A DNA stretch of 64,000 nt from Micromonospora phaseoli (GTDB taxonomy: Bacteria > Actinomycetota > Actinomycetes > Mycobacteriales > Micromonosporaceae), in contig NZ_FNYV01000007.1 in the NCBI RefSeq assembly GCF_900109115.1, positions 124,001 through 188,000 on the forward strand, in the 5' to 3' direction. The stretch's first letter is position 1; the number at the start of each line of letters is the position of its first letter. The notes under the pieces were generated by a model. It worked only from the letters and a program-made list of their open reading frames with translations, ran no database searches and was not told where the DNA came from. Below, in pieces: positions 1-64,000 of this stretch. A program made the position numbers and the translations under genes.

Positions 1-407
1 ACCGCCCGCTCGCTCACGATGCGGGCGTAGTAGGCCGCGTTCGCTGCGGTCGGCACGCTCGCGATCAGCGTGTGCAGGTAGGGGGCACCGCCGACCCGGG
101 CCAGGTCGCCGGAGTCGGCCAGCGCCGCGGCCACGGTGATGGCGTCGGCCGGCTCACCCCGGCCGTAGATCTCCAGGACGGTGTCGAAGACGGTGGCGTG
201 GATCGGCCGGTAGAAGTCGTTGGTCTTGAGGATCTCGACGACGTCTGCGATGGCGTCCTTGGAGAGCAGCATGCCGCCCAGGACGCACTGCTCGGCGGCC
301 ACGTCCTGCGGCGGCGTCTTGTCGTACTGGCCGTCGCGGGGTGCCGGGCCGGATGGCTGCCCACCGCTCGGAAAGGACTCCGTCCGCCTGTCATCTGTCA
401 CCGACAC
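1..407 (-). CDS. dnaB: Replicative DNA helicase DnaB, N-terminal part (runs off left edge)
   Basis: The first ~135 residues are visible. A disordered start (VSVTDDRRTESF) is followed by the DnaB N-terminal helical domain: PPQDVAAEQCVLGGMLLSKD, then NDFYRPIH, GEPADAITVAAAL and ASVPTAANAAYYARIV, all typical of the hexamerisation/primase-contact domain. The ATPase domain lies outside the window. GTG at 407 is preferred because GAGGGGG lies 5 bases upstream; GTG at 401 in the same frame is an alternative. DnaB unwinds DNA ahead of the replisome. Its position next to rplI, rpsR, ssb and rpsF matches the usual actinobacterial order, with one extra membrane-protein gene between it and rplI. Confidence 0.95.
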   Translation of the reverse strand, partial: MSVTDDRRTESFPSGGQPSGPAPRDGQYDKTPPQDVAAEQCVLGGMLLSKDAIADVVEILKTNDFYRPIHATVFDTVLEIYGRGEPADAITVAAALADSGDLARVGGAPYLHTLIASVPTAANAAYYARIVSERA

Positions 408-796
408 CAGGGCCCCCTCAACTGCGTCGGATCGATTCAGGCCTACCGCCTGGGTGCGACAAGTCGACCGTCCGCTTCGATCGGGGGCCACCGGGCGGTA
501 GGTCGGTGGCTAACCATACGGACTGCGAGGTCAGCCGCTCAACCACGGCGGTGGACGAGCCTTGGGACAACCTGTGGATACCGGAGACGAGCATGTGCGC
601 AGCGTGTGCACAGGGTGTGGATATCACATGGGGAATTCCTTGCTGCAAGCCTCTGACCTGGGAGGATCTCGTCCCCAGCCTGTGGACGGAAATTTCCGGG
701 TAGGGCTTTGTCCTGAACCTCCCGTAAGATCGGTGGCCTACGGCTACACCTGGACAGCGGATTGCACTTTCGGTTGAGAAGGGTCACGCTCCGGCC
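408..796. other. Divergent intergenic region with DnaA-box-like sites
   Basis: This gap separates dnaB (leftward) from the membrane-protein gene at 797 (rightward). I see no gene in it. It holds three TGTGGA-core sites: TGTGGATAC at 573-581, TGTGGATAT at 616-624 (each one mismatch from TGTGGATAA) and the weaker TGTGGACGG at 681-689. A possible -10 hexamer TAAGAT lies at 725-730 for the rightward gene, without a convincing -35. Confidence 0.45.
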
Positions 797-2470
797 GTGA
801 GTTACCGGGACTGGGCACGCGGGGAGGACGACCCGCGCGAGCGGCGGTCGGCCGCATCGTGGGCCGAGCCGGTCGAGCGTTCCCCGGCCGAGCGTTACGA
901 CTCGGCGGTCGAGCGCTACCGCACTCCGAGCCGTCGTCGCGCCATCGAGCGCGGCCAGGAGGAGCCGGCCGAGCCCTACCTGCCGCGCTGGGCGCTGGAG
1001 TCGGGCGTCAGCAGCGTGGATGGTGGTGGCCGGCACGCCGCTCCGGACGACGATGACGACGCCGACCGGCCGCGCTACGGCGACAGCGATTGGCGCTCGG
1101 TCGAGCCGGCCCGGAGCCGGCGCGCCATCGAGTCGGGCTGGCGTGATGCCCCGTCGTCAGCCGCCGCCGGGTCGACCAGGAGGACGGAGTCCGATCACAC
1201 TCGGGAGTGGACCTTCGACCGTCCGCAGGAGGGCTATGCCGGCGGCCGCGAGGAGGGTTACGTCGGCAGCCGTCGAGCCGAGGAGGACGATCCGGTCTCG
1301 GGTGTGACGCCGCAGAGTCGTCCCCGCCGGGCTCAGTCGCGTCGCCGCCAGGTGACCTGGTCAGGTCTGGAGGACGAGGGGCAGCAGAAGCTCGACTCTG
1401 AGCCGACCGCAGAGCCGCCCACCCGACGCCGGCGACGCGCGGCGGAGGCCCCCGGTCCGGCCGTGGACCCGTGGGAGCGGACGACGGGGGCGGCGGAGCC
1501 CTGGGAGCGGACGGCGGAGCCGGAGAGCCGGCAGCCGGCGGTGGATCCGTGGGACGCCTCCGGCCTGCACGTCTGGGAGCAATCTGCGGGTCTGGATCGT
1601 CGCGCCGAGGACGGGGCAGCTGATCCGTGGGACGCCGACAGTACGAGCCAGTGGCTTCAGGGTCCCGCCACGGACCAGTGGCTCGAGCCCGACTCGACTG
1701 GCCAGTGGGACCGCTACTCCGAGGTGGACCGACGGGACCGGCGGCAGGACCCGAACCGATGGGACGGTTACTCCGAGTCGGACCGGTGGGACCACACCGT
1801 GCCGCCCCGATCGGGTGCGGCGGCCGGTGCCGAGCAGTGGTCCCGGGCCGGGCGAGCCGAGCCGGAGCCGCAGCGGGAGGGTTTCTGGCCTGGCACCCGG
1901 CTGGCGGGCGACGATCCGCGTTGGGTCGATGCGCCTGCGTCGGCACCCCGGTCGCCGGTGGTCGGCTACACGGCACCTCGACCGCGCCCGGCGCCGCGGC
2001 GTCGGCCTGCCCCGGCAGCGCCCGCGCGGCAGGTCGGCATCGCGGCGGTACGGCGGCGGATCGAGTCGGTCGGCAGCGCCAGTTGGAACCGTAGGCTGGA
2101 AGACGACCTGCTCGATCCCGATCCGGGTGGCCCGTGGCTACCGCTGCTCTACACGGCGGCCTGCTACGTCCTGCCCGCAATGGTGATCTTCGTCTGGTTG
2201 TTGACTCTCGACGGGACTCCGCCCGCGGGTTGCGTGACCGACATCAGTGGGGGTGGCTGCGACTCGTCCCGGGCGCGTGCTTTCGGGGCGATGGTGGGCG
2301 GCATTCCACGGTTCGGCCTGGCGCTGGCCAGCAGCCTGGCGGTCGCGATGCTGCTGCGTCGGGTGGGTACCACCTGGCGCTCGACCACGGTGGCGCTCGC
2401 CGCCGCCGTGGTCGGCGGTGGGCTCTCCACGGTGATGATCAGCGCGGTCACCGGCGAGCCGATCGGCTGA
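797..2470 (+). CDS. Trp-rich disordered protein with C-terminal membrane segments, unknown function
   Basis: The product is 557 aa with a GTG start. Residues ~1-440 are highly charged and low in complexity. Short Trp motifs recur at ~225-340 (DPWERT, EPWERT, DPWDAS, DPWDAD, SQWLQ, DQWLE, GQWDRY, NRWDGY, DRWDH). After a basic segment, residues ~450-557 carry about three hydrophobic helices (ACYVLPAMVIFVWLLTL; GLALASSLAVAMLL; TVALAAAVVGGGLSTVMI). This looks like an inner-membrane protein with a long cytoplasmic tail. I do not recognise the family. It stands alone between dnaB and the rplI cluster and ends at a strong bidirectional terminator. The ribosome binding site is weak. Confidence 0.75.
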   Translation: MSYRDWARGEDDPRERRSAASWAEPVERSPAERYDSAVERYRTPSRRRAIERGQEEPAEPYLPRWALESGVSSVDGGGRHAAPDDDDDADRPRYGDSDWRSVEPARSRRAIESGWRDAPSSAAAGSTRRTESDHTREWTFDRPQEGYAGGREEGYVGSRRAEEDDPVSGVTPQSRPRRAQSRRRQVTWSGLEDEGQQKLDSEPTAEPPTRRRRRAAEAPGPAVDPWERTTGAAEPWERTAEPESRQPAVDPWDASGLHVWEQSAGLDRRAEDGAADPWDADSTSQWLQGPATDQWLEPDSTGQWDRYSEVDRRDRRQDPNRWDGYSESDRWDHTVPPRSGAAAGAEQWSRAGRAEPEPQREGFWPGTRLAGDDPRWVDAPASAPRSPVVGYTAPRPRPAPRRRPAPAAPARQVGIAAVRRRIESVGSASWNRRLEDDLLDPDPGGPWLPLLYTAACYVLPAMVIFVWLLTLDGTPPAGCVTDISGGGCDSSRARAFGAMVGGIPRFGLALASSLAVAMLLRRVGTTWRSTTVALAAAVVGGGLSTVMISAVTGEPIG

Positions 2471-2509
2471 CGGCGGTTTCCGATCGTCACTGCCAGCGGC
2501 AGTTGGATG

Positions 2510-2548
2510 CGAAAGGGCCCGCACCGTCCACCGGTGCGGGCCCTTTCG
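2510..2548. terminator. Bidirectional hairpin terminator
   Basis: A perfect 17-bp inverted repeat (2510-2526 and 2532-2548) with a 5-base loop lies between the converging membrane-protein gene and rplI. Its AAAGGGCCC/GGGCCCTTT ends supply short T runs in both directions. Confidence 0.85.
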
Positions 2549-2563
2549 CGTTGTCTGCTGGGC

Positions 2564-3010
2564 TCAGCCCTGCACGACGTTGAGGTTGAACGTGCCGGTC
2601 ACGTCAGGGTGAAGCTTGATCCGCACCGGGTGCGAGCCGAGCGCCTTGATGTGGCCGGACAGCTCCAGCCGGCGGCGGTCGAGCGCCGGACCGCCGGCCG
2701 CCTTCACGGCGTCGACGATCTCGGCCGGGGTGACCGAGCCGAAGAGCCGGCCACCCTCGCCGGCACGAGCCTTCAGGGTCACCTTGAGGCTCTCAAGCTG
2801 GGCCTTCACCTCGTTGGCGTGGCCGAGGTCACGGATCTCGCGGGCCGAGCGGGCCCGCCTGATGAGGGTGACCTGCTTTTCCGCGCCCTTGGTCCAGACG
2901 ATCGCGAAGCCCTGCGGGAGCAGGTAGTTACGGCCGTAGCCGTTCTTGACCTCCACGATGTCGCCCGGGGCACCGAGGCCGGACACCTCCTGAGTCAGGA
3001 TGATCTTCAT
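2564..3010 (-). CDS. rplI: 50S ribosomal protein L9
   Basis: The product is 148 aa, the normal L9 length. The N-terminal signature is clear: [20 protein letters not shown], then [17 protein letters not shown], followed by the long connecting helix and the C-terminal domain ([20 protein letters not shown]). L9 binds 23S rRNA domain V. It is the last gene of the leftward rpsF-ssb-rpsR-rplI cluster and is followed by the bidirectional terminator at 2510-2548. Confidence 0.98.
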
Positions 3011-3024
3011 ATCGGTGCCTCCTC

Positions 3025-3264
3025 TCAGCGGGCCGTCGCGGTGTACGGCAGGAGCGCCATCTCACGGGCGTTCTTGACCGCACGGGCGATCTGCCGCTGC
3101 TGCTGCGAGGTAACGCCGGTCACCCGTCGAGCGCGGATCTTGCCGCGGTCGGAGATGAACTTGCGCAGCAGCGCGGTGTCCTTGTAATCGATATAGGTGA
3201 TCCCGTCCTTGTCTAGCGGGTTCACCTTCTTCTTCGGCTTGCGCAGTGCCGCAGCCTTCGCCAT
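3025..3264 (-). CDS. rpsR: 30S ribosomal protein S18
   Basis: The product is 79 aa. [20 protein letters not shown] is followed by [20 protein letters not shown] and [20 protein letters not shown], a textbook S18. The ATG at 3264 has AGGAG 8 bases upstream; the reading frame runs further upstream but without S18 similarity. S18 has no Cys4 zinc motif here (C- form). It partners with S6, encoded two genes upstream in the same operon, on the 30S platform. Only 14 bases separate it from rplI. Confidence 0.97.
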
Positions 3265-3305
3265 TGCCCTTGCTCCTGGTTTACGATCACGCGCGCTCGG
3301 CGCCA

Positions 3306-3818
3306 TTAGAACGGAGGCTCCTCGTCGAAGTTGCCGCCACCCGAACGGGAGGGGGCTGGCGCGGCCGAAGCCCAGGGGTCGTCGAAGTTGCCTCCGCCGC
3401 CGCCCTGGCCACCACCGCCACCGCTACCGAAACCGCCGCCACCGCCGCCGGAACGCGACATCTTCTGCACCTTCGCCGTGGCGTAGCGCAGAGATGGGCC
3501 GATCTCGTCGACCTCCAGCTCGATGACGGTGCGCTTCTCACCCTCGCGGGTCTCGTAGGACCGCTGACGCAGCCGGCCCGAGACGATCACACGAGCACCG
3601 CGCTGCAGCGACTCCGCAACATGCTCTGCGGCCTGCCGCCAGACGGTGCACGAGAGGAACAGCGGCTCGCCGTCCTTCCACTCGCCGGACGCCTTGTCCA
3701 TGAATCGGGGCGTCGATGCGACCCGGAACTTGGCGACCGCAGCCCCGGAGGGGGTGAATCGCAACTCGGGGTCATCGGTCAGGTTGCCGATGACCGTGAT
3801 GGTGGTGTCTCCTGCCAT
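3306..3818 (-). CDS. ssb: Single-stranded DNA-binding protein
   Basis: The product is 170 aa. The OB fold is at ~1-115 ([74 protein letters not shown]). A Gly-rich linker follows, and the tail ends DEEPPF, the acidic tip that recruits replication and repair partners. ATG at 3818 is chosen because GAGGAG precedes it by 6 bases; an in-frame ATG at 3836 would add six residues. It sits between rpsF and rpsR, as in most bacteria. Confidence 0.97.
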
Positions 3819-3915
3819 GACCAACTCCTCGCGCACTCATCCGTTCCGTCGTACAGGTTCGCAGAACCCTCTGACAGCACTGATGAGGCTGATCGGGTAG
3901 GGCTGGGTGGATTGG

Positions 3916-4206
3916 TTAGCGCATCTCCGGCCGGATGACCTTGGTACGCAGCACGGACTCGTTGAGCCGCAGCTGACGGTCCAGCTCGGCCACCGCCTCC
4001 GGCGTCGCCTGGAGGTCGATGACGGCGTAGATGCCCTCGGACTTCTTGTTGATCTCGTACGCGAGGCGCCGGCGGCCCCACACGTCGGTCTTCTCCACCG
4101 AGCCACCCGCGGTCCTGATCACGTTCAGGTACGTGTCGAGCGACGGGGCGACGGTGCGTTCCTCGAGGCTGGAGTCGAGGATCACCATGATCTCGTAATG
4201 ACGCAA
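3916..4206 (-). CDS. rpsF: 30S ribosomal protein S6
   Basis: The product is 96 aa, full length ([40 protein letters not shown]). The start codon is TTG with AGGAGGT about 8 bases upstream. S6 dimerises with S18 on the 30S platform. It is the first gene of rpsF-ssb-rpsR-rplI. Its leader (4207-4260) can fold to hide the Shine-Dalgarno sequence, which suggests translational feedback by S6:S18. Confidence 0.97.
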
Positions 4207-4215
4207 GACGTGCTC

Positions 4216-4260
4216 ACCTCCTGTGGGCTAAGCGGCCACGGTCCTTCCGTGGCAGGAGGT
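4216..4260 (-). promoter_or_regulatory. Candidate S6:S18 autoregulatory leader of rpsF
   Basis: Read on the mRNA (minus) strand, ACCTCCTG (4260-4253) pairs perfectly with CAGGAGGT (4223-4216), which is the rpsF Shine-Dalgarno. Stacked directly on this stem is a 6-bp hairpin CCACGG/CCGTGG with a 5-base loop (4252-4236). The 3' connecting strand (4235-4224) begins with CCG, the trinucleotide known from S6:S18-binding leaders. The fold is seen in the sequence; assignment to the S6:S18 motif is inference. Confidence 0.5.
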
Positions 4261-4370
4261 CGTGCGTCGTGCCCGTCCCGACCCGGGGGAACCCGAACGG
4301 GAGCGGACAACCGGACCAGGATACCTGGCCCGAACGATCACCATCACCGAGGTGACTGGGACACAGCGAA

Positions 4371-4412
4371 CCGGGGGTCGGTGCCGACATCGTTGTCGGC
4401 ACCGACCCCCGG
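4371..4412. repeat. Perfect 18-bp inverted repeat (hairpin)
   Basis: Arms at 4371-4388 and 4395-4412 with a 6-base loop form a very stable hairpin with no clear T run on either side. It lies between two divergent genes, so it does not terminate an annotated gene. Confidence 0.7.
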
Positions 4413-4542
4413 CCACGTGACCGCGGGGCGCCTCGTCCGCATTCCTTGGGTGGGACCTGGGGAGGAACGACCACACCGATGAGGTTGGACTGGAGACGCC
4501 CCGCGGAGCTTTATCACGTTGTTACCCGACGTTATCGCGGAA

Positions 4543-4585
4543 GTCGGTGCTTCACGGGCAAATCCCGGAATTACCGACATTTTTT
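4543..4585 (+). terminator. Intrinsic terminator with no annotated upstream gene
   Basis: The outer stem is GTCGGT/ACCGAC (4543-4548, 4573-4578). The inner stem is TTC-CGGG/CCCG-GAA with one bulged A (4551-4558, 4564-4570). T6 follows at 4580-4585. The polarity is rightward. No gene reads into it, so it may end a small RNA or act as an attenuator ahead of the endonuclease IV gene. Confidence 0.5.
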
Positions 4586-4715
4586 CTCACGGCTCCCGCC
4601 GGAAGCACCTGACCTTCTGATTCATCGGTATCAACGACCCCCGACGGAGGCGGTGACGCGACGAGCACGGTGGGCGTCACGCCGCCCGTCGGGGCTCCGA
4701 CGTAGGCTCGCCTGC

Positions 4716-5507
4716 ATGCGTATCGGAGCCCACGTCGATCCGACCGACCCGTTGGCGGAGGCGACCGCCCGGGCGGCAGACGCCGTGCAGTTCTTCCTCG
4801 CCGACCCGCAGGGTTGGAAGGCGCCACAGCCCCGTGCGGACGCCGCTGTGCTGCGCGACGCCGACGTGGACGTCTACGTACATGCGCCCTACGTCGTCAA
4901 TGTCGCGACCAGCAACAACCGCATTCGGATTCCCAGCCGCAAGCTGCTGCTCGCCCACGCCAAGGCGGCCACGGAGATCGGCGCCAAGGGCCTGGTGGTG
5001 CACGGCGGACACGTCAACGCCGGCGACGATCCGGCTATCGGATTCGACAACTGGCGCAAGGCCCTGACATACGCGGCGGAGGCGGGCGGCTTCGGGCTGC
5101 CGGTGCTGATCGAGAACACCGCCGGCGGCGAGCACGCCTGCGCCCGTCGGCTGGACGCGCTCGCCCGGCTCTGGGACGCCGTCGGCGACCACCAGGTCGG
5201 CTTCTGCCTCGACACCTGTCACGCCCACGCCGGTGGTGAGGAACTCCTCGGCCTGGTCGACCGGGTGAAGGCGATCACCGGACGGATCGACCTGATCCAC
5301 GCCAACAACTCCAAGGACGGGTTCGGATCGGGTCGGGACCGCCACGACAACCTGCGCGGCGGCACCATAGACCCGGATCTCGTGGTCGCGGTGATCCGCG
5401 CGGCAGATGCCCCGGTCATCGTCGAGACACCGGGCGGCACCGACGGGCAGAGCGGCGACATCGCCTTCCTCCGCGGCCGGCTCGCCGGGGAGACCTCGGC
5501 GCAATGA
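4716..5507 (+). CDS. nfo: Deoxyribonuclease IV (AP endonuclease family 2)
   Basis: The product is 263 aa. It is a TIM-barrel Zn endonuclease that cleaves 5' of abasic sites in base-excision repair. Metal and active-site motifs are visible in order: [80 protein letters not shown] and VIVETPGG. The reading frame extends upstream to 4446, but that part has no family similarity. ATG at 4716 starts the barrel and follows TAGGCT by 7 bases, suggesting a leaderless mRNA. The stop overlaps the start of the next gene by 4 bases (ATGA), implying translational coupling. Confidence 0.93.
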
Positions 5508-7669
5508 CCACGCAGCACTCCGCCGGCGACGGCACGAAGTCGATCTCCCGAGACACTCGCACGGTTGGCGAGGCAGCGCCGGACGACGCCAAACCCGACC
5601 AGACCCCCGCCGCACCGCCGGATGCCGACCGGACCGGTGAGGACGCGAGTCGGCAGGACGGGCTCGACCAGGTCGAAGCCGCCAAGGACGGGACGGGCCC
5701 GACGCCCGCCGGTCCGGCGAAAGGCGGCGACGACAAGGCCGCGCGGGAGCAGAACAGCGCTGGCGAGGACCTGACCGACGGAGCCAGCAAGGAAGGCAAC
5801 GGGAAGGAAGGCAACGGGGAGGAAGGCAACGGGGAGGACGGCGCTAGCAAGGACGGCAACGCGACGGACGGTACGGCGGGCAGCGGCGGCCGTAAGCCGG
5901 ACCGCTGGGCCGCCTTCGGGCCCGCTCCCGAGTCGGTGCCGACCTGGTACGGCAGGCTGGGTCGACGGGTCGGCCGGCTGCTGATTCACGAGTGGACGCT
6001 GGCCGCGTTCGGCTCACTGGCGCTGGCCGTGCTGATGACCTGGCCGACGCTGCGCTACCCGGCGCACACGCTGCCACAGGACTACTGGGATCCGAGCCTG
6101 CAGGCCTGGCAGATGGCCTGGTCCGGGCACGCTCTGCTGACCGATCCGGCCCAGCTGTGGCACGCCAACTCGTTCTTCCCCGAACGGTGGAGTTTCGCCT
6201 TCTCCGACACGCTGCTCGGGTACGCGCCGGCCGGCATGATCGGTGTCGGCCCCGAGGCCGCCCTGCTCCGGTACAACATCATCTTCGTGCTGGCCCATGC
6301 GCTCGCCGCCTTCGGCGCGTACGTGCTGGCCCGGCAGTTCGGTGCGAGCCGGATCGGGTCCGCGGTGGCCGGGGTCACCTACGCCTACGCGCCATGGCTG
6401 CTGGCCCAGGCCGGTCACCTGCACGTGATATCCAACGGCGGCATCCCGCTGGCGCTGGCCATGCTGGCCCGGGGGCACGGTTGGTCGCTACGGCACGGCT
6501 ACCGACCCGAGCGCCGGCACGAGGGCTGGGTGTACGCCGGCTGGCTGGTGGCGGCCTGGCAGCTGAGCCTTGGCTTCGGTATCGGCCTGCCGTTCGCGTA
6601 CGTGCTGGCCGGCATCGTGCTGGTGGCGGCCGTCATCTGGTTCGCGAAGCGGATCTTCTGGCGGGTCAGGCGTCCCTTCGGTCAGCGACTGTTCGTCGCC
6701 GACCTGATCGGCGGGTTGATCTTCGCCGGTGTGGGGGTCCTGCTGGCCATCCCGTACTTCACCGTCACCCAACTGCACCCGTACGCGGAACGGACGATCG
6801 CCGACATCGCCGTCTTCTCGCCGCCCCCCAGCGGCTTCGTCACCGCGCCCGCCGAATCCCGCGTCTGGGGCGGGCTGCATGAGGGTGCGCGTTCCATCCT
6901 GCCCTGGCATCCGGAGATGACGCTGCTGCCCGGCTTCGCGCTCTACGCGCTGGCGGCCGGCGGCCTCCTCCTGTCCATCTGGACGGTTCGCCAACGCCTG
7001 CTGCTACTCGCCGGGGTGCTGGTGACGATGACCCTGTCGATGGGCACCGAGTTCTTCGACGGCCGCTTCACCTACGTACCGCTCTTCGAGCACCTGCCCG
7101 GCTGGAGCGGTATCCGCACCCCGGGGCGGCTGATGCTCTGGGCCACGCTGCTGCTCGGACTGCTCGCGGCGGGTGCGGTCAGCGCCTTCGCCGAGCGGGT
7201 CCGGGAGATCTCCGCCGAGCGGATTCCCTCCTGGCCGAGCCCGTGGCTGCGGCTGGCCACCCTGATACCCCTGGTTTTGGTCATCGCCGAGGGGACCAAC
7301 AGGACCCCACAGCCGGTGGTGCCGCCACAGCCGGCCGCCATGCGTTCCGTGGAGGGCCCGCTGCTCGTGCTGCCCAGCGGGCAGAACCACGATCAGCCGG
7401 TGATGCTCTGGTCGACCACCCGGTTCCAGGACATCGTCAACGGTGGCAGCGGCTTCGTCCCGCGCCAACTGGACGATGTGCGCCGGGTCGCCATGACCTT
7501 CCCCGACCAGACCAGCGTCGACTACCTGCGCACCCTCGGCGTACGCAACGTGCTGGTGATGCGGGACCGGATCGCTGGCACGCCCTGGGAGGTCAGCGTC
7601 GACGCACCGGTCGACGGGCTGGGCATCACCCGCGAAGAGATCGACTCGGTCGTGGTCTTCCGTCTCTGA
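5504..7669 (+). CDS. Large multi-pass membrane protein, GT-C-like, unknown substrate
   Basis: The product is 721 aa. Residues 1-~130 are a charged, disordered tail including three copies of a 5-residue repeat ([15 protein letters not shown]). From ~165 on there are many hydrophobic helices (e.g. [49 protein letters not shown]). The loop after the first helix ([20 protein letters not shown]) and the C-terminal soluble part (~620-721, with [17 protein letters not shown] and [13 protein letters not shown]) recall GT-C membrane glycosyltransferase-like proteins. The family assignment is tentative. Its start overlaps the endonuclease IV stop, so the two are co-translated. Confidence 0.7.
5789..5833 (+). 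repeat. Three tandem 15-bp repeats inside a coding region
   Basis: Units at 5789-5803, 5804-5818 and 5819-5833 differ only at the first base of the third unit. They encode [15 protein letters not shown]. Such a short array can change length by slippage without shifting the frame. Confidence 0.85.
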
Positions 7670-7713
7670 GATGGCGGGTGGCGAGGGTGGGCTGGTCTCG
7701 CAGCGTCACCGGA

Positions 7714-9252
7714 TCACGTGCTCGTGGGCACGGGCGTCGGGGACGGCTCCGTGATCGAACGGCGGGTTCGCCATCGGTCGAGCCAGGGGACGTCCGGAAG
7801 ACCGTTGAGCACGCCGCCGTCCGGGTCGTCGGCGTAGGTGCGGCGCACCGCGTCCCGCTCCGGGTTGAGGATCTCCCGCACCACCAGGACGACCAGCGCT
7901 ACCACGGCGGCCAAGCGCAGGCTCGCGGCCAGCACGAACACGCCCTCCGGGAAGACCGGCTGGCCGGTCGACGCACCGAGCAGTTGGCCGTAGAAGGCGA
8001 CGAAGTAGCAGACCTCGGCCGCCTGCCAGACGAGGAACGCTCCCCACTTGGGCCGGGCGAGCACCACCAGCGGCAGCAGCCAGAGCACGAACTGCTGCGA
8101 CCAGACCTTGCTGAAGATCAGGAACGCGGCGACCACGAGGAAGGCGAGCTGGGCGAGCCGGGGCCGGCGCGGCGCCAGCAGCGCGAGCGCGCCGATGCCG
8201 AGGCAGGCCAGGCCGAACAGGGCGTACGAGAGGTAGTTGAGGGTGGGGATGTTGGCGTCGAGCCACTGGAAGGGGCCCATGCTGGCCGGGTCACCGAACT
8301 TCCCGTCCAGGTAGCGGGTTATGTACCAGAGGGTTCCCCAGTCGATCGGCCGATCGGTGTTCAGCTCGAAGAAGCGCTTCCAGTTTTCCCGCGAGTCGAC
8401 GGGCAGCGCCACCGGCAGGTTCACCAGCACCACCGTCACCGCGGCCGTGAGGATGGAGAGCAGGGCGGCCCGGAGTCGGCCGGCGCGTATCGCCAGCACC
8501 AGGATCGGCCCGAGGATGAACAGCGGCCACATCTTGGCCGCCCCGCCGAGACCGAGCAGCACCCCGGACAGGGCGACCAGCAGGACGCCGCGGCGGCCCT
8601 CCCCGGAGCGCGCCCAGGCCAGCAGGCCGAACGCGGCCAGACCGATGGCGAGCAGGTCCCAGTTGACGGTGGCGGTGAGCAGCAGTGCGGGGGCGAGCGC
8701 GAAGAGCGCGGCATCCCAGGGACGCCGGCGGCGCAGCGCCAGGATCACCGCCACGGTGAACACCGCCAGGGCGCCGAGCACCAGTGCGTTCAGGTTGTAG
8801 AACCACTGCCCCTGATTCATGTCGGGGTTGCCGTCGCCGGCCGCGTGCACCGGCAGCCCGAGCGCTCCCATGAAGTACCCGGTCAGCACCGGGTACTCCA
8901 CCGGATGATCCTGGTAGGGCACGGCACCCTCGTTGAGCCGCTCCGCGTAGTAGAGCGCCAGCACGTCGGTGTAACAGAACCGGGTGTACTGCTCGTTGTT
9001 CTCCCACGCGCCGTCCTGACAGGGCGACTTCTGCACCCAGTGCAGGGCCAGCGTGAGGCAGGTCAACGCGAGGACGATCCGGACCACCGTCCAGAACCGA
9101 CGCTCCGTACCGACGGGTCGGTCGCGGGCGACCGCGTGGTCACCGAGCGGGCCGCCGATCAGTCCGGAGAGTCCCCGGACGAAGCCGTCGGAGCGGGACG
9201 GGTGATCGGAGACATCCGGTCCATCGATGCCGGGCGTCGACTGGCTGCTCAT
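7714..9252 (-). CDS. GT87/DUF2029-like polyprenyl-phosphate-mannose glycosyltransferase
   Basis: The product is 512 aa with about 10-12 membrane helices. Landmarks are an acidic N-terminal loop after the first helix (YTDVLALYYAERLNEGAVPY, then HPVEYPVLTGYFMGAL), an AAKMWPLFILGPI segment, FSKVWSQQFVLWLLPL, and a soluble tail. This pattern fits membrane GT-C enzymes of the GT87 type that use polyprenyl-phosphate-mannose donors for cell-envelope glycans. From memory it corresponds to mycobacterial Rv0051, which lies beside ponA1. Here the insert at 9.25-12.5 kb separates it from ponA. ATG at 9252 is used. The specific acceptor cannot be told from sequence. Confidence 0.72.
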   Translation of the reverse strand: MSSQSTPGIDGPDVSDHPSRSDGFVRGLSGLIGGPLGDHAVARDRPVGTERRFWTVVRIVLALTCLTLALHWVQKSPCQDGAWENNEQYTRFCYTDVLALYYAERLNEGAVPYQDHPVEYPVLTGYFMGALGLPVHAAGDGNPDMNQGQWFYNLNALVLGALAVFTVAVILALRRRRPWDAALFALAPALLLTATVNWDLLAIGLAAFGLLAWARSGEGRRGVLLVALSGVLLGLGGAAKMWPLFILGPILVLAIRAGRLRAALLSILTAAVTVVLVNLPVALPVDSRENWKRFFELNTDRPIDWGTLWYITRYLDGKFGDPASMGPFQWLDANIPTLNYLSYALFGLACLGIGALALLAPRRPRLAQLAFLVVAAFLIFSKVWSQQFVLWLLPLVVLARPKWGAFLVWQAAEVCYFVAFYGQLLGASTGQPVFPEGVFVLAASLRLAAVVALVVLVVREILNPERDAVRRTYADDPDGGVLNGLPDVPWLDRWRTRRSITEPSPTPVPTST

Positions 9253-9395
9253 GACCGTGCATCTTGCCGTATCAGTTGACCGGGTAGAAGTCGAAACCCG
9301 GCTGTTCCTGGAATCCGGCGAAGCGCCACCGGATCACGTGGCGGCTCGGCGCCGGGAGACCAGTACCACGTGCACCGGCGGTCCAATCAATATGG

Positions 9396-9447
9396 GTTCG
9401 ACCGCCAGCACAACATCCGTCGAACTGTCGAACGCTTCCAGAACCCA
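9396..9447. promoter_or_regulatory. Candidate operator: nested inverted and direct repeats
   Basis: GTTCGAC (9396-9402) is inverted as GTCGAAC at 9419-9425. That unit is repeated directly at 9427-9433, 8 bases on. TGGGTTC near 9393-9399 is mirrored by GAACCCA at 9441-9447. The cluster lies 35-85 bases upstream of the -35 of the SARP gene. SARPs bind direct heptamer repeats, but the usual 11-base period is not seen here. Confidence 0.4.
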
Positions 9448-9481
9448 TCCAATGAAAGAGACTTGGCAGCCCGGCCAGGCC

Positions 9482-9509
9482 TTGACACCTATAAATATTA
9501 CGATATCAT
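9482..9509 (+). promoter_or_regulatory. Sigma-70-type promoter of the SARP regulator gene
   Basis: A perfect -35 TTGACA (9482-9487), a 16-base spacer and -10 TATCAT (9504-9509, five of six consensus bases). It lies about 50 bases before the TTG start at 9560. Such a close match is unusual in this genome. Confidence 0.6.
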
Positions 9510-9559
9510 AGGCATCGCCCGAACAAGGCGGGCAGGTCAGAAGACACGGGGGAAATGTC

Positions 9560-10315
9560 TTGGACTTTTGTTTTCTTGGGCCATTGATGTTGAGGCAAGG
9601 AATTTCCGGAGTCGGCATTCCGGGCACCAGGGACCGGAAAATCCTGGCGGCCATGCTCCTGAATTCGAACCGACCGGTGCACATCGATTTGTTGATCGAT
9701 GTGGTGTGGGACGACGATCCACCTGCGACAGCCCGCCAACAGGTACAGAACCGGCTGGGCAGCCTTCGGGCCAGGCTGGGCACCGATGCCCATCGAATCA
9801 ATCGGAACAGCAACCACTACACCCTGGAAGTGGGCAACGAAAAAGTAGACGGCCTGAAATTCCGCAGTCTCTGCACCGATGCAGAAATCGCGGCGAAAGT
9901 CGGCAGCCCGGAAAGAGCCGTTACACTCCTACGGAGTGGGCTGGAACTGTGGCGCGGATCGCCAATCGAGGATATCGAATCAGTCAAGCTACAGGTGGAG
10001 GCCCTGCGTTGGAGGGAATATCATCTGAAGGCGATCGAAACGCTGATCGAAATCGAGTTCAGTCTTGACCGACAACGGTTGCTGACCGCCGATCTGCACA
10101 GCTGGATCGCGAGTTATCCGTACCACGAAGGTCTGCACTGCCGGCTCGCGGAGGCGATGCATGCCGGTGCCCGCACCGCCGAGGCGCTGGGCGTACTGAG
10201 CGGTCTGCGGTCCCGACTGGCGCGGGAGTTGGGGATCAACACAGGTCCGGTGGTAGAGGATCTCTACCACCGGCTTCTACACGGAGCCCGAACGGCGACC
10301 GTCGCGCTCGGCTGA
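9560..10315 (+). CDS. SARP/AfsR-family transcriptional activator
   Basis: The product is 251 aa. The N-terminal ~90 residues form an OmpR-type winged helix (FLGPLMLRQG, RDRKILAAMLLNSNRPVHID, LIDVVWDDDPPATARQQVQN, LGSLRARLGTDAHRI). The rest is a bacterial transcriptional activation domain (ALRWREYHLKAIETLIEIEF, LHSWIASYPYHEGLHCRLAE, GLRSRLARELGINTGPVVED). No ATPase domain follows, so it is a small SARP. These proteins usually activate secondary-metabolite or development genes. TTG at 9560 has GGGGGA about 7 bases upstream. Base composition is anomalous (9841-9900 is about 52% G+C), suggesting horizontal acquisition. It faces the secreted DUF2690-like gene at 10507, a plausible target; this link is inference. 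Confidence 0.87.
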   Translation: MDFCFLGPLMLRQGISGVGIPGTRDRKILAAMLLNSNRPVHIDLLIDVVWDDDPPATARQQVQNRLGSLRARLGTDAHRINRNSNHYTLEVGNEKVDGLKFRSLCTDAEIAAKVGSPERAVTLLRSGLELWRGSPIEDIESVKLQVEALRWREYHLKAIETLIEIEFSLDRQRLLTADLHSWIASYPYHEGLHCRLAEAMHAGARTAEALGVLSGLRSRLARELGINTGPVVEDLYHRLLHGARTATVALG

Positions 10316-10344
10316 GGCTCCGCCACACGAGCGGCACCGACGAC

Positions 10345-10379
10345 GAAAGGGTGGGTCGGGGATCCCGACCCACCCTTTC
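10345..10379. terminator. Hairpin terminator after SARP gene
   Basis: A perfect 16-bp inverted repeat (10345-10360, 10364-10379) with a 3-base loop, ending in CCCTTTC, begins 30 bases after the SARP stop. Confidence 0.85.
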
Positions 10380-10506
10380 ACTCTCACGACCCGCCGTCAC
10401 GGTGACAAGCGTGGTGTTCTCGTCGAGGGATGGTGGTCCGACGGTGATGGATCGGTGAGCATCTCTGGGACCGTCGCGGCACCTAATGTGAGTTGGAGGG
10501 ATCGTC

Positions 10507-11043
10507 TTGCTCGGAAGAAGAAGCGCTCGACTGGCCGCTGTGCTGGCACTCTGCTTCGCCGCGGCCCTGGCCGCGCCGCAGGCGGCCAGCGCGGCACCGG
10601 CCACCACGCCGTCGGAAGTCGCCACGATCAAGGCAGAGGACCTCGACCCGGCGAACGCCATGATGATCCCGGAAGCCGAGCTGCTGTCCACCGGCTGCGG
10701 TGCGGGCTGTGACGGCAAGAATCCGGCGACCTACAAGATCTACCACAGTGGATGTTCGACCTGCTACCACTACTGCTCCGACGACGCGAAGACCGTCGCG
10801 TCCAACACCGACGGAATCAGTCTCGAACTGCGCTACAGCCCTCGCTGCCGGACCGCTTGGGCCAGGGTCGGCTCTGACTTCTACTACCCGACGGTCCGCA
10901 GCTACTACCTCGATGGCCGGGTCCGCACCGCCTACAGCGGTTTCGCCGGCGCCTACTACACACCGATGGTCAACGACGCCAATCTCCTCGCCCGGGCGGA
11001 GGCCGTTGCCGGGCCCACCACCTGGTGGACGAGCAAGTACTGA
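10507..11043 (+). CDS. Secreted DUF2690-like Cys-containing protein A
   Basis: The product is 178 aa. It has a Sec signal peptide (LLGRRSAR-type basic start, hydrophobic AAVLALCFAAALAA, cleavage near ASAAPA). The mature part has the DUF2690-like core CDGKNP...LELRYSPRCRTAWARV and the C-terminal motif YTPMVNDAN. Cysteines cluster at GCGAGC, SGCSTCYHYC and SPRC, suggesting disulfides after export. The start is TTG at 10507, with GGAGGG 6 bases upstream. It is paralogous to the two leftward genes at 11128 and 11741. Function is unknown; the ELRYSxxC core is often read as an extracellular binding domain. Confidence 0.8.
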   Translation: MLGRRSARLAAVLALCFAAALAAPQAASAAPATTPSEVATIKAEDLDPANAMMIPEAELLSTGCGAGCDGKNPATYKIYHSGCSTCYHYCSDDAKTVASNTDGISLELRYSPRCRTAWARVGSDFYYPTVRSYYLDGRVRTAYSGFAGAYYTPMVNDANLLARAEAVAGPTTWWTSKY

Positions 11044-11065
11044 CTCGACCGTCCGGCCAAGGCAA

Positions 11066-11102
11066 CCGGGTCCCTGCGTCGTTGACCGGCGCAGGGACCC
11101 GG
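11066..11102. terminator. Bidirectional terminator between converging DUF2690-like genes
   Basis: A perfect 13-bp inverted repeat (11066-11078, 11090-11102) with an 11-base loop lies between the stops at 11043 and 11128. Confidence 0.75.
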
Positions 11103-11127
11103 CGCACATGACGCCCTGGTCTCAGGG

Positions 11128-11589
11128 TCAGGGGCAGTACTCCATCCACTCCCGCAGATCGGCGTAGTAGAAGTACAGGCAGGCGTCCGGGTTCACGTTG
11201 GCCGCCATCATCGGCGTCCACCCGGTCTCACCCGCATAGGCGGCGAGGGTCTTCTTGTAGAAGACCGTCCCGGCGCCGTTCCAGATGCGTGCATCGCCGG
11301 TGCTACCCGGCGTGTTGGTGTAACGCGTCCAGTAGGCCTGGCAGCCCGACGAGTAGCGCAACTCGACCCAGACACCGTTCTTCGCCCTGCCTGAGGCCGT
11401 GGTCGTGGCCCCTGACGAGCAACCCATCGCCTGCGGGTCCTTCCCGTTGCACGAGGCGTAACCGCCACCGCCCGCGTTACGGCAGCCCTCCGGGACGGCT
11501 GCCGGTCCCGCCATTGCCGACGCCGGCACGCCGACCAGGGCACCGAGCGCCAGGGCGAGCACCACCAGCACATTTCTCGTACGAGTCAT
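11128..11589 (-). CDS. Secreted DUF2690-like Cys-containing protein B
   Basis: The product is 153 aa. The signal peptide is MTRTRNVLVVLALALGALVG with cleavage near AMAGPA. The core is CNGKDPQAMGC...VELRYSSGCQAYWTR, followed by WTPMMAANVN, which aligns with TPMVNDAN of the other two copies. ATG at 11589 is chosen because it begins the signal peptide and has AAGGGA upstream. The frame continues further upstream without signal-like features. Six cysteines in the mature chain are consistent with disulfides. It is the most diverged of the three copies. Confidence 0.78.
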   Translation of the reverse strand: MTRTRNVLVVLALALGALVGVPASAMAGPAAVPEGCRNAGGGGYASCNGKDPQAMGCSSGATTTASGRAKNGVWVELRYSSGCQAYWTRYTNTPGSTGDARIWNGAGTVFYKKTLAAYAGETGWTPMMAANVNPDACLYFYYADLREWMEYCP

Positions 11590-11740
11590 TCCGCATCCCT
11601 TCATCGCTTGAAGACTGGAACGGAAGGTAGTCGGCGACGTCACCTTCTGATCATCACGGCGGCACTGATCCCGTTGTTCCCAGAAGAAGTCCAGCGCGCG
11701 CCGATTCATGCCGTGGTGGACACCAATGTCAAGTCGGGCC

Positions 11741-12289
11741 TCAGTACCAGCGGGTACAGCTCCAATCGGTGCCACTGGCCGGCCAGTAGCAGGCCTGAGC
11801 CTCGAGGTTGGCGTCGTTGACCATGTTGGTCCAGACGTTTCCGTACTCGGAGTAGTTCTCGAGCGTCATGCGGTGGTTGCCGTTGAGGTGGCGACTGACC
11901 ACCTTGATCGCGAGCCATCCGGCACTGGTCCTCGCCCAGGCCGTGCGGCATCGCGGGCTGTACCGCAGCTCGACGCTGCCCGACGGGCTCGACGTGCGGT
12001 ACACGTAGCCGCTGGACAACTTGGGCGTAATGGCGTCCTCAGCACAGGTGTAGTACCTGGTGCCGTCGTAGTAGATCTTGAAGGTCTGCGGATCCTTGTT
12101 GTCACACGAGACTCCGCAGCCGGCGTTGGCGAGCGTCACCGCGTCGAGCCGGACGCCGTCGCCAGCCGCGATCACCGCCTCGACCTCGACGGCGGCGCGG
12201 TCAGGCGCCGCCTGGGCTGAGGCGGGGGCCGCGATCCAGCTCAGGGCGAGGGCCGAGACAAGTCCGGAAATGAGTAGTAGCCGCCGCAT
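11741..12289 (-). CDS. Secreted DUF2690-like Cys-containing protein C
   Basis: The product is 182 aa. The signal peptide is MRRLLLISGLVSALALSWIA, cleaved near AQAAPD. The core is CDNKDPQTFKIYYDG...VELRYSPRCRTAWAR, followed by WTNMVNDANLEAQACYWPAS and a terminal Trp/Cys-rich tail (DWSCTRWY). AGGAGG lies 5 bases before ATG 12289. It is closest to copy A: both share GCGxxCDxK, ELRYSPRCRTAWAR and MVNDANL. It follows copy B on the same strand with a 151-base gap, so each copy may have its own promoter. Confidence 0.8.
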   Translation of the reverse strand: MRRLLLISGLVSALALSWIAAPASAQAAPDRAAVEVEAVIAAGDGVRLDAVTLANAGCGVSCDNKDPQTFKIYYDGTRYYTCAEDAITPKLSSGYVYRTSSPSGSVELRYSPRCRTAWARTSAGWLAIKVVSRHLNGNHRMTLENYSEYGNVWTNMVNDANLEAQACYWPASGTDWSCTRWY

Positions 12290-12459
12290 AGGACCTCCTA
12301 GTGAGGGGATGGGAGGCGACAAGGTATCGATCGTCGCCATCACCACACCATCACCGCGCCATCAGCGTGCTCTCATCGTCTTCGAGCCCCCGGCTCGGTC
12401 ACCGAGTCCACTGGCCGCGCCCCACCACCCACCGCGCCTGCCTCTTCCGCCAACACCAA

Positions 12460-12495
12460 CGGCGGGCGGCCGGACCGAAGTCCGGCCGCCCGCCG
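12460..12495. terminator. Hairpin terminator after ponA
   Basis: A perfect 16-bp stem (12460-12475, 12480-12495) with a CGAA tetraloop lies 14 bases beyond the ponA stop at 12509. Confidence 0.85.
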
Positions 12496-12508
12496 CAGCT
12501 ACGAGAAA

Positions 12509-15355
12509 TCACTCCCGGTTGGTGGCTCTCGGTGGTAGGAGTCCGCCGCCGCCACCACCGTTGTCCGGTGGGCTGAACGGAAGGCCGTTGTCCGGGTTGC
12601 CGGGGCCATTGTTGTCGCCGCCGTTGTTGTCGCCGCCGTTGTTACCGCCATTGCGGTTACCGCCACCGAGTTGGCAGAGGATGTCGGTCGGCTCGCACTG
12701 CTGCACGTCCGGCGGCGGTGGCGGCGGCGGTGCCTCACCGTTGCCGGCTTCCTCGTCGCCAATCCCGGCGACATCCGGCAGGTCGGACGGGTCGTAACCC
12801 TTCAGCGCCTCGTCCATGTACCGTTTCCACAGCTGCGCCGGTAGGGTGCCACCGCCGATGTTGCTGCCGCCCCGGTCGACGATGGCTCGCTTCTTTGTAT
12901 CGTGGCTACCGATCCACACCGCTGTGGCGACGTTCTTGTCGTAGCCGACCATCCAGGCGTCCTGGTTCTTGCCGGTGTCGCCGAGCTGCCAGGTGCCGGT
13001 CTTGCCGGCGACCTGCCGGCTGTTGGCCAGACTGGCGTTGTTCTTGCCGGGGATCTCCTTGAGCACCGCGGTCACCTCGTCGGCCACCTCTGGCTTGATC
13101 ACCTGCTTGGGGTCGAGCTTCTCGCCCGTGCCGGTGACCTTGTCCCACTTGCCGGTTGCCTTGTTCTGCTTCTCCACGGTCCGCACGAAGTGCGCCTTGT
13201 TGTACTTGCCGCTGTTGGCGAGCGTGGCCAGGCCGTTGACGTGGTCGAGCACCGTGATCGGGTACTGGCCGTAGGCGGCCACCCGGTCGAAGTAGGTAGG
13301 CGCGAGCTTCTCGGGCTTGTTCTTGATCAGGTCGTGCGCCCGTCCCTTGTCGTCCCACATGGTGCGGACACCGGCCCGGCGGGCCATGTCGATCACCTTG
13401 TCCGTGCCGATCTGCTCCGCGATGTGGAAGAACGGCACGTTGTACGAGAGCACGGTCGTCTCCTGCAGAGTGCAGGACTTGTTACAGCTCTGCCGCACGT
13501 CCCGGCCGGCGTTGACGATCTCCTTTTCGAAGCCTTCCGGCTTGAACGGGGTGGCGTCCCAGCGGGACTTCACCGAGATGCCGGCGTCGATGGCTGCGGC
13601 AAGGGTGTAGACCTTGAACGACGATCCCGGCGGATGACCACCGACCAGGTTGCCGTTCTGATCGGTGTTGAGACCCGCGTAGTCGAAGTCCGCACCGCTG
13701 TTACCGCCGTAGTAGGCCAGCACGCGGCCGGTCTTCGCCTCGACGGACACCACCGCCGGCATCAGGTTCTTCGGCTGGTCCGCCAGGAACGTGTCCTTAC
13801 GACCGAGCTGGGCGATCTCCTCCAGCGACTTCTGAATCTTGGGATCGAGGGTGGTGGTGATCCGGTAGCCGCCCTCGCGCAGCTCGTTGACGCAGTTGGG
13901 CTTGTCCGGCGCGCCCGAGTTGGAGCAGAGACCCCACTCCTCCATCTCCTTGCGGACATAGTTGATCACGTTGCCGCGCGGGGAGGCCACTCCGAAACCG
14001 TTGTCCTTCTTCGACTTCTGGACCTTCGGGTACTCGGCGGGCCGCTCGGGCTTACCCGGTACGCCGAGCCAGCCCTCCTCGACCATCCCGTTGATCACGT
14101 ACTCCCAGCGGGACTTGGCGTCGACCTCGTTGGTCTCCGGGTCGAACCCCGGGTGGGTGGCGCTGGCGACGGGCTGCTTGATCAGCGCGGCGAGCACCGC
14201 CCCCTGGGCCGGGTTGAGCTTCTTCGCGGTGGTGTTGAAGTACGTCTGAGCCGCCGCCTCGATGCCGTACGCGCCCCGGCCGAAGTAGATCACGTTGAGA
14301 TAGTTCTCCATGATCTCTTCTTTGGTGAACTCGTCGTTCAGCTTGGAGGCGAGGATCGCCTCCTTCACCTTCCGCGCGTAGCTGTCGTCCTGGAGGTTCT
14401 CGTAGGCGTTGCGGGCGTACTGCTGGGTGATGGTCGAGGCACCCTGCTTGTCGCCGCCGGAGAGATTGTTCCAGGCGGCCCGGGCGATGCCCTTGTAGTC
14501 GACGCCCGAGTGCCGGTAGAAGTTGCGGTCCTCGGCGGCGGCCACGGCGTTGCGCACGTGCTCAGGGATGGCGTCGATGGTGACGAAGGTGCGGTTCTCG
14601 TTGCCGAGCTTGGCCACCAACGTCTTGCCGTCCTTGGCGTAGACGATGGTGGAGAGCGGCAACGGGATCTCCTTGGGCAGCACCACGTTGGTCGAGTAGT
14701 AGGTGAACCCGACCACACCGATGCCGGCCAGCATGATGAACACCGCGAAGCCGGCGATCAGCATGTTGAGCCGCTTGCGCTTGCGCGCACGGGCCGCTCC
14801 GCCTGGATCACGGCCGCCGCGACCTGGTCCGGTCGGACCGCCGGGCCGACCCGGGCCGCCCGGCCCGCCGGGACCACCGACGCTCGCCCGGGCCACTGCG
14901 GCCCGGGCGCCGGGACCAGCCACCGACGCCGAGCCGACGCTCGCCCGGCCGGCCGATGCCGCGCCGACGGCGACCGAGGCACGTCCGGGCCCGGCCGGCG
15001 ACACCGGCACCGAGGCACGACCGGCCCGGCCCGGGGCCGGGGACACCGGCACCGAGGCACGACCCGGCGCCGCCGGCGAGACCGGCACCGAGGCACGGCC
15101 GGGTCCGGCCCGGCCGACCGGTGCCGCGCCGGTGGACCCGTGGCGCGGTGGAACGCTCGCCGAGCCGCCTACCGAGGCACGACCACCGACCGAGGCGCGG
15201 GCCGACGGGCTGGCACCCTCCGGCCCGGTCGACCAGTTGACGCCGCGCGGTTCACCACCCTGGCGGCGGTACGCGTCGTCCGCCTGCCCCGGGTCGTCCT
15301 GGCCCGGAATGCGGGCCCGTCCGCGCGAGGAGCTGGGATCGCCGTACGAGTTCAT
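12509..15355 (-). CDS. ponA: Bifunctional class A penicillin-binding protein
   Basis: The product is 948 aa. Residues 1-~190 are cytoplasmic and disordered, with many RASV(PV)SP repeats. A basic KRKR stop precedes a membrane anchor at ~197-219. The glycosyltransferase (GT51) domain has its catalytic Glu in EDRNFYRHSG (~275) and QGASTITQQYARNAY. The transpeptidase has SxxK at Ser578 (GSSFK), SYN at 637-639 and KTG at 785-787. The tail is Pro-, Gly- and Asn-rich. It polymerises and cross-links peptidoglycan outside the membrane. From memory, neighbours DUF5318, PadR and ino1 match the ponA1 locus of mycobacteria and streptomycetes. Confidence 0.96.
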   Translation of the reverse strand: MNSYGDPSSSRGRARIPGQDDPGQADDAYRRQGGEPRGVNWSTGPEGASPSARASVGGRASVGGSASVPPRHGSTGAAPVGRAGPGRASVPVSPAAPGRASVPVSPAPGRAGRASVPVSPAGPGRASVAVGAASAGRASVGSASVAGPGARAAVARASVGGPGGPGGPGRPGGPTGPGRGGRDPGGAARARKRKRLNMLIAGFAVFIMLAGIGVVGFTYYSTNVVLPKEIPLPLSTIVYAKDGKTLVAKLGNENRTFVTIDAIPEHVRNAVAAAEDRNFYRHSGVDYKGIARAAWNNLSGGDKQGASTITQQYARNAYENLQDDSYARKVKEAILASKLNDEFTKEEIMENYLNVIYFGRGAYGIEAAAQTYFNTTAKKLNPAQGAVLAALIKQPVASATHPGFDPETNEVDAKSRWEYVINGMVEEGWLGVPGKPERPAEYPKVQKSKKDNGFGVASPRGNVINYVRKEMEEWGLCSNSGAPDKPNCVNELREGGYRITTTLDPKIQKSLEEIAQLGRKDTFLADQPKNLMPAVVSVEAKTGRVLAYYGGNSGADFDYAGLNTDQNGNLVGGHPPGSSFKVYTLAAAIDAGISVKSRWDATPFKPEGFEKEIVNAGRDVRQSCNKSCTLQETTVLSYNVPFFHIAEQIGTDKVIDMARRAGVRTMWDDKGRAHDLIKNKPEKLAPTYFDRVAAYGQYPITVLDHVNGLATLANSGKYNKAHFVRTVEKQNKATGKWDKVTGTGEKLDPKQVIKPEVADEVTAVLKEIPGKNNASLANSRQVAGKTGTWQLGDTGKNQDAWMVGYDKNVATAVWIGSHDTKKRAIVDRGGSNIGGGTLPAQLWKRYMDEALKGYDPSDLPDVAGIGDEEAGNGEAPPPPPPPDVQQCEPTDILCQLGGGNRNGGNNGGDNNGGDNNGPGNPDNGLPFSPPDNGGGGGGLLPPRATNRE

Positions 15356-15551
15356 TCCTCACACCCTGCCGTCGCGGTGGGGCGCGGTCGCACCGCCACC
15401 GGTTTGCCGTGAGTTGTGACACCCGAAAGCACGGCACGCGGGTGCCGTGGTACCGGTGTCAGATCCGAATCAATCGGACTATTCAGACCTACAAGCTGTC
15501 GGTCACCCCGGCCACGTGTGCCACGGCCGGGGCTGGCCGATCGAGCCTGAT

Positions 15552-16013
15552 TCACCGTTGCGCCTCTCGCCTTCGCCGGGCACCCGTTCCGTCTGCGGTC
15601 ATGCCGCTCGCCTCGCTGCGCTCCTGGCCGTCATCCGCGCCACCGAGCAGGCCGTCCCGGCCGAGCAGGTACTGCTCGACGAGATGGTTCCAGTCACAGC
15701 CGAGGCACACCTCCACTACGAAGACCTGGAACTCACGCAGCGTCATCGCGAGCACGGACAACTCGGCCACCGTACGCGCCTGGCCGGCTGACTGCTTGAG
15801 TTCGTCCCCGTAAATGTAGTGGACGCGGGTGAGGTTCTCGCTCCGGCAAATCGGACACCGCTGGTCGGTGGGCTCGCCGTGGAACCGAGCCGCGTTCTTC
15901 AGGTATGGAGATGCATCGCACAGGTCGTAGGTACCGACCCGGCCGGCAAGAAGCTCACGCAGCACTACTCGCTTTCGGAGCGAGTAGTCGACGATCTGGC
16001 GCTGCGTACGCAT
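15552..16013 (-). CDS. DUF5318 family protein
   Basis: The product is 153 aa. It begins MRTQRQIVDYSLRKRVVLRE and has two CxxC-type pairs (RCPICRSENL; VCLGCDWN), likely a zinc ribbon, plus the conserved VHYIYGDELKQSAGQAR. This family sits next to ponA in many actinobacteria (Rv0049 in M. tuberculosis, from memory). ATG at 16013 is the family start; the upstream extension to 16235 crosses the PadR promoter region and is unlikely to be translated. The C-terminal ~30 residues are charged and poorly conserved. Function is unknown. Confidence 0.82.
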   Translation of the reverse strand: MRTQRQIVDYSLRKRVVLRELLAGRVGTYDLCDASPYLKNAARFHGEPTDQRCPICRSENLTRVHYIYGDELKQSAGQARTVAELSVLAMTLREFQVFVVEVCLGCDWNHLVEQYLLGRDGLLGGADDGQERSEASGMTADGTGARRRREAQR

Positions 16014-16120
16014 GCGGGAAAGGGTACGCGGTCTCGTCTGGCTAGGCGACCATCGTGACGATCCGTGAGCAGGGGACCTCGGAACGGGGGTTTGCTCCTG
16101 CCGAGCCGAGACGCTACGGT

Positions 16121-16145
16121 GCGATGTATCGGTCCGATACATCGC
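16121..16145. promoter_or_regulatory. Perfect palindrome, likely PadR operator
   Basis: GCGATGTATCGG and CCGATACATCGC (12 bp each) flank a single T. It contains the ATGT...ACAT half-sites typical of PadR-family operators. It lies in the divergent region between the DUF5318 gene and the padR-like gene, 43 bases before the PadR start, and could repress both directions. Confidence 0.65.
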
Positions 16146-16187
16146 GGCGGTTAGCGCTCCACGCACAGGGTAAAGGAAGGGTGGCCA

Positions 16188-16826
16188 ATGCTCGAACTCG
16201 CCATCCTCGGCCTGCTGCAGGAAGCCCCGATGCACGGCTATGAGCTACGCAAGGAGCTCACCGCCAAGCTCGGGGCGATCCGAGCCGCAATCAGTTACGG
16301 CTCGCTCTATCCGACGCTGCGCCGGCTACAGGCTGCGGGATGGATCACCGAAGCCGCCGAGACGCCCGCCACCGCCGAGGAGGTTCCCGCGCTGACCAGC
16401 CGACGAGGTCGGGTGGTCTACACCATCACCGCGGAAGGAAAGGAACGCTTCGCGGAGCTCATCGCACAAACCGGGCCGGAGACGTACGGCGACACCGGTT
16501 TCGGTGTGCACTTCGCGTTCTTTTCCCGAACCGACCGGGCGACCCGACTTCGGATCCTGGAAGGTCGCCGCCGCACGATCGAGGAGCGTCGCGAGGGCCT
16601 TCGCGACATGCTGGGCCGGGCGGCCGAGCGCCTCGACGCGTACACCCTGGAGCTGCAGCGCCACGGCCTGGATGCCTGTGAGCGCGAGGTCCGGTGGCTG
16701 GAGGAGCTCATCGCCAACGAGCGCTCCGGCCGTGCCCCGACGGTCCCGCAGGACGGGACAGCCGGCGGCCGACGAGAAGACAACAGCCCGCCTCCGCCTG
16801 GAGAGACCAGGAAAGAGCGGCCGTGA
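16188..16826 (+). CDS. PadR-family transcriptional regulator
   Basis: The product is 212 aa. The winged helix at ~1-85 is clear: [20 protein letters not shown], then [20 protein letters not shown] and [20 protein letters not shown] helical dimerisation domain follows ([39 protein letters not shown]). AAGGAAGGG lies upstream of ATG 16188. It is directly upstream of ino1 with a 23-base gap, an arrangement shared with other actinobacteria (Rv0047c/Rv0046c). It therefore probably co-transcribes with, and may control, inositol synthesis. The palindrome at 16121-16145 is its likely binding site. Confidence 0.93.
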
Positions 16827-16849
16827 CAGAAAAGAAGGAGGCACACGCG

Positions 16850-17929
16850 ATGGGCTCCGTCCGCGTCGCCATCGTCGGTGTGGGTAACTGCGCCTCGTCC
16901 CTGGTACAGGGCGTCGAGTACTACCGGAACGCCGACCCGAACGACCGCGTCCCGGGTCTCATGCACGTCACCTTCGGCGACTACCACGTCTCTGACGTGC
17001 AGTTCGTCGCGGCGTTCGATGTCGACGCCAAGAAGGTGGGCATGGACCTCGCGGAGGCGATCGTCGCCAGCGAGAACAACACCATCAAGCTCTGCGACGT
17101 GCCGCCGACCGGCGTCAGCGTGCAGCGCGGCCCGACCTTCGACGGCCTCGGCCAGTACTACCGCGAGATCGTCGAGGAGTCCGACGCCCAGCCGGTCGAC
17201 GTGGCCAAGGCGCTGCGCGACGCGCAGGTCGACGTCGTCGTCTCCTACCTGCCGGTGGGTTCGGAGCAGGCCGACAAGTTCTACGCCCAGGCCGCGATCG
17301 ACGCCGGCTGCGCCTTCGTCAACGCCCTGCCGGTCTTCATCGCCTCCGACCCCGAGTGGGCCAAGAAGTTCGAGGACGCGGGCCTGCCGATCGTCGGTGA
17401 CGACATCAAGAGCCAGGTCGGCGCGACCATCGTGCACCGGGCGCTGGCGAAGCTCTTCGAGGACCGGGGAGTCGAGCTGCTGCGCACGTACCAGCTCAAC
17501 TTCGGCGGCAACATGGACTTCATGAACATGCTGGAGCGCAACCGCCTGGTCTCGAAGAAGATCTCGAAGACCCAGTCGGTCACCTCGCAGATCCCGCACG
17601 AGATGAGCAAGAGCGACGTGCACATCGGTCCGTCCGACCACGTGCCGTGGCTGGACGACCGCAAGTGGGCGTACATCCGCCTGGAGGGCCGCTCGTTCGG
17701 TGACACCCCGCTCAACGCCGAGCTCAAGCTCGAGGTGTGGGACTCGCCGAACTCGGCCGGCGTCATCATCGACGCCGTCCGGGCCGCGAAGATCGCCCTG
17801 GACCGGAAGATCGGCGGCCCGATCCTGTCGGCCTCGTCGTACTTCATGAAGTCCCCGCCGGTGCAGTACGCCGACCACGACGCGCACGCCGCCGTCGAGG
17901 AGTTCATCGCCGGCGAGATCGAGCGCTGA
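16850..17929 (+). CDS. ino1: Inositol-3-phosphate synthase
   Basis: The product is 359 aa. The start [20 protein letters not shown] carries the NAD-binding loop. Family blocks follow: [54 protein letters not shown] and [20 protein letters not shown]. It converts glucose-6-phosphate to inositol-3-phosphate, the first step to phosphatidylinositol, mycothiol and inositol-based envelope lipids in actinobacteria. AAGGAGG lies 8 bases before ATG 16850. A strong hairpin terminator follows at 17951-17982. Confidence 0.97.
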
Positions 17930-17950
17930 CGCACCGACCAGCAGCGTCGT

Positions 17951-17982
17951 CGAGGGCCGGGTCCACACGGACCCGGCCCTCG
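17951..17982. terminator. Hairpin terminator after ino1
   Basis: A perfect 14-bp stem (17951-17964, 17969-17982) with an ACAC loop, 21 bases after the ino1 stop. It can also serve the converging ogt gene. Confidence 0.85.
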
Positions 17983-18061
17983 CGGGAAGATCGAACAGCA
18001 GCACGCCATGGCGAGCGGCGTCAGCCTCCGCCCCGTCACGACCGCGATCGACTCTTGACGT

Positions 18062-18541
18062 TCAGGACCAGGCGCGTTGCAGGGCGACGCCGGCCTCCAG
18101 CTCCAGCAGCTTGACCTTGCGGTCCAGGCCACCGCCGAAGCCGACCAGCTTTCCGCCCGCCCCGATGATGCGGTGACAAGGCACGACGACCGGGATCGGG
18201 TTGCGGTTGCAGGCCACCCCGACCGCCCGAGCCGCGCCGGGATCCCCCACCCGCCGGGCCACCTCGCCGTACGTCAACGTCTCGCCGTACGGGATCAGGG
18301 TCATCTCCCGCCACACCGCCCGCTCGAACTCGGACCCGCGCGGCACCGTCACCGGTAGCCCGAAATCGGTCAGCTCTCCGGCGAAGTACGCCCGTAGCTC
18401 CGCGACCGCCTGCCGGGACGTCGCGTCCACCGGTTCCGTGGCGGCGTCCGCGACCGGGCCAAAGTGTGCGCCGCAGACGCTGCCGCCGTCGGTGGCCACG
18501 GAGAACTCCCCGATCGGCGAGTCGAGCACTGTCCAACGCAT
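18062..18541 (-). CDS. ogt: Methylated-DNA--protein-cysteine methyltransferase
   Basis: The product is 159 aa. The acceptor site IPVVVPCHRIIGAGG places the reactive Cys at 122. GFGGGLDRKVKLLELE and the helix-turn-helix FERAVWREMTLIPYGETLTY are also typical of Ogt. It transfers methyl groups from O6-methylguanine to itself in a suicidal repair reaction. ATG at 18541 (MRWTVLDSPIGEF) matches the family start; an in-frame ATG at 18568 would add nine unconserved residues. Confidence 0.95.
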   Translation of the reverse strand: MRWTVLDSPIGEFSVATDGGSVCGAHFGPVADAATEPVDATSRQAVAELRAYFAGELTDFGLPVTVPRGSEFERAVWREMTLIPYGETLTYGEVARRVGDPGAARAVGVACNRNPIPVVVPCHRIIGAGGKLVGFGGGLDRKVKLLELEAGVALQRAWS

Positions 18542-18618
18542 GTCGTCATTCTCCCCCGTTCGTCGCACCGGCGCTCAGGGTGCCATCCGATCTGGGCAGC
18601 TGACCGGGCAGGAACGGT

Positions 18619-18663
18619 GGCGCCCGCCGAAGCGTCCCATGTTTGGGTGCTCCGGCGGGCGCC
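18619..18663. terminator. Long hairpin terminator after the subtilase gene
   Basis: The outer 11-bp stem (18619-18629, 18653-18663) encloses a further imperfect AGC-TCCCA/TGGG-GCT stem. It begins 18 bases beyond the subtilase stop at 18681. Confidence 0.7.
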
Positions 18664-18680
18664 GGTCGTGCTGTGCTGGA

Positions 18681-20717
18681 TCAGGCGGTGGAGACGGTGA
18701 ATCTCTCGCCGTTGCTCAGGCCCAGCCCGGGCGACGTCCACTTGATGGTCTTGTTCGAGATCAGCTGGCTGGTGCCGGCCGACCCGGCGGAGACCGCCTG
18801 GTCGTCGCTGGCCCTGAGGAAGATCGTTCCGTCGATGTTGTAGTTGAGAAAGTCGAACGTCTCCCAGAAGCCCCGCGAGGTGCTGCTGGCGACCAGCGGC
18901 TTGGTGCCACTGCTCGCCGCGGTCACGTACCGGCCGTTGGAGTGGGCCCGGAAGCTGAAGAAGCCGTCGCCCTGGTTGATGACGTCGAACTTCGCCGCCT
19001 TGGTGACCGTCGTGCTGCTGGCGATTAGCGGCTTGGTGCTGCTGGCGGCCACCACGTACTTGCCGCTGGCCTTCGACTTGAGGCTGACGATCGGCGGCGC
19101 CGCGTCGATGGTGAACTTCTCGTTGGTGCCGATGGAGGTCTTGCTCGCCATCAGAGACGAGCTACCGGAGGTCGACGCCGTGACGTACTTGCCGTTGATC
19201 TGGGACTTGAGGCTGACCGAGCCGTCGGTGTGGTTCACGATGGTGTACTTCGCCGACGTGACGATCGTCTTGTGGCTGGCGATCAGCGGCTTGGTGCCGT
19301 TGGTCGGTGCCACCACGTACAGTCCGTTGACCCTGGAACGCAGCGCGACCAGGCCGCTGCCGGCGTCGACGATGTCGAACCGCTGCGCCGTGCCCATGCT
19401 CGATCCGTTGTTCACCAGCGGCTTGGTGCTGCTGGCGGCGGTGACGAACTTGCCGTTGGAACGGGCCTTGAAGCCGTGCGAGAAGCGGGCCGGCGAGATC
19501 GCGCCGACCGTCAGCAGCCGGTCGATCGAACCCTTCGTGTCGTACACCCCGCCGGCGAGGCCGGTGGTGACGATCCGGTCGCGGACCTGCTTCGGCGTCC
19601 AGGTCGGGTTGTCGTTCAGCAGCAGGGCCGCGGCGCCCGCCACGTGCGGGGCGGCCATCGAGGTGCCGCTGAAGACCACGCTGCCGGTGTTGTTGTTGTG
19701 GCGCGCCGAGGGGATGCTCACGCCCGGAGCAAAGATGTCGAGGCACTTGCCGTAGTTCGAGAACCAGGCGCGCATGTTGATCCGGTCCGTCGCCCCCACG
19801 GTGATGGCGTCCGGCACCCGGGCCGGGGACGCCTGGCAGGCGTCCATCCACGAGTTTCCAGCCGCGATCGAATAGGTGATGCCGGACGCGATGGACCGGT
19901 TCACCGCCTCGTCGAGCGATGGGACGGCAACGATGTCACCGAGGCTCATGTTGGCCACGGCCGGCTGCTGGGCGTTTGCGGTCACCCAGTCGACCCCGGC
20001 GACGACCTGTTCGGTGGTGCCGTAGCCGTCGCAGTCGAGCACCCGTACACCGACGAGGTTGACACCCTTGGCCACGCCGTAACTCGCGCCGCCGACGGTC
20101 CCGGCAACGTGCGTACCGTGGCCGTGGCAGTCTTCTGCGACGTGGTCGGAGTCGATGGCGTCGTAACCGTGAGTCGCCCGGCCGCCGAAGTCCTGGTGGT
20201 CGACGTTGATCCCGGTGTCCAGGATGTACGCGGTGACCCCACTGCCGGTGTTCGGGTACTTGTAGGTGTTGTTCAACTTCGGCGAGGGCTGATCGATGCG
20301 GTCCAGGCCCCAGGACGGCGGGCTGCTCTGCGTGCCGTTGGCCGAGAGTCGGCGGACCTGCTCGACGTAGGCCACGGCGGGATTGGCCGCCAACTTCTCG
20401 GCCTGCCGCTGGCTCATCGTGGCCGAGTAGCCCTTGAGGGCGTTGTCGAACACCCGCCGGACGGTGCCCCCGTTCGCTCCGGTGAGCGCGGATGCTGCGG
20501 CCCGGACGGCACTGGAACCGGCCTTCCGGTCCTTGAGCACGACGATGTAGCGGTCCGGCACGACGCCGACGCCCTTGGTGCCGAGCACCTCGGGTCGGGG
20601 CTGATCGTGCGGAGCAGCCATCGCGGCACCGCCGGAGACGACGGTGAGGATGGACGAGGCGGTGGCGAGGGCGAGCCCCGCCACCGCCGAGCGGCGCAGT
20701 ACGCCACGGTTCTTCAC
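18681..20717 (-). CDS. Secreted subtilisin-like serine protease (S8) with C-terminal fascin-like repeats
   Basis: The product is ~678 aa from GTG 20717. A signal peptide (KNRGVLRRSAVAGLALATAS...AMAAP) precedes an I9 propeptide (RYIVVLKDRKAG...NPAVAYVEQ). The S8 domain has Asp167 (AYILDTGIN), His200 (HGHGTHVAGTVG) and Ser353 (SGTSMAAPHVAG). The last ~200 residues hold five repeats of the type NGKFVTAASSTKPLVNN, resembling fascin-like beta-trefoil modules that bind polymers or carbohydrates. ATG 20747 is an alternative start. It is a secreted protease likely tethered to a substrate by its trefoil region. Confidence 0.92.
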   Translation of the reverse strand: MKNRGVLRRSAVAGLALATASSILTVVSGGAAMAAPHDQPRPEVLGTKGVGVVPDRYIVVLKDRKAGSSAVRAAASALTGANGGTVRRVFDNALKGYSATMSQRQAEKLAANPAVAYVEQVRRLSANGTQSSPPSWGLDRIDQPSPKLNNTYKYPNTGSGVTAYILDTGINVDHQDFGGRATHGYDAIDSDHVAEDCHGHGTHVAGTVGGASYGVAKGVNLVGVRVLDCDGYGTTEQVVAGVDWVTANAQQPAVANMSLGDIVAVPSLDEAVNRSIASGITYSIAAGNSWMDACQASPARVPDAITVGATDRINMRAWFSNYGKCLDIFAPGVSIPSARHNNNTGSVVFSGTSMAAPHVAGAAALLLNDNPTWTPKQVRDRIVTTGLAGGVYDTKGSIDRLLTVGAISPARFSHGFKARSNGKFVTAASSTKPLVNNGSSMGTAQRFDIVDAGSGLVALRSRVNGLYVVAPTNGTKPLIASHKTIVTSAKYTIVNHTDGSVSLKSQINGKYVTASTSGSSSLMASKTSIGTNEKFTIDAAPPIVSLKSKASGKYVVAASSTKPLIASSTTVTKAAKFDVINQGDGFFSFRAHSNGRYVTAASSGTKPLVASSTSRGFWETFDFLNYNIDGTIFLRASDDQAVSAGSAGTSQLISNKTIKWTSPGLGLSNGERFTVSTA

Positions 20718-20946
20718 TAGGTGTGACCCCCGTCGGTCGTCGACCATGCCCGGTGGGCGGTCGGACGGACATTGAATCGTCCCGCCTCCAACTGCTGAGC
20801 AGCGGGCTGATGGACGTTCCAACATCATGAATGAATTCGAGAGAACTCGCGTCCACCGTTCGGTCGATACGTGAGCGTCTCGACGTGTGGCCGTCACAAC
20901 GGGGACGGGCCACGATGGACGTCGGCAAAGCGCGCCGCGTCGATGC

Positions 20947-22407
20947 TCAGTCGCGGATGCCCTCGTCGCGGGCCCAGCGCAGCAGCTCGGCCTCGGCGGT
21001 GTCGCGGTCCAGCGGGCCACGCTCCAACCGCAGGTCCTTGAGGTACTTCCAGGCCCGGCCCACGATCGGCCCCGGCGGCACGCCGAGCAGCTCCATGATC
21101 GCGTTGCCGTCGAGGTCGGGCCGGACCCGCGCCAGATCCTCGTCGGCGGCGATCCGGGCGATCCGCTCCTCCAGCGCGTCGTAGTCCGCTGCCAACTGGG
21201 CGGCCTTGCGCCGGTTGCGGGTGGTGCAGTCCGACCGGGTCAGCTTGTGCAGCCGGGTCAACAGGTCACCCGCGTCGGTCACGTACCGGCGCACCGCCGA
21301 GTCGGTCCACTCACCCCGGCCGTACCCGTAGAAGCGCAGGTGCAGCGCGACCAGCATGGTGACCTTGGCGGTGACGTCCTTGGGGTAGCGCAGCGCCTTC
21401 ATCCGCGCCTTGGTCAACCGGGCGCCGACCACCTCGTGGTGGTGGAAACTGACCCGACCGTCCGGACCGATCGACTTCGTCGCCGGCTTGCCCACGTCGT
21501 GCATCAGCGCGGCCATCCGCAGGACGAAGTCCGGCCCGTCCTCCTCGTACGAGATCGCGTTCCGGACCACCGTGAGGGTGTGTTCGTAGACGTCCTTGTG
21601 CTGGGCGTGCTCGTCGATCTCGAGCTTGAGCCCGGTCAGCTCGGGCAGGAAACGCTCGGCCAGCCCGCTGTCGACCAGCAGCCGCAGCCCCGTGATCGGG
21701 TCGGCGCCGCAGAGCAGCTTGGTGAACTCGTCGCGGATCCGCTCGGCGGTGATCCGGTCCAGGTCGGTGGCCATCCGGGTCATCGCCGCCTGCACGTCCG
21801 GGTGCACCGTGAAGCGCAGCTGGGCGGCGAAGCGGGCGGCCCGCAGCATCCGCAACGGATCGTCGCCGAACGACTCGGCGGGCGTGCCCGGCGTACGCAC
21901 GACCTTCGCCGCCAGGTCGGCCAGGCCGTCGTACGGGTCGGCGAACCGGTGCTCGGGCAGGCTCACCGCCATCGCGTTGATGGTGAAGTCCCGCCGCCGC
22001 AGGTCCTCGACCAGGCTGGTGCCGTAGGCCACGATCGGGTTCCGGCTGACCTGGTCGTACGACTCGGCCCGGAACGTGGTGATCTCCAGCCGCAGGCCGT
22101 CGCGCTGGCAGCCGATGGTGCCGAACTCGCGGCCGGTCTCCCAGATCGCCTCGGCCCAGCCCCGCACGATATCCAGCGTCTGGTCGGGGTGCGCGTCGGT
22201 GCAGAAGTCGAGGTCCTCGCCGAGCCGGCCGAGCAGGGCGTCGCGTACCGAACCGCCCACGAGGTGCAGTTCGTGACCGGCGGCGGCGAACCGGTGGCCC
22301 AGCTCGTCGGCGACCGGGGAGACCCGGAGCAGTTCGGCGACGGCGTTGCGCTGGGCGGCGGTGAGTTCGCGGCGGTCGGTGGTGTGGGATGCGGCGGCTT
22401 CGGACAT
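20947..22407 (-). CDS. pcnA: CCA tRNA nucleotidyltransferase with HD domain
   Basis: The product is 486 aa. The nucleotidyltransferase signature is HLVGGSVRDALLGRLGEDLD with the catalytic DLDFCTD, then RRRDFTINAMAVSL and DDPLRMLRAARFAAQLRF. An HD domain follows (LRMAALMHDVGKPATK...VSFHHHEVVGARLTKARMKA). It adds or repairs the 3' CCA of tRNAs, needed here because the two tRNA genes in this window lack encoded CCA. It diverges from murJ with a 126-base spacer, the standard actinobacterial arrangement. Confidence 0.96.
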   Translation of the reverse strand: MSEAAASHTTDRRELTAAQRNAVAELLRVSPVADELGHRFAAAGHELHLVGGSVRDALLGRLGEDLDFCTDAHPDQTLDIVRGWAEAIWETGREFGTIGCQRDGLRLEITTFRAESYDQVSRNPIVAYGTSLVEDLRRRDFTINAMAVSLPEHRFADPYDGLADLAAKVVRTPGTPAESFGDDPLRMLRAARFAAQLRFTVHPDVQAAMTRMATDLDRITAERIRDEFTKLLCGADPITGLRLLVDSGLAERFLPELTGLKLEIDEHAQHKDVYEHTLTVVRNAISYEEDGPDFVLRMAALMHDVGKPATKSIGPDGRVSFHHHEVVGARLTKARMKALRYPKDVTAKVTMLVALHLRFYGYGRGEWTDSAVRRYVTDAGDLLTRLHKLTRSDCTTRNRRKAAQLAADYDALEERIARIAADEDLARVRPDLDGNAIMELLGVPPGPIVGRAWKYLKDLRLERGPLDRDTAEAELLRWARDEGIRD

Positions 22408-22533
22408 CGGATCAGCAGCCTATCGGTCCTGATCGCCATCTCGTCCGCCGGGCGCGGGTAACGGGTCGGGGTTGACTAAGGTCTGTGACGGGCGGGCCGA
22501 TGCCGGCTCCGGCGTACCCCTTTGGAGGCACAG

Positions 22534-24285
22534 ATGAGCGGCGGGCTCTACCGCAGCGCGAACGCCCAGCAGGGCGGCGTGCCCGGCGGCCGGCCCGACG
22601 ACGGTGCCACGTTCATCTCCGCCGAGCCGCTCAACCAGCCGGCGGCCGAGTCGGTCGCGCCGCCCCAGGAGCAGGTGGCGGAGACCAGCGCCGCGGCCAA
22701 CAGCGCGGTCATGGCGATCGGCAGCCTGGTCAGCCGGGGTACGGGTTTCCTGCGCAACCTGGTGATCGGCGCCGCCCTGGGTGGCGCGCTGGTGGGCGAC
22801 GCCTACACCACCGCGCAGATCCTGCCGGGAATGGTCTACGAGTTCCTGCTCGGCGGCATCCTCACCAGCGTGCTGATCCCGGTGCTGGTACGCCGACGCA
22901 AGGCGGACAGCGACGGCGGCCAGGCGTACACCCAGCGGCTGCTGACCCTGGCACTGCTCGCGCTGGGCGCCGCCGCCCTGCTCGCGGTCGCCCTCGCCGT
23001 ACCCCTGACCTGGCTGTACGGCGCCAACGAGTCCGCTGAAGGCTACTCCGGACTGGTCACCACGCTGGCTCGGCTCATGCTGCCGATGATCTTCTTCTCC
23101 GGCCTGAGCGCACTGATCAGCGCCGTGCTCAACACCCGTGGCCACTTCGCCGCCCCGATGTGGGCACCGATCCTCAACAACCTGGTGGTGATCGGCACCG
23201 CCGGCCTGTACATCGCGATCTTCGGCGCCGAGATCGTCGGGCCCGACGACATGACGACCGGTCGGGTCCTGCTGATCGGCGGCGGCACCCTGGTCGGCGT
23301 CGCCATCCAGGTCGCCGGGCTGCTGCCGGCGCTGCGTAAGGTCGGCTTCCGGTGGAAGCTCCGCTTCGACTTCCGCCAGCTCGGCCTGGCCGAGCTGGGC
23401 CGGCTCGGGGCGTGGATGATCTGCTACGTCGCGGTCAGCCAGGTCGGCCTCATCGTGCTGTTCAACCTGCTGAACCGCGCCGGCAAGGAGAACGCCGCCG
23501 GCCCGCTGATCTACAACAACGTCTTCCTGCTGTTGATGACCGCGCACGGCATCATCGCCGTGTCGATCATCACGGCGCTGATGCCCCGGATGAGCGCCGC
23601 CGCCGCCGACGGCCGGTACGCCGACCTCGCCGCCGACCTGTCCCGGGGCACCCGCATGGTGTCGGCCGTACTCGCCCCGATCGCGGTCTGCTACGCGGTG
23701 CTCGCCACCCCGATCGCGTTCACCCTGTTCCGATTCGGCGCGTTTACCGAGGACAACGCGACCGCGACGTCGCTGGTGCTGCTCGCCGCCGCGCTCGCGC
23801 TGGTGCCCTTCGCGATCAGCCAGCTGTTCACCTTCGCCTTCTACGCGCTGCCGGACACCCGCACCCCGGCACTGATCAACATCCCCGTGGTGGCGCTTCG
23901 GATCGGGGTGCAGATCGCCCTGTTCGCGCTCTTCTCGGCGAGCTTCGCCGGTGCCGGCATGATGATCGGCAACACCGTCTCCTATCTGGCCGCCGCCATC
24001 GCCTCTGCCTGGCTGCTGCGGCCCCGGGTGGGCCGCATCGGGCTGGGCGCGATCCTGCGTACCCTCGGCCGGGTGGTGATCGCCGCGCTCGGTGCCGCCC
24101 TGGCCGGTCTGCTGGTGGTGTTCCTGCTGCCCGGCGACGACACGCCGACCAAGGTGGAGGCGATCGTGCAGTTGCTGGTCGGCGGCGCCGTGATCGGTGG
24201 TACGTATCTGGGTCTGGCCATCGTGTTGCGGATCTCGGAGATCACCGAGGTGGTCGGCATGGTTCGCCGCCGCCTCGGCCGATAG
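22534..24285 (+). CDS. murJ: Lipid II flippase MurJ
   Basis: The product is 583 aa. A ~65-residue cytoplasmic tail precedes about 14 membrane helices of the MVF/MurJ fold (VSRGTGFLRNLVIGAALGGA; MVYEFLLGGILTSVLIPVLV; FFSGLSALISAVLNTRGHFA; NNVFLLLMTAHGIIAVSIIT; FALFSASFAGAGMMIGNTVS). It flips lipid II to the outer leaflet for peptidoglycan synthesis. ATG at 22534 is chosen because GGAGG (22524-22528) sits just upstream. In mycobacteria this domain is fused to a pseudokinase; here the pseudokinase is a separate downstream gene. Confidence 0.95.
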   Translation: MSGGLYRSANAQQGGVPGGRPDDGATFISAEPLNQPAAESVAPPQEQVAETSAAANSAVMAIGSLVSRGTGFLRNLVIGAALGGALVGDAYTTAQILPGMVYEFLLGGILTSVLIPVLVRRRKADSDGGQAYTQRLLTLALLALGAAALLAVALAVPLTWLYGANESAEGYSGLVTTLARLMLPMIFFSGLSALISAVLNTRGHFAAPMWAPILNNLVVIGTAGLYIAIFGAEIVGPDDMTTGRVLLIGGGTLVGVAIQVAGLLPALRKVGFRWKLRFDFRQLGLAELGRLGAWMICYVAVSQVGLIVLFNLLNRAGKENAAGPLIYNNVFLLLMTAHGIIAVSIITALMPRMSAAAADGRYADLAADLSRGTRMVSAVLAPIAVCYAVLATPIAFTLFRFGAFTEDNATATSLVLLAAALALVPFAISQLFTFAFYALPDTRTPALINIPVVALRIGVQIALFALFSASFAGAGMMIGNTVSYLAAAIASAWLLRPRVGRIGLGAILRTLGRVVIAALGAALAGLLVVFLLPGDDTPTKVEAIVQLLVGGAVIGGTYLGLAIVLRISEITEVVGMVRRRLGR

Positions 24286-24728
24286 ATCCTCGACCAGGCG
24301 GCGGGCTGCACCCAGCGTGACCGCGGATCACCAGGCTGGGGATGTGCCTGTGGATAACCTCGCGCGCCGCCGCTCACCTAGCGGGTCGTCCTGTGGATAA
24401 CCAACCGGACGGCTGAGTGTGCTCGGCCGATCGACGGGAATCCCCCGCACGCCTGACCCGCCGCCCCGACCTGCTCCGCCCCGGCGACGGCCGGGTGCGG
24501 GCAGCCTCTAGATTGGCTGGTACATGTGCCAGCAACGTGGCTGACAACGGTGCCAACCGGACAAGACCGCACGACTGCGAAGTCCTCTGTCGGTCACGGC
24601 GGGAAGATGACATGTCGAGGACCCGGGCAACACGGGTAAGGTCGCTCTCGACGGGTACGGCAGGCACCGGTGCGCCATCAGTGGGGACCGGTCGGCCAAG
24701 TACCAGACGAAGGCGGAGCGGTAAGCAG
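24286..24728. other. murJ-pseudokinase spacer with two DnaA boxes and a palindrome
   Basis: The spacer contains perfect DnaA boxes TGTGGATAA at 24349-24357 and 24392-24400, a -10-like TAGATT (24509-24514), and an 18-base near-palindrome at 24516-24533 where transcription would begin. An in-frame ATG at 24612 with GGGAAGA upstream means the pseudokinase coding region may start inside this spacer. Confidence 0.6.
24349..24400 (+). promoter_or_regulatory. Pair of perfect DnaA boxes outside oriC
   Basis: TGTGGATAA occurs at 24349-24357 and again at 24392-24400, same orientation, 43 bases apart. Each is an exact match to the reverse complement of the TTATCCACA consensus. Confidence 0.65.
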
Positions 24729-26321
24729 ATGCCCAGCAGCGCGGGTCCATCGATCGACACGATCACCGAGGGAGGACGGGTGACCCAGGTCGGCGAGGGT
24801 CAGGACGCGGACGAGACCACTCCGCCGGTCATGACCTTCGGTGCTCCGACGGCCGGTGAGATCCTCGCCGAACGTTACGAACTGGTCGAGCACATCAACA
24901 ACGACAGCGCGGGCCGCCTGGTCTGGCGCGGGGTCGACGTCGTGCTTCGCCGGCCCGTCGCGGTCGTGATGCGCTACCCGGGTGGCGATTCGGCCACCGA
25001 GATGCTCCAGGCCGCCGTCGCAGCCAGCCGGGTCATCCACCCCAACCTGGTCGGCGTCTACGACGCCATCGACGAGGCCGACCGGGCGTACGTGGTGCGC
25101 GAGTGGGTCGACGGGCAGTCGCTGCGGGAACTGGTCGCCACGGGTCCGTTCGACGCGGCCCGGGCCACCGCCGTGGGCAGCGCGATCGCCAGCGCGCTGG
25201 CCGCCGTACACGCCACCGGCATGGTGCACGGCAACGTGCATCCGGGCACGGTGATGATCAGTGACGACGGCCGGGTGGTACTGGCGGACGCGCGTACCGA
25301 CGGTGCCGACTCCCAGGAGAGTGACGTCCGAGCGGTCGGTGGAGTCCTCTACTTCGCGATGACCGGCTACTGGCCGCACGCCGAGGCGCCACTGCGCGGC
25401 GCCACCGCCGGGCACGGCCGGGCAGCCATCCCCGACGCGGTACGCGACGCCAACGGCGCGGTGGCAGCGCCTCGCCAGGTCCGGGCCGGGGTGCCGGCCT
25501 ACCTGGACGACCTCACGATGGACCTGATCGACGGCGAGATAGCTCCGCCGTCGTCGGATGTCCTCGCGGCCGAGTTGGCCCGGCTCGACGTGCCCGACGA
25601 CGACTATCTCGACCACACCGGTCCGCTGCGCTTCGCCGGCGAGACCGGCGACGAGCCGTCGCCGTTGGCCGCGGCGGGCGGGCGCAAGGTTGCCCTGGGC
25701 ATCGCTGGCCTGCTGACGGTGGCCCTGGTGGGACTCCTCATCGGCATCAGCACCCTGGGTGGCGACGATCCGCAGACCAACCCGGTTGCCGCGCCGAGTT
25801 CCAGCGCCCCGGTCACCGAGGAGCCGGCAGCACCGGCCATCCGGGACCTGAAGATCAGCGGCGCCCGGATCATCGACCCGGACAGCAACGACCGTACCGA
25901 GGTTCGCGACGCCGAAAAGGTCTTCGACGGTGACCGGGACGAGGGCTGGTCGACGGAGACCTACAACCGCAGCAATTTCGGCAACCTCAAGCGGGGCATG
26001 GGGGTCTGGGTCGACCTCGGTGGTGAGCACACGGTCAAGTCGGTCCAGGTGAACCTCTCCGACACCGGCGCCTCGGCGGAGCTCTTCACCGGCACGATCG
26101 ACGCCCCCTCGACGGGTGCCGGCGACGATCAGATCCTCACCTCGTACCAGAAGAACCAGATCGGGCAGCCCTTCGAGGCCCACGACGGCACCACGATGAC
26201 CTTCGACGGCTTCGACGCCGACAAGAAGTACCGCTACCTGCTGTTCTGGATCACCGAGCTGCCTCCGAACGGAGGCGGCTTCAAGGTCGGGGTGCAGGAG
26301 ATGACGGTCAAGGGGTCATGA
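24729..26321 (+). CDS. Membrane-anchored pseudokinase with extracellular discoidin-like domain (MviN partner)
   Basis: The product is 530 aa from ATG 24729; ATG 24612 (569 aa) and GTG 24780 are alternatives. The kinase-like domain starts AGEILAERYELVEHINNDSA but lacks key residues. VAVVMRYPG replaces the VAIK lysine, HGNVHPGTVMISDD replaces HRDLKPxN, and LADARTDG replaces DFG. One membrane helix follows (KVALGIAGLLTVALVGLLIG), then an extracellular domain (EVRDAEKVFDGDRDEGWSTE...GVWVDLGGEHTVKSVQVNLS) like F5/8-type folds. It matches the C-terminal part of mycobacterial Rv3910, whose pseudokinase binds FhaA when phosphorylated. Its place after murJ supports a role in controlling lipid II export. 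Confidence 0.85.
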   Translation: MPSSAGPSIDTITEGGRVTQVGEGQDADETTPPVMTFGAPTAGEILAERYELVEHINNDSAGRLVWRGVDVVLRRPVAVVMRYPGGDSATEMLQAAVAASRVIHPNLVGVYDAIDEADRAYVVREWVDGQSLRELVATGPFDAARATAVGSAIASALAAVHATGMVHGNVHPGTVMISDDGRVVLADARTDGADSQESDVRAVGGVLYFAMTGYWPHAEAPLRGATAGHGRAAIPDAVRDANGAVAAPRQVRAGVPAYLDDLTMDLIDGEIAPPSSDVLAAELARLDVPDDDYLDHTGPLRFAGETGDEPSPLAAAGGRKVALGIAGLLTVALVGLLIGISTLGGDDPQTNPVAAPSSSAPVTEEPAAPAIRDLKISGARIIDPDSNDRTEVRDAEKVFDGDRDEGWSTETYNRSNFGNLKRGMGVWVDLGGEHTVKSVQVNLSDTGASAELFTGTIDAPSTGAGDDQILTSYQKNQIGQPFEAHDGTTMTFDGFDADKKYRYLLFWITELPPNGGGFKVGVQEMTVKGS

Positions 26322-26355
26322 GGCACCAGCCCGGCGGCACCCACCGGGGCCGGTG

Positions 26356-27114
26356 ATGGAGGTACGCGACGCCGGGCGGAACGCCACCGGCGAGACGTCG
26401 GCGGGCGAGCCGGTCAGCGACCTCGATCTGCTGCGCGCCCACGCCGCCGGCGACCGGGACGCGTTCGGCGAGTTGTTCCACCGGCACCGGGATCGGCTCT
26501 GGGCGGTCGCCCTACGTACGATCGGCGACCGTGAGGAGGCCGCGGACGCCCTCCAGGACGCGATGCTCTCCGCCCACCGTGCCGCTGGCCGCTTCCGGGG
26601 CGACTCGGCCGTCACCACCTGGCTGCACCGGATCGTGGTGAACGCCTGCCTGGACCGGATCCGTCGCCGTCAGGCTCATCCCACGGTGCCGCTGCCCGAC
26701 GGGATCCGTGGCCCCGAGGACGGTTCCGGCACCGGCGGGATCGAGCCGGCCGCCCCGGTACGAGACCACGACACCGCGATGGTGGTCCGGGACGCCCTGG
26801 CCACCCTTCCGCTGGAGCAGCGGGCCGCACTGGTCCTGGTTGACGTGCAGGGCTACCCGGTCGCCGAGGTCGCACGGATCCTCGGGGTGGCCGAGGGAAC
26901 GGTCAAGAGCCGGTGTGCCCGGGGCCGAGCCCGCCTGGCGCTCGTCCTCGGGCATCTGCGGCCCGGCGGCGGGCCGGCACCGGGCGGTGGGTCAGTGTCC
27001 GGCGGCGGGCCGAACGTGCCGGAGGTCACCCGGGGGAACCCGGGAGCGCCACCGGCCGTCCGATCGAGGTCGGGGCCATCCCGACCGGCGTCCGATCAGC
27101 AGGAGGAAGCGTGA
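26356..27114 (+). CDS. sigM: ECF RNA polymerase sigma factor SigM
   Basis: The product is 252 aa. Region 2 is DRDAFGELFHRHRDRLWAVA, then DREEAADALQDAMLSAHRAA and VTTWLHRIVVNACLDRIRRR. Region 4 is ALATLPLEQRAALVLVDVQG followed by PVAEVARILGVAEGTVKSRC. About 60 Pro/Gly-rich residues follow, longer than usual. GTG 26353 directly precedes ATG 26356 in frame. Its stop overlaps the next gene's GTG start, the classic sigma/anti-sigma coupling. Position before trxB matches sigM in Mycobacterium and Streptomyces. Confidence 0.93.
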   Translation: MEVRDAGRNATGETSAGEPVSDLDLLRAHAAGDRDAFGELFHRHRDRLWAVALRTIGDREEAADALQDAMLSAHRAAGRFRGDSAVTTWLHRIVVNACLDRIRRRQAHPTVPLPDGIRGPEDGSGTGGIEPAAPVRDHDTAMVVRDALATLPLEQRAALVLVDVQGYPVAEVARILGVAEGTVKSRCARGRARLALVLGHLRPGGGPAPGGGSVSGGGPNVPEVTRGNPGAPPAVRSRSGPSRPASDQQEEA

Positions 27115-28223
27115 GTACCGGGGAGTTCAGCGAGGTCGATCACGACCTCCTCGCCGACTACCTCGGCGGTGCGCTGGACGGCACCCTGGAGCAGGTCGAG
27201 ATCGCCCGGCTCGTGGCGCAGGACCCCGCCTGGGCACAGGCCCACGCCCTGCTCGCACCGGCCCTCGAAGACGTCCGTGCCGAGTTGGCCGGCTGGGGCG
27301 AGTCGGCGCCGGAGCTGCCGCCGGAGATCGCCGATCGGATTCGTACCGCCCTGGCCGTCGCCGAGGACGTCGATCTCACGGCAACCGACGACGAATCGGC
27401 TGTGGCGGCCCCGTTGCGGCCGGTGGTCCCGCCGCCGGGTGCCGTCGGGAAACCCGACGTGGCCGGCGAGCCCGACCCTGCCGGCAAGCCGGAGTCCACG
27501 GGCGGGAAAGCAGCAGTCGTGCCGGTCCAGCCGCTCGGCGGCTCCCGGCGGCCCGGTGGCACCCCGCGTCCCGGGCAGGAGCGGAGCGTTCCGTCCCGGC
27601 CGGGTCGACGACGGCGCCGCTGGGCCCGGGTGGCCGGCCCGGTCGCGCTCGCCGCCGCCACAGTGGTCGGGTTGGGCGCCCTCCAACTGTCCCGGGCGAA
27701 CCACGGCGACGACGCGGCGAGCGGCACCGCCTACAGCGATCGGGGCGCCAGTCCGGTGGTCCCGCAAGCCTCCCCGCCGGATTCCGCCGCCGACGCGGCA
27801 CCCGAGCGTGCCTCCGCCGCGGCCGCCCTACCTCCCTTCCAGATCGTCGGCGAGGCACAGCGCAGCGGCACCGACTACACGCCGCAGACCCTGTCGGGGA
27901 TGATGCCGGCTGTCGGGCCGTTCTCCACCAAGAGCGAGCCGGCGATCGGCGGGCAGAGTGACGAGCGTCTGCCCGGCCCGGGTGACCTCGCCCGGCTCGG
28001 CGAGGGGCCGGCGTTGAACGCCTGCCTCGCCGAGATCAGCGCCGAGCACGGCGGGACGCCGCTGGTGGTCGACGTCGTCGACTACGCCCGCTTCGAGGGC
28101 CTTCCGGCGCTGGTCGTACGCTTCACCGACGGCTCCGGCGCACAGTGGGCGTGGGTCAGCGGACCGGAGTGTGGTGTGCCAGGGTCCGGCTCGGACGCCC
28201 GCTACCGCACGCAGGTAGGGTGA
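27111..28223 (+). CDS. Membrane-bound anti-sigma factor of SigM
   Basis: The product is 370 aa. An N-terminal cytoplasmic helical domain (EFSEVDHDLLADYLGGALDG, then VEIARLVAQDPAWAQAH) resembles anti-sigma domains but has no HxxxCxxC zinc motif. A single membrane helix is at ~180-200 (WARVAGPVALAAATVVGLGA) and a ~165-residue extracytoplasmic domain follows. The GTG at 27111 overlaps the sigM stop by 4 bases, with AGGAGGA upstream. By position it corresponds to mycobacterial Rv3912 (RsmA), which binds SigM. Direct binding here is inferred from coupling. Confidence 0.82.
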   Translation: MSTGEFSEVDHDLLADYLGGALDGTLEQVEIARLVAQDPAWAQAHALLAPALEDVRAELAGWGESAPELPPEIADRIRTALAVAEDVDLTATDDESAVAAPLRPVVPPPGAVGKPDVAGEPDPAGKPESTGGKAAVVPVQPLGGSRRPGGTPRPGQERSVPSRPGRRRRRWARVAGPVALAAATVVGLGALQLSRANHGDDAASGTAYSDRGASPVVPQASPPDSAADAAPERASAAAALPPFQIVGEAQRSGTDYTPQTLSGMMPAVGPFSTKSEPAIGGQSDERLPGPGDLARLGEGPALNACLAEISAEHGGTPLVVDVVDYARFEGLPALVVRFTDGSGAQWAWVSGPECGVPGSGSDARYRTQVG

Positions 28224-28282
28224 GTTCGCGGTCACCGGACGTTTGGCCGTTCACGTGACGTGACCCACCGGATGACCGGCTC

Positions 28283-28310
28283 GGGAATCCCCGCTTCGTA
28301 CGATGACGTT
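28283..28310 (+). promoter_or_regulatory. SigR-type (thiol-stress) promoter of trxBA
   Basis: GGGAAT (28283-28288) is followed 19 bases later by GTT (28308-28310), the SigR/SigH -35/-10 pattern of actinobacteria (GGAAT, 18-19 bases, GTT). It lies 89 bases before the trxB start and reads toward it. Streptomyces trxBA is a classic SigR target. Confidence 0.6.
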
Positions 28311-28398
28311 CTGCACATCAGTTGCCGCCGCGTCGGCACTCGGGATCGCCATCGGCCTCCGCGCCGGTGGCGACAGTCAACACGATTGGGAGACGGCA

Positions 28399-29349
28399 GT
28401 GGACGAGGTCCGCAACCTGGTCATCATCGGCTCCGGGCCGGCCGGCTACACCGCGGCGGTCTACGCGGCGCGTGCCAACCTCAAGCCGCTGGTCATCGAG
28501 GGCGTGCAGTCCGGTGGCGCGCTGATGACCACCACCGAGGTGGAGAACTTTCCCGGTTTCGCGGACGGCATCCTCGGCCCCGAACTCATGGACAACATGC
28601 GCAAGCAGGCCGAGCGGTTCGGTGCCGAGTTCCTGACCGACGACGTCACCCGGGTCGAGTTGACCGACACGGGTCACCCGGGCACGGTGAGTACCGTCTG
28701 GGTCGGCGAGACCGCCTACCGGGCTCGGGCCGTGATCCTGGCCACCGGTTCCGCCTGGCGTCCGCTCGGTGTACCGGGCGAGCAGGAGTATCTCGGCCAC
28801 GGTGTCTCCTCGTGTGCCACCTGCGACGGCTTCTTCTTCCGCAACCAGCACATCGTGGTCGTCGGTGGCGGTGACTCGGCGATGGAGGAGGCCAGCTTCC
28901 TGACCCGCTTCGCCGACTCGGTGACCATTCTCCACCGCCGGGACTCGTTCCGGGCGAGCAAGATCATGGCCGAGCGGGCGCTGAGCAACGACAAGATCAA
29001 GGTTGAGTGGAACACCGTGGTCGAGGAGGTGCTCGGCGCGGACGGCAAGGTGTCCGGCGTACAGGTACGCAACATCCACACCGGCGAGGCCAAGGTGCTC
29101 GACGTCACCGGTGTGTTCGTGGCGATCGGCCACGACCCACGCAGCGAACTGTTCCGTGGGCAGGTGGAGATGGACGACGAGGGGTACGTGAAGGTCCAGG
29201 CGCCCAGCACCCGGACCAGCATCCCCGGCGTCTTCGCCGCCGGAGACCTGGTCGACCACACGTACCGACAGGCCATCACCGCGGCCGGCACCGGTTGCGC
29301 GGCCGCCCTGGACGCGGAGCGCTTCATCGCAACTCTGCCCAAGGGCTGA
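28399..29349 (+). CDS. trxB: Thioredoxin reductase
   Basis: The product is 316 aa. FAD loop [20 protein letters not shown] (~9-28), redox pair Cys139/Cys142 ([11 protein letters not shown]), NADPH loop [13 protein letters not shown] (~153-165) and a C-terminal [20 protein letters not shown] are all present. It passes electrons from NADPH to thioredoxin in the cytoplasm. GTG 28399 is preferred, with GGGAGA upstream; an in-frame ATG at 28303 would add a non-conserved leader. trxA follows after 29 bases, so the pair forms an operon. The SigR-like promoter at 28283-28310 suggests induction by disulfide stress. Confidence 0.97.
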
Positions 29350-29378
29350 ACAGACACATCGGAGGAGGAGGGTCAACA

Positions 29379-29702
29379 GTGGGAGCAACCAAGTCGGTCA
29401 CCGACGCGAGTTTCGCCGCCGACGTGCTGAAGTCCGACAAGCCGGTCCTGGTGGATTTCTGGGCTGAATGGTGCGGACCGTGCCGGAAGGTGTCACCGTT
29501 GCTGGAGGAGATCGCCGGCGAGATGGGTGACCAGGTCAGCATCGTCAAGCTCAACATCGACGAGAACCCGGAGACCGCCCGGGCGTACCGCGTCATGTCG
29601 GTGCCGACCCTCACCGTGTTCAAGAACGGTGAGCCGGTGCAGTCGATCGCGGGTGCCAAGCCCAAGGGCGAACTGGTCAAGCTGATCGAATCGGCGCTCT
29701 GA
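29379..29702 (+). CDS. trxA: Thioredoxin
   Basis: The product is 107 aa. The active site WAEWCGPCRK has Cys32 and Cys35, and the cis-Pro is in VMSVPTLTVFKNG. It reduces cytoplasmic protein disulfides and is recycled by TrxB, encoded just upstream. GGAGGAGGAGGG is an unusually strong ribosome binding site before the GTG start. A terminator with T5 follows at 29726-29766. Confidence 0.98.
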   Translation: MGATKSVTDASFAADVLKSDKPVLVDFWAEWCGPCRKVSPLLEEIAGEMGDQVSIVKLNIDENPETARAYRVMSVPTLTVFKNGEPVQSIAGAKPKGELVKLIESAL

Positions 29703-29725
29703 CCCCCAGCGACGTCGTCGCCACC

Positions 29726-29766
29726 GACCCCGTGCCGGGACCACCGGCACGGGGTCGCGCCTTTTT
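29726..29766 (+). terminator. Intrinsic terminator of trxBA
   Basis: A perfect 13-bp stem (29726-29738, 29744-29756) with a 5-base loop, followed by T5 after GCGCC. Confidence 0.85.
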
Positions 29767-29913
29767 CTCCGCCCGCCGCCCCTGCGGATCGCCCAGCGCA
29801 TAACCTCGAACCGGGGGCCGCCGTGCGCCGGTGACCACCTGGTCCCCGTCAGACGGTGTGGTACCACCGTCGCCGGGCCCGGCCAGCCACTGACCGTGCA
29901 GAGGGGGTCCCGC

Positions 29914-31080
29914 GTGCGTCCGATACGTCCCGGTGACCGGGGACCCGCAGTGACCGAGATCCGTACGGTGCTCACCGGCCTCGACCTCCTGTCCAAGGCG
30001 ACCGGTCCGCACAGCGACGAGTTCGACACCGCCACCGAGCTGGCCGTACGCGCGTTCCAGCAGTCCCGTGGGCTCAGCGTCGACGGCCGGGTCGGCGCCG
30101 AGACCTGGCGGGCCCTCGACGCCGCCCGCTGGCGGCTCGGTGCCCGCACCCTCTACCACGCGGTGCCGGTCCCGCTCACCGGTGAGGACGTCCGGTCGCT
30201 GCAGGAACGACTACTGGAGATGGGGTACGACGTCGGCCGGGCCGACGCCATCTACGGCATCCGAACGTCCCGCGCGGTAGCTCAGTTCCAGCGGGAGGTG
30301 GGGCTCGCCCCCGACGGCACCTGCGGCCCGCACACCATGAACGCGCTACGCCGGCTGGGTCGCAAGGTGGTCGGCGGCCGGCCGCAGTGGCTACGCGAGT
30401 CCGACGCCATCCGGCAGTCCGGACCGACGCTGGTGGGCCGGACGGTGGTCATCGACCCGGGCCACGGCGGCACCGACCCGGGCGTCGTGGTGCCCGACGG
30501 CCCGCTGCGCTGGACCGAGGCGGACCTGGTGCACGATCTGGCCAGCCGGCTGGAGGGGCGGCTGGCCGCGTCCGGCGTACGGGTGCAGCTCACCCGGGGG
30601 CCATCACCGGAGACCTGCCTGCCCGACATCGACCGGGCCCAGCTGGCCAACTCCCTCGGTGCCGACGTGTTCATCTCACTGCACATCGACCGCCACGCCA
30701 ATCCGGCCGCGGAGGGAGTCGCGACCTACCACTACGGCACCGACAACGGGGTCACCTCGGCGACCGGTGAGCGGCTGGCCGGGCTGGTCCAGCGGGAGAT
30801 CGTCGCGCGTACCGGCCTGCGCGACTGCCGTACCCACGCCAAGGCGTGGGACCTGCTGCGGATCACCCGGATGCCGGCGGTACGCGTCGAGGTCGGCTAC
30901 CTCACCTCACCGACCGACCGGGAGCGGCTGGTCGATCCCCGGTTCCGGGACAAGCTGGTCGAGGCGATCGTGGCCGCGGTACAGCGGATGTACCTGCCGA
31001 TCGAACGCGACGTGCCGACCGGTTCGATCGACGTGAGCGAACTGCGGGCGGCGGTCGCCGCGTGCACCGTGCTCGACTGA
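29914..31080 (+). CDS. cwlM: CwlM-like N-acetylmuramoyl-L-alanine amidase family protein
   Basis: The product is 388 aa. Two PG_binding_1 repeats come first (DTATELAVRAFQQSRGLSVD, VGRADAIYGIRTSRAVAQFQ). An amidase_3 domain follows with likely Zn ligands in VVIDPGHGGTDPG, WTEADLVHDLA and FISLHIDRHANP, plus VRVEVGYLTSPTDRERL. There is no signal peptide, as in mycobacterial CwlM, which acts inside the cell as a phospho-regulator of MurA rather than as a hydrolase. GTG 29914 is chosen because GAGGGGG lies 6 bases upstream. Whether it is enzymatic or regulatory cannot be decided from sequence. Confidence 0.9.
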   Translation: MRPIRPGDRGPAVTEIRTVLTGLDLLSKATGPHSDEFDTATELAVRAFQQSRGLSVDGRVGAETWRALDAARWRLGARTLYHAVPVPLTGEDVRSLQERLLEMGYDVGRADAIYGIRTSRAVAQFQREVGLAPDGTCGPHTMNALRRLGRKVVGGRPQWLRESDAIRQSGPTLVGRTVVIDPGHGGTDPGVVVPDGPLRWTEADLVHDLASRLEGRLAASGVRVQLTRGPSPETCLPDIDRAQLANSLGADVFISLHIDRHANPAAEGVATYHYGTDNGVTSATGERLAGLVQREIVARTGLRDCRTHAKAWDLLRITRMPAVRVEVGYLTSPTDRERLVDPRFRDKLVEAIVAAVQRMYLPIERDVPTGSIDVSELRAAVAACTVLD

Positions 31081-31105
31081 TCTCCCCGGTCTCCCGGTGC
31101 GGGCC

Positions 31106-31771
31106 TCAGCCGGCGGTGGAGCGGGTGGCCGGGCTGGGGCGGACCGGCCTTAGCAGCGACTCCGGGCTCATCGAGCCGAGCAGCTTCTCCAACGCGTACT
31201 CCACGTCCGACTTCCAGCTCAACGCCGTCCGCAGCTCCAACCGGAGCCGAGGGAAGCGCGGATGTGGGCGGACTGTCTTGAAGCCCACCGAGAGGAAGAA
31301 GTCGGCCGGTGCCACACAGGCGCCGGCGGGATCGGCGGCGTCACCGAACTTCGCGTCACCGAACGCCTCGATCGCCTTGATCCCGCGCTTGGTCAGATCG
31401 CGGGCAACCCCCTGCACCAGCATCCGGCCGAGCCCGCCACCGACGAACGCGGGTACCACGTTCGCGGTCATCAGCAGTGCGGCGTCGGCGGAGACCGGGG
31501 AGGTCGGGAACGCCATCGAGCGGGGCACGTAGGCCGGTGGGGCGTACATGACGAACCCGGCCGGCATACCGTCGACGTAGATCAGCTTGCCGCAGGAGCC
31601 CCACTCCAGCAGGGTCTGCGAAACCCACGCTTCCTTCTCCAGGCCAGGATCTCCAGCAGCGCAGGCACGATCGGCGGAAACCGGATCGAGCTCCCAGTAG
31701 ACGCACTGCCGGCACGGACGGGGCAGGTCCTCCAGGGTGTCCAGGGTCAGGCTGACCAGACGTCGCGACAT
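31106..31771 (-). CDS. GNAT-family N-acetyltransferase
   Basis: The product is 221 aa. The acetyl-CoA loop is VVPAFVGGGLGRMLVQGVAR, followed by IKAIEAFGDAKFGDA and the C-terminal ADFFLSVGFKTVRPHPRFPR. The N-terminus carries CRQCVYWELDP, a conserved Cys pair. It corresponds by position to the uncharacterised gene between cwlM and parB in mycobacteria (Rv3916c, from memory). A -10-like TAGTGT on the minus strand (31789-31784) lies 13 bases before the ATG, so the mRNA leader is very short. The substrate is unknown. It converges with cwlM. Confidence 0.85.
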   Translation of the reverse strand: MSRRLVSLTLDTLEDLPRPCRQCVYWELDPVSADRACAAGDPGLEKEAWVSQTLLEWGSCGKLIYVDGMPAGFVMYAPPAYVPRSMAFPTSPVSADAALLMTANVVPAFVGGGLGRMLVQGVARDLTKRGIKAIEAFGDAKFGDAADPAGACVAPADFFLSVGFKTVRPHPRFPRLRLELRTALSWKSDVEYALEKLLGSMSPESLLRPVRPSPATRSTAG

Positions 31772-32108
31772 TGGCGCTTCCCCACACTAGGCTCGGAGGT
31801 GGGACCGGCCCGGACGGCACAATGCCGCCAGCGGCGACCCACCTGGTGCCGCCGTCAGCAGCGGCCCAGACGGGTGCCGCCGCACTTCCGCCCCCGACGA
31901 GCGATCGTACGCCGCCGATCGGGAACGCGGGAGAGGACGCGCAAACCTCCCCTGTTCCGGGTCCGCCATGTGGACGCGCGGTTAATCGAGGGCGCGTCGG
32001 GCCGCGTGTGGCGGCTAGGATCGACAATCGGCGCGCCGTGCCGCCATGGTCGCCGGTGTCCCGGGTATCCGGGGCGGGAGCCGTCCGAGCAGCCATCGGG
32101 GTGATGTG
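31772..32108. other. Divergent spacer between GNAT and aminotransferase genes
   Basis: I see no gene. TAGTGT on the minus strand (31789-31784) and TAGGAT on the plus strand (32016-32021) are possible -10 hexamers for the two flanking genes. Neither has a convincing -35. Confidence 0.4.
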
Positions 32109-33422
32109 ATGACCGGCACGACACTCGACGACTACACCGATCGGTACGCCCGCCGGGTGCGGGGGATGACCGTCTCAGAGATCAGGGCGCTGTTCGCGGT
32201 CGCCAGCCGGCCGGAGGTGGTGTCGCTCGCCGGCGGTGCCCCGTACATCGCGGCGCTGCCGTTGGACGCCGTCGGCGAGATGCTCGGCCGACTCGGCTCG
32301 GAACACGGGACCACCACCCTGCAGTACGGCATCGGTCAGGGCACCCTCGAACTGCGTGAGCGGATCTGCGAGGTGATGGCGCTCTCCGGCATCGACGCCG
32401 CCTGCGGCGCCTCCCCCGAGGACGTGGTGGTGACCGTCGGCGGGCAGCAGGCCCTCGACCTGGTGGCCCGGCTCTTCCTGGACCCTGGTGACGTGGTGCT
32501 CGCCGAGGGGCCGACCTACGTCGGCGCGCTCGGGGTGTTCCAGGCCGCCCAGGCACAGGTCGTGCACGTGCCGATGGACGAAGACGGCCTGATTCCGGAG
32601 GCGCTGGAGGTCGCCATCGCTGATCAGGCTCGCACCGGACGGCGAGTCAAGTTCCTCTACACCATTCCCACCTTCCAGAACCCCACCGGCGTGACGATGA
32701 CGGAGGAGCGGCGGCAACGCGTTCTCGACATCTGCGAGCGGGCCGGACTGCTGGTGGTCGAGGACGACCCGTACGGCCAGCTGAGCTTCGAGAGCGAGGC
32801 CCCCGCGCCACTGCGGGCGCGGCGGCGGGACGGCGTCTTCTACCTGAGCACCTTCTCCAAGACCTTCGCCCCCGGGCTGCGCGTCGGCTGGATCCTCGCG
32901 CCGCACGCCGTGCGCGACAAGTTGGTGATCGCCAGCGAGGCGCAGATCCTCTGCCCCAGCGCGTACGCCCAGGCCGCCGTGACCACGTACCTGCGCACCA
33001 TGCCCTGGCGCGAGCAGCTGAAGGTCTACCGGGAGGTCTATCGCGAGCGGCGCGACGCGATGCTCACCGCGCTGGAGGATCTGATGCCGACCGGGACCAG
33101 CTGGACCACTCCCGGCGGCGGGCTCTTCGTCTGGGCGACGTTGCCGGACGGGCTGGACGCGAAGGCGATGATGCCGCGCGCCATCGCCGCCCGGGTGGCG
33201 TACGTGCCCGGCACCGGCTTCTACGCCGACGGCACCGGCAACGGCCACATGCGGCTCAACTTCTCGTTCCCGCCGCCTGAGCGGATCCGGGAGGGTGTCC
33301 GCCGACTGGCCAGCGTGATGGAACAGGACATCGCCATGCGGCGCGTGTTCGGCGCGGTCGGCGGGCCGGGCAGCCGACGCAGCGGGGCCGGCTCGGACGC
33401 CCCGGGACCCGACTTGGCATGA
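32109..33422 (+). CDS. PLP-dependent aminotransferase (class I/II, 2-aminoadipate-type)
   Basis: The product is 437 aa. The fold-type I signature is complete: VVSLAGGAPYIAALPLDAVG, TLQYGIGQGTLELRERICEV, VVVTVGGQQALDLVARLFLD, TIPTFQNPTGVTMTEERRQR, and the Schiff-base Lys251 in YLSTFSKTFAPGLRVGW. There is no GntR domain, so it is a stand-alone enzyme of the LysN/2-aminoadipate aminotransferase type; the real substrate is uncertain. Its stop overlaps the next gene's ATG by 4 bases. Coupling to a D-Ala-D-Ala-ligase-like enzyme raises the possibility of an amino-acid supply role in cell-wall or metabolite ligation. Confidence 0.9.
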   Translation: MTGTTLDDYTDRYARRVRGMTVSEIRALFAVASRPEVVSLAGGAPYIAALPLDAVGEMLGRLGSEHGTTTLQYGIGQGTLELRERICEVMALSGIDAACGASPEDVVVTVGGQQALDLVARLFLDPGDVVLAEGPTYVGALGVFQAAQAQVVHVPMDEDGLIPEALEVAIADQARTGRRVKFLYTIPTFQNPTGVTMTEERRQRVLDICERAGLLVVEDDPYGQLSFESEAPAPLRARRRDGVFYLSTFSKTFAPGLRVGWILAPHAVRDKLVIASEAQILCPSAYAQAAVTTYLRTMPWREQLKVYREVYRERRDAMLTALEDLMPTGTSWTTPGGGLFVWATLPDGLDAKAMMPRAIAARVAYVPGTGFYADGTGNGHMRLNFSFPPPERIREGVRRLASVMEQDIAMRRVFGAVGGPGSRRSGAGSDAPGPDLA

Positions 33423-34420
33423 TGCCCGGCATGGGTGTCACCGCTGCCGAAGAACCCGTCGTGTCCGGCCCCGCCGCCACCGATCTGCACGTGCTCGTGC
33501 TCGCCGGCGGGCTGTCGTACGAACGTGATGTGTCGCTGCGCTCGGGACGACGGGTGCTCGACGCCCTGCGGGCCGTGGGGATGGAGGCCGCGCTGCGCGA
33601 TGCCGACGTCGCCCTGCTGCCGGCGCTGACCGCGGATCCACCCGACGCCGTGGTCATCGCCCTGCACGGCGCGACCGGCGAGGACGGGTCGTTGCGCGGT
33701 GTGCTCGATCTCTGCGGCGTTCCGTACGTCGGTTGTGATGCTCGGGCCTCCCGTCTGGCCTGGGACAAGCCGTCGGCGAAGTCGGTGCTGCGGGAAGCCG
33801 GCATCACCACCCCGGACTGGGTGGCACTGCCGCACGACCGGTTCAGCGAGTTGGGCGCGGTGGCCGTGCTCGACCGAATCGTCGACCGGCTCGGGCTGCC
33901 CCTGATGGTGAAGCCCGCACAGGGCGGCTCCGGCCTGGGCGCCGCCGTGGTCCGGGACGCGGCGTCACTGCCGGCCGCCATGGTCGGTTGTTTCGCGTAC
34001 GACTCGACTGCGCTCGTCGAGCGCTACGTGCCCGGCGTGGACGTGGCGGTCTCCGTCATCGACCTGGGGGACGGCCCGCAGGCGCTACCGGCGGTCGAGA
34101 TCGTGCCGCGCAACGGGCTCTACGACTACGCCGCCCGCTACACCGCCGGCCGTACCACCTGGCACACGCCCGCCCGCCTACAGCCCCCGGTGGCCGAGGC
34201 CGTGGCGCAGGTCGCGCTGGCCGCCCACACGGCACTCGGCCTGCGTGACCTCAGCCGAGTCGACCTGATCGTCGACTCGGACGGTCAGCCGCACGTGCTG
34301 GAGGCCAATGTTTCACCGGGCATGACCGAGACGTCACTGCTGCCGCTCGCGGTGCAGGCAGCCGGTCTCGACTTCGGGCGCGTCATCGGCGACCTGGTCG
34401 CCCGCGCCGCTGCTCGCTGA
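33419..34420 (+). CDS. D-alanine--D-alanine ligase family ATP-grasp protein
   Basis: The product is 333 aa. ATP-grasp Ddl motifs are seen in order: VLAGGLSYERDVSLRSGRRV, ALHGATGEDGSLRGVLDLCG, VGCDARASRLAWDKPSAKSV, LMVKPAQGGSGLGAAVV, ALVERYVPGVDVAVSVI and VLEANVSPGMTETSLLPLAV. The family joins two D-amino acids or related acids using ATP. Most genomes of this group have a main ddl elsewhere near murF or thiL, so this origin-linked copy may have a different specificity. In-frame ATGs at 33422 and 33431 are alternatives. A terminator with a 17-bp stem follows. Confidence 0.88.
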   Translation: MMPGMGVTAAEEPVVSGPAATDLHVLVLAGGLSYERDVSLRSGRRVLDALRAVGMEAALRDADVALLPALTADPPDAVVIALHGATGEDGSLRGVLDLCGVPYVGCDARASRLAWDKPSAKSVLREAGITTPDWVALPHDRFSELGAVAVLDRIVDRLGLPLMVKPAQGGSGLGAAVVRDAASLPAAMVGCFAYDSTALVERYVPGVDVAVSVIDLGDGPQALPAVEIVPRNGLYDYAARYTAGRTTWHTPARLQPPVAEAVAQVALAAHTALGLRDLSRVDLIVDSDGQPHVLEANVSPGMTETSLLPLAVQAAGLDFGRVIGDLVARAAAR

Positions 34421-34476
34421 CCTCTCCGACGATTCAAGGCCGACGCGCGGCCATCACTCCCTGGCGCGCCAGACCA

Positions 34477-34516
34477 GACCAGACCCGACCCGAACCTGCT
34501 CGGGTCGGGTCTGGTC
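34477..34516. terminator. Bidirectional terminator after the ddl-like gene
   Basis: A perfect 17-bp stem (34477-34493, 34500-34516) with a 6-base loop and GTTT on the plus side. It lies between the converging ddl-like gene and the HIT-like gene. Confidence 0.85.
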
Positions 34517-34641
34517 GTTTCGGGGGGCGAGGTCGGCGGCAGCGCGACCCACCTGGCGACGATCGGCTACCGCCTGTCAGCTCGGCGAGAGCGTCGTCGG
34601 CTGCCCGCTCGGCCGGCCGATCCTGAGCGGGCAGCCGACGC

Positions 34642-35826
34642 TCAGGCAGAGTGCGGTCGGTCAGGTTGGGTGGCAGCGTTTCCCGCCTGATCCGGCAGCG
34701 GATCGGTGACCGGGGCGGGGTCGGCTCCACCGCCGTGCGGGCCGGGCCGGGACACCGCCGGGCGCGGTTCACCAGAGTCCGGCGCCTCGTCCGCAGCGGC
34801 CACCTCTGACGCCTCCGCCTCCGGCGTTTCCCCGGGTTCCGGCGGTCCGCCGGACTCGGACGCTGCACCTGGCTCCGGCGCTTCACCTGGCTCCGGCGCT
34901 TCATCTGACTCCGGCGCTTCCTCCGGCTCCGGCGCGTCTGTCCGGCGAAGGGCGTCGGCGGACTCCGGCTTCGTCACCGGCGTACCGGGGATCGCCTGGC
35001 TCCTCGTCGCGGATCGGGCCGACGCGGAAGCGTCCGCTGCGGCCTCATCCCGCGGTACGGCGTCGACTGCCGGCTCGGGTTCGTCCTGCGCGGCTGGCGG
35101 CACCTCGCCGTCCGGCTCGGGATCCACCAGGCTTGCCGAAGCGTCGGGAGGTTCAGCCGTCTCCCCGATGACGTCCAGAAGTGATCCGCCCTCGGCCGGC
35201 CGGCTGTTCTCCGGCGACGCCGATTGCGCGGCGATGCTGGACGGGGCCTGCCACTGGATCCGGGGCGGTTCGGCCAGCGGCCGACCACCGAACTCGGCGA
35301 GCCAGGCCGCAACGAGGGCGAGGTTCTCCCGCCATCTGTCCTCAGAGATCGGCGGCAGGATCGAGTCCCAGAGAGACAGGAAGGTCCCTCGCAGTTGAAG
35401 CCGCCCGTACGGCCGGGCGAGGAACCACATGTGGAGATGGGCCGACCCGTCGCCCCACCGGTTGACATGGACCCGGGCCACTCCGTCCAGCGAGCGGATG
35501 GCCCGTTCGAGCCGGACCGTCATCACACCCAGCTCGGCGGCGAGCAGATTCGGCAGGTCACCGAGATCCAGGTGCGATCGGGACTCCAGGATGAGGACCA
35601 TCGGCAGCCCGGTGGGGCGGTCCATGGCTCGTACCCGCCACCGCTCGCCGACCCAGATGTAGGCCTCGTCGGGCGCCTGGCAGGCGGTGCATTCCCGGTC
35701 CGCCTCGCCCTTGCGGGGCGGTTCGACCGGGACCGGATCGGCGAGCTGCTTGACCCGCAGGTCGCCCTCGAAGGGAAACGACGGCCACTGGGTGAAGTCC
35801 GGAATTGAGGGAGGGGTGTCTTGCAC
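34642..35826 (-). CDS. Degenerate HIT-like protein with acidic Pro/Glu-rich tail
   Basis: The product is 394 aa. Residues ~1-200 are globular: DRECTACQAPDEAYIWVGER, RPTGLPMVLILESRSHLDLG, then HVNRWGDGSAHLHMWFLARP. The HLHMWF stretch recalls the histidine-triad HxHxHxx motif, but the third His is Trp, so nucleotide hydrolase activity is doubtful. Residues ~210-394 are disordered, with repeats such as APEPEEAPESDEAPEPGEA. I cannot assign a function. It is transcribed away from the parS/DnaA-box region and ends at a shared terminator. Confidence 0.65.
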   Translation of the reverse strand: MQDTPPSIPDFTQWPSFPFEGDLRVKQLADPVPVEPPRKGEADRECTACQAPDEAYIWVGERWRVRAMDRPTGLPMVLILESRSHLDLGDLPNLLAAELGVMTVRLERAIRSLDGVARVHVNRWGDGSAHLHMWFLARPYGRLQLRGTFLSLWDSILPPISEDRWRENLALVAAWLAEFGGRPLAEPPRIQWQAPSSIAAQSASPENSRPAEGGSLLDVIGETAEPPDASASLVDPEPDGEVPPAAQDEPEPAVDAVPRDEAAADASASARSATRSQAIPGTPVTKPESADALRRTDAPEPEEAPESDEAPEPGEAPEPGAASESGGPPEPGETPEAEASEVAAADEAPDSGEPRPAVSRPGPHGGGADPAPVTDPLPDQAGNAATQPDRPHSA

Positions 35827-35936
35827 GACGCTGACCCTAGCTGAGTCGGTGCACCCCTGTCCCTACCCGAATCCGCTCCGGCGCTGAAGGGCCTCGGGTG
35901 GCGGGCCGAAGACCGCATTCACCGTCCTCCCCAGAG

Positions 35937-36051
35937 TTATCCACAGGCTCGCGGGTTGCCGAACACCGCCGCAATCCCCGGCTCGACAAGGGAGTTCGCT
36001 CTTTTGTTTCACGTGAAACCGACTGAGCCTGTGGACAACACCTGTGGATAA
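35937..36051. promoter_or_regulatory. Cluster of three DnaA boxes next to a parS site
   Basis: TTATCCACA at 35937-35945 faces TGTGGACAA at 36030-36038 and TGTGGATAA at 36043-36051. The parS at 36006-36019 lies between them. Confidence 0.65.
36006..36019. promoter_or_regulatory. parS site 1
   Basis: GTTTCACGTGAAAC, the perfect palindromic ParB-binding centromere core. Confidence 0.92.
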
Positions 36052-36111
36052 CGTCAGGACGGCATGGAACCGATGGCCGTAGCCCCCTCTCGGTGTCGAA
36101 CAGACAGCACC

Positions 36112-36125
36112 GTTTCACGTGAAAC
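36112..36125. promoter_or_regulatory. parS site 2
   Basis: A perfect copy of the 14-base parS palindrome, 106 bases from site 1. Confidence 0.92.
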
Positions 36126-36565
36126 AGGCGCTCGCGCACCCCTGCACACGGCCTCCGTCGCCAGTGAGGCGCACCCCTGACGAGCCCCGATGCCGGCCGG
36201 CAGGGTCAGGTCGACGCGGTCCTCGGCAGCGCGACGGGCTCGGGCCGACACCACCGAGGCGACGCCGAGACGGGGACGTACGAAGGCGGCCGTGGACGGC
36301 GGAGCTGATGTGGCGATCACCTCGGTAGACATGCCTCTCGGTTGCACCTCGGACGATCGCAGTCCGCGAGACAGTCCAGCCGGAGTGTGGGGCGCGACGG
36401 GTGGACCCTGGTGCGAATCCGCCCCACGGGGCTGCCCCGGACCGGTCCGCCACCGAGCCGCCGGCCGAGCCAGCCCAGACCACGTTGGCCCGCATCGGGC
36501 GCGGCTGCGAGCGACCGGCGCGAGGCGTCTACCGACGTAATCGAACATCGGGAGCCGTCGGAGCT

Positions 36566-36579
36566 GTTTCACGTGAAAC
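36566..36579. promoter_or_regulatory. parS site 3
   Basis: A perfect copy of the 14-base parS palindrome, in the gene-free region downstream of parB. Confidence 0.92.
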
Positions 36580-36805
36580 GACCGGAGGCGGCGCGGACGA
36601 GCCGGCCGTCCCCGCACGTGGTCACCGACCGATGGGCAGCCCACGGCGGCACACCCACAGGTTCTGCCGAGCAGTGACGGCGACCGACACTTCCTTCGGG
36701 CACCGTGCGGCAGCCCTACGGGCCGCTGCGCGCCCTATGGCGGCGAAGGCATAGTCGGGATCAGGAAGGCCTGCTCCAAGGTCGTAGCGGCCCGGAGAGA
36801 CGGAT

Positions 36806-36838
36806 CGGCCGCCCCATCGAGAGATGAAGGGGCGGCCG
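36806..36838 (-). terminator. Hairpin terminator of the parAB operon
   Basis: A 10-bp perfect stem (36806-36815, 36829-36838) lies 16 bases beyond the parB stop. Confidence 0.65.
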
Positions 36839-36853
36839 TCTGGTCCCGGTACG

Positions 36854-37867
36854 TCAGTTCTGCTGTTCCTCGTGCTCGACACCGATGATGCCGACGATCC
36901 GCTCCAGATCGTCGACGGTCGCGAACTCGATTGTGATCTTGCCCTTGCTCCGCCCGATGTCAACTTTGACCCGGGTGTCGAATCGGTCCGAGAGCCGATC
37001 GGCAAGGTCGGTCAGTGCCGGCGCGTGCGGCTTGGGGCGACGCTTCGCCGACTCCTTCTTGCTCGGTCCCTCGCTGAGGGCGAGCGCGACGATCTCTTCG
37101 GTCGCTCGCACCGACAGGCCCTCGGCGACGATCCGCAGCGCGAGCTGCTCCTGGGTCTCTGACTCCTCCAGGCTCAGCAGCGCTCGGGCATGTCCGGCGG
37201 AGAGCACCCCGGCGGCCACCCGCCGCTGCACCTGTGCCGGCAGGTTCAGCAACCTGATCGTGTTGGAGATCTGCGGCCGGCTGCGGCCGATCCGACGTGC
37301 CAACTCCTCATGGGTGGCCCCGAACTCCTCCAGCAGCTGCTGGTAGGCGGCGGCCTCCTCCAGGGGGTTGAGGTTCGCCCGGTGGATGTTCTCCAGCAGA
37401 GCGTCCCGCAGCATGGCGTCGTCGCGGGTGTCACGCACGATCGCCGGGATGTTCTCCCGGCCTACCGCCTGCGCGGCTCGCCATCGCCGCTCGCCCATGA
37501 CGAGTTCGAACTTCTCGTCGTCGAGCTGCCGCACCACGATCGGCTGGAGAAACCCGACCTCCTGAATGGAGGTCTTCAGCTCCTCCAGGGCGTCCTCGTC
37601 GAAGACCTGCCGAGGCTGCTTCGGGTTCGGCACGATCGAGTCGACCGGGATCTCCGCGAAGCGTGCGCCGGGCACCGGGCTGAGAACCGGGTCGGGTGCG
37701 GTCATCGGGGCCGAGGCCGTTGTCGCCGACGGTACGGCGGCAAGCGGCGGCGCCCCGCCCGACTCTCCCGCCACCGCTCCGTCGCCAGCGCCGGCAACCT
37801 GCGCCGGTCCGGTCGGGATGAGCGCGCCCAGGCCCCGTCCCAGACCGCCCCGAGGACGGTTCTTCAT
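36854..37867 (-). CDS. parB: Chromosome partitioning protein ParB
   Basis: The product is 337 aa. The CTP-binding and clamp region shows [40 protein letters not shown] and [20 protein letters not shown]. The helix-turn-helix is [20 protein letters not shown]. The C-terminal dimer domain ends [18 protein letters not shown]. ParB loads on parS, slides as a clamp and recruits SMC and ParA. It lies 27 bases after parA and is the last gene of the leftward series. Five parS sites lie within 3.2 kb. Confidence 0.97.
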
Positions 37868-37894
37868 GCCACGCCTCCCAGCGCCTCTTCCGCA

Positions 37895-39190
37895 TTACGC
37901 ATTCCGGCTCACCGGCTCCTTGACGCCCCGCTCGGCGATCTCCTGGGCGGCCTCGAAGTAGCTCGTCGCCCCCCGCGAACCGGGATCGTAGGTCATCACC
38001 GACTGGCCGTAGCTCGGCGCCTCGGAGACCCGCACGTTACGCGGAATAACCGCCTGGAGCACCTTGTCCCCAAAGTGGTTCCGGACGTCCTGCTCGACCG
38101 CGTCAGCGAGCCGGGTACGCCGGTCGTACATGGTGAGCAGGATGGTGGAGACATCGAGCCGCGGGTTGAGGTGCTGACGGACCAGGTTGATGTTGCTGAT
38201 GAGCTGGTTGAGCCCTTCGAGCGCGTAGTACTCGCACTGGATGGGGATGAGCACCTCCTGCGCCGCCACCAACGCGTTGACGGTCAGCAGGCCGAGCGAC
38301 GGCGGGCAGTCGATGAAGACGTAGTCGAAGTGCCCGGGGTAGGCGGTGATGGCCCGCTCGAGCCGCGATTCCCGGGCCACCACGGAGACCAGCTCGATCT
38401 CCGCACCCGCCAGGTCGATGGTCGCCGGCACGCACCACAGGTTCGGGATGCCCTCCACGGCCTGAGTGACGTCCTCCAGGGGAACGCTGTTGATCAGGCA
38501 GTCGTAGACGTCCGGTACGCCGGTGTGGTGCGGGACGTTCAGCCCGGTGGAAGCGTTGCCCTGCGGGTCCAGGTCGACGACGAGCACCCGGTTGCCGTGC
38601 AGCGCCAGCGCCACCGCCAGGTTCACCGTGGTCGTGGTCTTACCCACGCCGCCCTTCTGGTTCGCGACGCACATGACCCGGGTCCGCTCCGGCCGAGGCA
38701 TGGTCACCTCGCCACTTGGATTCAGGATCTGCACGGCACGCATCGCCTCCATTGCCAACGGTGGGTCATCCTCTTCGCGCGTTGGGGTTTCACGTGAAAC
38801 GTACGCGGCGTCAGTAGTGGCCGGCGGGTAGGAACCGGCCGGCGGGGCGGGCGTGTCGGATGCCACTCGGGGATCGGGCACCACGTCGGCTGCTGGCGAC
38901 GGCGACGTTGACACCGGCGGCACCGGCTCGAACCGCGCCGAGGCGGACGGGTTCCGCCGGAACGGGATCACCCGGGCCTCGGGCGAGGCGTTGGCCGGTC
39001 GGCCGGTCGCCTCCGCCCCGTCGGAACTCGGCGACCAGGGAGCACCCGACGTCGGCGCGTTCCGGCCGGGCTCCGGTGGGCCCTGAGGCACCTCGGACGG
39101 CCGCCAGTTCGGATAGTCGGTTTCACGTGAAACAGGGTCGCCTGCTGACCCGGTCACGTGCGGATCGTCGTACCTGCCGTCGTCATGCAC
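37895..39190 (-). CDS. parA: Chromosome partitioning ATPase ParA
   Basis: The product is up to 431 aa. The P-loop ATPase begins ~170: VMCVANQKGGVGKTTTTVNL (deviant Walker A), VLVVDLDPQGNASTG, YVFIDCPPSLGLLTVNALVA. A long disordered N-terminal extension (~165 residues, Pro/Ser-rich) precedes it. Two perfect parS sites fall inside this extension, and both are read as VSRET. A shorter start such as MEAMRAVQILNP or MPRPERTRVM is possible, which would leave those parS sites in the leader. ParA forms ATP-dependent complexes on the nucleoid and moves ParB-bound origins. Confidence 0.93.
   Translation of the reverse strand: MHDDGRYDDPHVTGSAGDPVSRETDYPNWRPSEVPQGPPEPGRNAPTSGAPWSPSSDGAEATGRPANASPEARVIPFRRNPSASARFEPVPPVSTSPSPAADVVPDPRVASDTPAPPAGSYPPATTDAAYVSRETPTREEDDPPLAMEAMRAVQILNPSGEVTMPRPERTRVMCVANQKGGVGKTTTTVNLAVALALHGNRVLVVDLDPQGNASTGLNVPHHTGVPDVYDCLINSVPLEDVTQAVEGIPNLWCVPATIDLAGAEIELVSVVARESRLERAITAYPGHFDYVFIDCPPSLGLLTVNALVAAQEVLIPIQCEYYALEGLNQLISNINLVRQHLNPRLDVSTILLTMYDRRTRLADAVEQDVRNHFGDKVLQAVIPRNVRVSEAPSYGQSVMTYDPGSRGATSYFEAAQEIAERGVKEPVSRNA
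38787..38800. promoter_or_regulatory. parS site 4 (inside parA)
   Basis: A perfect 14-base parS palindrome. It is read within parA as Val-Ser-Arg-Glu-Thr (if the long start is used). Confidence 0.9.
39120..39133. promoter_or_regulatory. parS site 5 (inside parA 5' end)
   Basis: A perfect 14-base parS palindrome, also read as VSRET at residues 20-24 of the long ParA form. Confidence 0.9.
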
Positions 39191-39480
39191 CTGTCATCCC
39201 TGCCCGCTTCGGATGGTCGGTCCGCACCCGTCAACCGGGCCACCCGCGCGCACTGTCCGCAGCGGTGCCGCCCGGCGGGAGCGGCCGGTCCCCGGAGGGA
39301 GATCCGTCGCCGCCCGCTCCACACTATCGACGCGCGGTCAGCCTACGGCGCACGGGCGCGACCGGTCCACGTCGGGTTCGCAACCCGCCGGCCGCAACTC
39401 GCACAACCCCATGGGCAGACCCCGCTCCACGCCAGGTCGGCTACACCACAGCCCGCACAGAGGCGCCGGAGTGGCCTGGC

Positions 39481-40260
39481 TCACCGCCGCCGCGATCGGG
39501 ACTTCCTCGACGGCACCCGGGCGGCCGAGCCGACCGTCCGCTCCCTCACGATCTCGACCACGGTGGTCGGCGGATCCACGATTCCGGCGCCGCAGCGATG
39601 CAGCACCGGTGTGCCGCCACCCAGGCGACGCACCGCCGCGGCATGCTCGGTCATCTCTTCGGACGCCGACGCGCCCTTCAGGGCGAGCAGCCGCCCGCCC
39701 GGTACGGCCAGCGGAAGACACCAGCCGGCGAGCCGGTCCAGCGACGCGACCGCCCGAGCAGTGACCACGTCGCCGAGCAGCGGGTCCGGTCCGGCGACTG
39801 CCTCCTCGGCACGTCCACGGAACACCCGCACCGATCCGTTGAGGGTGAGTTCCTCCACCGCTTCTTCAAGAAAGGCGGTGCGGCGGGCGAGTGGCTCGAC
39901 CAGCGTCACCGCCAGGTCCGGGCGCGCGATGGCGAGCACCAGCCCAGGGAGTCCCGCGCCCGATCCCACGTCCAGCACGGTCGCGCCGGGTGGGATCAGC
40001 TCGGCGACCGCCGCGCAGTTCAACAGGTGTCGGTCCCAGATCCGGGGAGCCTCGCGCGGGCCGAGCAGGCCCCGCACCACGCCATCGGTCGCCAGCAGCT
40101 CGGCGTATGCGGCGGCGAGGTCGAGGCGGTCGCCGAAGAGCCGGCGGGCGGCCTCGGCCAGGTCGGGCGGCAGCACCGCCACGGCGGGATCCGGAGAGCC
40201 GGGCGGGACGGCCGCCGGCCCGGGCGGCGTACCACCCGGGCCGGCGGAACCAACGCCCAT
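39481..40260 (-). CDS. rsmG: 16S rRNA (guanine-N7) methyltransferase RsmG
   Basis: The product is 259 aa. The SAM-binding block is GATVLDVGSGAGLPGLVLAI, preceded by PRIWDRHLLNCAAVAELIPP, with VVTARAVASLDRLAGWCLPL and GRLLALKGASASEEM further on. It methylates G527 of 16S rRNA. ATG at 40260 is preferred; GTG at 40296 would overlap the jag stop. It sits between jag and parA, as in most bacteria. A 290-base spacer to parA shows no gene. Confidence 0.95.
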   Translation of the reverse strand: MGVGSAGPGGTPPGPAAVPPGSPDPAVAVLPPDLAEAARRLFGDRLDLAAAYAELLATDGVVRGLLGPREAPRIWDRHLLNCAAVAELIPPGATVLDVGSGAGLPGLVLAIARPDLAVTLVEPLARRTAFLEEAVEELTLNGSVRVFRGRAEEAVAGPDPLLGDVVTARAVASLDRLAGWCLPLAVPGGRLLALKGASASEEMTEHAAAVRRLGGGTPVLHRCGAGIVDPPTTVVEIVRERTVGSAARVPSRKSRSRRR

Positions 40261-40282
40261 GGCGTCGTCTCGCGTCACCCGA

Positions 40283-40870
40283 TCAGTCCGCCGCACGGAC
40301 GACGATGCGACGGTTGGGCTCGACGCCCTCGGACTCGCTCTCCACGCCGTCGATGGCGTTGACCACGTCGTGGACGCACTTGCGCTCGAAGGCGGACATC
40401 GGCTCCAGGCGCACCAGGTCGCCGTGCTCCTTTACCTTCTCGACGGCGTTGCGGGCGACCGCCGCCAACTCCTTGCGCCGGGTGGCCCGGTAGCCGCCCA
40501 CATCGAGCAGCAACCGGCTCGGCGACCCGGTCTGCCGGAAGACGGCGAGCCGGGCCAGCTCCTGGAGCGCTTCGAGAGTGGCACCACGCTGACCGACCAG
40601 GTTCTGCAGGCGGCCGCCGACCACCTCCACCATCGGCCGGCCGCCCGACACCAGTTCGTCGATGTCGCCGTCGTAGTCGAGGATGTCGAGCAGCCCCTCG
40701 ACGTAGTCGGCCGCGATCTCGCTCTGCCGGAACAGGTCGCCCTCGCCTGCGGCCTTACTCGGCGCCGTTTCGGCGCCGTTCTCCTCCCGCTCGCCCTCGA
40801 CCGGAGCCGCCTCGGTCGGCGCCTCGTCGTCCAGGGGCTGTTCGGCGCGGGGGGTGCTGGTGTCGGTCAC
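40283..40870 (-). CDS. jag: Jag/KhpB RNA-binding protein (KH-R3H)
   Basis: The product is 195 aa. An acidic N-terminal tail (~1-50) precedes a KH-type domain (YVEGLLDILDYDGDIDELVS, GGRLQNLVGQRGATLEALQE) and a C-terminal R3H domain (LVRLEPMSAFERKCVHDVVN; NRRIVVRAAD). It binds RNA and, in other bacteria, affects cell elongation with KhpA. GTG at 40870 is chosen because GGAGATGACACC precedes it; the frame extends upstream to 40957. It follows yidC with a 213-base gap. Confidence 0.93.
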   Translation of the reverse strand: MTDTSTPRAEQPLDDEAPTEAAPVEGEREENGAETAPSKAAGEGDLFRQSEIAADYVEGLLDILDYDGDIDELVSGGRPMVEVVGGRLQNLVGQRGATLEALQELARLAVFRQTGSPSRLLLDVGGYRATRRKELAAVARNAVEKVKEHGDLVRLEPMSAFERKCVHDVVNAIDGVESESEGVEPNRRIVVRAAD

Positions 40871-41083
40871 GGTGTCATCTCCGTACTCGCTCGGCCGGAC
40901 CTCGGGTCCGCTCTGGTTTCCCGGGGCCGGCGGGACGTCGCCGGTGCCCACGGGCACGTCTGTAGGGCAGTCTCGCCCGACCGCCGCGTCGCACGCGGCG
41001 CTTTGCGTACCGGCGCCAGCCTCACGGCGGCTGCACGGCGCGCAACGGGCCGCAGCCGGTCTCCCGGCTGCGGCCCGGACGAT

Positions 41084-42073
41084 TCAGCCCTGCCGCTTGG
41101 CGGGGCGGCCCTTCTTCGGGTTGGCCGGCTTGGCACCGGGCTTCGGACCGGCGACCTTCGGCGCGGCCGGGGGCGGCGGCACGGCGGCGGGCTTGCTCCG
41201 GCCGAACAGGCCACCGGTCTTGGCCGGCTGCGTCCCGTTGCGCCCCGAGGTGGCCGGCTTGCTGCTGGTCGGGGTCACCGGCGGCGGAAACTTGCGCAGC
41301 ACCCACTGCTGCTGGCCGAGGGTGAAAAGGTTGTTGGTCACCCAGTAGATGATCACGCCGATCGGGAAGATCGCGCCGGAGACCAGCAGCGACAGCGGGA
41401 TGCCGTAGAGCATCAGGCGCTGGATCATGCGCTGCTGCGGGTCCTCCGCCCAGCCGGTCTTGAGGATCATCTGACGGCTGGTGAGGTACGTGGTGCCCAT
41501 CATCACCAGCACCAGGACGCCGGCCATGATCTTGACGACGGTGCCGTTGGCGCCGAGCTGGGCCAACTCCGCCGCGGTGGAGCCGAACTTGCTGGCGATC
41601 GGTGCGGTGAAGAGGGTGGCGTCGGACGCACTGTTGAACTGGTCGACAGTCCAGCCGTAGATGTCCTTGTTGCTCTTGTTCGGATCCGGGTTGAGGCGGC
41701 GCAGCACGTGGAAGAGGCCGAGGAAGACCGGGATCTGGAGGAACATCGGAAGGCAGCCCATGAGCGGGTTGGCCTTTTCCTTCCGGTACAGCTCCATCAT
41801 CTCTTTCTGGAGCGTCTCCCGGTCACCCTTGTGCTTCTCCTGCAGGGCCTTCACCTGCGGCTGAAGCGCCTGCATCGCCCGCTGCGACTTGATCTGCTTG
41901 ACGAAGACCGGGAACAGGATCACCCGGACGGTGACCACCAGGAAGACGATCGCGAGGATCCACGCCCAGTTGGTGCCGAGGACCGCGGCGTCCGGAATCC
42001 CGATGGCCTCCCAGGCCGAATGCCAGGCCAGCAGGATCCACGAGATCGCGTAGTAGATCCAGTCGAGACTCAA
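41084..42073 (-). CDS. yidC: Membrane protein insertase YidC
   Basis: The product is 329 aa with a TTG start (LSLDWIYYAISWILLAWHSA). Five membrane helices carry the insertase fold (ILAIVFLVVTVRVILFPVFV; basic loop QIKSQRAMQALQPQVKALQE; NPLMGCLPMFLQIPVFLGLF; GIPLSLLVSGAIFPIGVIIY). The C-terminal tail is Lys/Pro/Ala-rich, likely ribosome-binding. It inserts membrane proteins with or without Sec. It is part of rpmH-rnpA-yidD-yidC-jag-rsmG, 3 bases from yidD. Confidence 0.96.
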   Translation of the reverse strand: MSLDWIYYAISWILLAWHSAWEAIGIPDAAVLGTNWAWILAIVFLVVTVRVILFPVFVKQIKSQRAMQALQPQVKALQEKHKGDRETLQKEMMELYRKEKANPLMGCLPMFLQIPVFLGLFHVLRRLNPDPNKSNKDIYGWTVDQFNSASDATLFTAPIASKFGSTAAELAQLGANGTVVKIMAGVLVLVMMGTTYLTSRQMILKTGWAEDPQQRMIQRLMLYGIPLSLLVSGAIFPIGVIIYWVTNNLFTLGQQQWVLRKFPPPVTPTSSKPATSGRNGTQPAKTGGLFGRSKPAAVPPPPAAPKVAGPKPGAKPANPKKGRPAKRQG

Positions 42074-42076
42074 TTC

Positions 42077-42364
42077 TCAGGCTCCAGTCACGTCGGCAGG
42101 TCGGCGGCTGCCCGGCTCCGGCACCGGGTCGTATCCACCAGGATGGAATGGGTGGCAGCGGGACAGCCGCCGGACCGTCAGACCGGCTCCCCGGAGCGCG
42201 CCGTGCCGGGCAACTGCATCGAGGGCGTACGCACTGCACGACGGGTAGAACCGACAACGGGCCGGCAGCGCCGGACTTATCCACCGACGGTACGCGATGA
42301 TGGGTAGGGTCAGCACCCGGGCACCGGTGGTAGTCGCGCGGGGCGACGGGGGCTCGGCGCTCAT
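42077..42364 (-). CDS. yidD: YidD membrane protein insertion efficiency factor
   Basis: The product is 95 aa. The family core is [20 protein letters not shown] followed by [18 protein letters not shown], with three conserved cysteines and an amphipathic N-terminal helix ([16 protein letters not shown]). It assists YidC at the inner membrane. The ATG overlaps the rnpA stop by 4 bases. Confidence 0.96.
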
Positions 42365-42774
42365 CGATGCCGCCGTCCCCGGCCGGACCGGGCGGCGGCG
42401 AGCGCCGCGTCCAGATCCGCGCCGAGTCGCTGGTAGGTGGCGTCGGCGGCGGCTGGCAGCGCGCGTACCACCAGGGTGGTTCCCGTCGGAAGGCCGGCGA
42501 GCCGTTCCCGGGTCAGGTGCCGCAACCGGCGACGGACCTTGTTCCGGACCACCGCGGGCCCGACGGCCTTGGAAACGACGAAGCCGGCACGGGAGACCGG
42601 CGCGGATTCTGCGTCCGCACCGTCCCGCACCGGCTTCGGCGCTATGTCTTCGGGCCCGGGTGTCTCCGGCAGGGTCAGATGGACGACCAGCGTGCCCCGG
42701 CCGGCTCGACGGCCACCACGAACCGCTGCGGCGAATTCACTGCTGCGCCGCAGTCGTTGCGCGGCCGCCAGCAC
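42361..42774 (-). CDS. rnpA: Ribonuclease P protein component
   Basis: The product is 137 aa with a GTG start. [20 protein letters not shown] is followed by [20 protein letters not shown] and [17 protein letters not shown], the RNR signature that binds the RNase P RNA. A ~20-residue insertion ([20 protein letters not shown]) makes it slightly longer than usual. It processes tRNA 5' ends. Confidence 0.96.
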
Positions 42775-42809
42775 GACGCCACGTCCTTTCGGACCGGACC
42801 CGGTCGGCC

Positions 42810-42947
42810 TCAGGCCGACAGGCGGGTGCGGCCCTTGGCACGACGGGTCGAGAGGATGGCGCGACCGGCCCGGGTGCGCATGCGCAGCCGGAAGCCGTGG
42901 GTCTTCGCGCGCCGGCGGTTGTTCGGCTGGTAGGTGCGCTTGCTCAC
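42810..42947 (-). CDS. rpmH: 50S ribosomal protein L34
   Basis: The product is 45 aa with a GTG start: [20 protein letters not shown], then [18 protein letters not shown], a canonical L34. GGAGAT lies upstream. It is the first gene of the leftward operon and is driven by the strong promoter at 43131-43159. Confidence 0.98.
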
Positions 42948-43130
42948 GTCAGGATCTCCGTTGTCGGACGCCCCGGGCGAGGGGATCGCCGGGTCGTGGT
43001 GGTCCAGGCCGCCGCTGCGGTGGCCCCGATCGGCGCTGCCCGGGTGGTGCATAACCTCGGCGATGCGGGGGAGCGACCGTGGGCAGCGAGCACCCATCAC
43101 CCTAGCAGAGGGCGTGAGAGCAGCCCCTCC

Positions 43131-43159
43131 AGCCTAGGTCGGGGGGCAATCACCGTCAA
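43131..43159 (-). promoter_or_regulatory. Promoter of rpmH-rnpA operon
   Basis: On the minus strand, -35 TTGACG (43159-43154), a 17-base spacer, and -10 TAGGCT (43136-43131). It implies a leader of about 175 bases. Confidence 0.65.
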
Positions 43160-43442
43160 ACCGCCCCACCTGGGCCGGGACCTGCGCCGGAGGGCGACCG
43201 AAGGGGCTGTTTTCACTGATGCCGACAGGGGGTAGGCGCGTCGACGGTTGATGATGCGGCGACAACGCTGTTACCGTGCCCGATTGCGGTCAGCGTCGGA
43301 GTTCTGCCGATGTCGCCGGCAGGCAAGACCGGACACGGTGGTGAATCGTTCGGCACGGTGAACCCGCTTCAGTGCCCGGCCACGGCAGGGGGCAGGTCCC
43401 ACCCGCGCCCGGCGGGCGGCCACAATCGGTCGGTACACAGGC

Positions 43443-43451
43443 TGTGGATAA
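43443..43451 (+). promoter_or_regulatory. DnaA box upstream of dnaA
   Basis: TGTGGATAA, a perfect box 125 bases before the dnaA start and downstream of the candidate dnaA promoter. It suggests autoregulation. Confidence 0.6.
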
Positions 43452-43575
43452 CTTGTGGAGGACGACCGGTGCGGCGTCCGGGTGGGTGACAAGGTCACGT
43501 CCGCTCGGCACGAGGCCTCCGGATGGCCAGGGGGACGGCGGCGTCCGGGAGCAGAGGCGAGGGGGTGGCACGACG

Positions 43576-45402
43576 GTGGCCGGTACGACCGACCTTGCCG
43601 CGGTGTGGACGGCGACGACTGACGAACTCGCCGACGAGATCATCTCCGCGCAGCAGCGGGCGTATCTGCGGCTGACCCGGTTACGGGCGATCGTCGAGGA
43701 CACTGCCCTGCTGTCCGTGCCGGACGCCTTCACCCGGGACGTGATCGAGTCCCGGCTGCGGCCGGCGATAACCGAGGCGCTCACCCGCCGACTGGGCCGG
43801 CCGATCCAGGTCGCGGTGACCGTCCGGGCACCGGAGGACGGGCGGGCCACGGGCACGGTCTACCGCAGCGCTCCGGAGGCGAACCCCGCCGACCAGGACG
43901 GCGGACCGGGTGGCTTCGACGGCCACGCGGCGGACACCGGTACGGGATCCGACGCCGGCCGGCAACTGCCGCTCATCCCCGAGCAGTCGCACCCGGACCG
44001 GTTCGACCGGCCGGTGCCGAGCATGCCGCCGGCCGACGGTGGCCCCCGTACCGGTCCCGTCATGACCGATGGCCAGGAACCTCTCTTCGGCTCCGCGTTC
44101 GGTGCCCCGCCGCGACCGGCCGACGCCAACCGACGAACACCGGAGCAGCTCGGCTTCACCGAGCAGGCCGGGCGCCTGGACCCACCGGCCCCCGGCCCAC
44201 GAGGCTTCGGCCCCCGGTACGGCGAGGAGTCCGGCGTCTCCCCCCGCGACCAGCACGTGATCCGGGGCGTACCAGCCGACGGGGGCACCGACAGCGGCCC
44301 CGGCCGCAGTGGCACGGATCACCGCCCGGTCGGGCGGGACGACCGGCGGCTGCCGACCGGTGCGGACAGCAGCGGAAACCGGCTGAACCCGAAGTACATG
44401 TTCGAGACGTTCGTGATCGGCTCGTCCAACCGGTTCGCGCACGCCGCCTCGGTCGCCGTGGCCGAGTCGCCGGCGAAGGCGTACAACCCGCTCTTCATCT
44501 ACGGCAGCTCCGGATTGGGCAAGACCCACCTGCTGCACGCCATCGGGCACTACGCCACGACGCTGGGCAACGCCCGCTCGGTCCGGTACGTCTCGACCGA
44601 GGAGTTCACCAACGACTTCATCAACTCGCTGCGGGACGACAAGACCAGCGCGTTCCAGCGCCGCTACCGCGACGTCGACATTCTCCTCATCGACGACATC
44701 CAGTTCCTGGAGAACCGCGAGCGGACCCAGGAGGAGTTCTTCCACACCTTCAACACCCTGCACAACGCCAACAAGCAGATCGTGATCACCTCCGACCGTT
44801 CGCCGAAGCAGTTGGCGACGTTGGAGGACCGGCTGCGGACCCGCTTCGAGTGGGGCCTGCTCGCCGACATCCAGCCGCCGGACCTGGAGACCCGCATCGC
44901 GATCCTCCAGAAGAAGGCCGCCCAGGAGCGGCTGTACGCCCCGCCGGACGTGCTCGAGTTCATCGCGTCCCGGGTGTCGAACTCGATCCGCGAACTGGAA
45001 GGGGCGCTGATCCGGGTCACCGCCTTCGCCAGCCTCACCCGCTCGAACGTGGAGCTGTCGCTGGCCGAGGAAGTCCTGCGGGACTTCATCCCGGACGGCA
45101 CCGGGCCGGAGATCACCGCCGACCAGATCATGGTCTCCACCGCCGACTACTTCGGGGTCAGCCTGGAGGACCTCCGTGGGCACTCCCGCTCGCGGGTGCT
45201 GGTCAACGCCCGTCAGGTCGCCATGTACCTGTGTCGGGAGCTGACCGACCTGTCGCTGCCCCGGATCGGCCAGGCCTTCGGTGGACGGGACCACACCACC
45301 GTCATGCACGCCGACCGAAAGATCCGCCAGCAGATGGCCGAACGGCGCTCGCTCTACAACCAGATCGCCGAGCTGACCAACCGGATCAAGCAGAACACCT
45401 GA
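43576..45402 (+). CDS. dnaA: Chromosomal replication initiator DnaA
   Basis: The product is 608 aa. Domain I is ~1-85 ([20 protein letters not shown]...[20 protein letters not shown]). A long Gly/Pro/Arg-rich domain II runs ~90-265. Domain III starts [20 protein letters not shown] (~271), with Walker [10 protein letters not shown] (~311), Walker B LLIDDIQF (~371) and [16 protein letters not shown]. Domain IV (~530-608) has [20 protein letters not shown] for box recognition. The GTG at 43576 ([11 protein letters not shown]) is the usual start in this group, although its ribosome binding site is distant. DnaA-ATP melts oriC just downstream. Confidence 0.96.
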
Positions 45403-45444
45403 GGCGTACGTCTCGTCCCGGCGCCGCGTGCGTCGTCACCTGAG

Positions 45445-45475
45445 GGTCCGGCCGGAGCATCGGCCGGGCCTTTTT
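45445..45475 (+). terminator. Intrinsic terminator of dnaA
   Basis: A 10-bp stem with one G-T pair (45445-45454, 45461-45470), a 6-base loop and T5 directly after. Confidence 0.85.
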
Positions 45476-45780
45476 CGTGTCGTCGGTTGACCCTCGACGA
45501 GGTGTAGACCACACCATCGAGGGCGTGTCCGCGCCGGCTGCCGCTCGTCGTCCACAGCTCGTTGTCCACCACCGGTGGATAACCACTCGCCGTCAACGTC
45601 CAGTTACCCACAGCCTGTGGAGAAACCCTGGGGACAACGCTGTGGACGCCTGTGGAGGGCTGGGGACAACCGGACGCTCTGTCCACCGACGACGACCCAC
45701 CTGTGGGCAACCTGTTGAAGGTTCTGGGGACGACGGCGTCCCGAGCGCCCGCGACGATCCACAGGGCTGGGGAGAAAGTC

Positions 45781-45821
45781 GGTGGATTACCGGTGGACAA
45801 CCGGTGGACAACGGTGGACAA
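45781..45821 (+). repeat. Four DnaA boxes in near-helical register
   Basis: GGTGGATTA at 45781 and GGTGGACAA at 45792, 45803 and 45813 give steps of 11, 11 and 10 bases, all in one orientation. This is the spacing for DnaA protomers on one face of the helix. Confidence 0.8.
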
Positions 45822-45958
45822 CCCTGTGCACGAGAGCCGCCTGTGGACCACGAGCCGGGTTGTACCCCTACTTCTCCACAGCCAACCCACCGGTGGATAA
45901 CGCCCTGACCTGCTCAGACTCAGGTTCTCCACAGTTTGCACAGGTGCGATGAAGACGA

Positions 45959-45998
45959 TGGGTTATCTCTTCTAAAAGAACGAAAAACCAATCATCAC
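45959..45998. other. A+T-rich candidate DNA unwinding element
   Basis: GGTTATCTCTTCTAAAAG and the following AACGAAAAACCAATCATC form the only long A+T-rich run in oriC. It lies on the dnaN side of the DnaA-box field. Confidence 0.6.
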
Positions 45999-46183
45999 CG
46001 TTGGGCTTTCTGTGGATCGGCCGACTGCTGCCGGGCAGACCCCTGCGCAGCGACACGATCCACGGGGTCGGGCACACAGCCGATACCATCGCGCCCTAAG
46101 GTTCGATGGGCACCGGCACGCAAGGCGGGTCGGTGGGCAGCGTCCGGCATGAGAGAGTTGACGACGTCGACGCGGAGGCATTG

Positions 46184-47317
46184 ATGAAATTCCGAGTGGA
46201 GCGCGACGCGCTCGCCGAGGCCGTGGCCTGGACCGCGAAGAGTCTGCCCAACCGGCCGTCCGTACCGGTGCTGGCCGGCGTGATGCTTCGCGTCACCGAC
46301 GGCAGCCTGCAGGTCTCCGGCTTCGACTACGAGGTCTCCAGCCAGGTCACCGTCGAAGTACAGGGCGACGCCGACGGCGCCGCGCTGGTCTCCGGGCGGC
46401 TGCTCGCCGAGATCACCAAGGCGCTGCCCGCCAAGCCGGTGGACATCGCCGCCGTGGGGGCACACCTCGAACTGGTCTGCGGCAGCGCACGGTTCACCCT
46501 GCCCACGATGCCGGTGGAGGACTACCCCACGCTGCCCGAGATGCCCGCCAGCGCCGGCACGATCGACGCGGCCGCCTTCGCCGCCGCGGTGGCCCAGGTC
46601 GCGATCGCCGCCAGCCGGGACGAGACGCTGCCGATGATGACCGGCGTACGCGTCGAACTCTCCGGCAGCAGCCTGGCCATGCTCGCCACCGACCGCTACC
46701 GGCTGGCGCTGCGTGAGATGGAGTGGAACCCGGACGACCCGGAGATCAGCCTCAACGCGCTGGTGCCGGCACGGACGCTCAACGACACCGCCAAGACCCT
46801 CGGCCCGCTCGGCGGCCAGGTCGTTCTGGCGCTCTCCCAGGGCTCCGCCGGCGAAGGCATGATCGGTTTCTCCGGTGGCACCCGCCGCACCACGAGCCGA
46901 CTGCTCGACGGCGCCAACTACCCGCCGGTGCGTTCACTCTTCCCGGCCACCCACAACGCCGAGGCCCGGGTGCCCGTCAGCACCCTCATCGAGGTCGTCA
47001 AGCGGGTCGCCCTGGTCGCCGAGCGGGCCACCCCGGTGCTGCTCAGCTTCAGCGCCGACGGCCTGGTGGTCGAGGCCGGAGGCACCGAGGAGGCCCGGGC
47101 CAGCGAGGCCATGGAGGCGACCTTCAGCGGTGAGCCGCTCACCATCGGCTTCAACCCGCAGTACCTCATCGACGGGCTGGCCAACCTCGGCACCCAGTTC
47201 GCGGTGCTGCACTTCGTCGACGCCTTCAAACCCGCGGTGATTTCCCCGGCCGGGGAGGATGGCGAGCTCATCGGTGGGTACCGGTACCTCATCATGCCGA
47301 TCCGCGTGTCCCGCTGA
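46184..47317 (+). CDS. dnaN: DNA polymerase III beta sliding clamp
   Basis: The product is 377 aa. It begins MKFRVERDALAEAVAWTAKS and has the three clamp repeats (RPSVPVLAGVMLRV; LPMMTGVRVELSGSSLAMLA; EPLTIGFNPQYLIDGLANLG) and the C-terminal YRYLIMPIR. It tethers the polymerase to DNA. GGAGG lies 5 bases before ATG 46184. It is the first gene right of oriC and reads with the fork. Confidence 0.98.
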   Translation: MKFRVERDALAEAVAWTAKSLPNRPSVPVLAGVMLRVTDGSLQVSGFDYEVSSQVTVEVQGDADGAALVSGRLLAEITKALPAKPVDIAAVGAHLELVCGSARFTLPTMPVEDYPTLPEMPASAGTIDAAAFAAAVAQVAIAASRDETLPMMTGVRVELSGSSLAMLATDRYRLALREMEWNPDDPEISLNALVPARTLNDTAKTLGPLGGQVVLALSQGSAGEGMIGFSGGTRRTTSRLLDGANYPPVRSLFPATHNAEARVPVSTLIEVVKRVALVAERATPVLLSFSADGLVVEAGGTEEARASEAMEATFSGEPLTIGFNPQYLIDGLANLGTQFAVLHFVDAFKPAVISPAGEDGELIGGYRYLIMPIRVSR

Positions 47318-47358
47318 TCGGCAGAGCAGACCCGTACCCACGAAAGGTGGCCACCAAG

Positions 47359-48231
47359 ATGCAGCTCGGCCTGGTAGGGCTCGGCCGGATGGGCGGCAAC
47401 ATGCGCGAGCGGTTGCGCACCGCCGGCCACGAGGTGGTCGGTCTGGACCACAACGCGGAGCTGAGCGACGTCGCCGGCCTGGCTGAGCTGGCCGAGAAGC
47501 TGGACGCGCCGCGGGCGGTCTGGGTCATGGTGCCCGCCGCCGTCACCGACGCCACCATCGACGAACTGGCCGCCGTGCTCGACGAGGGAGACCTCATCAT
47601 CGACGGTGGCAACTCACGCTTCAGCGAAGACGCCGTACGGGCCGAGCGGCTCCACGAACGCGGCATCGGCTACATCGACGTGGGCGTGTCCGGCGGGGTG
47701 TGGGGGCGGCAGAACGGCTACGGCCTGATGGTCGGCGGCGCCCAGGAGCACGTCGAACGGCTCATGCCGATCTTCGACGCGCTCAAGCCCGACGGCGAGT
47801 TCGGCTTCGTGCACGCCGGCCCGGTCGGGGCCGGCCACTACGCCAAGATGGTGCACAACGGCATCGAGTACGGGCTGATGCACGCCTACGCCGAGGGCTA
47901 CGAGCTGATGGCCGCCTCGGAGCTGGTGACGAACGTGCCAGGCGTGATCAAGTCCTGGCGCGAGGGCACCGTGGTCCGCTCCTGGCTGCTGGACCTGCTC
48001 GACCGGGCGCTCGACGAGGATCCGGAGCTGAACCAGCTCAGCGACTACACCGAGGACACCGGCGAGGGGCGGTGGACGGTGGACGAGGCGGTCCGACTCG
48101 CTGTGCCGCTCAACGTCATCACGGCCTCGCTGTTCGCCCGGTTCGGCTCCCGGCAGGACGACTCGCCGGCGCTGAAGGCCGTCTCCGCACTGCGCCAGCA
48201 GTTCGGCGGGCACGCCGTACGCAAGCGCTGA
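47359..48231 (+). CDS. gnd: 6-phosphogluconate dehydrogenase, decarboxylating (short GndA type)
   Basis: The product is 290 aa. The dinucleotide loop is [19 protein letters not shown]. Catalytic blocks are [60 protein letters not shown] and [20 protein letters not shown]. At ~290 residues it belongs to the short, usually NAD-using class rather than the ~470-residue dimeric one. It oxidises 6-phosphogluconate to ribulose-5-phosphate and CO2. ATG 47359 is preferred; GTG 47347 adds four residues. Its place between dnaN and recF is typical of actinobacteria. Confidence 0.94.
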
Positions 48232-48247
48232 CCGGCACCGCGGCCCC

Positions 48248-49381
48248 GTGTACGTCCGCCGGCTCGAACTGATCGACTTCCGCTCGTACGAGCGGGTCGG
48301 CGTCGATCTCGAAGCGGGGCCGAACGTCTTGATCGGCGCCAACGGCGTCGGCAAGACCAACCTGGTCGAGGCGCTGGGCTACGTGGCGACGCTGGACTCG
48401 CACCGGGTCGCCACCGACGCCCCGCTGGTGCGGTTGGGCGCCGCCGCCGCAGTGATCCGCTGCGCGGTCGTGCACGACGGTCGGGAACTCCTGATCGAGC
48501 TGGAGATCGTCCCGGGCAAGGCCAACCGGGCCCGACTCGGCCGCTCCCCGGCCCGCCGGGCCCGCGACGTGCTGGGCGCCCTACGCCTGGTGCTCTTCGC
48601 CCCGGAGGATCTCGAACTGGTCCGGGGCGACCCGGCCGAGCGCCGCCGTTACCTCGACGACCTGCTGGTGCTGCGCCAACCCCGGTACGCCGGCGTGCGC
48701 GCCGACTACGAACGGGTGGTCAAACAGCGCAACGCGCTGCTGCGTACCGCGTACCTGGCCCGCAAGACCGGCGGCTCGCGGGGCGGCGACCTGACCACCC
48801 TGGCCGTCTGGGACACCCACCTGGCCCGACACGGCGCCGAACTGCTCGCCGGCCGGCTGGAGCTGGTCGCCGCGCTGACCCCACACGTCGCCAAGGCGTA
48901 CGACGCGGTGGCCGCCGGGCGGGGTGCGGCGGGGATCGCGTACCGGCCGTCGGTGGAGCTGGCCGAGCCGACCACCGACCGGGAGGCACTCGCGGCGGTG
49001 CTCGCCACCGCGCTGGAGGAGTCCCGTTCCGCCGAGATCGAGCGGGGCACCACGCTGGTCGGCCCGCACCGCGACGACCTCACTCTCAGCCTGGGGCCAC
49101 TGCCCGCCAAGGGTTACGCCAGCCACGGTGAGTCGTGGTCGTACGCGCTGGCCCTCCGACTGGCCGGGTACGACCTGCTCCGCAGCGACGGCATCGAACC
49201 GGTGCTGGTGCTCGACGACGTCTTCGCCGAACTGGATGCCGGCCGGCGCGACCGGCTGGCCGACCTGGTCGGCGGGGCCAGCCAGCTGCTGGTGACCTGC
49301 GCGGTCGCCGATGACGTGCCGGCCGCCCTGCGCGGCGCCCGGTACGAGGTTGCGGAGGGGACGGTGCGTCGTGCCGAATGA
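48248..49381 (+). CDS. recF: DNA replication and repair protein RecF
   Basis: The product is 377 aa. It starts [20 protein letters not shown] with Walker [21 protein letters not shown]. The middle has [20 protein letters not shown], then [16 protein letters not shown] and Walker [21 protein letters not shown]. It loads RecA at gaps together with RecO and RecR. The GTG at 48248 has a poor ribosome binding site, so it may depend on translation from gnd 16 bases upstream. It overlaps dciA by 11 bases. Confidence 0.96.
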
Positions 49382-49979
49382 GCCACAGCATCCGGATCAA
49401 CGACCCCGGGCGGGGGCGGGTGGAGAAGCCGGCAGCGATGGCACCGAGCGCACGACAACCGGCGGCGACCCGGAGGGGGTGGCCGGACCGCAGTTGGCGC
49501 GTGCGGTGCTGGACGCGGCGAAGTCCCGGCGAGAGGCGGCCGGGCGGACCCGTTCCCGCGGCGCGACCGGTGGGACCGGCGGCGAGCGCCGGCTGCGCGG
49601 GTACTCGGGGCCAGGTCCGGACCCGCGCGACCCGCAGCCACTGGGCGCGGTGCTGGACCGGCTGGTGAAGGCCCGGGGCTGGCAGCAGCCGGCCGCCGAG
49701 GCAACGGTCTTCGGCGCCTGGGAGCGGGTGGTCGGCGAAGAGGTGGCCCAGCACAGCCGCCCGGTGAAGCTGGAGAACGGCGAGCTGACCGTCGAGGCAC
49801 GCTCCACCGCCTGGGCGACGCAGCTGCGGTTGCTCGCCTCCTCGCTGTTGCAGCAGATCGGCCGGGAGGTCGGCCACAACGTGGTCCGCAGGCTGCACAT
49901 CCACGGCCCGGCCGCGCCGTCCTGGTCGCGGGGCCCTCGCCGGGTACGTGGCCGCGGCCCCCGCGACACCTACGGCTGA
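49371..49979 (+). CDS. dciA: DciA-family helicase-loading protein (DUF721)
   Basis: The product is 202 aa. An unstructured N-terminal ~95 residues precede the DUF721 core: [60 protein letters not shown]. The family interacts with DnaB and promotes helicase loading in bacteria without DnaC. From memory it matches mycobacterial Rv0004. The GTG at 49371 lies inside the 3' end of recF, suggesting coupled translation. Confidence 0.93.
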
Positions 49980-50002
49980 CCCGGCCGGGCCGGGTACGGC
50001 GG

Positions 50003-50584
50003 CTACACCTGGGCGGCGCGGCGAGGGGCCGCAGACTCGGCGTAGACGGCGAAGCCATGGTCGGCGCAGCGCCGGTAGAAGGCGGCCAGCACGCTCAGCT
50101 CCGCGCAGGTGAAGTTCCACTGCGGCGCGGCGCCGCTGTCGTCGCGAAGCGCGTCGAGCCGGCTGTCCAGCCAGCGCAGCTGCTGCTCGGCCAGCCGGCC
50201 GTCGGCCAGCAGCGAACGCAGCACCGCACCGACGGACTCGAACGTGACGGCCTCGCCGTGCGGCCGGTGCGCGGCGACGAACCGTTCGACGCCGGCCGCG
50301 ATCCAGCCGCACCCGTCGGGATCGATCACCGGATCCTCGTCCTCGGCGGCGGCGTCAGTGGCGTAGAGCACACCGTCGAGTCCGAGGATCAGATCCACGA
50401 TCTCGGTGTAGACGGTGGCCCGGATCGTGCCTGTCTTCGCGATCAGTTCGGCGAGCGCGGCGGTCGGGGCCGAGATTCCCGGCACGTCGACGATGTCGCC
50501 GAAGTCGACGAACTCGGCCGGTGCGACCGGGTCGTAGAAGCGGCCGGTCCGCGGCCACTGGACCGCGACGTTGTCCAGCCCCAT
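50003..50584 (-). CDS. Conserved-looking protein of unknown function
   Basis: The product is 193 aa, soluble, with no signal or membrane segment. Features are an N-terminal GLDNVAVQWPRTGRFYDPVA, an acidic DAAAEDEDPVIDPDGCGWIA and a C-terminal CAELSVLAAFYRRCADHGFA. I do not recognise the family. GAGGTGAC precedes ATG 50584. It interrupts the dciA-gyrB neighbourhood and is transcribed against the replication fork, unlike the genes around it. It converges with dciA. Confidence 0.7.
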   Translation of the reverse strand: MGLDNVAVQWPRTGRFYDPVAPAEFVDFGDIVDVPGISAPTAALAELIAKTGTIRATVYTEIVDLILGLDGVLYATDAAAEDEDPVIDPDGCGWIAAGVERFVAAHRPHGEAVTFESVGAVLRSLLADGRLAEQQLRWLDSRLDALRDDSGAAPQWNFTCAELSVLAAFYRRCADHGFAVYAESAAPRRAAQV

Positions 50585-53073
<2,489 letters not shown>

Positions 53074-53126
53074 CGGACCCGTACCGGGTCGGAGGCCACT
53101 CCGGCCCGGTACGCCGGTCCACAGAG

Positions 53127-53166
53127 TTATCCACAGCTTGGTCGGTATCCACAGGTGTTATCCACA
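53127..53166 (+). promoter_or_regulatory. Three DnaA boxes in the gyrB-gyrA spacer
   Basis: TTATCCACA (53127-53135), GTATCCACA (53145-53153) and TTATCCACA (53158-53166) lie in one orientation within 40 bases. Two are perfect. The 129-base spacer also holds the gyrA ribosome binding region. Confidence 0.75.
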
Positions 53167-53202
53167 GCGCAAAAACGACTCTCAGTCTGATAAGGGTTAA
53201 CA

Positions 53203-55722
53203 GTGACCGATTCCCCCGAGTCCACACCTAACGAGCCCGAGGTCCCCGAGGCGCTGGCCGCCGTCGTCTCGCACGATCGGATCGAGCCGGTCGGGCTCGA
53301 GGTGGAGATGCAGCGCTCCTACCTCGACTACGCGATGAGCGTCATCGTCGGGCGCGCGCTGCCGGACGTCCGGGACGGGCTCAAGCCGGTCCACCGCAAG
53401 ATCCTTTACGCGATGTTCGACTCGGGCTACCGGCCGGACCGCGGCTACGTGAAGTGCTCCCGCGTCGTCGGCGACGTGATGGGCCAGTTCCACCCGCACG
53501 GCGACTCGGCCATCTACGACGCACTGGTCCGGATGGCCCAGCCCTGGTCGCTGCGCTACCCGCTGGTCGACGGCAACGGCAACTTCGGTTCGCCCGGTAA
53601 TGATCCGGCTGCGGCCATGAGATACACGGAATGCAAGCTCGACCCGCTGGCGATGGAGATGCTGCGGGACATCGACGAGGACACCGTCGACCTGCAGGAC
53701 AACTACGACGGGCGGGCCAAGGAGCCCACCATCCTGCCGTCGCGGATCCCGAACCTGCTGATCAACGGCTCCGAGGGCATCGCGGTCGGCATGGCCACCA
53801 AGATCCCGCCGCACAACCTGCGGGAGATCGGGGCGGCGGTGCAGTGGTGCCTGGAGCACCCGGAGGCCGACGAGGCCAGCACGCTGGAGGCGCTGCTGGA
53901 GATCGTCAAGGGCCCCGACTTCCCCACCTACGGCCTGATCGTGGGTCAGCAGGCCATCCAGGACGCCTACCGCACCGGGCGGGGCTCGATCCGGATGCGT
54001 GCCGTGGTCGAGGTCGAGGAGGACAAGCGGGGCCGGCCGGCGCTGGTGGTCAGCGAGCTGCCCTACCAGGTGAACCCGGACAACCTGGCCGAGCGGATCG
54101 CCGAGCTGATCAAGGAGGGCAAGCTCGCCGGCATCGCCGACATCCGCGACGAGTCCTCCGGGCGTACCGGCATGCGGATCGTGCTGGTGCTCAAGCGCGA
54201 CGCGGTCGCGAAGGTGGTGCTGAACAACCTCTACAAGCACACCCAGCTCCAGGAGACCTTCGGTGCCAACATGCTGGCCCTGGTCGACGGAGTGCCGCGC
54301 ACGTTGAACCTGGCGCAGTTCATCCGCTACTACGTCGAGCACCAGATCGAGGTGATCCGGCGGCGTACGGCGTTCCGGCTGCGTAAGGCGGAGGAGCGGG
54401 CGCACATCCTGCGCGGACTGTCCAAGGCGCTGGACGCGCTGGACGAGGTGATCGCCCTGATTCGGCGTTCGCCCACCGTCGAGGACGCGCGCCAGGGCCT
54501 GATCCGGCTGCTGGACATCGACGAGATCCAGGCCACCGCGATCCTGGACATGCAGCTGCGTCGGCTCGCCGCGCTGGAGCGGCAGCGGATCCTCGACGAC
54601 CTGGCCAAGCTGGAGGTGGAGATCGCGGACCTGAAGGACATCCTCGCCAAGCCGGAGCGGCAGCGCAGGATCGTCTCGGAGGAGCTCGGCGAGATCGTGG
54701 CCAAGTGGGGCGACGAGCGGCGTACTAAGATCATTCCGTTCGACGGTGAGGTCTCGATGGAGGACCTCATCGCCCGGGAGGACGTGGTCGTCACGATCAC
54801 CCGCACCGGGTACGCGAAGCGTACGAAGGTCGACCTCTACCGATCGCAGCGGCGCGGCGGTAAGGGTGTCAGCGGCGCCACGCTGCGGCAGGACGACATC
54901 GTCAGTCACTTCTTCGTCTGCTCGACGCACGACTGGATGCTGTTCTTCACCAACAAGGGGCGGGTGTACCGGGCCAAGGCGTACGAGCTTCCGGAGGCCA
55001 GTAGGGTGGCCAAGGGCCAACACGTGGCCAATCTGCTTGCCTTCCAACCGGACGAGCAGATCGCACAGATCATTCAGATCCCGAATTACCAGGTGGCGCC
55101 CTACCTGGTCCTGGCGACGAAGAACGGCCTGGTGAAGAAGACGCGGCTTGAGGAGTTCGACTCCAACCGATCCGGCGGCATCATCGCGATCAACCTTCGC
55201 GATGAGGACGAGCTGGTCGGTGCTGCGCTCGCCGGCCCCAGCGACGACCTGCTGCTGGTCTCCAAGAACGCCCAGGCGATCCGGTTCAACGCCACCGACG
55301 AGGCGCTGCGGCCGATGGGCCGGGCGACCTCGGGCGTGATCGGCATGCGCTTCGGCGAGGAGGACGTACTGCTGGCCATGGAGGTCGTCCGCGAGGGATT
55401 GGACGTCCTGGTGGCCACGAACGGGGGATACGCGAAACGCACCCCGATCGAGGAATACCCGGTCCAGGGCCGGGGAGGTAAGGGTGTACTGACTGCGAAG
55501 ATCACCGAGCGGCGAGGTGGTCTGGTGGGTGCGGTGGTGATCGACCCGGACGATGAGCTGTTTGCCATCACCAGCAACGGTGGCGTCATCCGGACTCCGG
55601 TGAAGCCTGTACGCCGCACGCGTGACCGGAACACAATGGGGGTCAAGCTGATGGACCTCCCGGATGGCGTGACTATCGTGGCGATTGCTCGCAATGCCGA
55701 CGAGCCTGACGAACAGGACTAG
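53203..55722 (+). CDS. gyrA: DNA gyrase subunit A
   Basis: The product is 839 aa. The quinolone-pocket region is [20 protein letters not shown] with Ser102 and Asp106, the drug-sensitive residues. The DNA-cleaving Tyr141 is in MRYTECKLD. The coiled-coil gate is ~360-480, and the C-terminal wrapping domain has the GyrA-box QRRGGKG. It breaks and rejoins DNA for supercoiling. The start is GTG 53203. It follows gyrB by 129 bases, in a spacer with three DnaA boxes. Confidence 0.98.
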
Positions 55723-55726
55723 TTGA

Positions 55727-56662
55727 ATGACGGAGACACAGGCGAAGTCGGGGAACGCGGGGACCTCGGCCAACCCGGTCGACGAGGAGGCCGCGAAGAG
55801 CGGCACGCCATCGACCGGCCGCGCGGCCGTGGGCCGGGCCACCGTCCCCGCCGACGCGCCTGCCCCGAAATTCACTCGGGCTCCCGGCATGACCCCACCG
55901 CCTGACAAGCCGACAGAGGCTCAGGAGGCCGAGGCTGCCGGGGAGGAGAAGACCGCCGCCGAGGAAACCGGCACCCCGAACGCCACCCCGAACGCCACGC
56001 CGGACGCCACCGCCGGCAAGCCGCCGGCCCCCCAGCCGACCGGTGTCCGTCCCGGCCAGTCCTCAGCCGCTGTCACCGGCCTGCTGCCGAGCACCGGCAC
56101 CGGAACGACCGGTACCCAGCCACGGGTGACCGGGGCCGGCGCGAGGCCGGATGCCACCCGCCCGCTCGGGTTCGGTCGCCCGGCGAATGGCGGCGGGCTG
56201 CCTCCGGGGGTCGGTACGGCGGCGGTCGGCGCCGCTCGGGTGGGTGAGGCCGTGCGTGCCGCGCGTACCTCGGTCAGCTCGGCCGCCTCACGGGGACCGC
56301 GACGGGCCCGGCTGAACCTCAAGCGGATCGACCCGTGGTCCGTGATGAAGTTCGCGTTCGCCGTGTCGGTGGTGCTGTTCATCGTCATCGTCGTCGCGAC
56401 GTCGGTGCTCTACCTGGCGTTGGACGCGATGGGCGTGTTTGCCAGCGTGAACGACAGCCTGGGTGACCTGGTCAACGCGGGCGGCGGGCAGAGCACCAGC
56501 GGCTTCCAGATCACCGCGCGTGGTGTGATTTTCTCATCGGCGCTGATCGGTCTGGTCAACGTCGTGCTGTTCACCGCTCTCGCCACGCTCGGGGCGTTCG
56601 TGTACAACGTCTGCGCCGACCTGGTGGGCGGCATCGAGCTGACCCTCGCCGAGCGCGACTGA
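55727..56662 (+). CDS. DUF3566 transmembrane protein
   Basis: The product is 311 aa. Residues ~1-200 are disordered (Pro/Thr/Ala-rich, with NATPNATPDAT repeats). The C-terminal DUF3566 domain follows: RRARLNLKRIDPWSVMKFAF, one helix AVSVVLFIVIVVATSVLYLA, the loop SVNDSLGDLVN, and a second helix IFSSALIGLVNVVLFTALAT. From memory, the family follows gyrA in actinobacteria (Rv0007 in M. tuberculosis). It starts 5 bases after the gyrA stop, so it is co-transcribed. Function is unknown. Confidence 0.9.
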   Translation: MTETQAKSGNAGTSANPVDEEAAKSGTPSTGRAAVGRATVPADAPAPKFTRAPGMTPPPDKPTEAQEAEAAGEEKTAAEETGTPNATPNATPDATAGKPPAPQPTGVRPGQSSAAVTGLLPSTGTGTTGTQPRVTGAGARPDATRPLGFGRPANGGGLPPGVGTAAVGAARVGEAVRAARTSVSSAASRGPRRARLNLKRIDPWSVMKFAFAVSVVLFIVIVVATSVLYLALDAMGVFASVNDSLGDLVNAGGGQSTSGFQITARGVIFSSALIGLVNVVLFTALATLGAFVYNVCADLVGGIELTLAERD

Positions 56663-56667
56663 CTCGA

Positions 56668-56715
56668 CGATCACGCTCGGCCGGCCCGCTTCCATGGGCC
56701 GGCCGAGCGTGATCG
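56668..56715. terminator. Strong hairpin terminator after the gyrase operon
   Basis: A perfect 20-bp stem (56668-56687, 56696-56715) with an 8-base loop starts just after the DUF3566 stop. It separates the gyrase operon from the tRNA genes. Confidence 0.88.
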
Positions 56716-56845
56716 TGTCGGTGTTTATCGGAGGTGCGCACCGTCGGTCCTCCGGTAGGTTGAAGGGGCGACGGCCTGCGCGCGACGCCCCTCCCCCGAT
56801 TTGGGGGCGACTGGGCGGATGGGTTAACCTTGCTCGTCGCTACGC

Positions 56846-56919
56846 GGGGCTATAGCTCAGTCGGTTAGAGCGCAGAGCTGATAACTCTGAGGTCGCTGGT
56901 TCGATTCCAGCTAGCCCCA
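56846..56919 (+). tRNA. tRNA-Ile(GAT)
   Basis: A 74-base cloverleaf with acceptor GGGGCTA/TAGCCCC, D-loop AGCTCAGTCGGTTAGAGC, anticodon GAT at 56880-56882, and T-arm CTGGTTCGATTCCAG. No CCA is encoded (A then CCG follows), so it depends on the CCA-adding enzyme at 20947-22407. tRNA-Ile and tRNA-Ala after gyrA are the standard actinobacterial arrangement. Confidence 0.97.
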
Positions 56920-56963
56920 CCGCACATGGTCCGACGACACGTCGAGCGTAAGGGGCAGCACCG

Positions 56964-57092
56964 ATGTTCAAGAAGCTGTTGATCCTGGCCGGCGTCGTCG
57001 GTGTGGCCGCCGTGGTGGCCAAGAAGATCAAGGAAGCGAACGACGAGCGCGCCCTCTGGCACGAGGCGACCACCTCGCCGGATCTGCGCTGA
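56964..57092 (+). CDS. DLW-39-family small protein
   Basis: The product is 42 aa: MFKKLLILAGVVGVAAVVAK, then KIKEANDERALWHEATTSPD and LR. It has one short hydrophobic segment and a charged amphipathic tail. The family is conserved at exactly this spot between the tRNA-Ile and tRNA-Ala genes of actinobacteria; members usually end DLW, whereas this one ends DLR. AAGGGG precedes the ATG at 56964. Function is unknown; the shape suggests a membrane-associated peptide. Confidence 0.82.
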   Translation: MFKKLLILAGVVGVAAVVAKKIKEANDERALWHEATTSPDLR

Positions 57093-57126
57093 CCGTCTGC
57101 TTCGCAATGGGTGGACTGCCGCCCGC

Positions 57127-57199
57127 GGGGCCCTAGCTCAACTGGCAGAGCACTGCCTTTGCAAGGCAGGGGTTAGGGGTTCGAGTCCCCTGGGCTCCA
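57127..57199 (+). tRNA. tRNA-Ala(TGC)
   Basis: A 73-base cloverleaf with acceptor GGGGCCC/GGGCTCC containing the G3-T70 pair that marks alanine tRNAs, anticodon TGC at 57160-57162, and T-arm GGGGTTCGAGTCCCC. No CCA is encoded. Confidence 0.97.
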
Positions 57200-57395
57200 C
57201 CTCAGACGGATACCCAGACGGCGAAGCCGTAGGACACCGTCGGTATCTCGCCGTGCTCGTATCTCTGATGGACTCCGCGACCCCGGACAGTTCAGCGAAC
57301 GGGTTCAGTTCCGCAGCGTCGCCGCACCGGGCTCGCCGTCTTCGGCGGAGCGATGAGTGTGGTCGGAATTCTGACCAGTCGCTAGAATGGTCGCC

Positions 57396-57680
57396 ATGGA
57401 GACCATTCCGATCACCGAAGCCAAGGCCCGGATCGCCGAGCTTGCTGACCGGGTCGCTCGGGAGCACGACCACTTCACGATCACCCGCAACGGCCGTGCC
57501 GACGTGATGCTGATCTCCGTCGCCGAGTACGAGTCGATGCGGGAGACGCTCGACCTGCTCTCCGACGACGAGTCCCTCGCGGATCTGCGCCAGTCGCGGG
57601 AGGACTTCGCAGCTGGCGATACGTTCTCGATGGACGAGGTTCGCGCCGAGCTGGAACGGCGTCGCGGTAGGGCGGCCTGA
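57396..57680 (+). CDS. Phd/YefM-type antitoxin
   Basis: The product is 94 aa. The N-terminal DNA-binding part is METIPITEAKARIAELADRV, then FTITRNGRADVMLISVAEYE, a typical Phd/YefM fold. The C-terminal MDEVRAELERRRGRAA would wrap the toxin. TAGAAT (57383-57388) lies 7 bases before ATG 57396, so the mRNA is probably leaderless. An in-frame ATG at 57387 is an alternative. Its stop overlaps the toxin start by one base (TGATG). Confidence 0.87.
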   Translation: METIPITEAKARIAELADRVAREHDHFTITRNGRADVMLISVAEYESMRETLDLLSDDESLADLRQSREDFAAGDTFSMDEVRAELERRRGRAA

Positions 57681-57991
57681 TGCCTCCGCAAGGCGGGCAA
57701 CCGGACGACGCACACGAGGCGACCAGCCCGTACACGGTGATGTTCTCCCGGCAGGCCCGCCGCAACCTGCACGAGGACCTGCCGCTGGAGGTCGCGGTCG
57801 CGGCGACGGAAACCATCCAGCATGCGATCGCGGTCAACCCCTATCGGGCTGGCAAACCCCTCGACGAACCTTTCGACGGCTTCCACTCCGCCCGCCGCGG
57901 CACGTACCGGATCATCTACCGAATCAATGAGGCCAAACGCGTCGTGGAGATCCACTCGATCCGCCACCGGCGCGACGCCTACCGCTTCTAG
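57680..57991 (+). CDS. RelE/ParE-superfamily toxin
   Basis: The product is 103 aa. After a ~15-residue leader the RelE fold is clear: YTVMFSRQARRNLHEDLPLE, GKPLDEPFDGFHSARRGTYR, IIYRINEAKRVVEIHSIRHR, RDAYRF. The basic residues (RRG, RHRRDAYR) match those used by mRNA-cleaving RelE toxins on the ribosome. It is coupled to the antitoxin. The pair sits in the variable spacer right of tRNA-Ala. Confidence 0.88.
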   Translation: MPPQGGQPDDAHEATSPYTVMFSRQARRNLHEDLPLEVAVAATETIQHAIAVNPYRAGKPLDEPFDGFHSARRGTYRIIYRINEAKRVVEIHSIRHRRDAYRF

Positions 57992-58115
57992 GGCTACCTC
58001 TGGAGTCCCGCCTCAGTTTGATGGACCTCGCTGACAAGCGTCTCGCCGCCGACAGTAAGGTCGCCGGACCGGGGCGCGCCGGGCAGTCGATCGGCCGCAG
58101 GCTAGCGTCGGTGGG

Positions 58116-59117
58116 GTGAACACCGGATCTGTCCGCGTCCTGCCCGCCGACGGCGACCTGGCCGAGGCGGCCTCCGTGCTGCGTACCGGCGGGTTGGTGG
58201 CTTTTCGCACCGAGACTGTCTACGGCCTGGGCGCGAACGCGTTGGATGCGCGGGCGGCGGCCCGGATCTTCGAGGCCAAGGCGCGGCCGAGCTTCGATCC
58301 GCTGATCACCCACCTCGCCGACGCGGCGGATCTGGAGCCGCTGGTGGGCCCGGTACCGCCGGCGGTGGCGGCGCTGGCGTCCCGGTTCTGGCCGGGGCCG
58401 CTGACGCTGATCGTGGACCGGCCGGCCGGGATTCCGCCGATCGTCACCTCCGGGCTGGCCAGCATGGCGGTCCGGGTACCGGACGACGAGCACGCCCGGC
58501 GGCTGATCGCCGCGGCAGGGGTGCCGGTGGCCGCGCCGAGTGCCAACCGGTTCGGCCAGCTCAGCCCGACCCGAGCCGAGCACGTGGTACGCGGCCTGGG
58601 CGCGGCCGTGGACCTGGTGCTCGACGGCGGGCCGACCCGGTGTGGGATCGAGTCGACGATCGTGGACGCCCGAGGTGAGCATCCGGTGGTGTTGCGGCTC
58701 GGTGCGCTGCCGGTCGAGGAGTTGGCGAAGGTCACCGGCCCGGTGACGGTACGCCCGGGTAGTTCGGGGCAGCCGGTGGCACCGGGCACGCTGGCCGCGC
58801 ACTACGCCCCGCGTACGCCGTTGCGGTTGCTGCCGACCGGCGACGGGAGGTCAGCGGCCGAACCCGCGCCGGGCGGGGTACGGCGTGGCTATCTGGCCTT
58901 TCGGGATCGGCCGGCGCCCGGTTGGGCTGCGGTGGAGGTGCTCTCCGCGACCGGTGACCTGACCGAGGCTGCCGCCCGGCTCTTCGACGCGCTGCACCGG
59001 CTGGACGCCGCCGTGGTGGCCGAGATAGTCGCGGAGCCGGTGCCGGAGACCGGCCTCGGCCGGGCCGTCAACGATCGGCTCCGGCGGGCCGCCGCGACCT
59101 GGCAACCTACCGGCTGA
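58116..59117 (+). CDS. sua5: L-threonylcarbamoyladenylate synthase (Sua5)
   Basis: The product is 333 aa. The YrdC domain (~1-190) shows TGGLVAFRTETVYGLGANAL, then FEAKARPSFDPLITHLADAA and WPGPLTLIVDRPAGIPPIV. The Sua5 C-terminal domain follows (VAPGTLAAHYAPRTPLRLLP). It makes threonylcarbamoyl-AMP for the t6A37 modification of ANN-decoding tRNAs. TAGCGT at 58103-58108 sits 7 bases before the GTG, again suggesting a leaderless mRNA. It converges with the P-type ATPase; the stops are 7 bases apart with no hairpin. Confidence 0.94.
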   Translation: MNTGSVRVLPADGDLAEAASVLRTGGLVAFRTETVYGLGANALDARAAARIFEAKARPSFDPLITHLADAADLEPLVGPVPPAVAALASRFWPGPLTLIVDRPAGIPPIVTSGLASMAVRVPDDEHARRLIAAAGVPVAAPSANRFGQLSPTRAEHVVRGLGAAVDLVLDGGPTRCGIESTIVDARGEHPVVLRLGALPVEELAKVTGPVTVRPGSSGQPVAPGTLAAHYAPRTPLRLLPTGDGRSAAEPAPGGVRRGYLAFRDRPAPGWAAVEVLSATGDLTEAAARLFDALHRLDAAVVAEIVAEPVPETGLGRAVNDRLRRAAATWQPTG

Positions 59118-59124
59118 CTCCCCG

Positions 59125-63588
<4,464 letters not shown>

Positions 63589-63740
63589 CTTGCCTCCTAC
63601 CGTTCGTGCCCGGCGGCATGGCTTCCCAGCCGGACGTCCCTTATGCCCTGCCGGGAGGGGGAAGTTTCCTGGTGGGGCGGGCATGGACGGCGTCGCCGGT
63701 GGAATCCCGGGGGTGGCCGCCGTCGTCACGGGGAGGCGAG

Positions 63741-64000
63741 ATGAGTGCATTCACACGAGAGCTCAGTGGGACGCACGAGACGCTGCGGGCGTTCACCCGA
63801 CGGGTGGACGTCCCCTTGCTCGGCCAGGTGGCGGTGCCGCCGCCTGACAAGATCGCCTACTACGCGGGGATCGGGGTGCTCACCGCGCTTCAGGTGATCG
63901 AGTGGCCGTTGGCACTGGTGATCACGGCCGGGCATCTGCTGGCCGACCAGCATTTGTCGGGCCTGGCCAAAGGAGTAGGGGAGGCACTGGAGACCGCCTG
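63741..64000 (+). CDS. Unknown protein, partial (runs off right edge)
   Basis: Eighty-six residues are visible: MSAFTRELSGTHETLRAFTR, RRVDVPLLGQVAVPPPDKIA, one hydrophobic helix YYAGIGVLTALQVIEWPLAL, then ITAGHLLADQHLSGLAKGVG. GGGAGGCGAG precedes ATG 63741. It is divergent from the P-type ATPase with a 152-base spacer and could share its control. I do not recognise the family. Confidence 0.7.
   Translation, partial: MSAFTRELSGTHETLRAFTRRVDVPLLGQVAVPPPDKIAYYAGIGVLTALQVIEWPLALVITAGHLLADQHLSGLAKGVGEALETA

What the first reader, a model, noticed from the sequence alone, without database searches (positions are those of the whole stretch)
9253..12495. Accessory insert: SARP regulator plus three secreted DUF2690-like paralogs breaking a conserved locus
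The glycosyltransferase-ponA neighbourhood is ancient, yet here 3.2 kb of foreign-looking DNA lies inside it. It has a SARP gene with ~52% G+C stretches and a near-consensus promoter, then three exported Cys-containing paralogs sharing C(D/N)xK, ELRYSxxC and TPMVNDAN-type motifs, two of them facing the first. A SARP next to an exported protein family rather than a biosynthetic cluster is unusual. The system may be an induced, secreted binding or defence module beside cell-wall genes.
Basis: partly seen in the sequence, partly recalled or inferred. Interest (0 to 1): 0.72.

Follow-up and report, generated by a model that had tools for sequence, protein, structure and literature searches.

The report
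SARP-controlled secreted-protein regulon in Micromonospora
A regulator of a type best known for switching on antibiotic genes appears here to control a scattered set of secreted proteins, three of unknown function beside it and two large predicted hydrolases elsewhere in the genome, each with the same distinctive switch sequence upstream.

Summary
Between a GT87 gene and ponA lie a small SARP (9560-10315, +) and three DUF2690 genes with signal-like leaders (10507-11043 +; 11128-11589 -; 11741-12289 -). It is accessory but not a fresh arrival: the SARP orthologue occurs in 7 of 61 sampled genomes of the genus, always at this locus with DUF2690 genes. In four of these, and in two further named species, the locus also holds very large secreted-looking proteins (weak SLT lysozyme-like region, Golvesin_C, some with a GDSL hydrolase).
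The main new result is an operator: three GGTGATG-type heptamers at exact 11-bp period, the classical SARP-box layout, in front of 14 of 16 module-locus DUF2690 genes and none of nine SARP genes. A matrix trained only on DUF2690 promoters puts module genes in all 21 top places among 424 gene upstreams; 11 of the 21 were not in training, most at unlinked loci. In the window's own genome it picks two distant golvesin-SLT-GDSL genes.
Best reading: a SARP acting on a dispersed regulon of secreted envelope-acting hydrolases and Ig-like DUF2690 partners. The regulatory part is well supported in silico; the biochemical role (antagonism, remodelling or self-protection) is inferred.

The parts
9482..9509 (+). 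SARP promoter TTGACA-N16-TATCAT
   Evidence: 11 of 12 matches; TTGAC[A/G]-N16-TAnnnT upstream of 6 of 9 SARP genes examined; no operator copy here
9560..10315 (+). small SARP (winged helix + BTAD), TTG start, 251 aa
   Evidence: dN/dS 0.17 against M. andamanensis
10345..10379 (.). perfect 16-bp hairpin between SARP and DUFa (likely terminator)
   Evidence: I6
10432..10460 (+). operator of DUFa: three heptamers, 11-bp period, 17 of 21 matches
10507..11043 (+). DUFa, DUF2690 protein with signal-like leader, 178 aa
   Evidence: AF2 model of the mature part pLDDT 85.9
11066..11102 (.). hairpin between convergent DUFa and DUFb (likely terminator)
   Evidence: I9
11128..11589 (-). DUFb, DUF2690 protein with signal-like leader, 153 aa from ATG at 11589
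11638..11666 (-). operator of DUFb (15 of 21 matches), followed 8 bp later by TACCTT
11741..12289 (-). DUFc, DUF2690 protein with signal-like leader, 182 aa from ATG at 12289
12338..12366 (-). operator of DUFc, the best copy (20 of 21), followed 11 bp later by TACCTT
12460..12495 (.). perfect 16-bp hairpin downstream of ponA (likely terminator)
   Evidence: I8
7714..9252 (-). flank: GT87 membrane glycosyltransferase
12509..15355 (-). flank: ponA, class A penicillin-binding protein (Transgly + Transpeptidase)
5504..7669 (+). flank: 721-aa protein without a Pfam hit (called GT721 here), conserved next to GT87

Best explanation
The SARP is made from a housekeeping-type promoter and binds three 11-bp-spaced heptamers (consensus GGTGATG) at its target promoters, recruiting RNA polymerase. 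Its targets are the three DUF2690 genes beside it and at least two unlinked genes of the same genome for 1336-1339-aa secreted-looking proteins with a lysozyme-like (SLT) region, a Golvesin_C-like domain and a GDSL hydrolase domain. The cell thus co-secretes envelope-acting hydrolases and small disulfide-bonded Ig-like DUF2690 proteins. I infer that DUF2690 binds a wall or glycan ligand or the hydrolase itself, helping to target it or protecting the producer. Shown here in silico: gene content, co-occurrence, operator, SARP clade. Inferred: binding by this SARP, activation, secretion, enzyme activity, the role of DUF2690.
For: Operator: in 21 module upstreams other than the two from which the consensus was taken, 14 reach 15 of 21 matches at period 11 and at most 6 of 21 at any other period from 7 to 22; 0 of 9 SARP upstreams do; on the reverse strand 2 of 21 do; of 300 letter-shuffled heptamers only the consensus itself reaches the observed mean. 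On both strands of the 64-kb window only the DUFa and DUFc promoters reach 16. A matrix trained on 14 DUF2690 promoters: the 21 highest of 424 gene upstreams are all module genes (12 DUF2690, 8 golvesin, 1 p526; 11 of the 21 not in training). With the 18-site matrix the two unlinked golvesin genes of this genome score 23.1 and 19.9 against a background maximum of 13.4 over 121,488 positions. Of nine golvesin genes fetched afterwards 4 have the box (15.7-24.9). Own-genome loose pattern: 3 of the 14 sites with at most 2 mismatches are the DUFc and these two golvesin promoters. A -10-like [TC]AnnnT starts 8 or 11 bp after the third heptamer in up to 11 of 27 promoters. Co-occurrence: golvesin in 6 of 7 SARP genomes against 5 of 54 others, Fisher p 5e-5, relatedness not corrected. 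The exception, Micromonospora sp. CP22, has an in-frame stop in the SARP and a broken DUFa. The module SARPs (CP22 left out) plus paralogues of V. sioxanthis, M. lutea and M. musae form a 100/99 clade, 10 of 11 members beside or one gene from DUF2690 or golvesin genes. SARP operators of three heptamers with 4-bp spacers are established (PMC3367932, passages; PMC10936776, passages).
Against: No binding or expression data. The held-out test was not blind: I had seen exact repeats in a few of those upstreams before fixing the consensus. Of 30 golvesin-type genes scored, 13 have their own box at 13 or more (9 of 21 with the DUF2690-only matrix; 4 of 9 with the 18-site matrix); four more follow a p526 gene that has one (13.0-22.2). 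The other 13 do not pass: five of the C19 type (two of them assigned by eye) and eight others (G052, G003, chaiyaphumensis copy 1, KC213 ponA-locus copy from its first start, lutea C1 at 12.9, sio C2, KC213 C330 and C301). In the module locus M. mirobrigensis DUFc and KC213 DUFa have only weak copies. Eight non-module genes of 424 score 13.3-17.1. Genomes without this SARP orthologue also carry boxed golvesin genes (G001, G023, G051), so other SARPs must read the box. The loose genome-wide pattern is near background overall (154 sites against 129 in the control), so the regulon is not bounded. The SLT match is below Pfam's cut-off and its fold was not recovered. DUF2690's ligand is unknown.
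Confidence: 0.62

Rival explanations
1. Self-protection pair: DUF2690 proteins are secreted inhibitors or wall shields that keep the co-regulated SLT-type hydrolase from lysing the producer, like small disulfide-rich lysozyme inhibitors.
For: Shared operator and linkage of DUF2690 and golvesin-SLT genes; small Cys-containing beta fold; five DUF2690 genes in this genome.
Against: 12 of the 14 DUF2690-positive genomes of the phylum sample have no golvesin-SLT gene, and DUF2690 also follows an HTH domain in other proteins, so inhibition of this enzyme cannot be its general role; no structural match to a known inhibitor stands out.
Confidence: 0.2
2. Developmental wall remodelling: the SARP drives secreted hydrolases and binding proteins for hyphal or spore-wall maturation; the place beside ponA reflects function.
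For: Flanking ponA and glycosyltransferase genes; wall-hydrolase-like motifs.
Against: The SARP orthologue is in only 7 of 61 species of the genus, which is unlike a core developmental function; DUFc-type genes and golvesin genes sit at other loci too.
Confidence: 0.2
3. The operator similarity is common ancestry of duplicated DUF2690 promoters rather than SARP binding, and the SARP acts elsewhere.
For: The DUF2690 genes are paralogues; V. sioxanthis keeps DUFa with the repeats but has no SARP hit at this locus.
Against: The box also precedes golvesin and p526 genes, which are not DUF2690 relatives by Pfam, at a fixed 11-bp period; V. sioxanthis has a clade-mate SARP elsewhere.
Confidence: 0.08
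4. Recently acquired foreign or mobile cassette.
For: SARP gene and promoter are low in G+C; patchy distribution; transposase-like ORFs, judged by eye, in the same gap of G040 and near the module in G052.
Against: Same locus in divergent species, near-normal G+C of the DUF2690 part, no recombinase recognised in the insert, constraint equal to a neighbour.
Confidence: 0.1

Closest known systems
Small SARPs (ActII-ORF4/DnrI type) and the AfsR SARP domain
   Same: Winged helix plus BTAD architecture; predicted targets with heptameric direct repeats at 11-bp period and a -10-like element close behind (PMC10936776 and PMC3367932, passages)
   Different: No recognisable biosynthetic genes beside it; predicted targets are secreted-type proteins at dispersed loci; heptamer GGTGATG instead of, for example, CGGCAAG (PMC3367932, passages)
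DUF2690 (PF10901) family
   Same: All three proteins pass the Pfam cut-off; Cys pattern and ELRYS-C-W core
   Different: The DUFa/DUFc subtype returned 12 loci in a pattern-based scan of 84,980 species: 11 Micromonospora or Verrucosispora and one Actinokineospora, whose gene has no box; the scan may leave out records very near the window
HTH_31-DUF2690 proteins divergent from a small DUF2690 gene
   Same: Regulator gene beside a secreted-type DUF2690 gene (L111, L112, L113)
   Different: The regulator carries the DUF2690 domain itself; no box at the three genes tested
Golvesin_C / SLT / GDSL large proteins
   Same: Domain hits in the partner genes; GDSL part matches PDB 4hyq phospholipase A1, E 1.6e-9
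   Different: Outside the window; tied to it by operator, by co-occurrence, and by gene neighbourhood in relatives

Membership tests
SARP family activator | BTAD domain | tested here: met
   PF03704 E 1e-27, 97.7 bits against cut-off 22.1
SARP family activator | N-terminal OmpR-type winged helix | tested here: inconclusive
   PF00486 23.4 bits against cut-off 26.2; aligned over this region with its orthologues
SARP family activator | Operator of heptameric direct repeats at 11-bp period in target promoters | tested here: met
   In silico only; binding itself not tested
DUF2690 (PF10901) | Pfam gathering score | tested here: met
   47.8, 40.6, 44.6 bits against 23
DUF2690 (PF10901) | Export | not tested
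   Sec-type leader read by eye from the sequence; no predictor or experiment
Golvesin-SLT-GDSL partner proteins | SLT (PF01464) above cut-off | tested here: inconclusive
   20 of 21 members match weakly (best E 2e-4); 18 bits against 21.3 for member 1; AF2 model pLDDT 54.5, no fold match
Golvesin-SLT-GDSL partner proteins | Golvesin_C (PF25275) above cut-off | tested here: inconclusive
   C10 gene 48.7 against 31.6 (above); C16 gene 25.1 (below)
Golvesin-SLT-GDSL partner proteins | GDSL (PF13472) above cut-off | tested here: inconclusive
   31.2 (C16) and 26.3 (C10) against 32.9; C16 matches a solved phospholipase A1 at E 1.6e-9
Known anti-phage defence systems | match to a PADLOC model | tested here: not met
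   0 hits at E 0.01 for 6 proteins
Mobile genetic element | recombinase gene or long flanking direct repeats in the insert | tested here: not met
   no such ORF recognised by eye; longest direct repeat 27 nt at 78% and not flanking

The most novel reading that the evidence does not exclude
A dedicated SARP clade governs a dispersed antagonism system of Micromonospora: large exo-hydrolases that attack both murein and lipid of neighbouring cells, released together with Ig-like DUF2690 proteins that aim them or make the producer immune. SARPs would then be general switches of interspecies warfare, acting on protein weapons as well as antibiotics.
Probability: 0.22. Interest if true: 0.82.

Novelty: new variant of a known kind. 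Interest (0 to 1): 0.62.

Why it matters
SARPs are used as beacons for antibiotic clusters (PMC12224297, title and abstract start in the listing). Here one apparently commands a secreted-protein regulon spread over the chromosome, with an explicit operator that makes the claim directly testable. It also gives DUF2690, a family named in one paper of the searched library (listing only), a concrete functional context: a shared operator with putative wall and lipid hydrolases.

Tried and rejected
Foldseek and VIA-align on the DUFa model gave only weak Ig-like sandwich matches (best Z 5.5: MspA rim domain and CBM56; best Foldseek E 0.033), too weak to name a ligand. Sequence search of the PDB gave one chance-level hit for DUFa (E 0.19) and none for the DUF2690 alignment. 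AF2 of the SLT region failed (pLDDT 54.5); its fold search gave one meaningless match (E 8.2) and the PDB profile search none. Rfam found only two tRNAs in the window. PADLOC and PHROGs gave no hits. NCBIfam had no useful model for the golvesin or p526 proteins. The two golvesin genes found outside the genus in the phylum sample (G188, G061) have no DUF2690 hit and no box of 13 or more in the 16 kb around them, so the link is not general. The loose whole-genome pattern is near its control level. My follow-up of those sites scored one strand of unoriented loci and is not used, except that the C24 site overlaps a predicted start codon and may be chance.

Novelty searches: DUF2690, 1 paper; YjfA of Bacillus subtilis (I recall it as a DUF2690 member), 5 papers, listing only; SARP with CHAT and DUF2690, 0; SARP with Micromonospora, secreted protein and regulon, 0; SARP with lytic transglycosylase, 127 papers holding two of three terms, 15 listed, none of those 15 with the transglycosylase term; SARP with secreted, cell wall, Micromonospora and transcriptional activator, 0. 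Papers seen as passages: PMC3367932, PMC10972967, PMC10936776. All others: search listing only.
Full report
1. What is there. Between GT87 (7714-9252, -) and ponA (12509-15355, -) are a small SARP (9560-10315, +) and three DUF2690 genes, DUFa (+), DUFb (-) and DUFc (-). Strong hairpins follow the SARP, DUFa and ponA, so each module gene is probably its own transcription unit; this is inference.

2. Distribution. In 61 genomes of the genus, GT87 is in 61 and DUF2690 of any kind in 20. The SARP orthologue is in 7: the six relatives have 46-75% identity and at least 243 bits, and the next protein in the list has 133. All 7 lie at the GT721-GT87-ponA locus with one to three DUF2690 genes. The order differs: genes sit in the GT87-ponA gap, in the GT721-GT87 gap, or both. 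In G019, G032, G034 and G052 the locus also holds two very large secreted-looking proteins, and in three of these a 522-526-aa protein with a leader (p526). A pattern-based scan of 84,980 species with a DUFa/DUFc alignment returned 12 loci: 11 from Micromonospora or Verrucosispora and one from Actinokineospora. Two further named species, M. musae and Micromonospora sp. KC213, have SARP, DUF2690 and one large gene together at this locus.

3. The large partner. Pfam gives Golvesin_C (above cut-off in some members), a GDSL domain just below cut-off in the longer ones, and a weak SLT domain. Across 21 homologues the SLT region keeps Q-E-x-N, GYG..Q and WAYN-x-G (I recall these as the SLT motif pattern), and 20 of 21 match SLT weakly. 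The genome of the window has three such genes, all on other contigs. They occur in 11 of 61 genus genomes (one, G044, by a partial match only): 6 of the 7 with the SARP and 5 of the 54 without (Fisher p 5e-5, relatedness not corrected). The one SARP genome without them, G041 (CP22), has a stop in the SARP and a broken DUFa. Four further named genomes with module-type SARPs or DUF2690 genes each have 2-4 of them; Actinokineospora has none. In a 296-genome phylum sample 3 genomes have them and 14 have DUF2690, 2 both, so DUF2690 in general is not tied to them.

4. The operator. Exact 11-bp repeats upstream of DUFc drew attention, with shorter ones at a few other genes. The consensus taken from DUFc of the window and of M. 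andamanensis, three GGTGATG at period 11, was tested on the other 21 module upstreams: 14 reach 15 of 21 matches at period 11, at most 6 at any other period from 7 to 22, 2 on the reverse strand, and 0 of 9 SARP upstreams. In the 64-kb window only the DUFa and DUFc promoters reach 16; DUFb reaches 15. In 638 kb of fetched loci (44 loci, some overlapping) there are 17 site clusters at 16 or more: 14 lie in front of a DUF2690 or golvesin gene (two of them one gene seen in L127 and L163), one in front of a 170-aa secreted-looking gene beside a golvesin gene, one at a golvesin start region inside a DUF2690-like gene, and one inside an unrelated gene.

5. Unlinked targets. A matrix from 14 DUF2690 promoters was run on 424 gene upstreams (longest-ORF starts). 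The 21 best (18.6 or more) are 12 DUF2690, 8 golvesin and 1 p526 gene; 11 of the 21 were not in training. Of 34 genes at 13 or more, 8 are not module genes and score 17.1 or less. Golvesin genes: 9 of 21 pass 13, and four more lie behind a p526 gene that passes. For the window's genome the C16 and C10 golvesin genes score 20.1 and 18.6 with this matrix, and 23.1 and 19.9 with the 18-site one (background maximum 13.4 in 121,488 positions); the C19 gene does not. Nine golvesin genes fetched later: 4 pass (sio C5, KC213 C115, musae C15, lutea C11), 5 do not. The HTH/secreted DUF2690 pair of this genome and the Actinokineospora gene have no box. So the box marks a subset, not every DUF2690 or golvesin gene.

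6. Which SARP reads it. V. sioxanthis and M. lutea have boxed genes; V. sioxanthis has no SARP hit at the ponA locus (the ponA locus of M. lutea was not looked at). Both have a paralogue elsewhere, in M. lutea one gene away from a golvesin gene with a weaker box (15.4, or 12.9 with the DUF2690-only matrix). A second M. musae SARP lies beside a DUF2690 gene. These and the module SARPs form one clade (100/99; bootstrap not fully settled). The M. endophytica SARP beside a golvesin gene is its sister with low support (86/66), and SARPs near golvesin genes of G023 and G051 lie outside.

7. Mechanism. Operators of heptamers with 4-bp spacers are typical for SARPs (PMC3367932, passages), and the 3' repeat lies 8 bp from the -10 (PMC10936776, passages). 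Here a -10-like [TC]AnnnT starts 8 or 11 bp after the third heptamer in up to 11 of 27 promoters, the stricter TAnnnT in up to 6. The SARP itself has a TTGAC-type promoter in 6 of 9 genomes and no box. I conclude that the SARP activates this secreted set. That the set acts on cell envelopes rests on weak SLT and moderate GDSL evidence; that DUF2690 binds a ligand or partner rests on an Ig-like model without a clear relative.

8. Selection. dN/dS between the window and M. andamanensis is 0.17 (SARP), 0.15 (DUFa), 0.18 (DUFc) and 0.16 (GT87) (DUFb has no counterpart there), so the module is maintained. In V. sioxanthis DUFa is kept without a local SARP, and DUFb was not found at the locus of M. 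andamanensis: the module is being reshuffled in this clade.

Noticed in passing
G000:C16:98920-100067 (L111 5768-7314); also L112, L113, L138: A divergent pair: an HTH_31 protein with a hydrophobic segment (by eye) and a C-terminal DUF2690 domain, facing a small secreted-type DUF2690 gene. Two DUF2690 hits about 1 kb apart on opposite strands occur in 10 of 61 genus genomes (my count; three read) and in a distant phylum member (L138). It looks like a membrane sensor that shares its outer domain with a secreted protein.
   Followed up: partly
L116 9404-9889, L120 5382-5933, L123 9355-9846, L097 12291-12905: Small secreted-looking proteins next to other golvesin genes are probably divergent DUF2690 members: found by an iterated home-made HMM; three of the four were scanned with Pfam and hit only DUF2690, below its cut-off.
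   Followed up: partly
L101 5216-6108 (G040) and L097 13250-14511 (G052): ORFs that look by eye like transposases, in the same GT87-ponA gap or close to the module: the locus may be an insertion-prone site.
   Followed up: no
L163, L164, L165 (M. endophytica, V. sioxanthis, M. lutea): A boxed DUFc-type gene sits at a second conserved locus, beside a gene that looks by eye like a 2-isopropylmalate/citramalate synthase.
   Followed up: partly
G000:C24:91115-91143 (L170): The only other operator-like site in the own genome under the stricter pattern; it overlaps the start of a lipoprotein-like ORF, so it may be chance.
   Followed up: partly
L122 4076-5023 (G003): A ricin-type lectin domain fused to a weak DUF2690 domain, next to a 1571-aa golvesin-type gene.
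   Followed up: no
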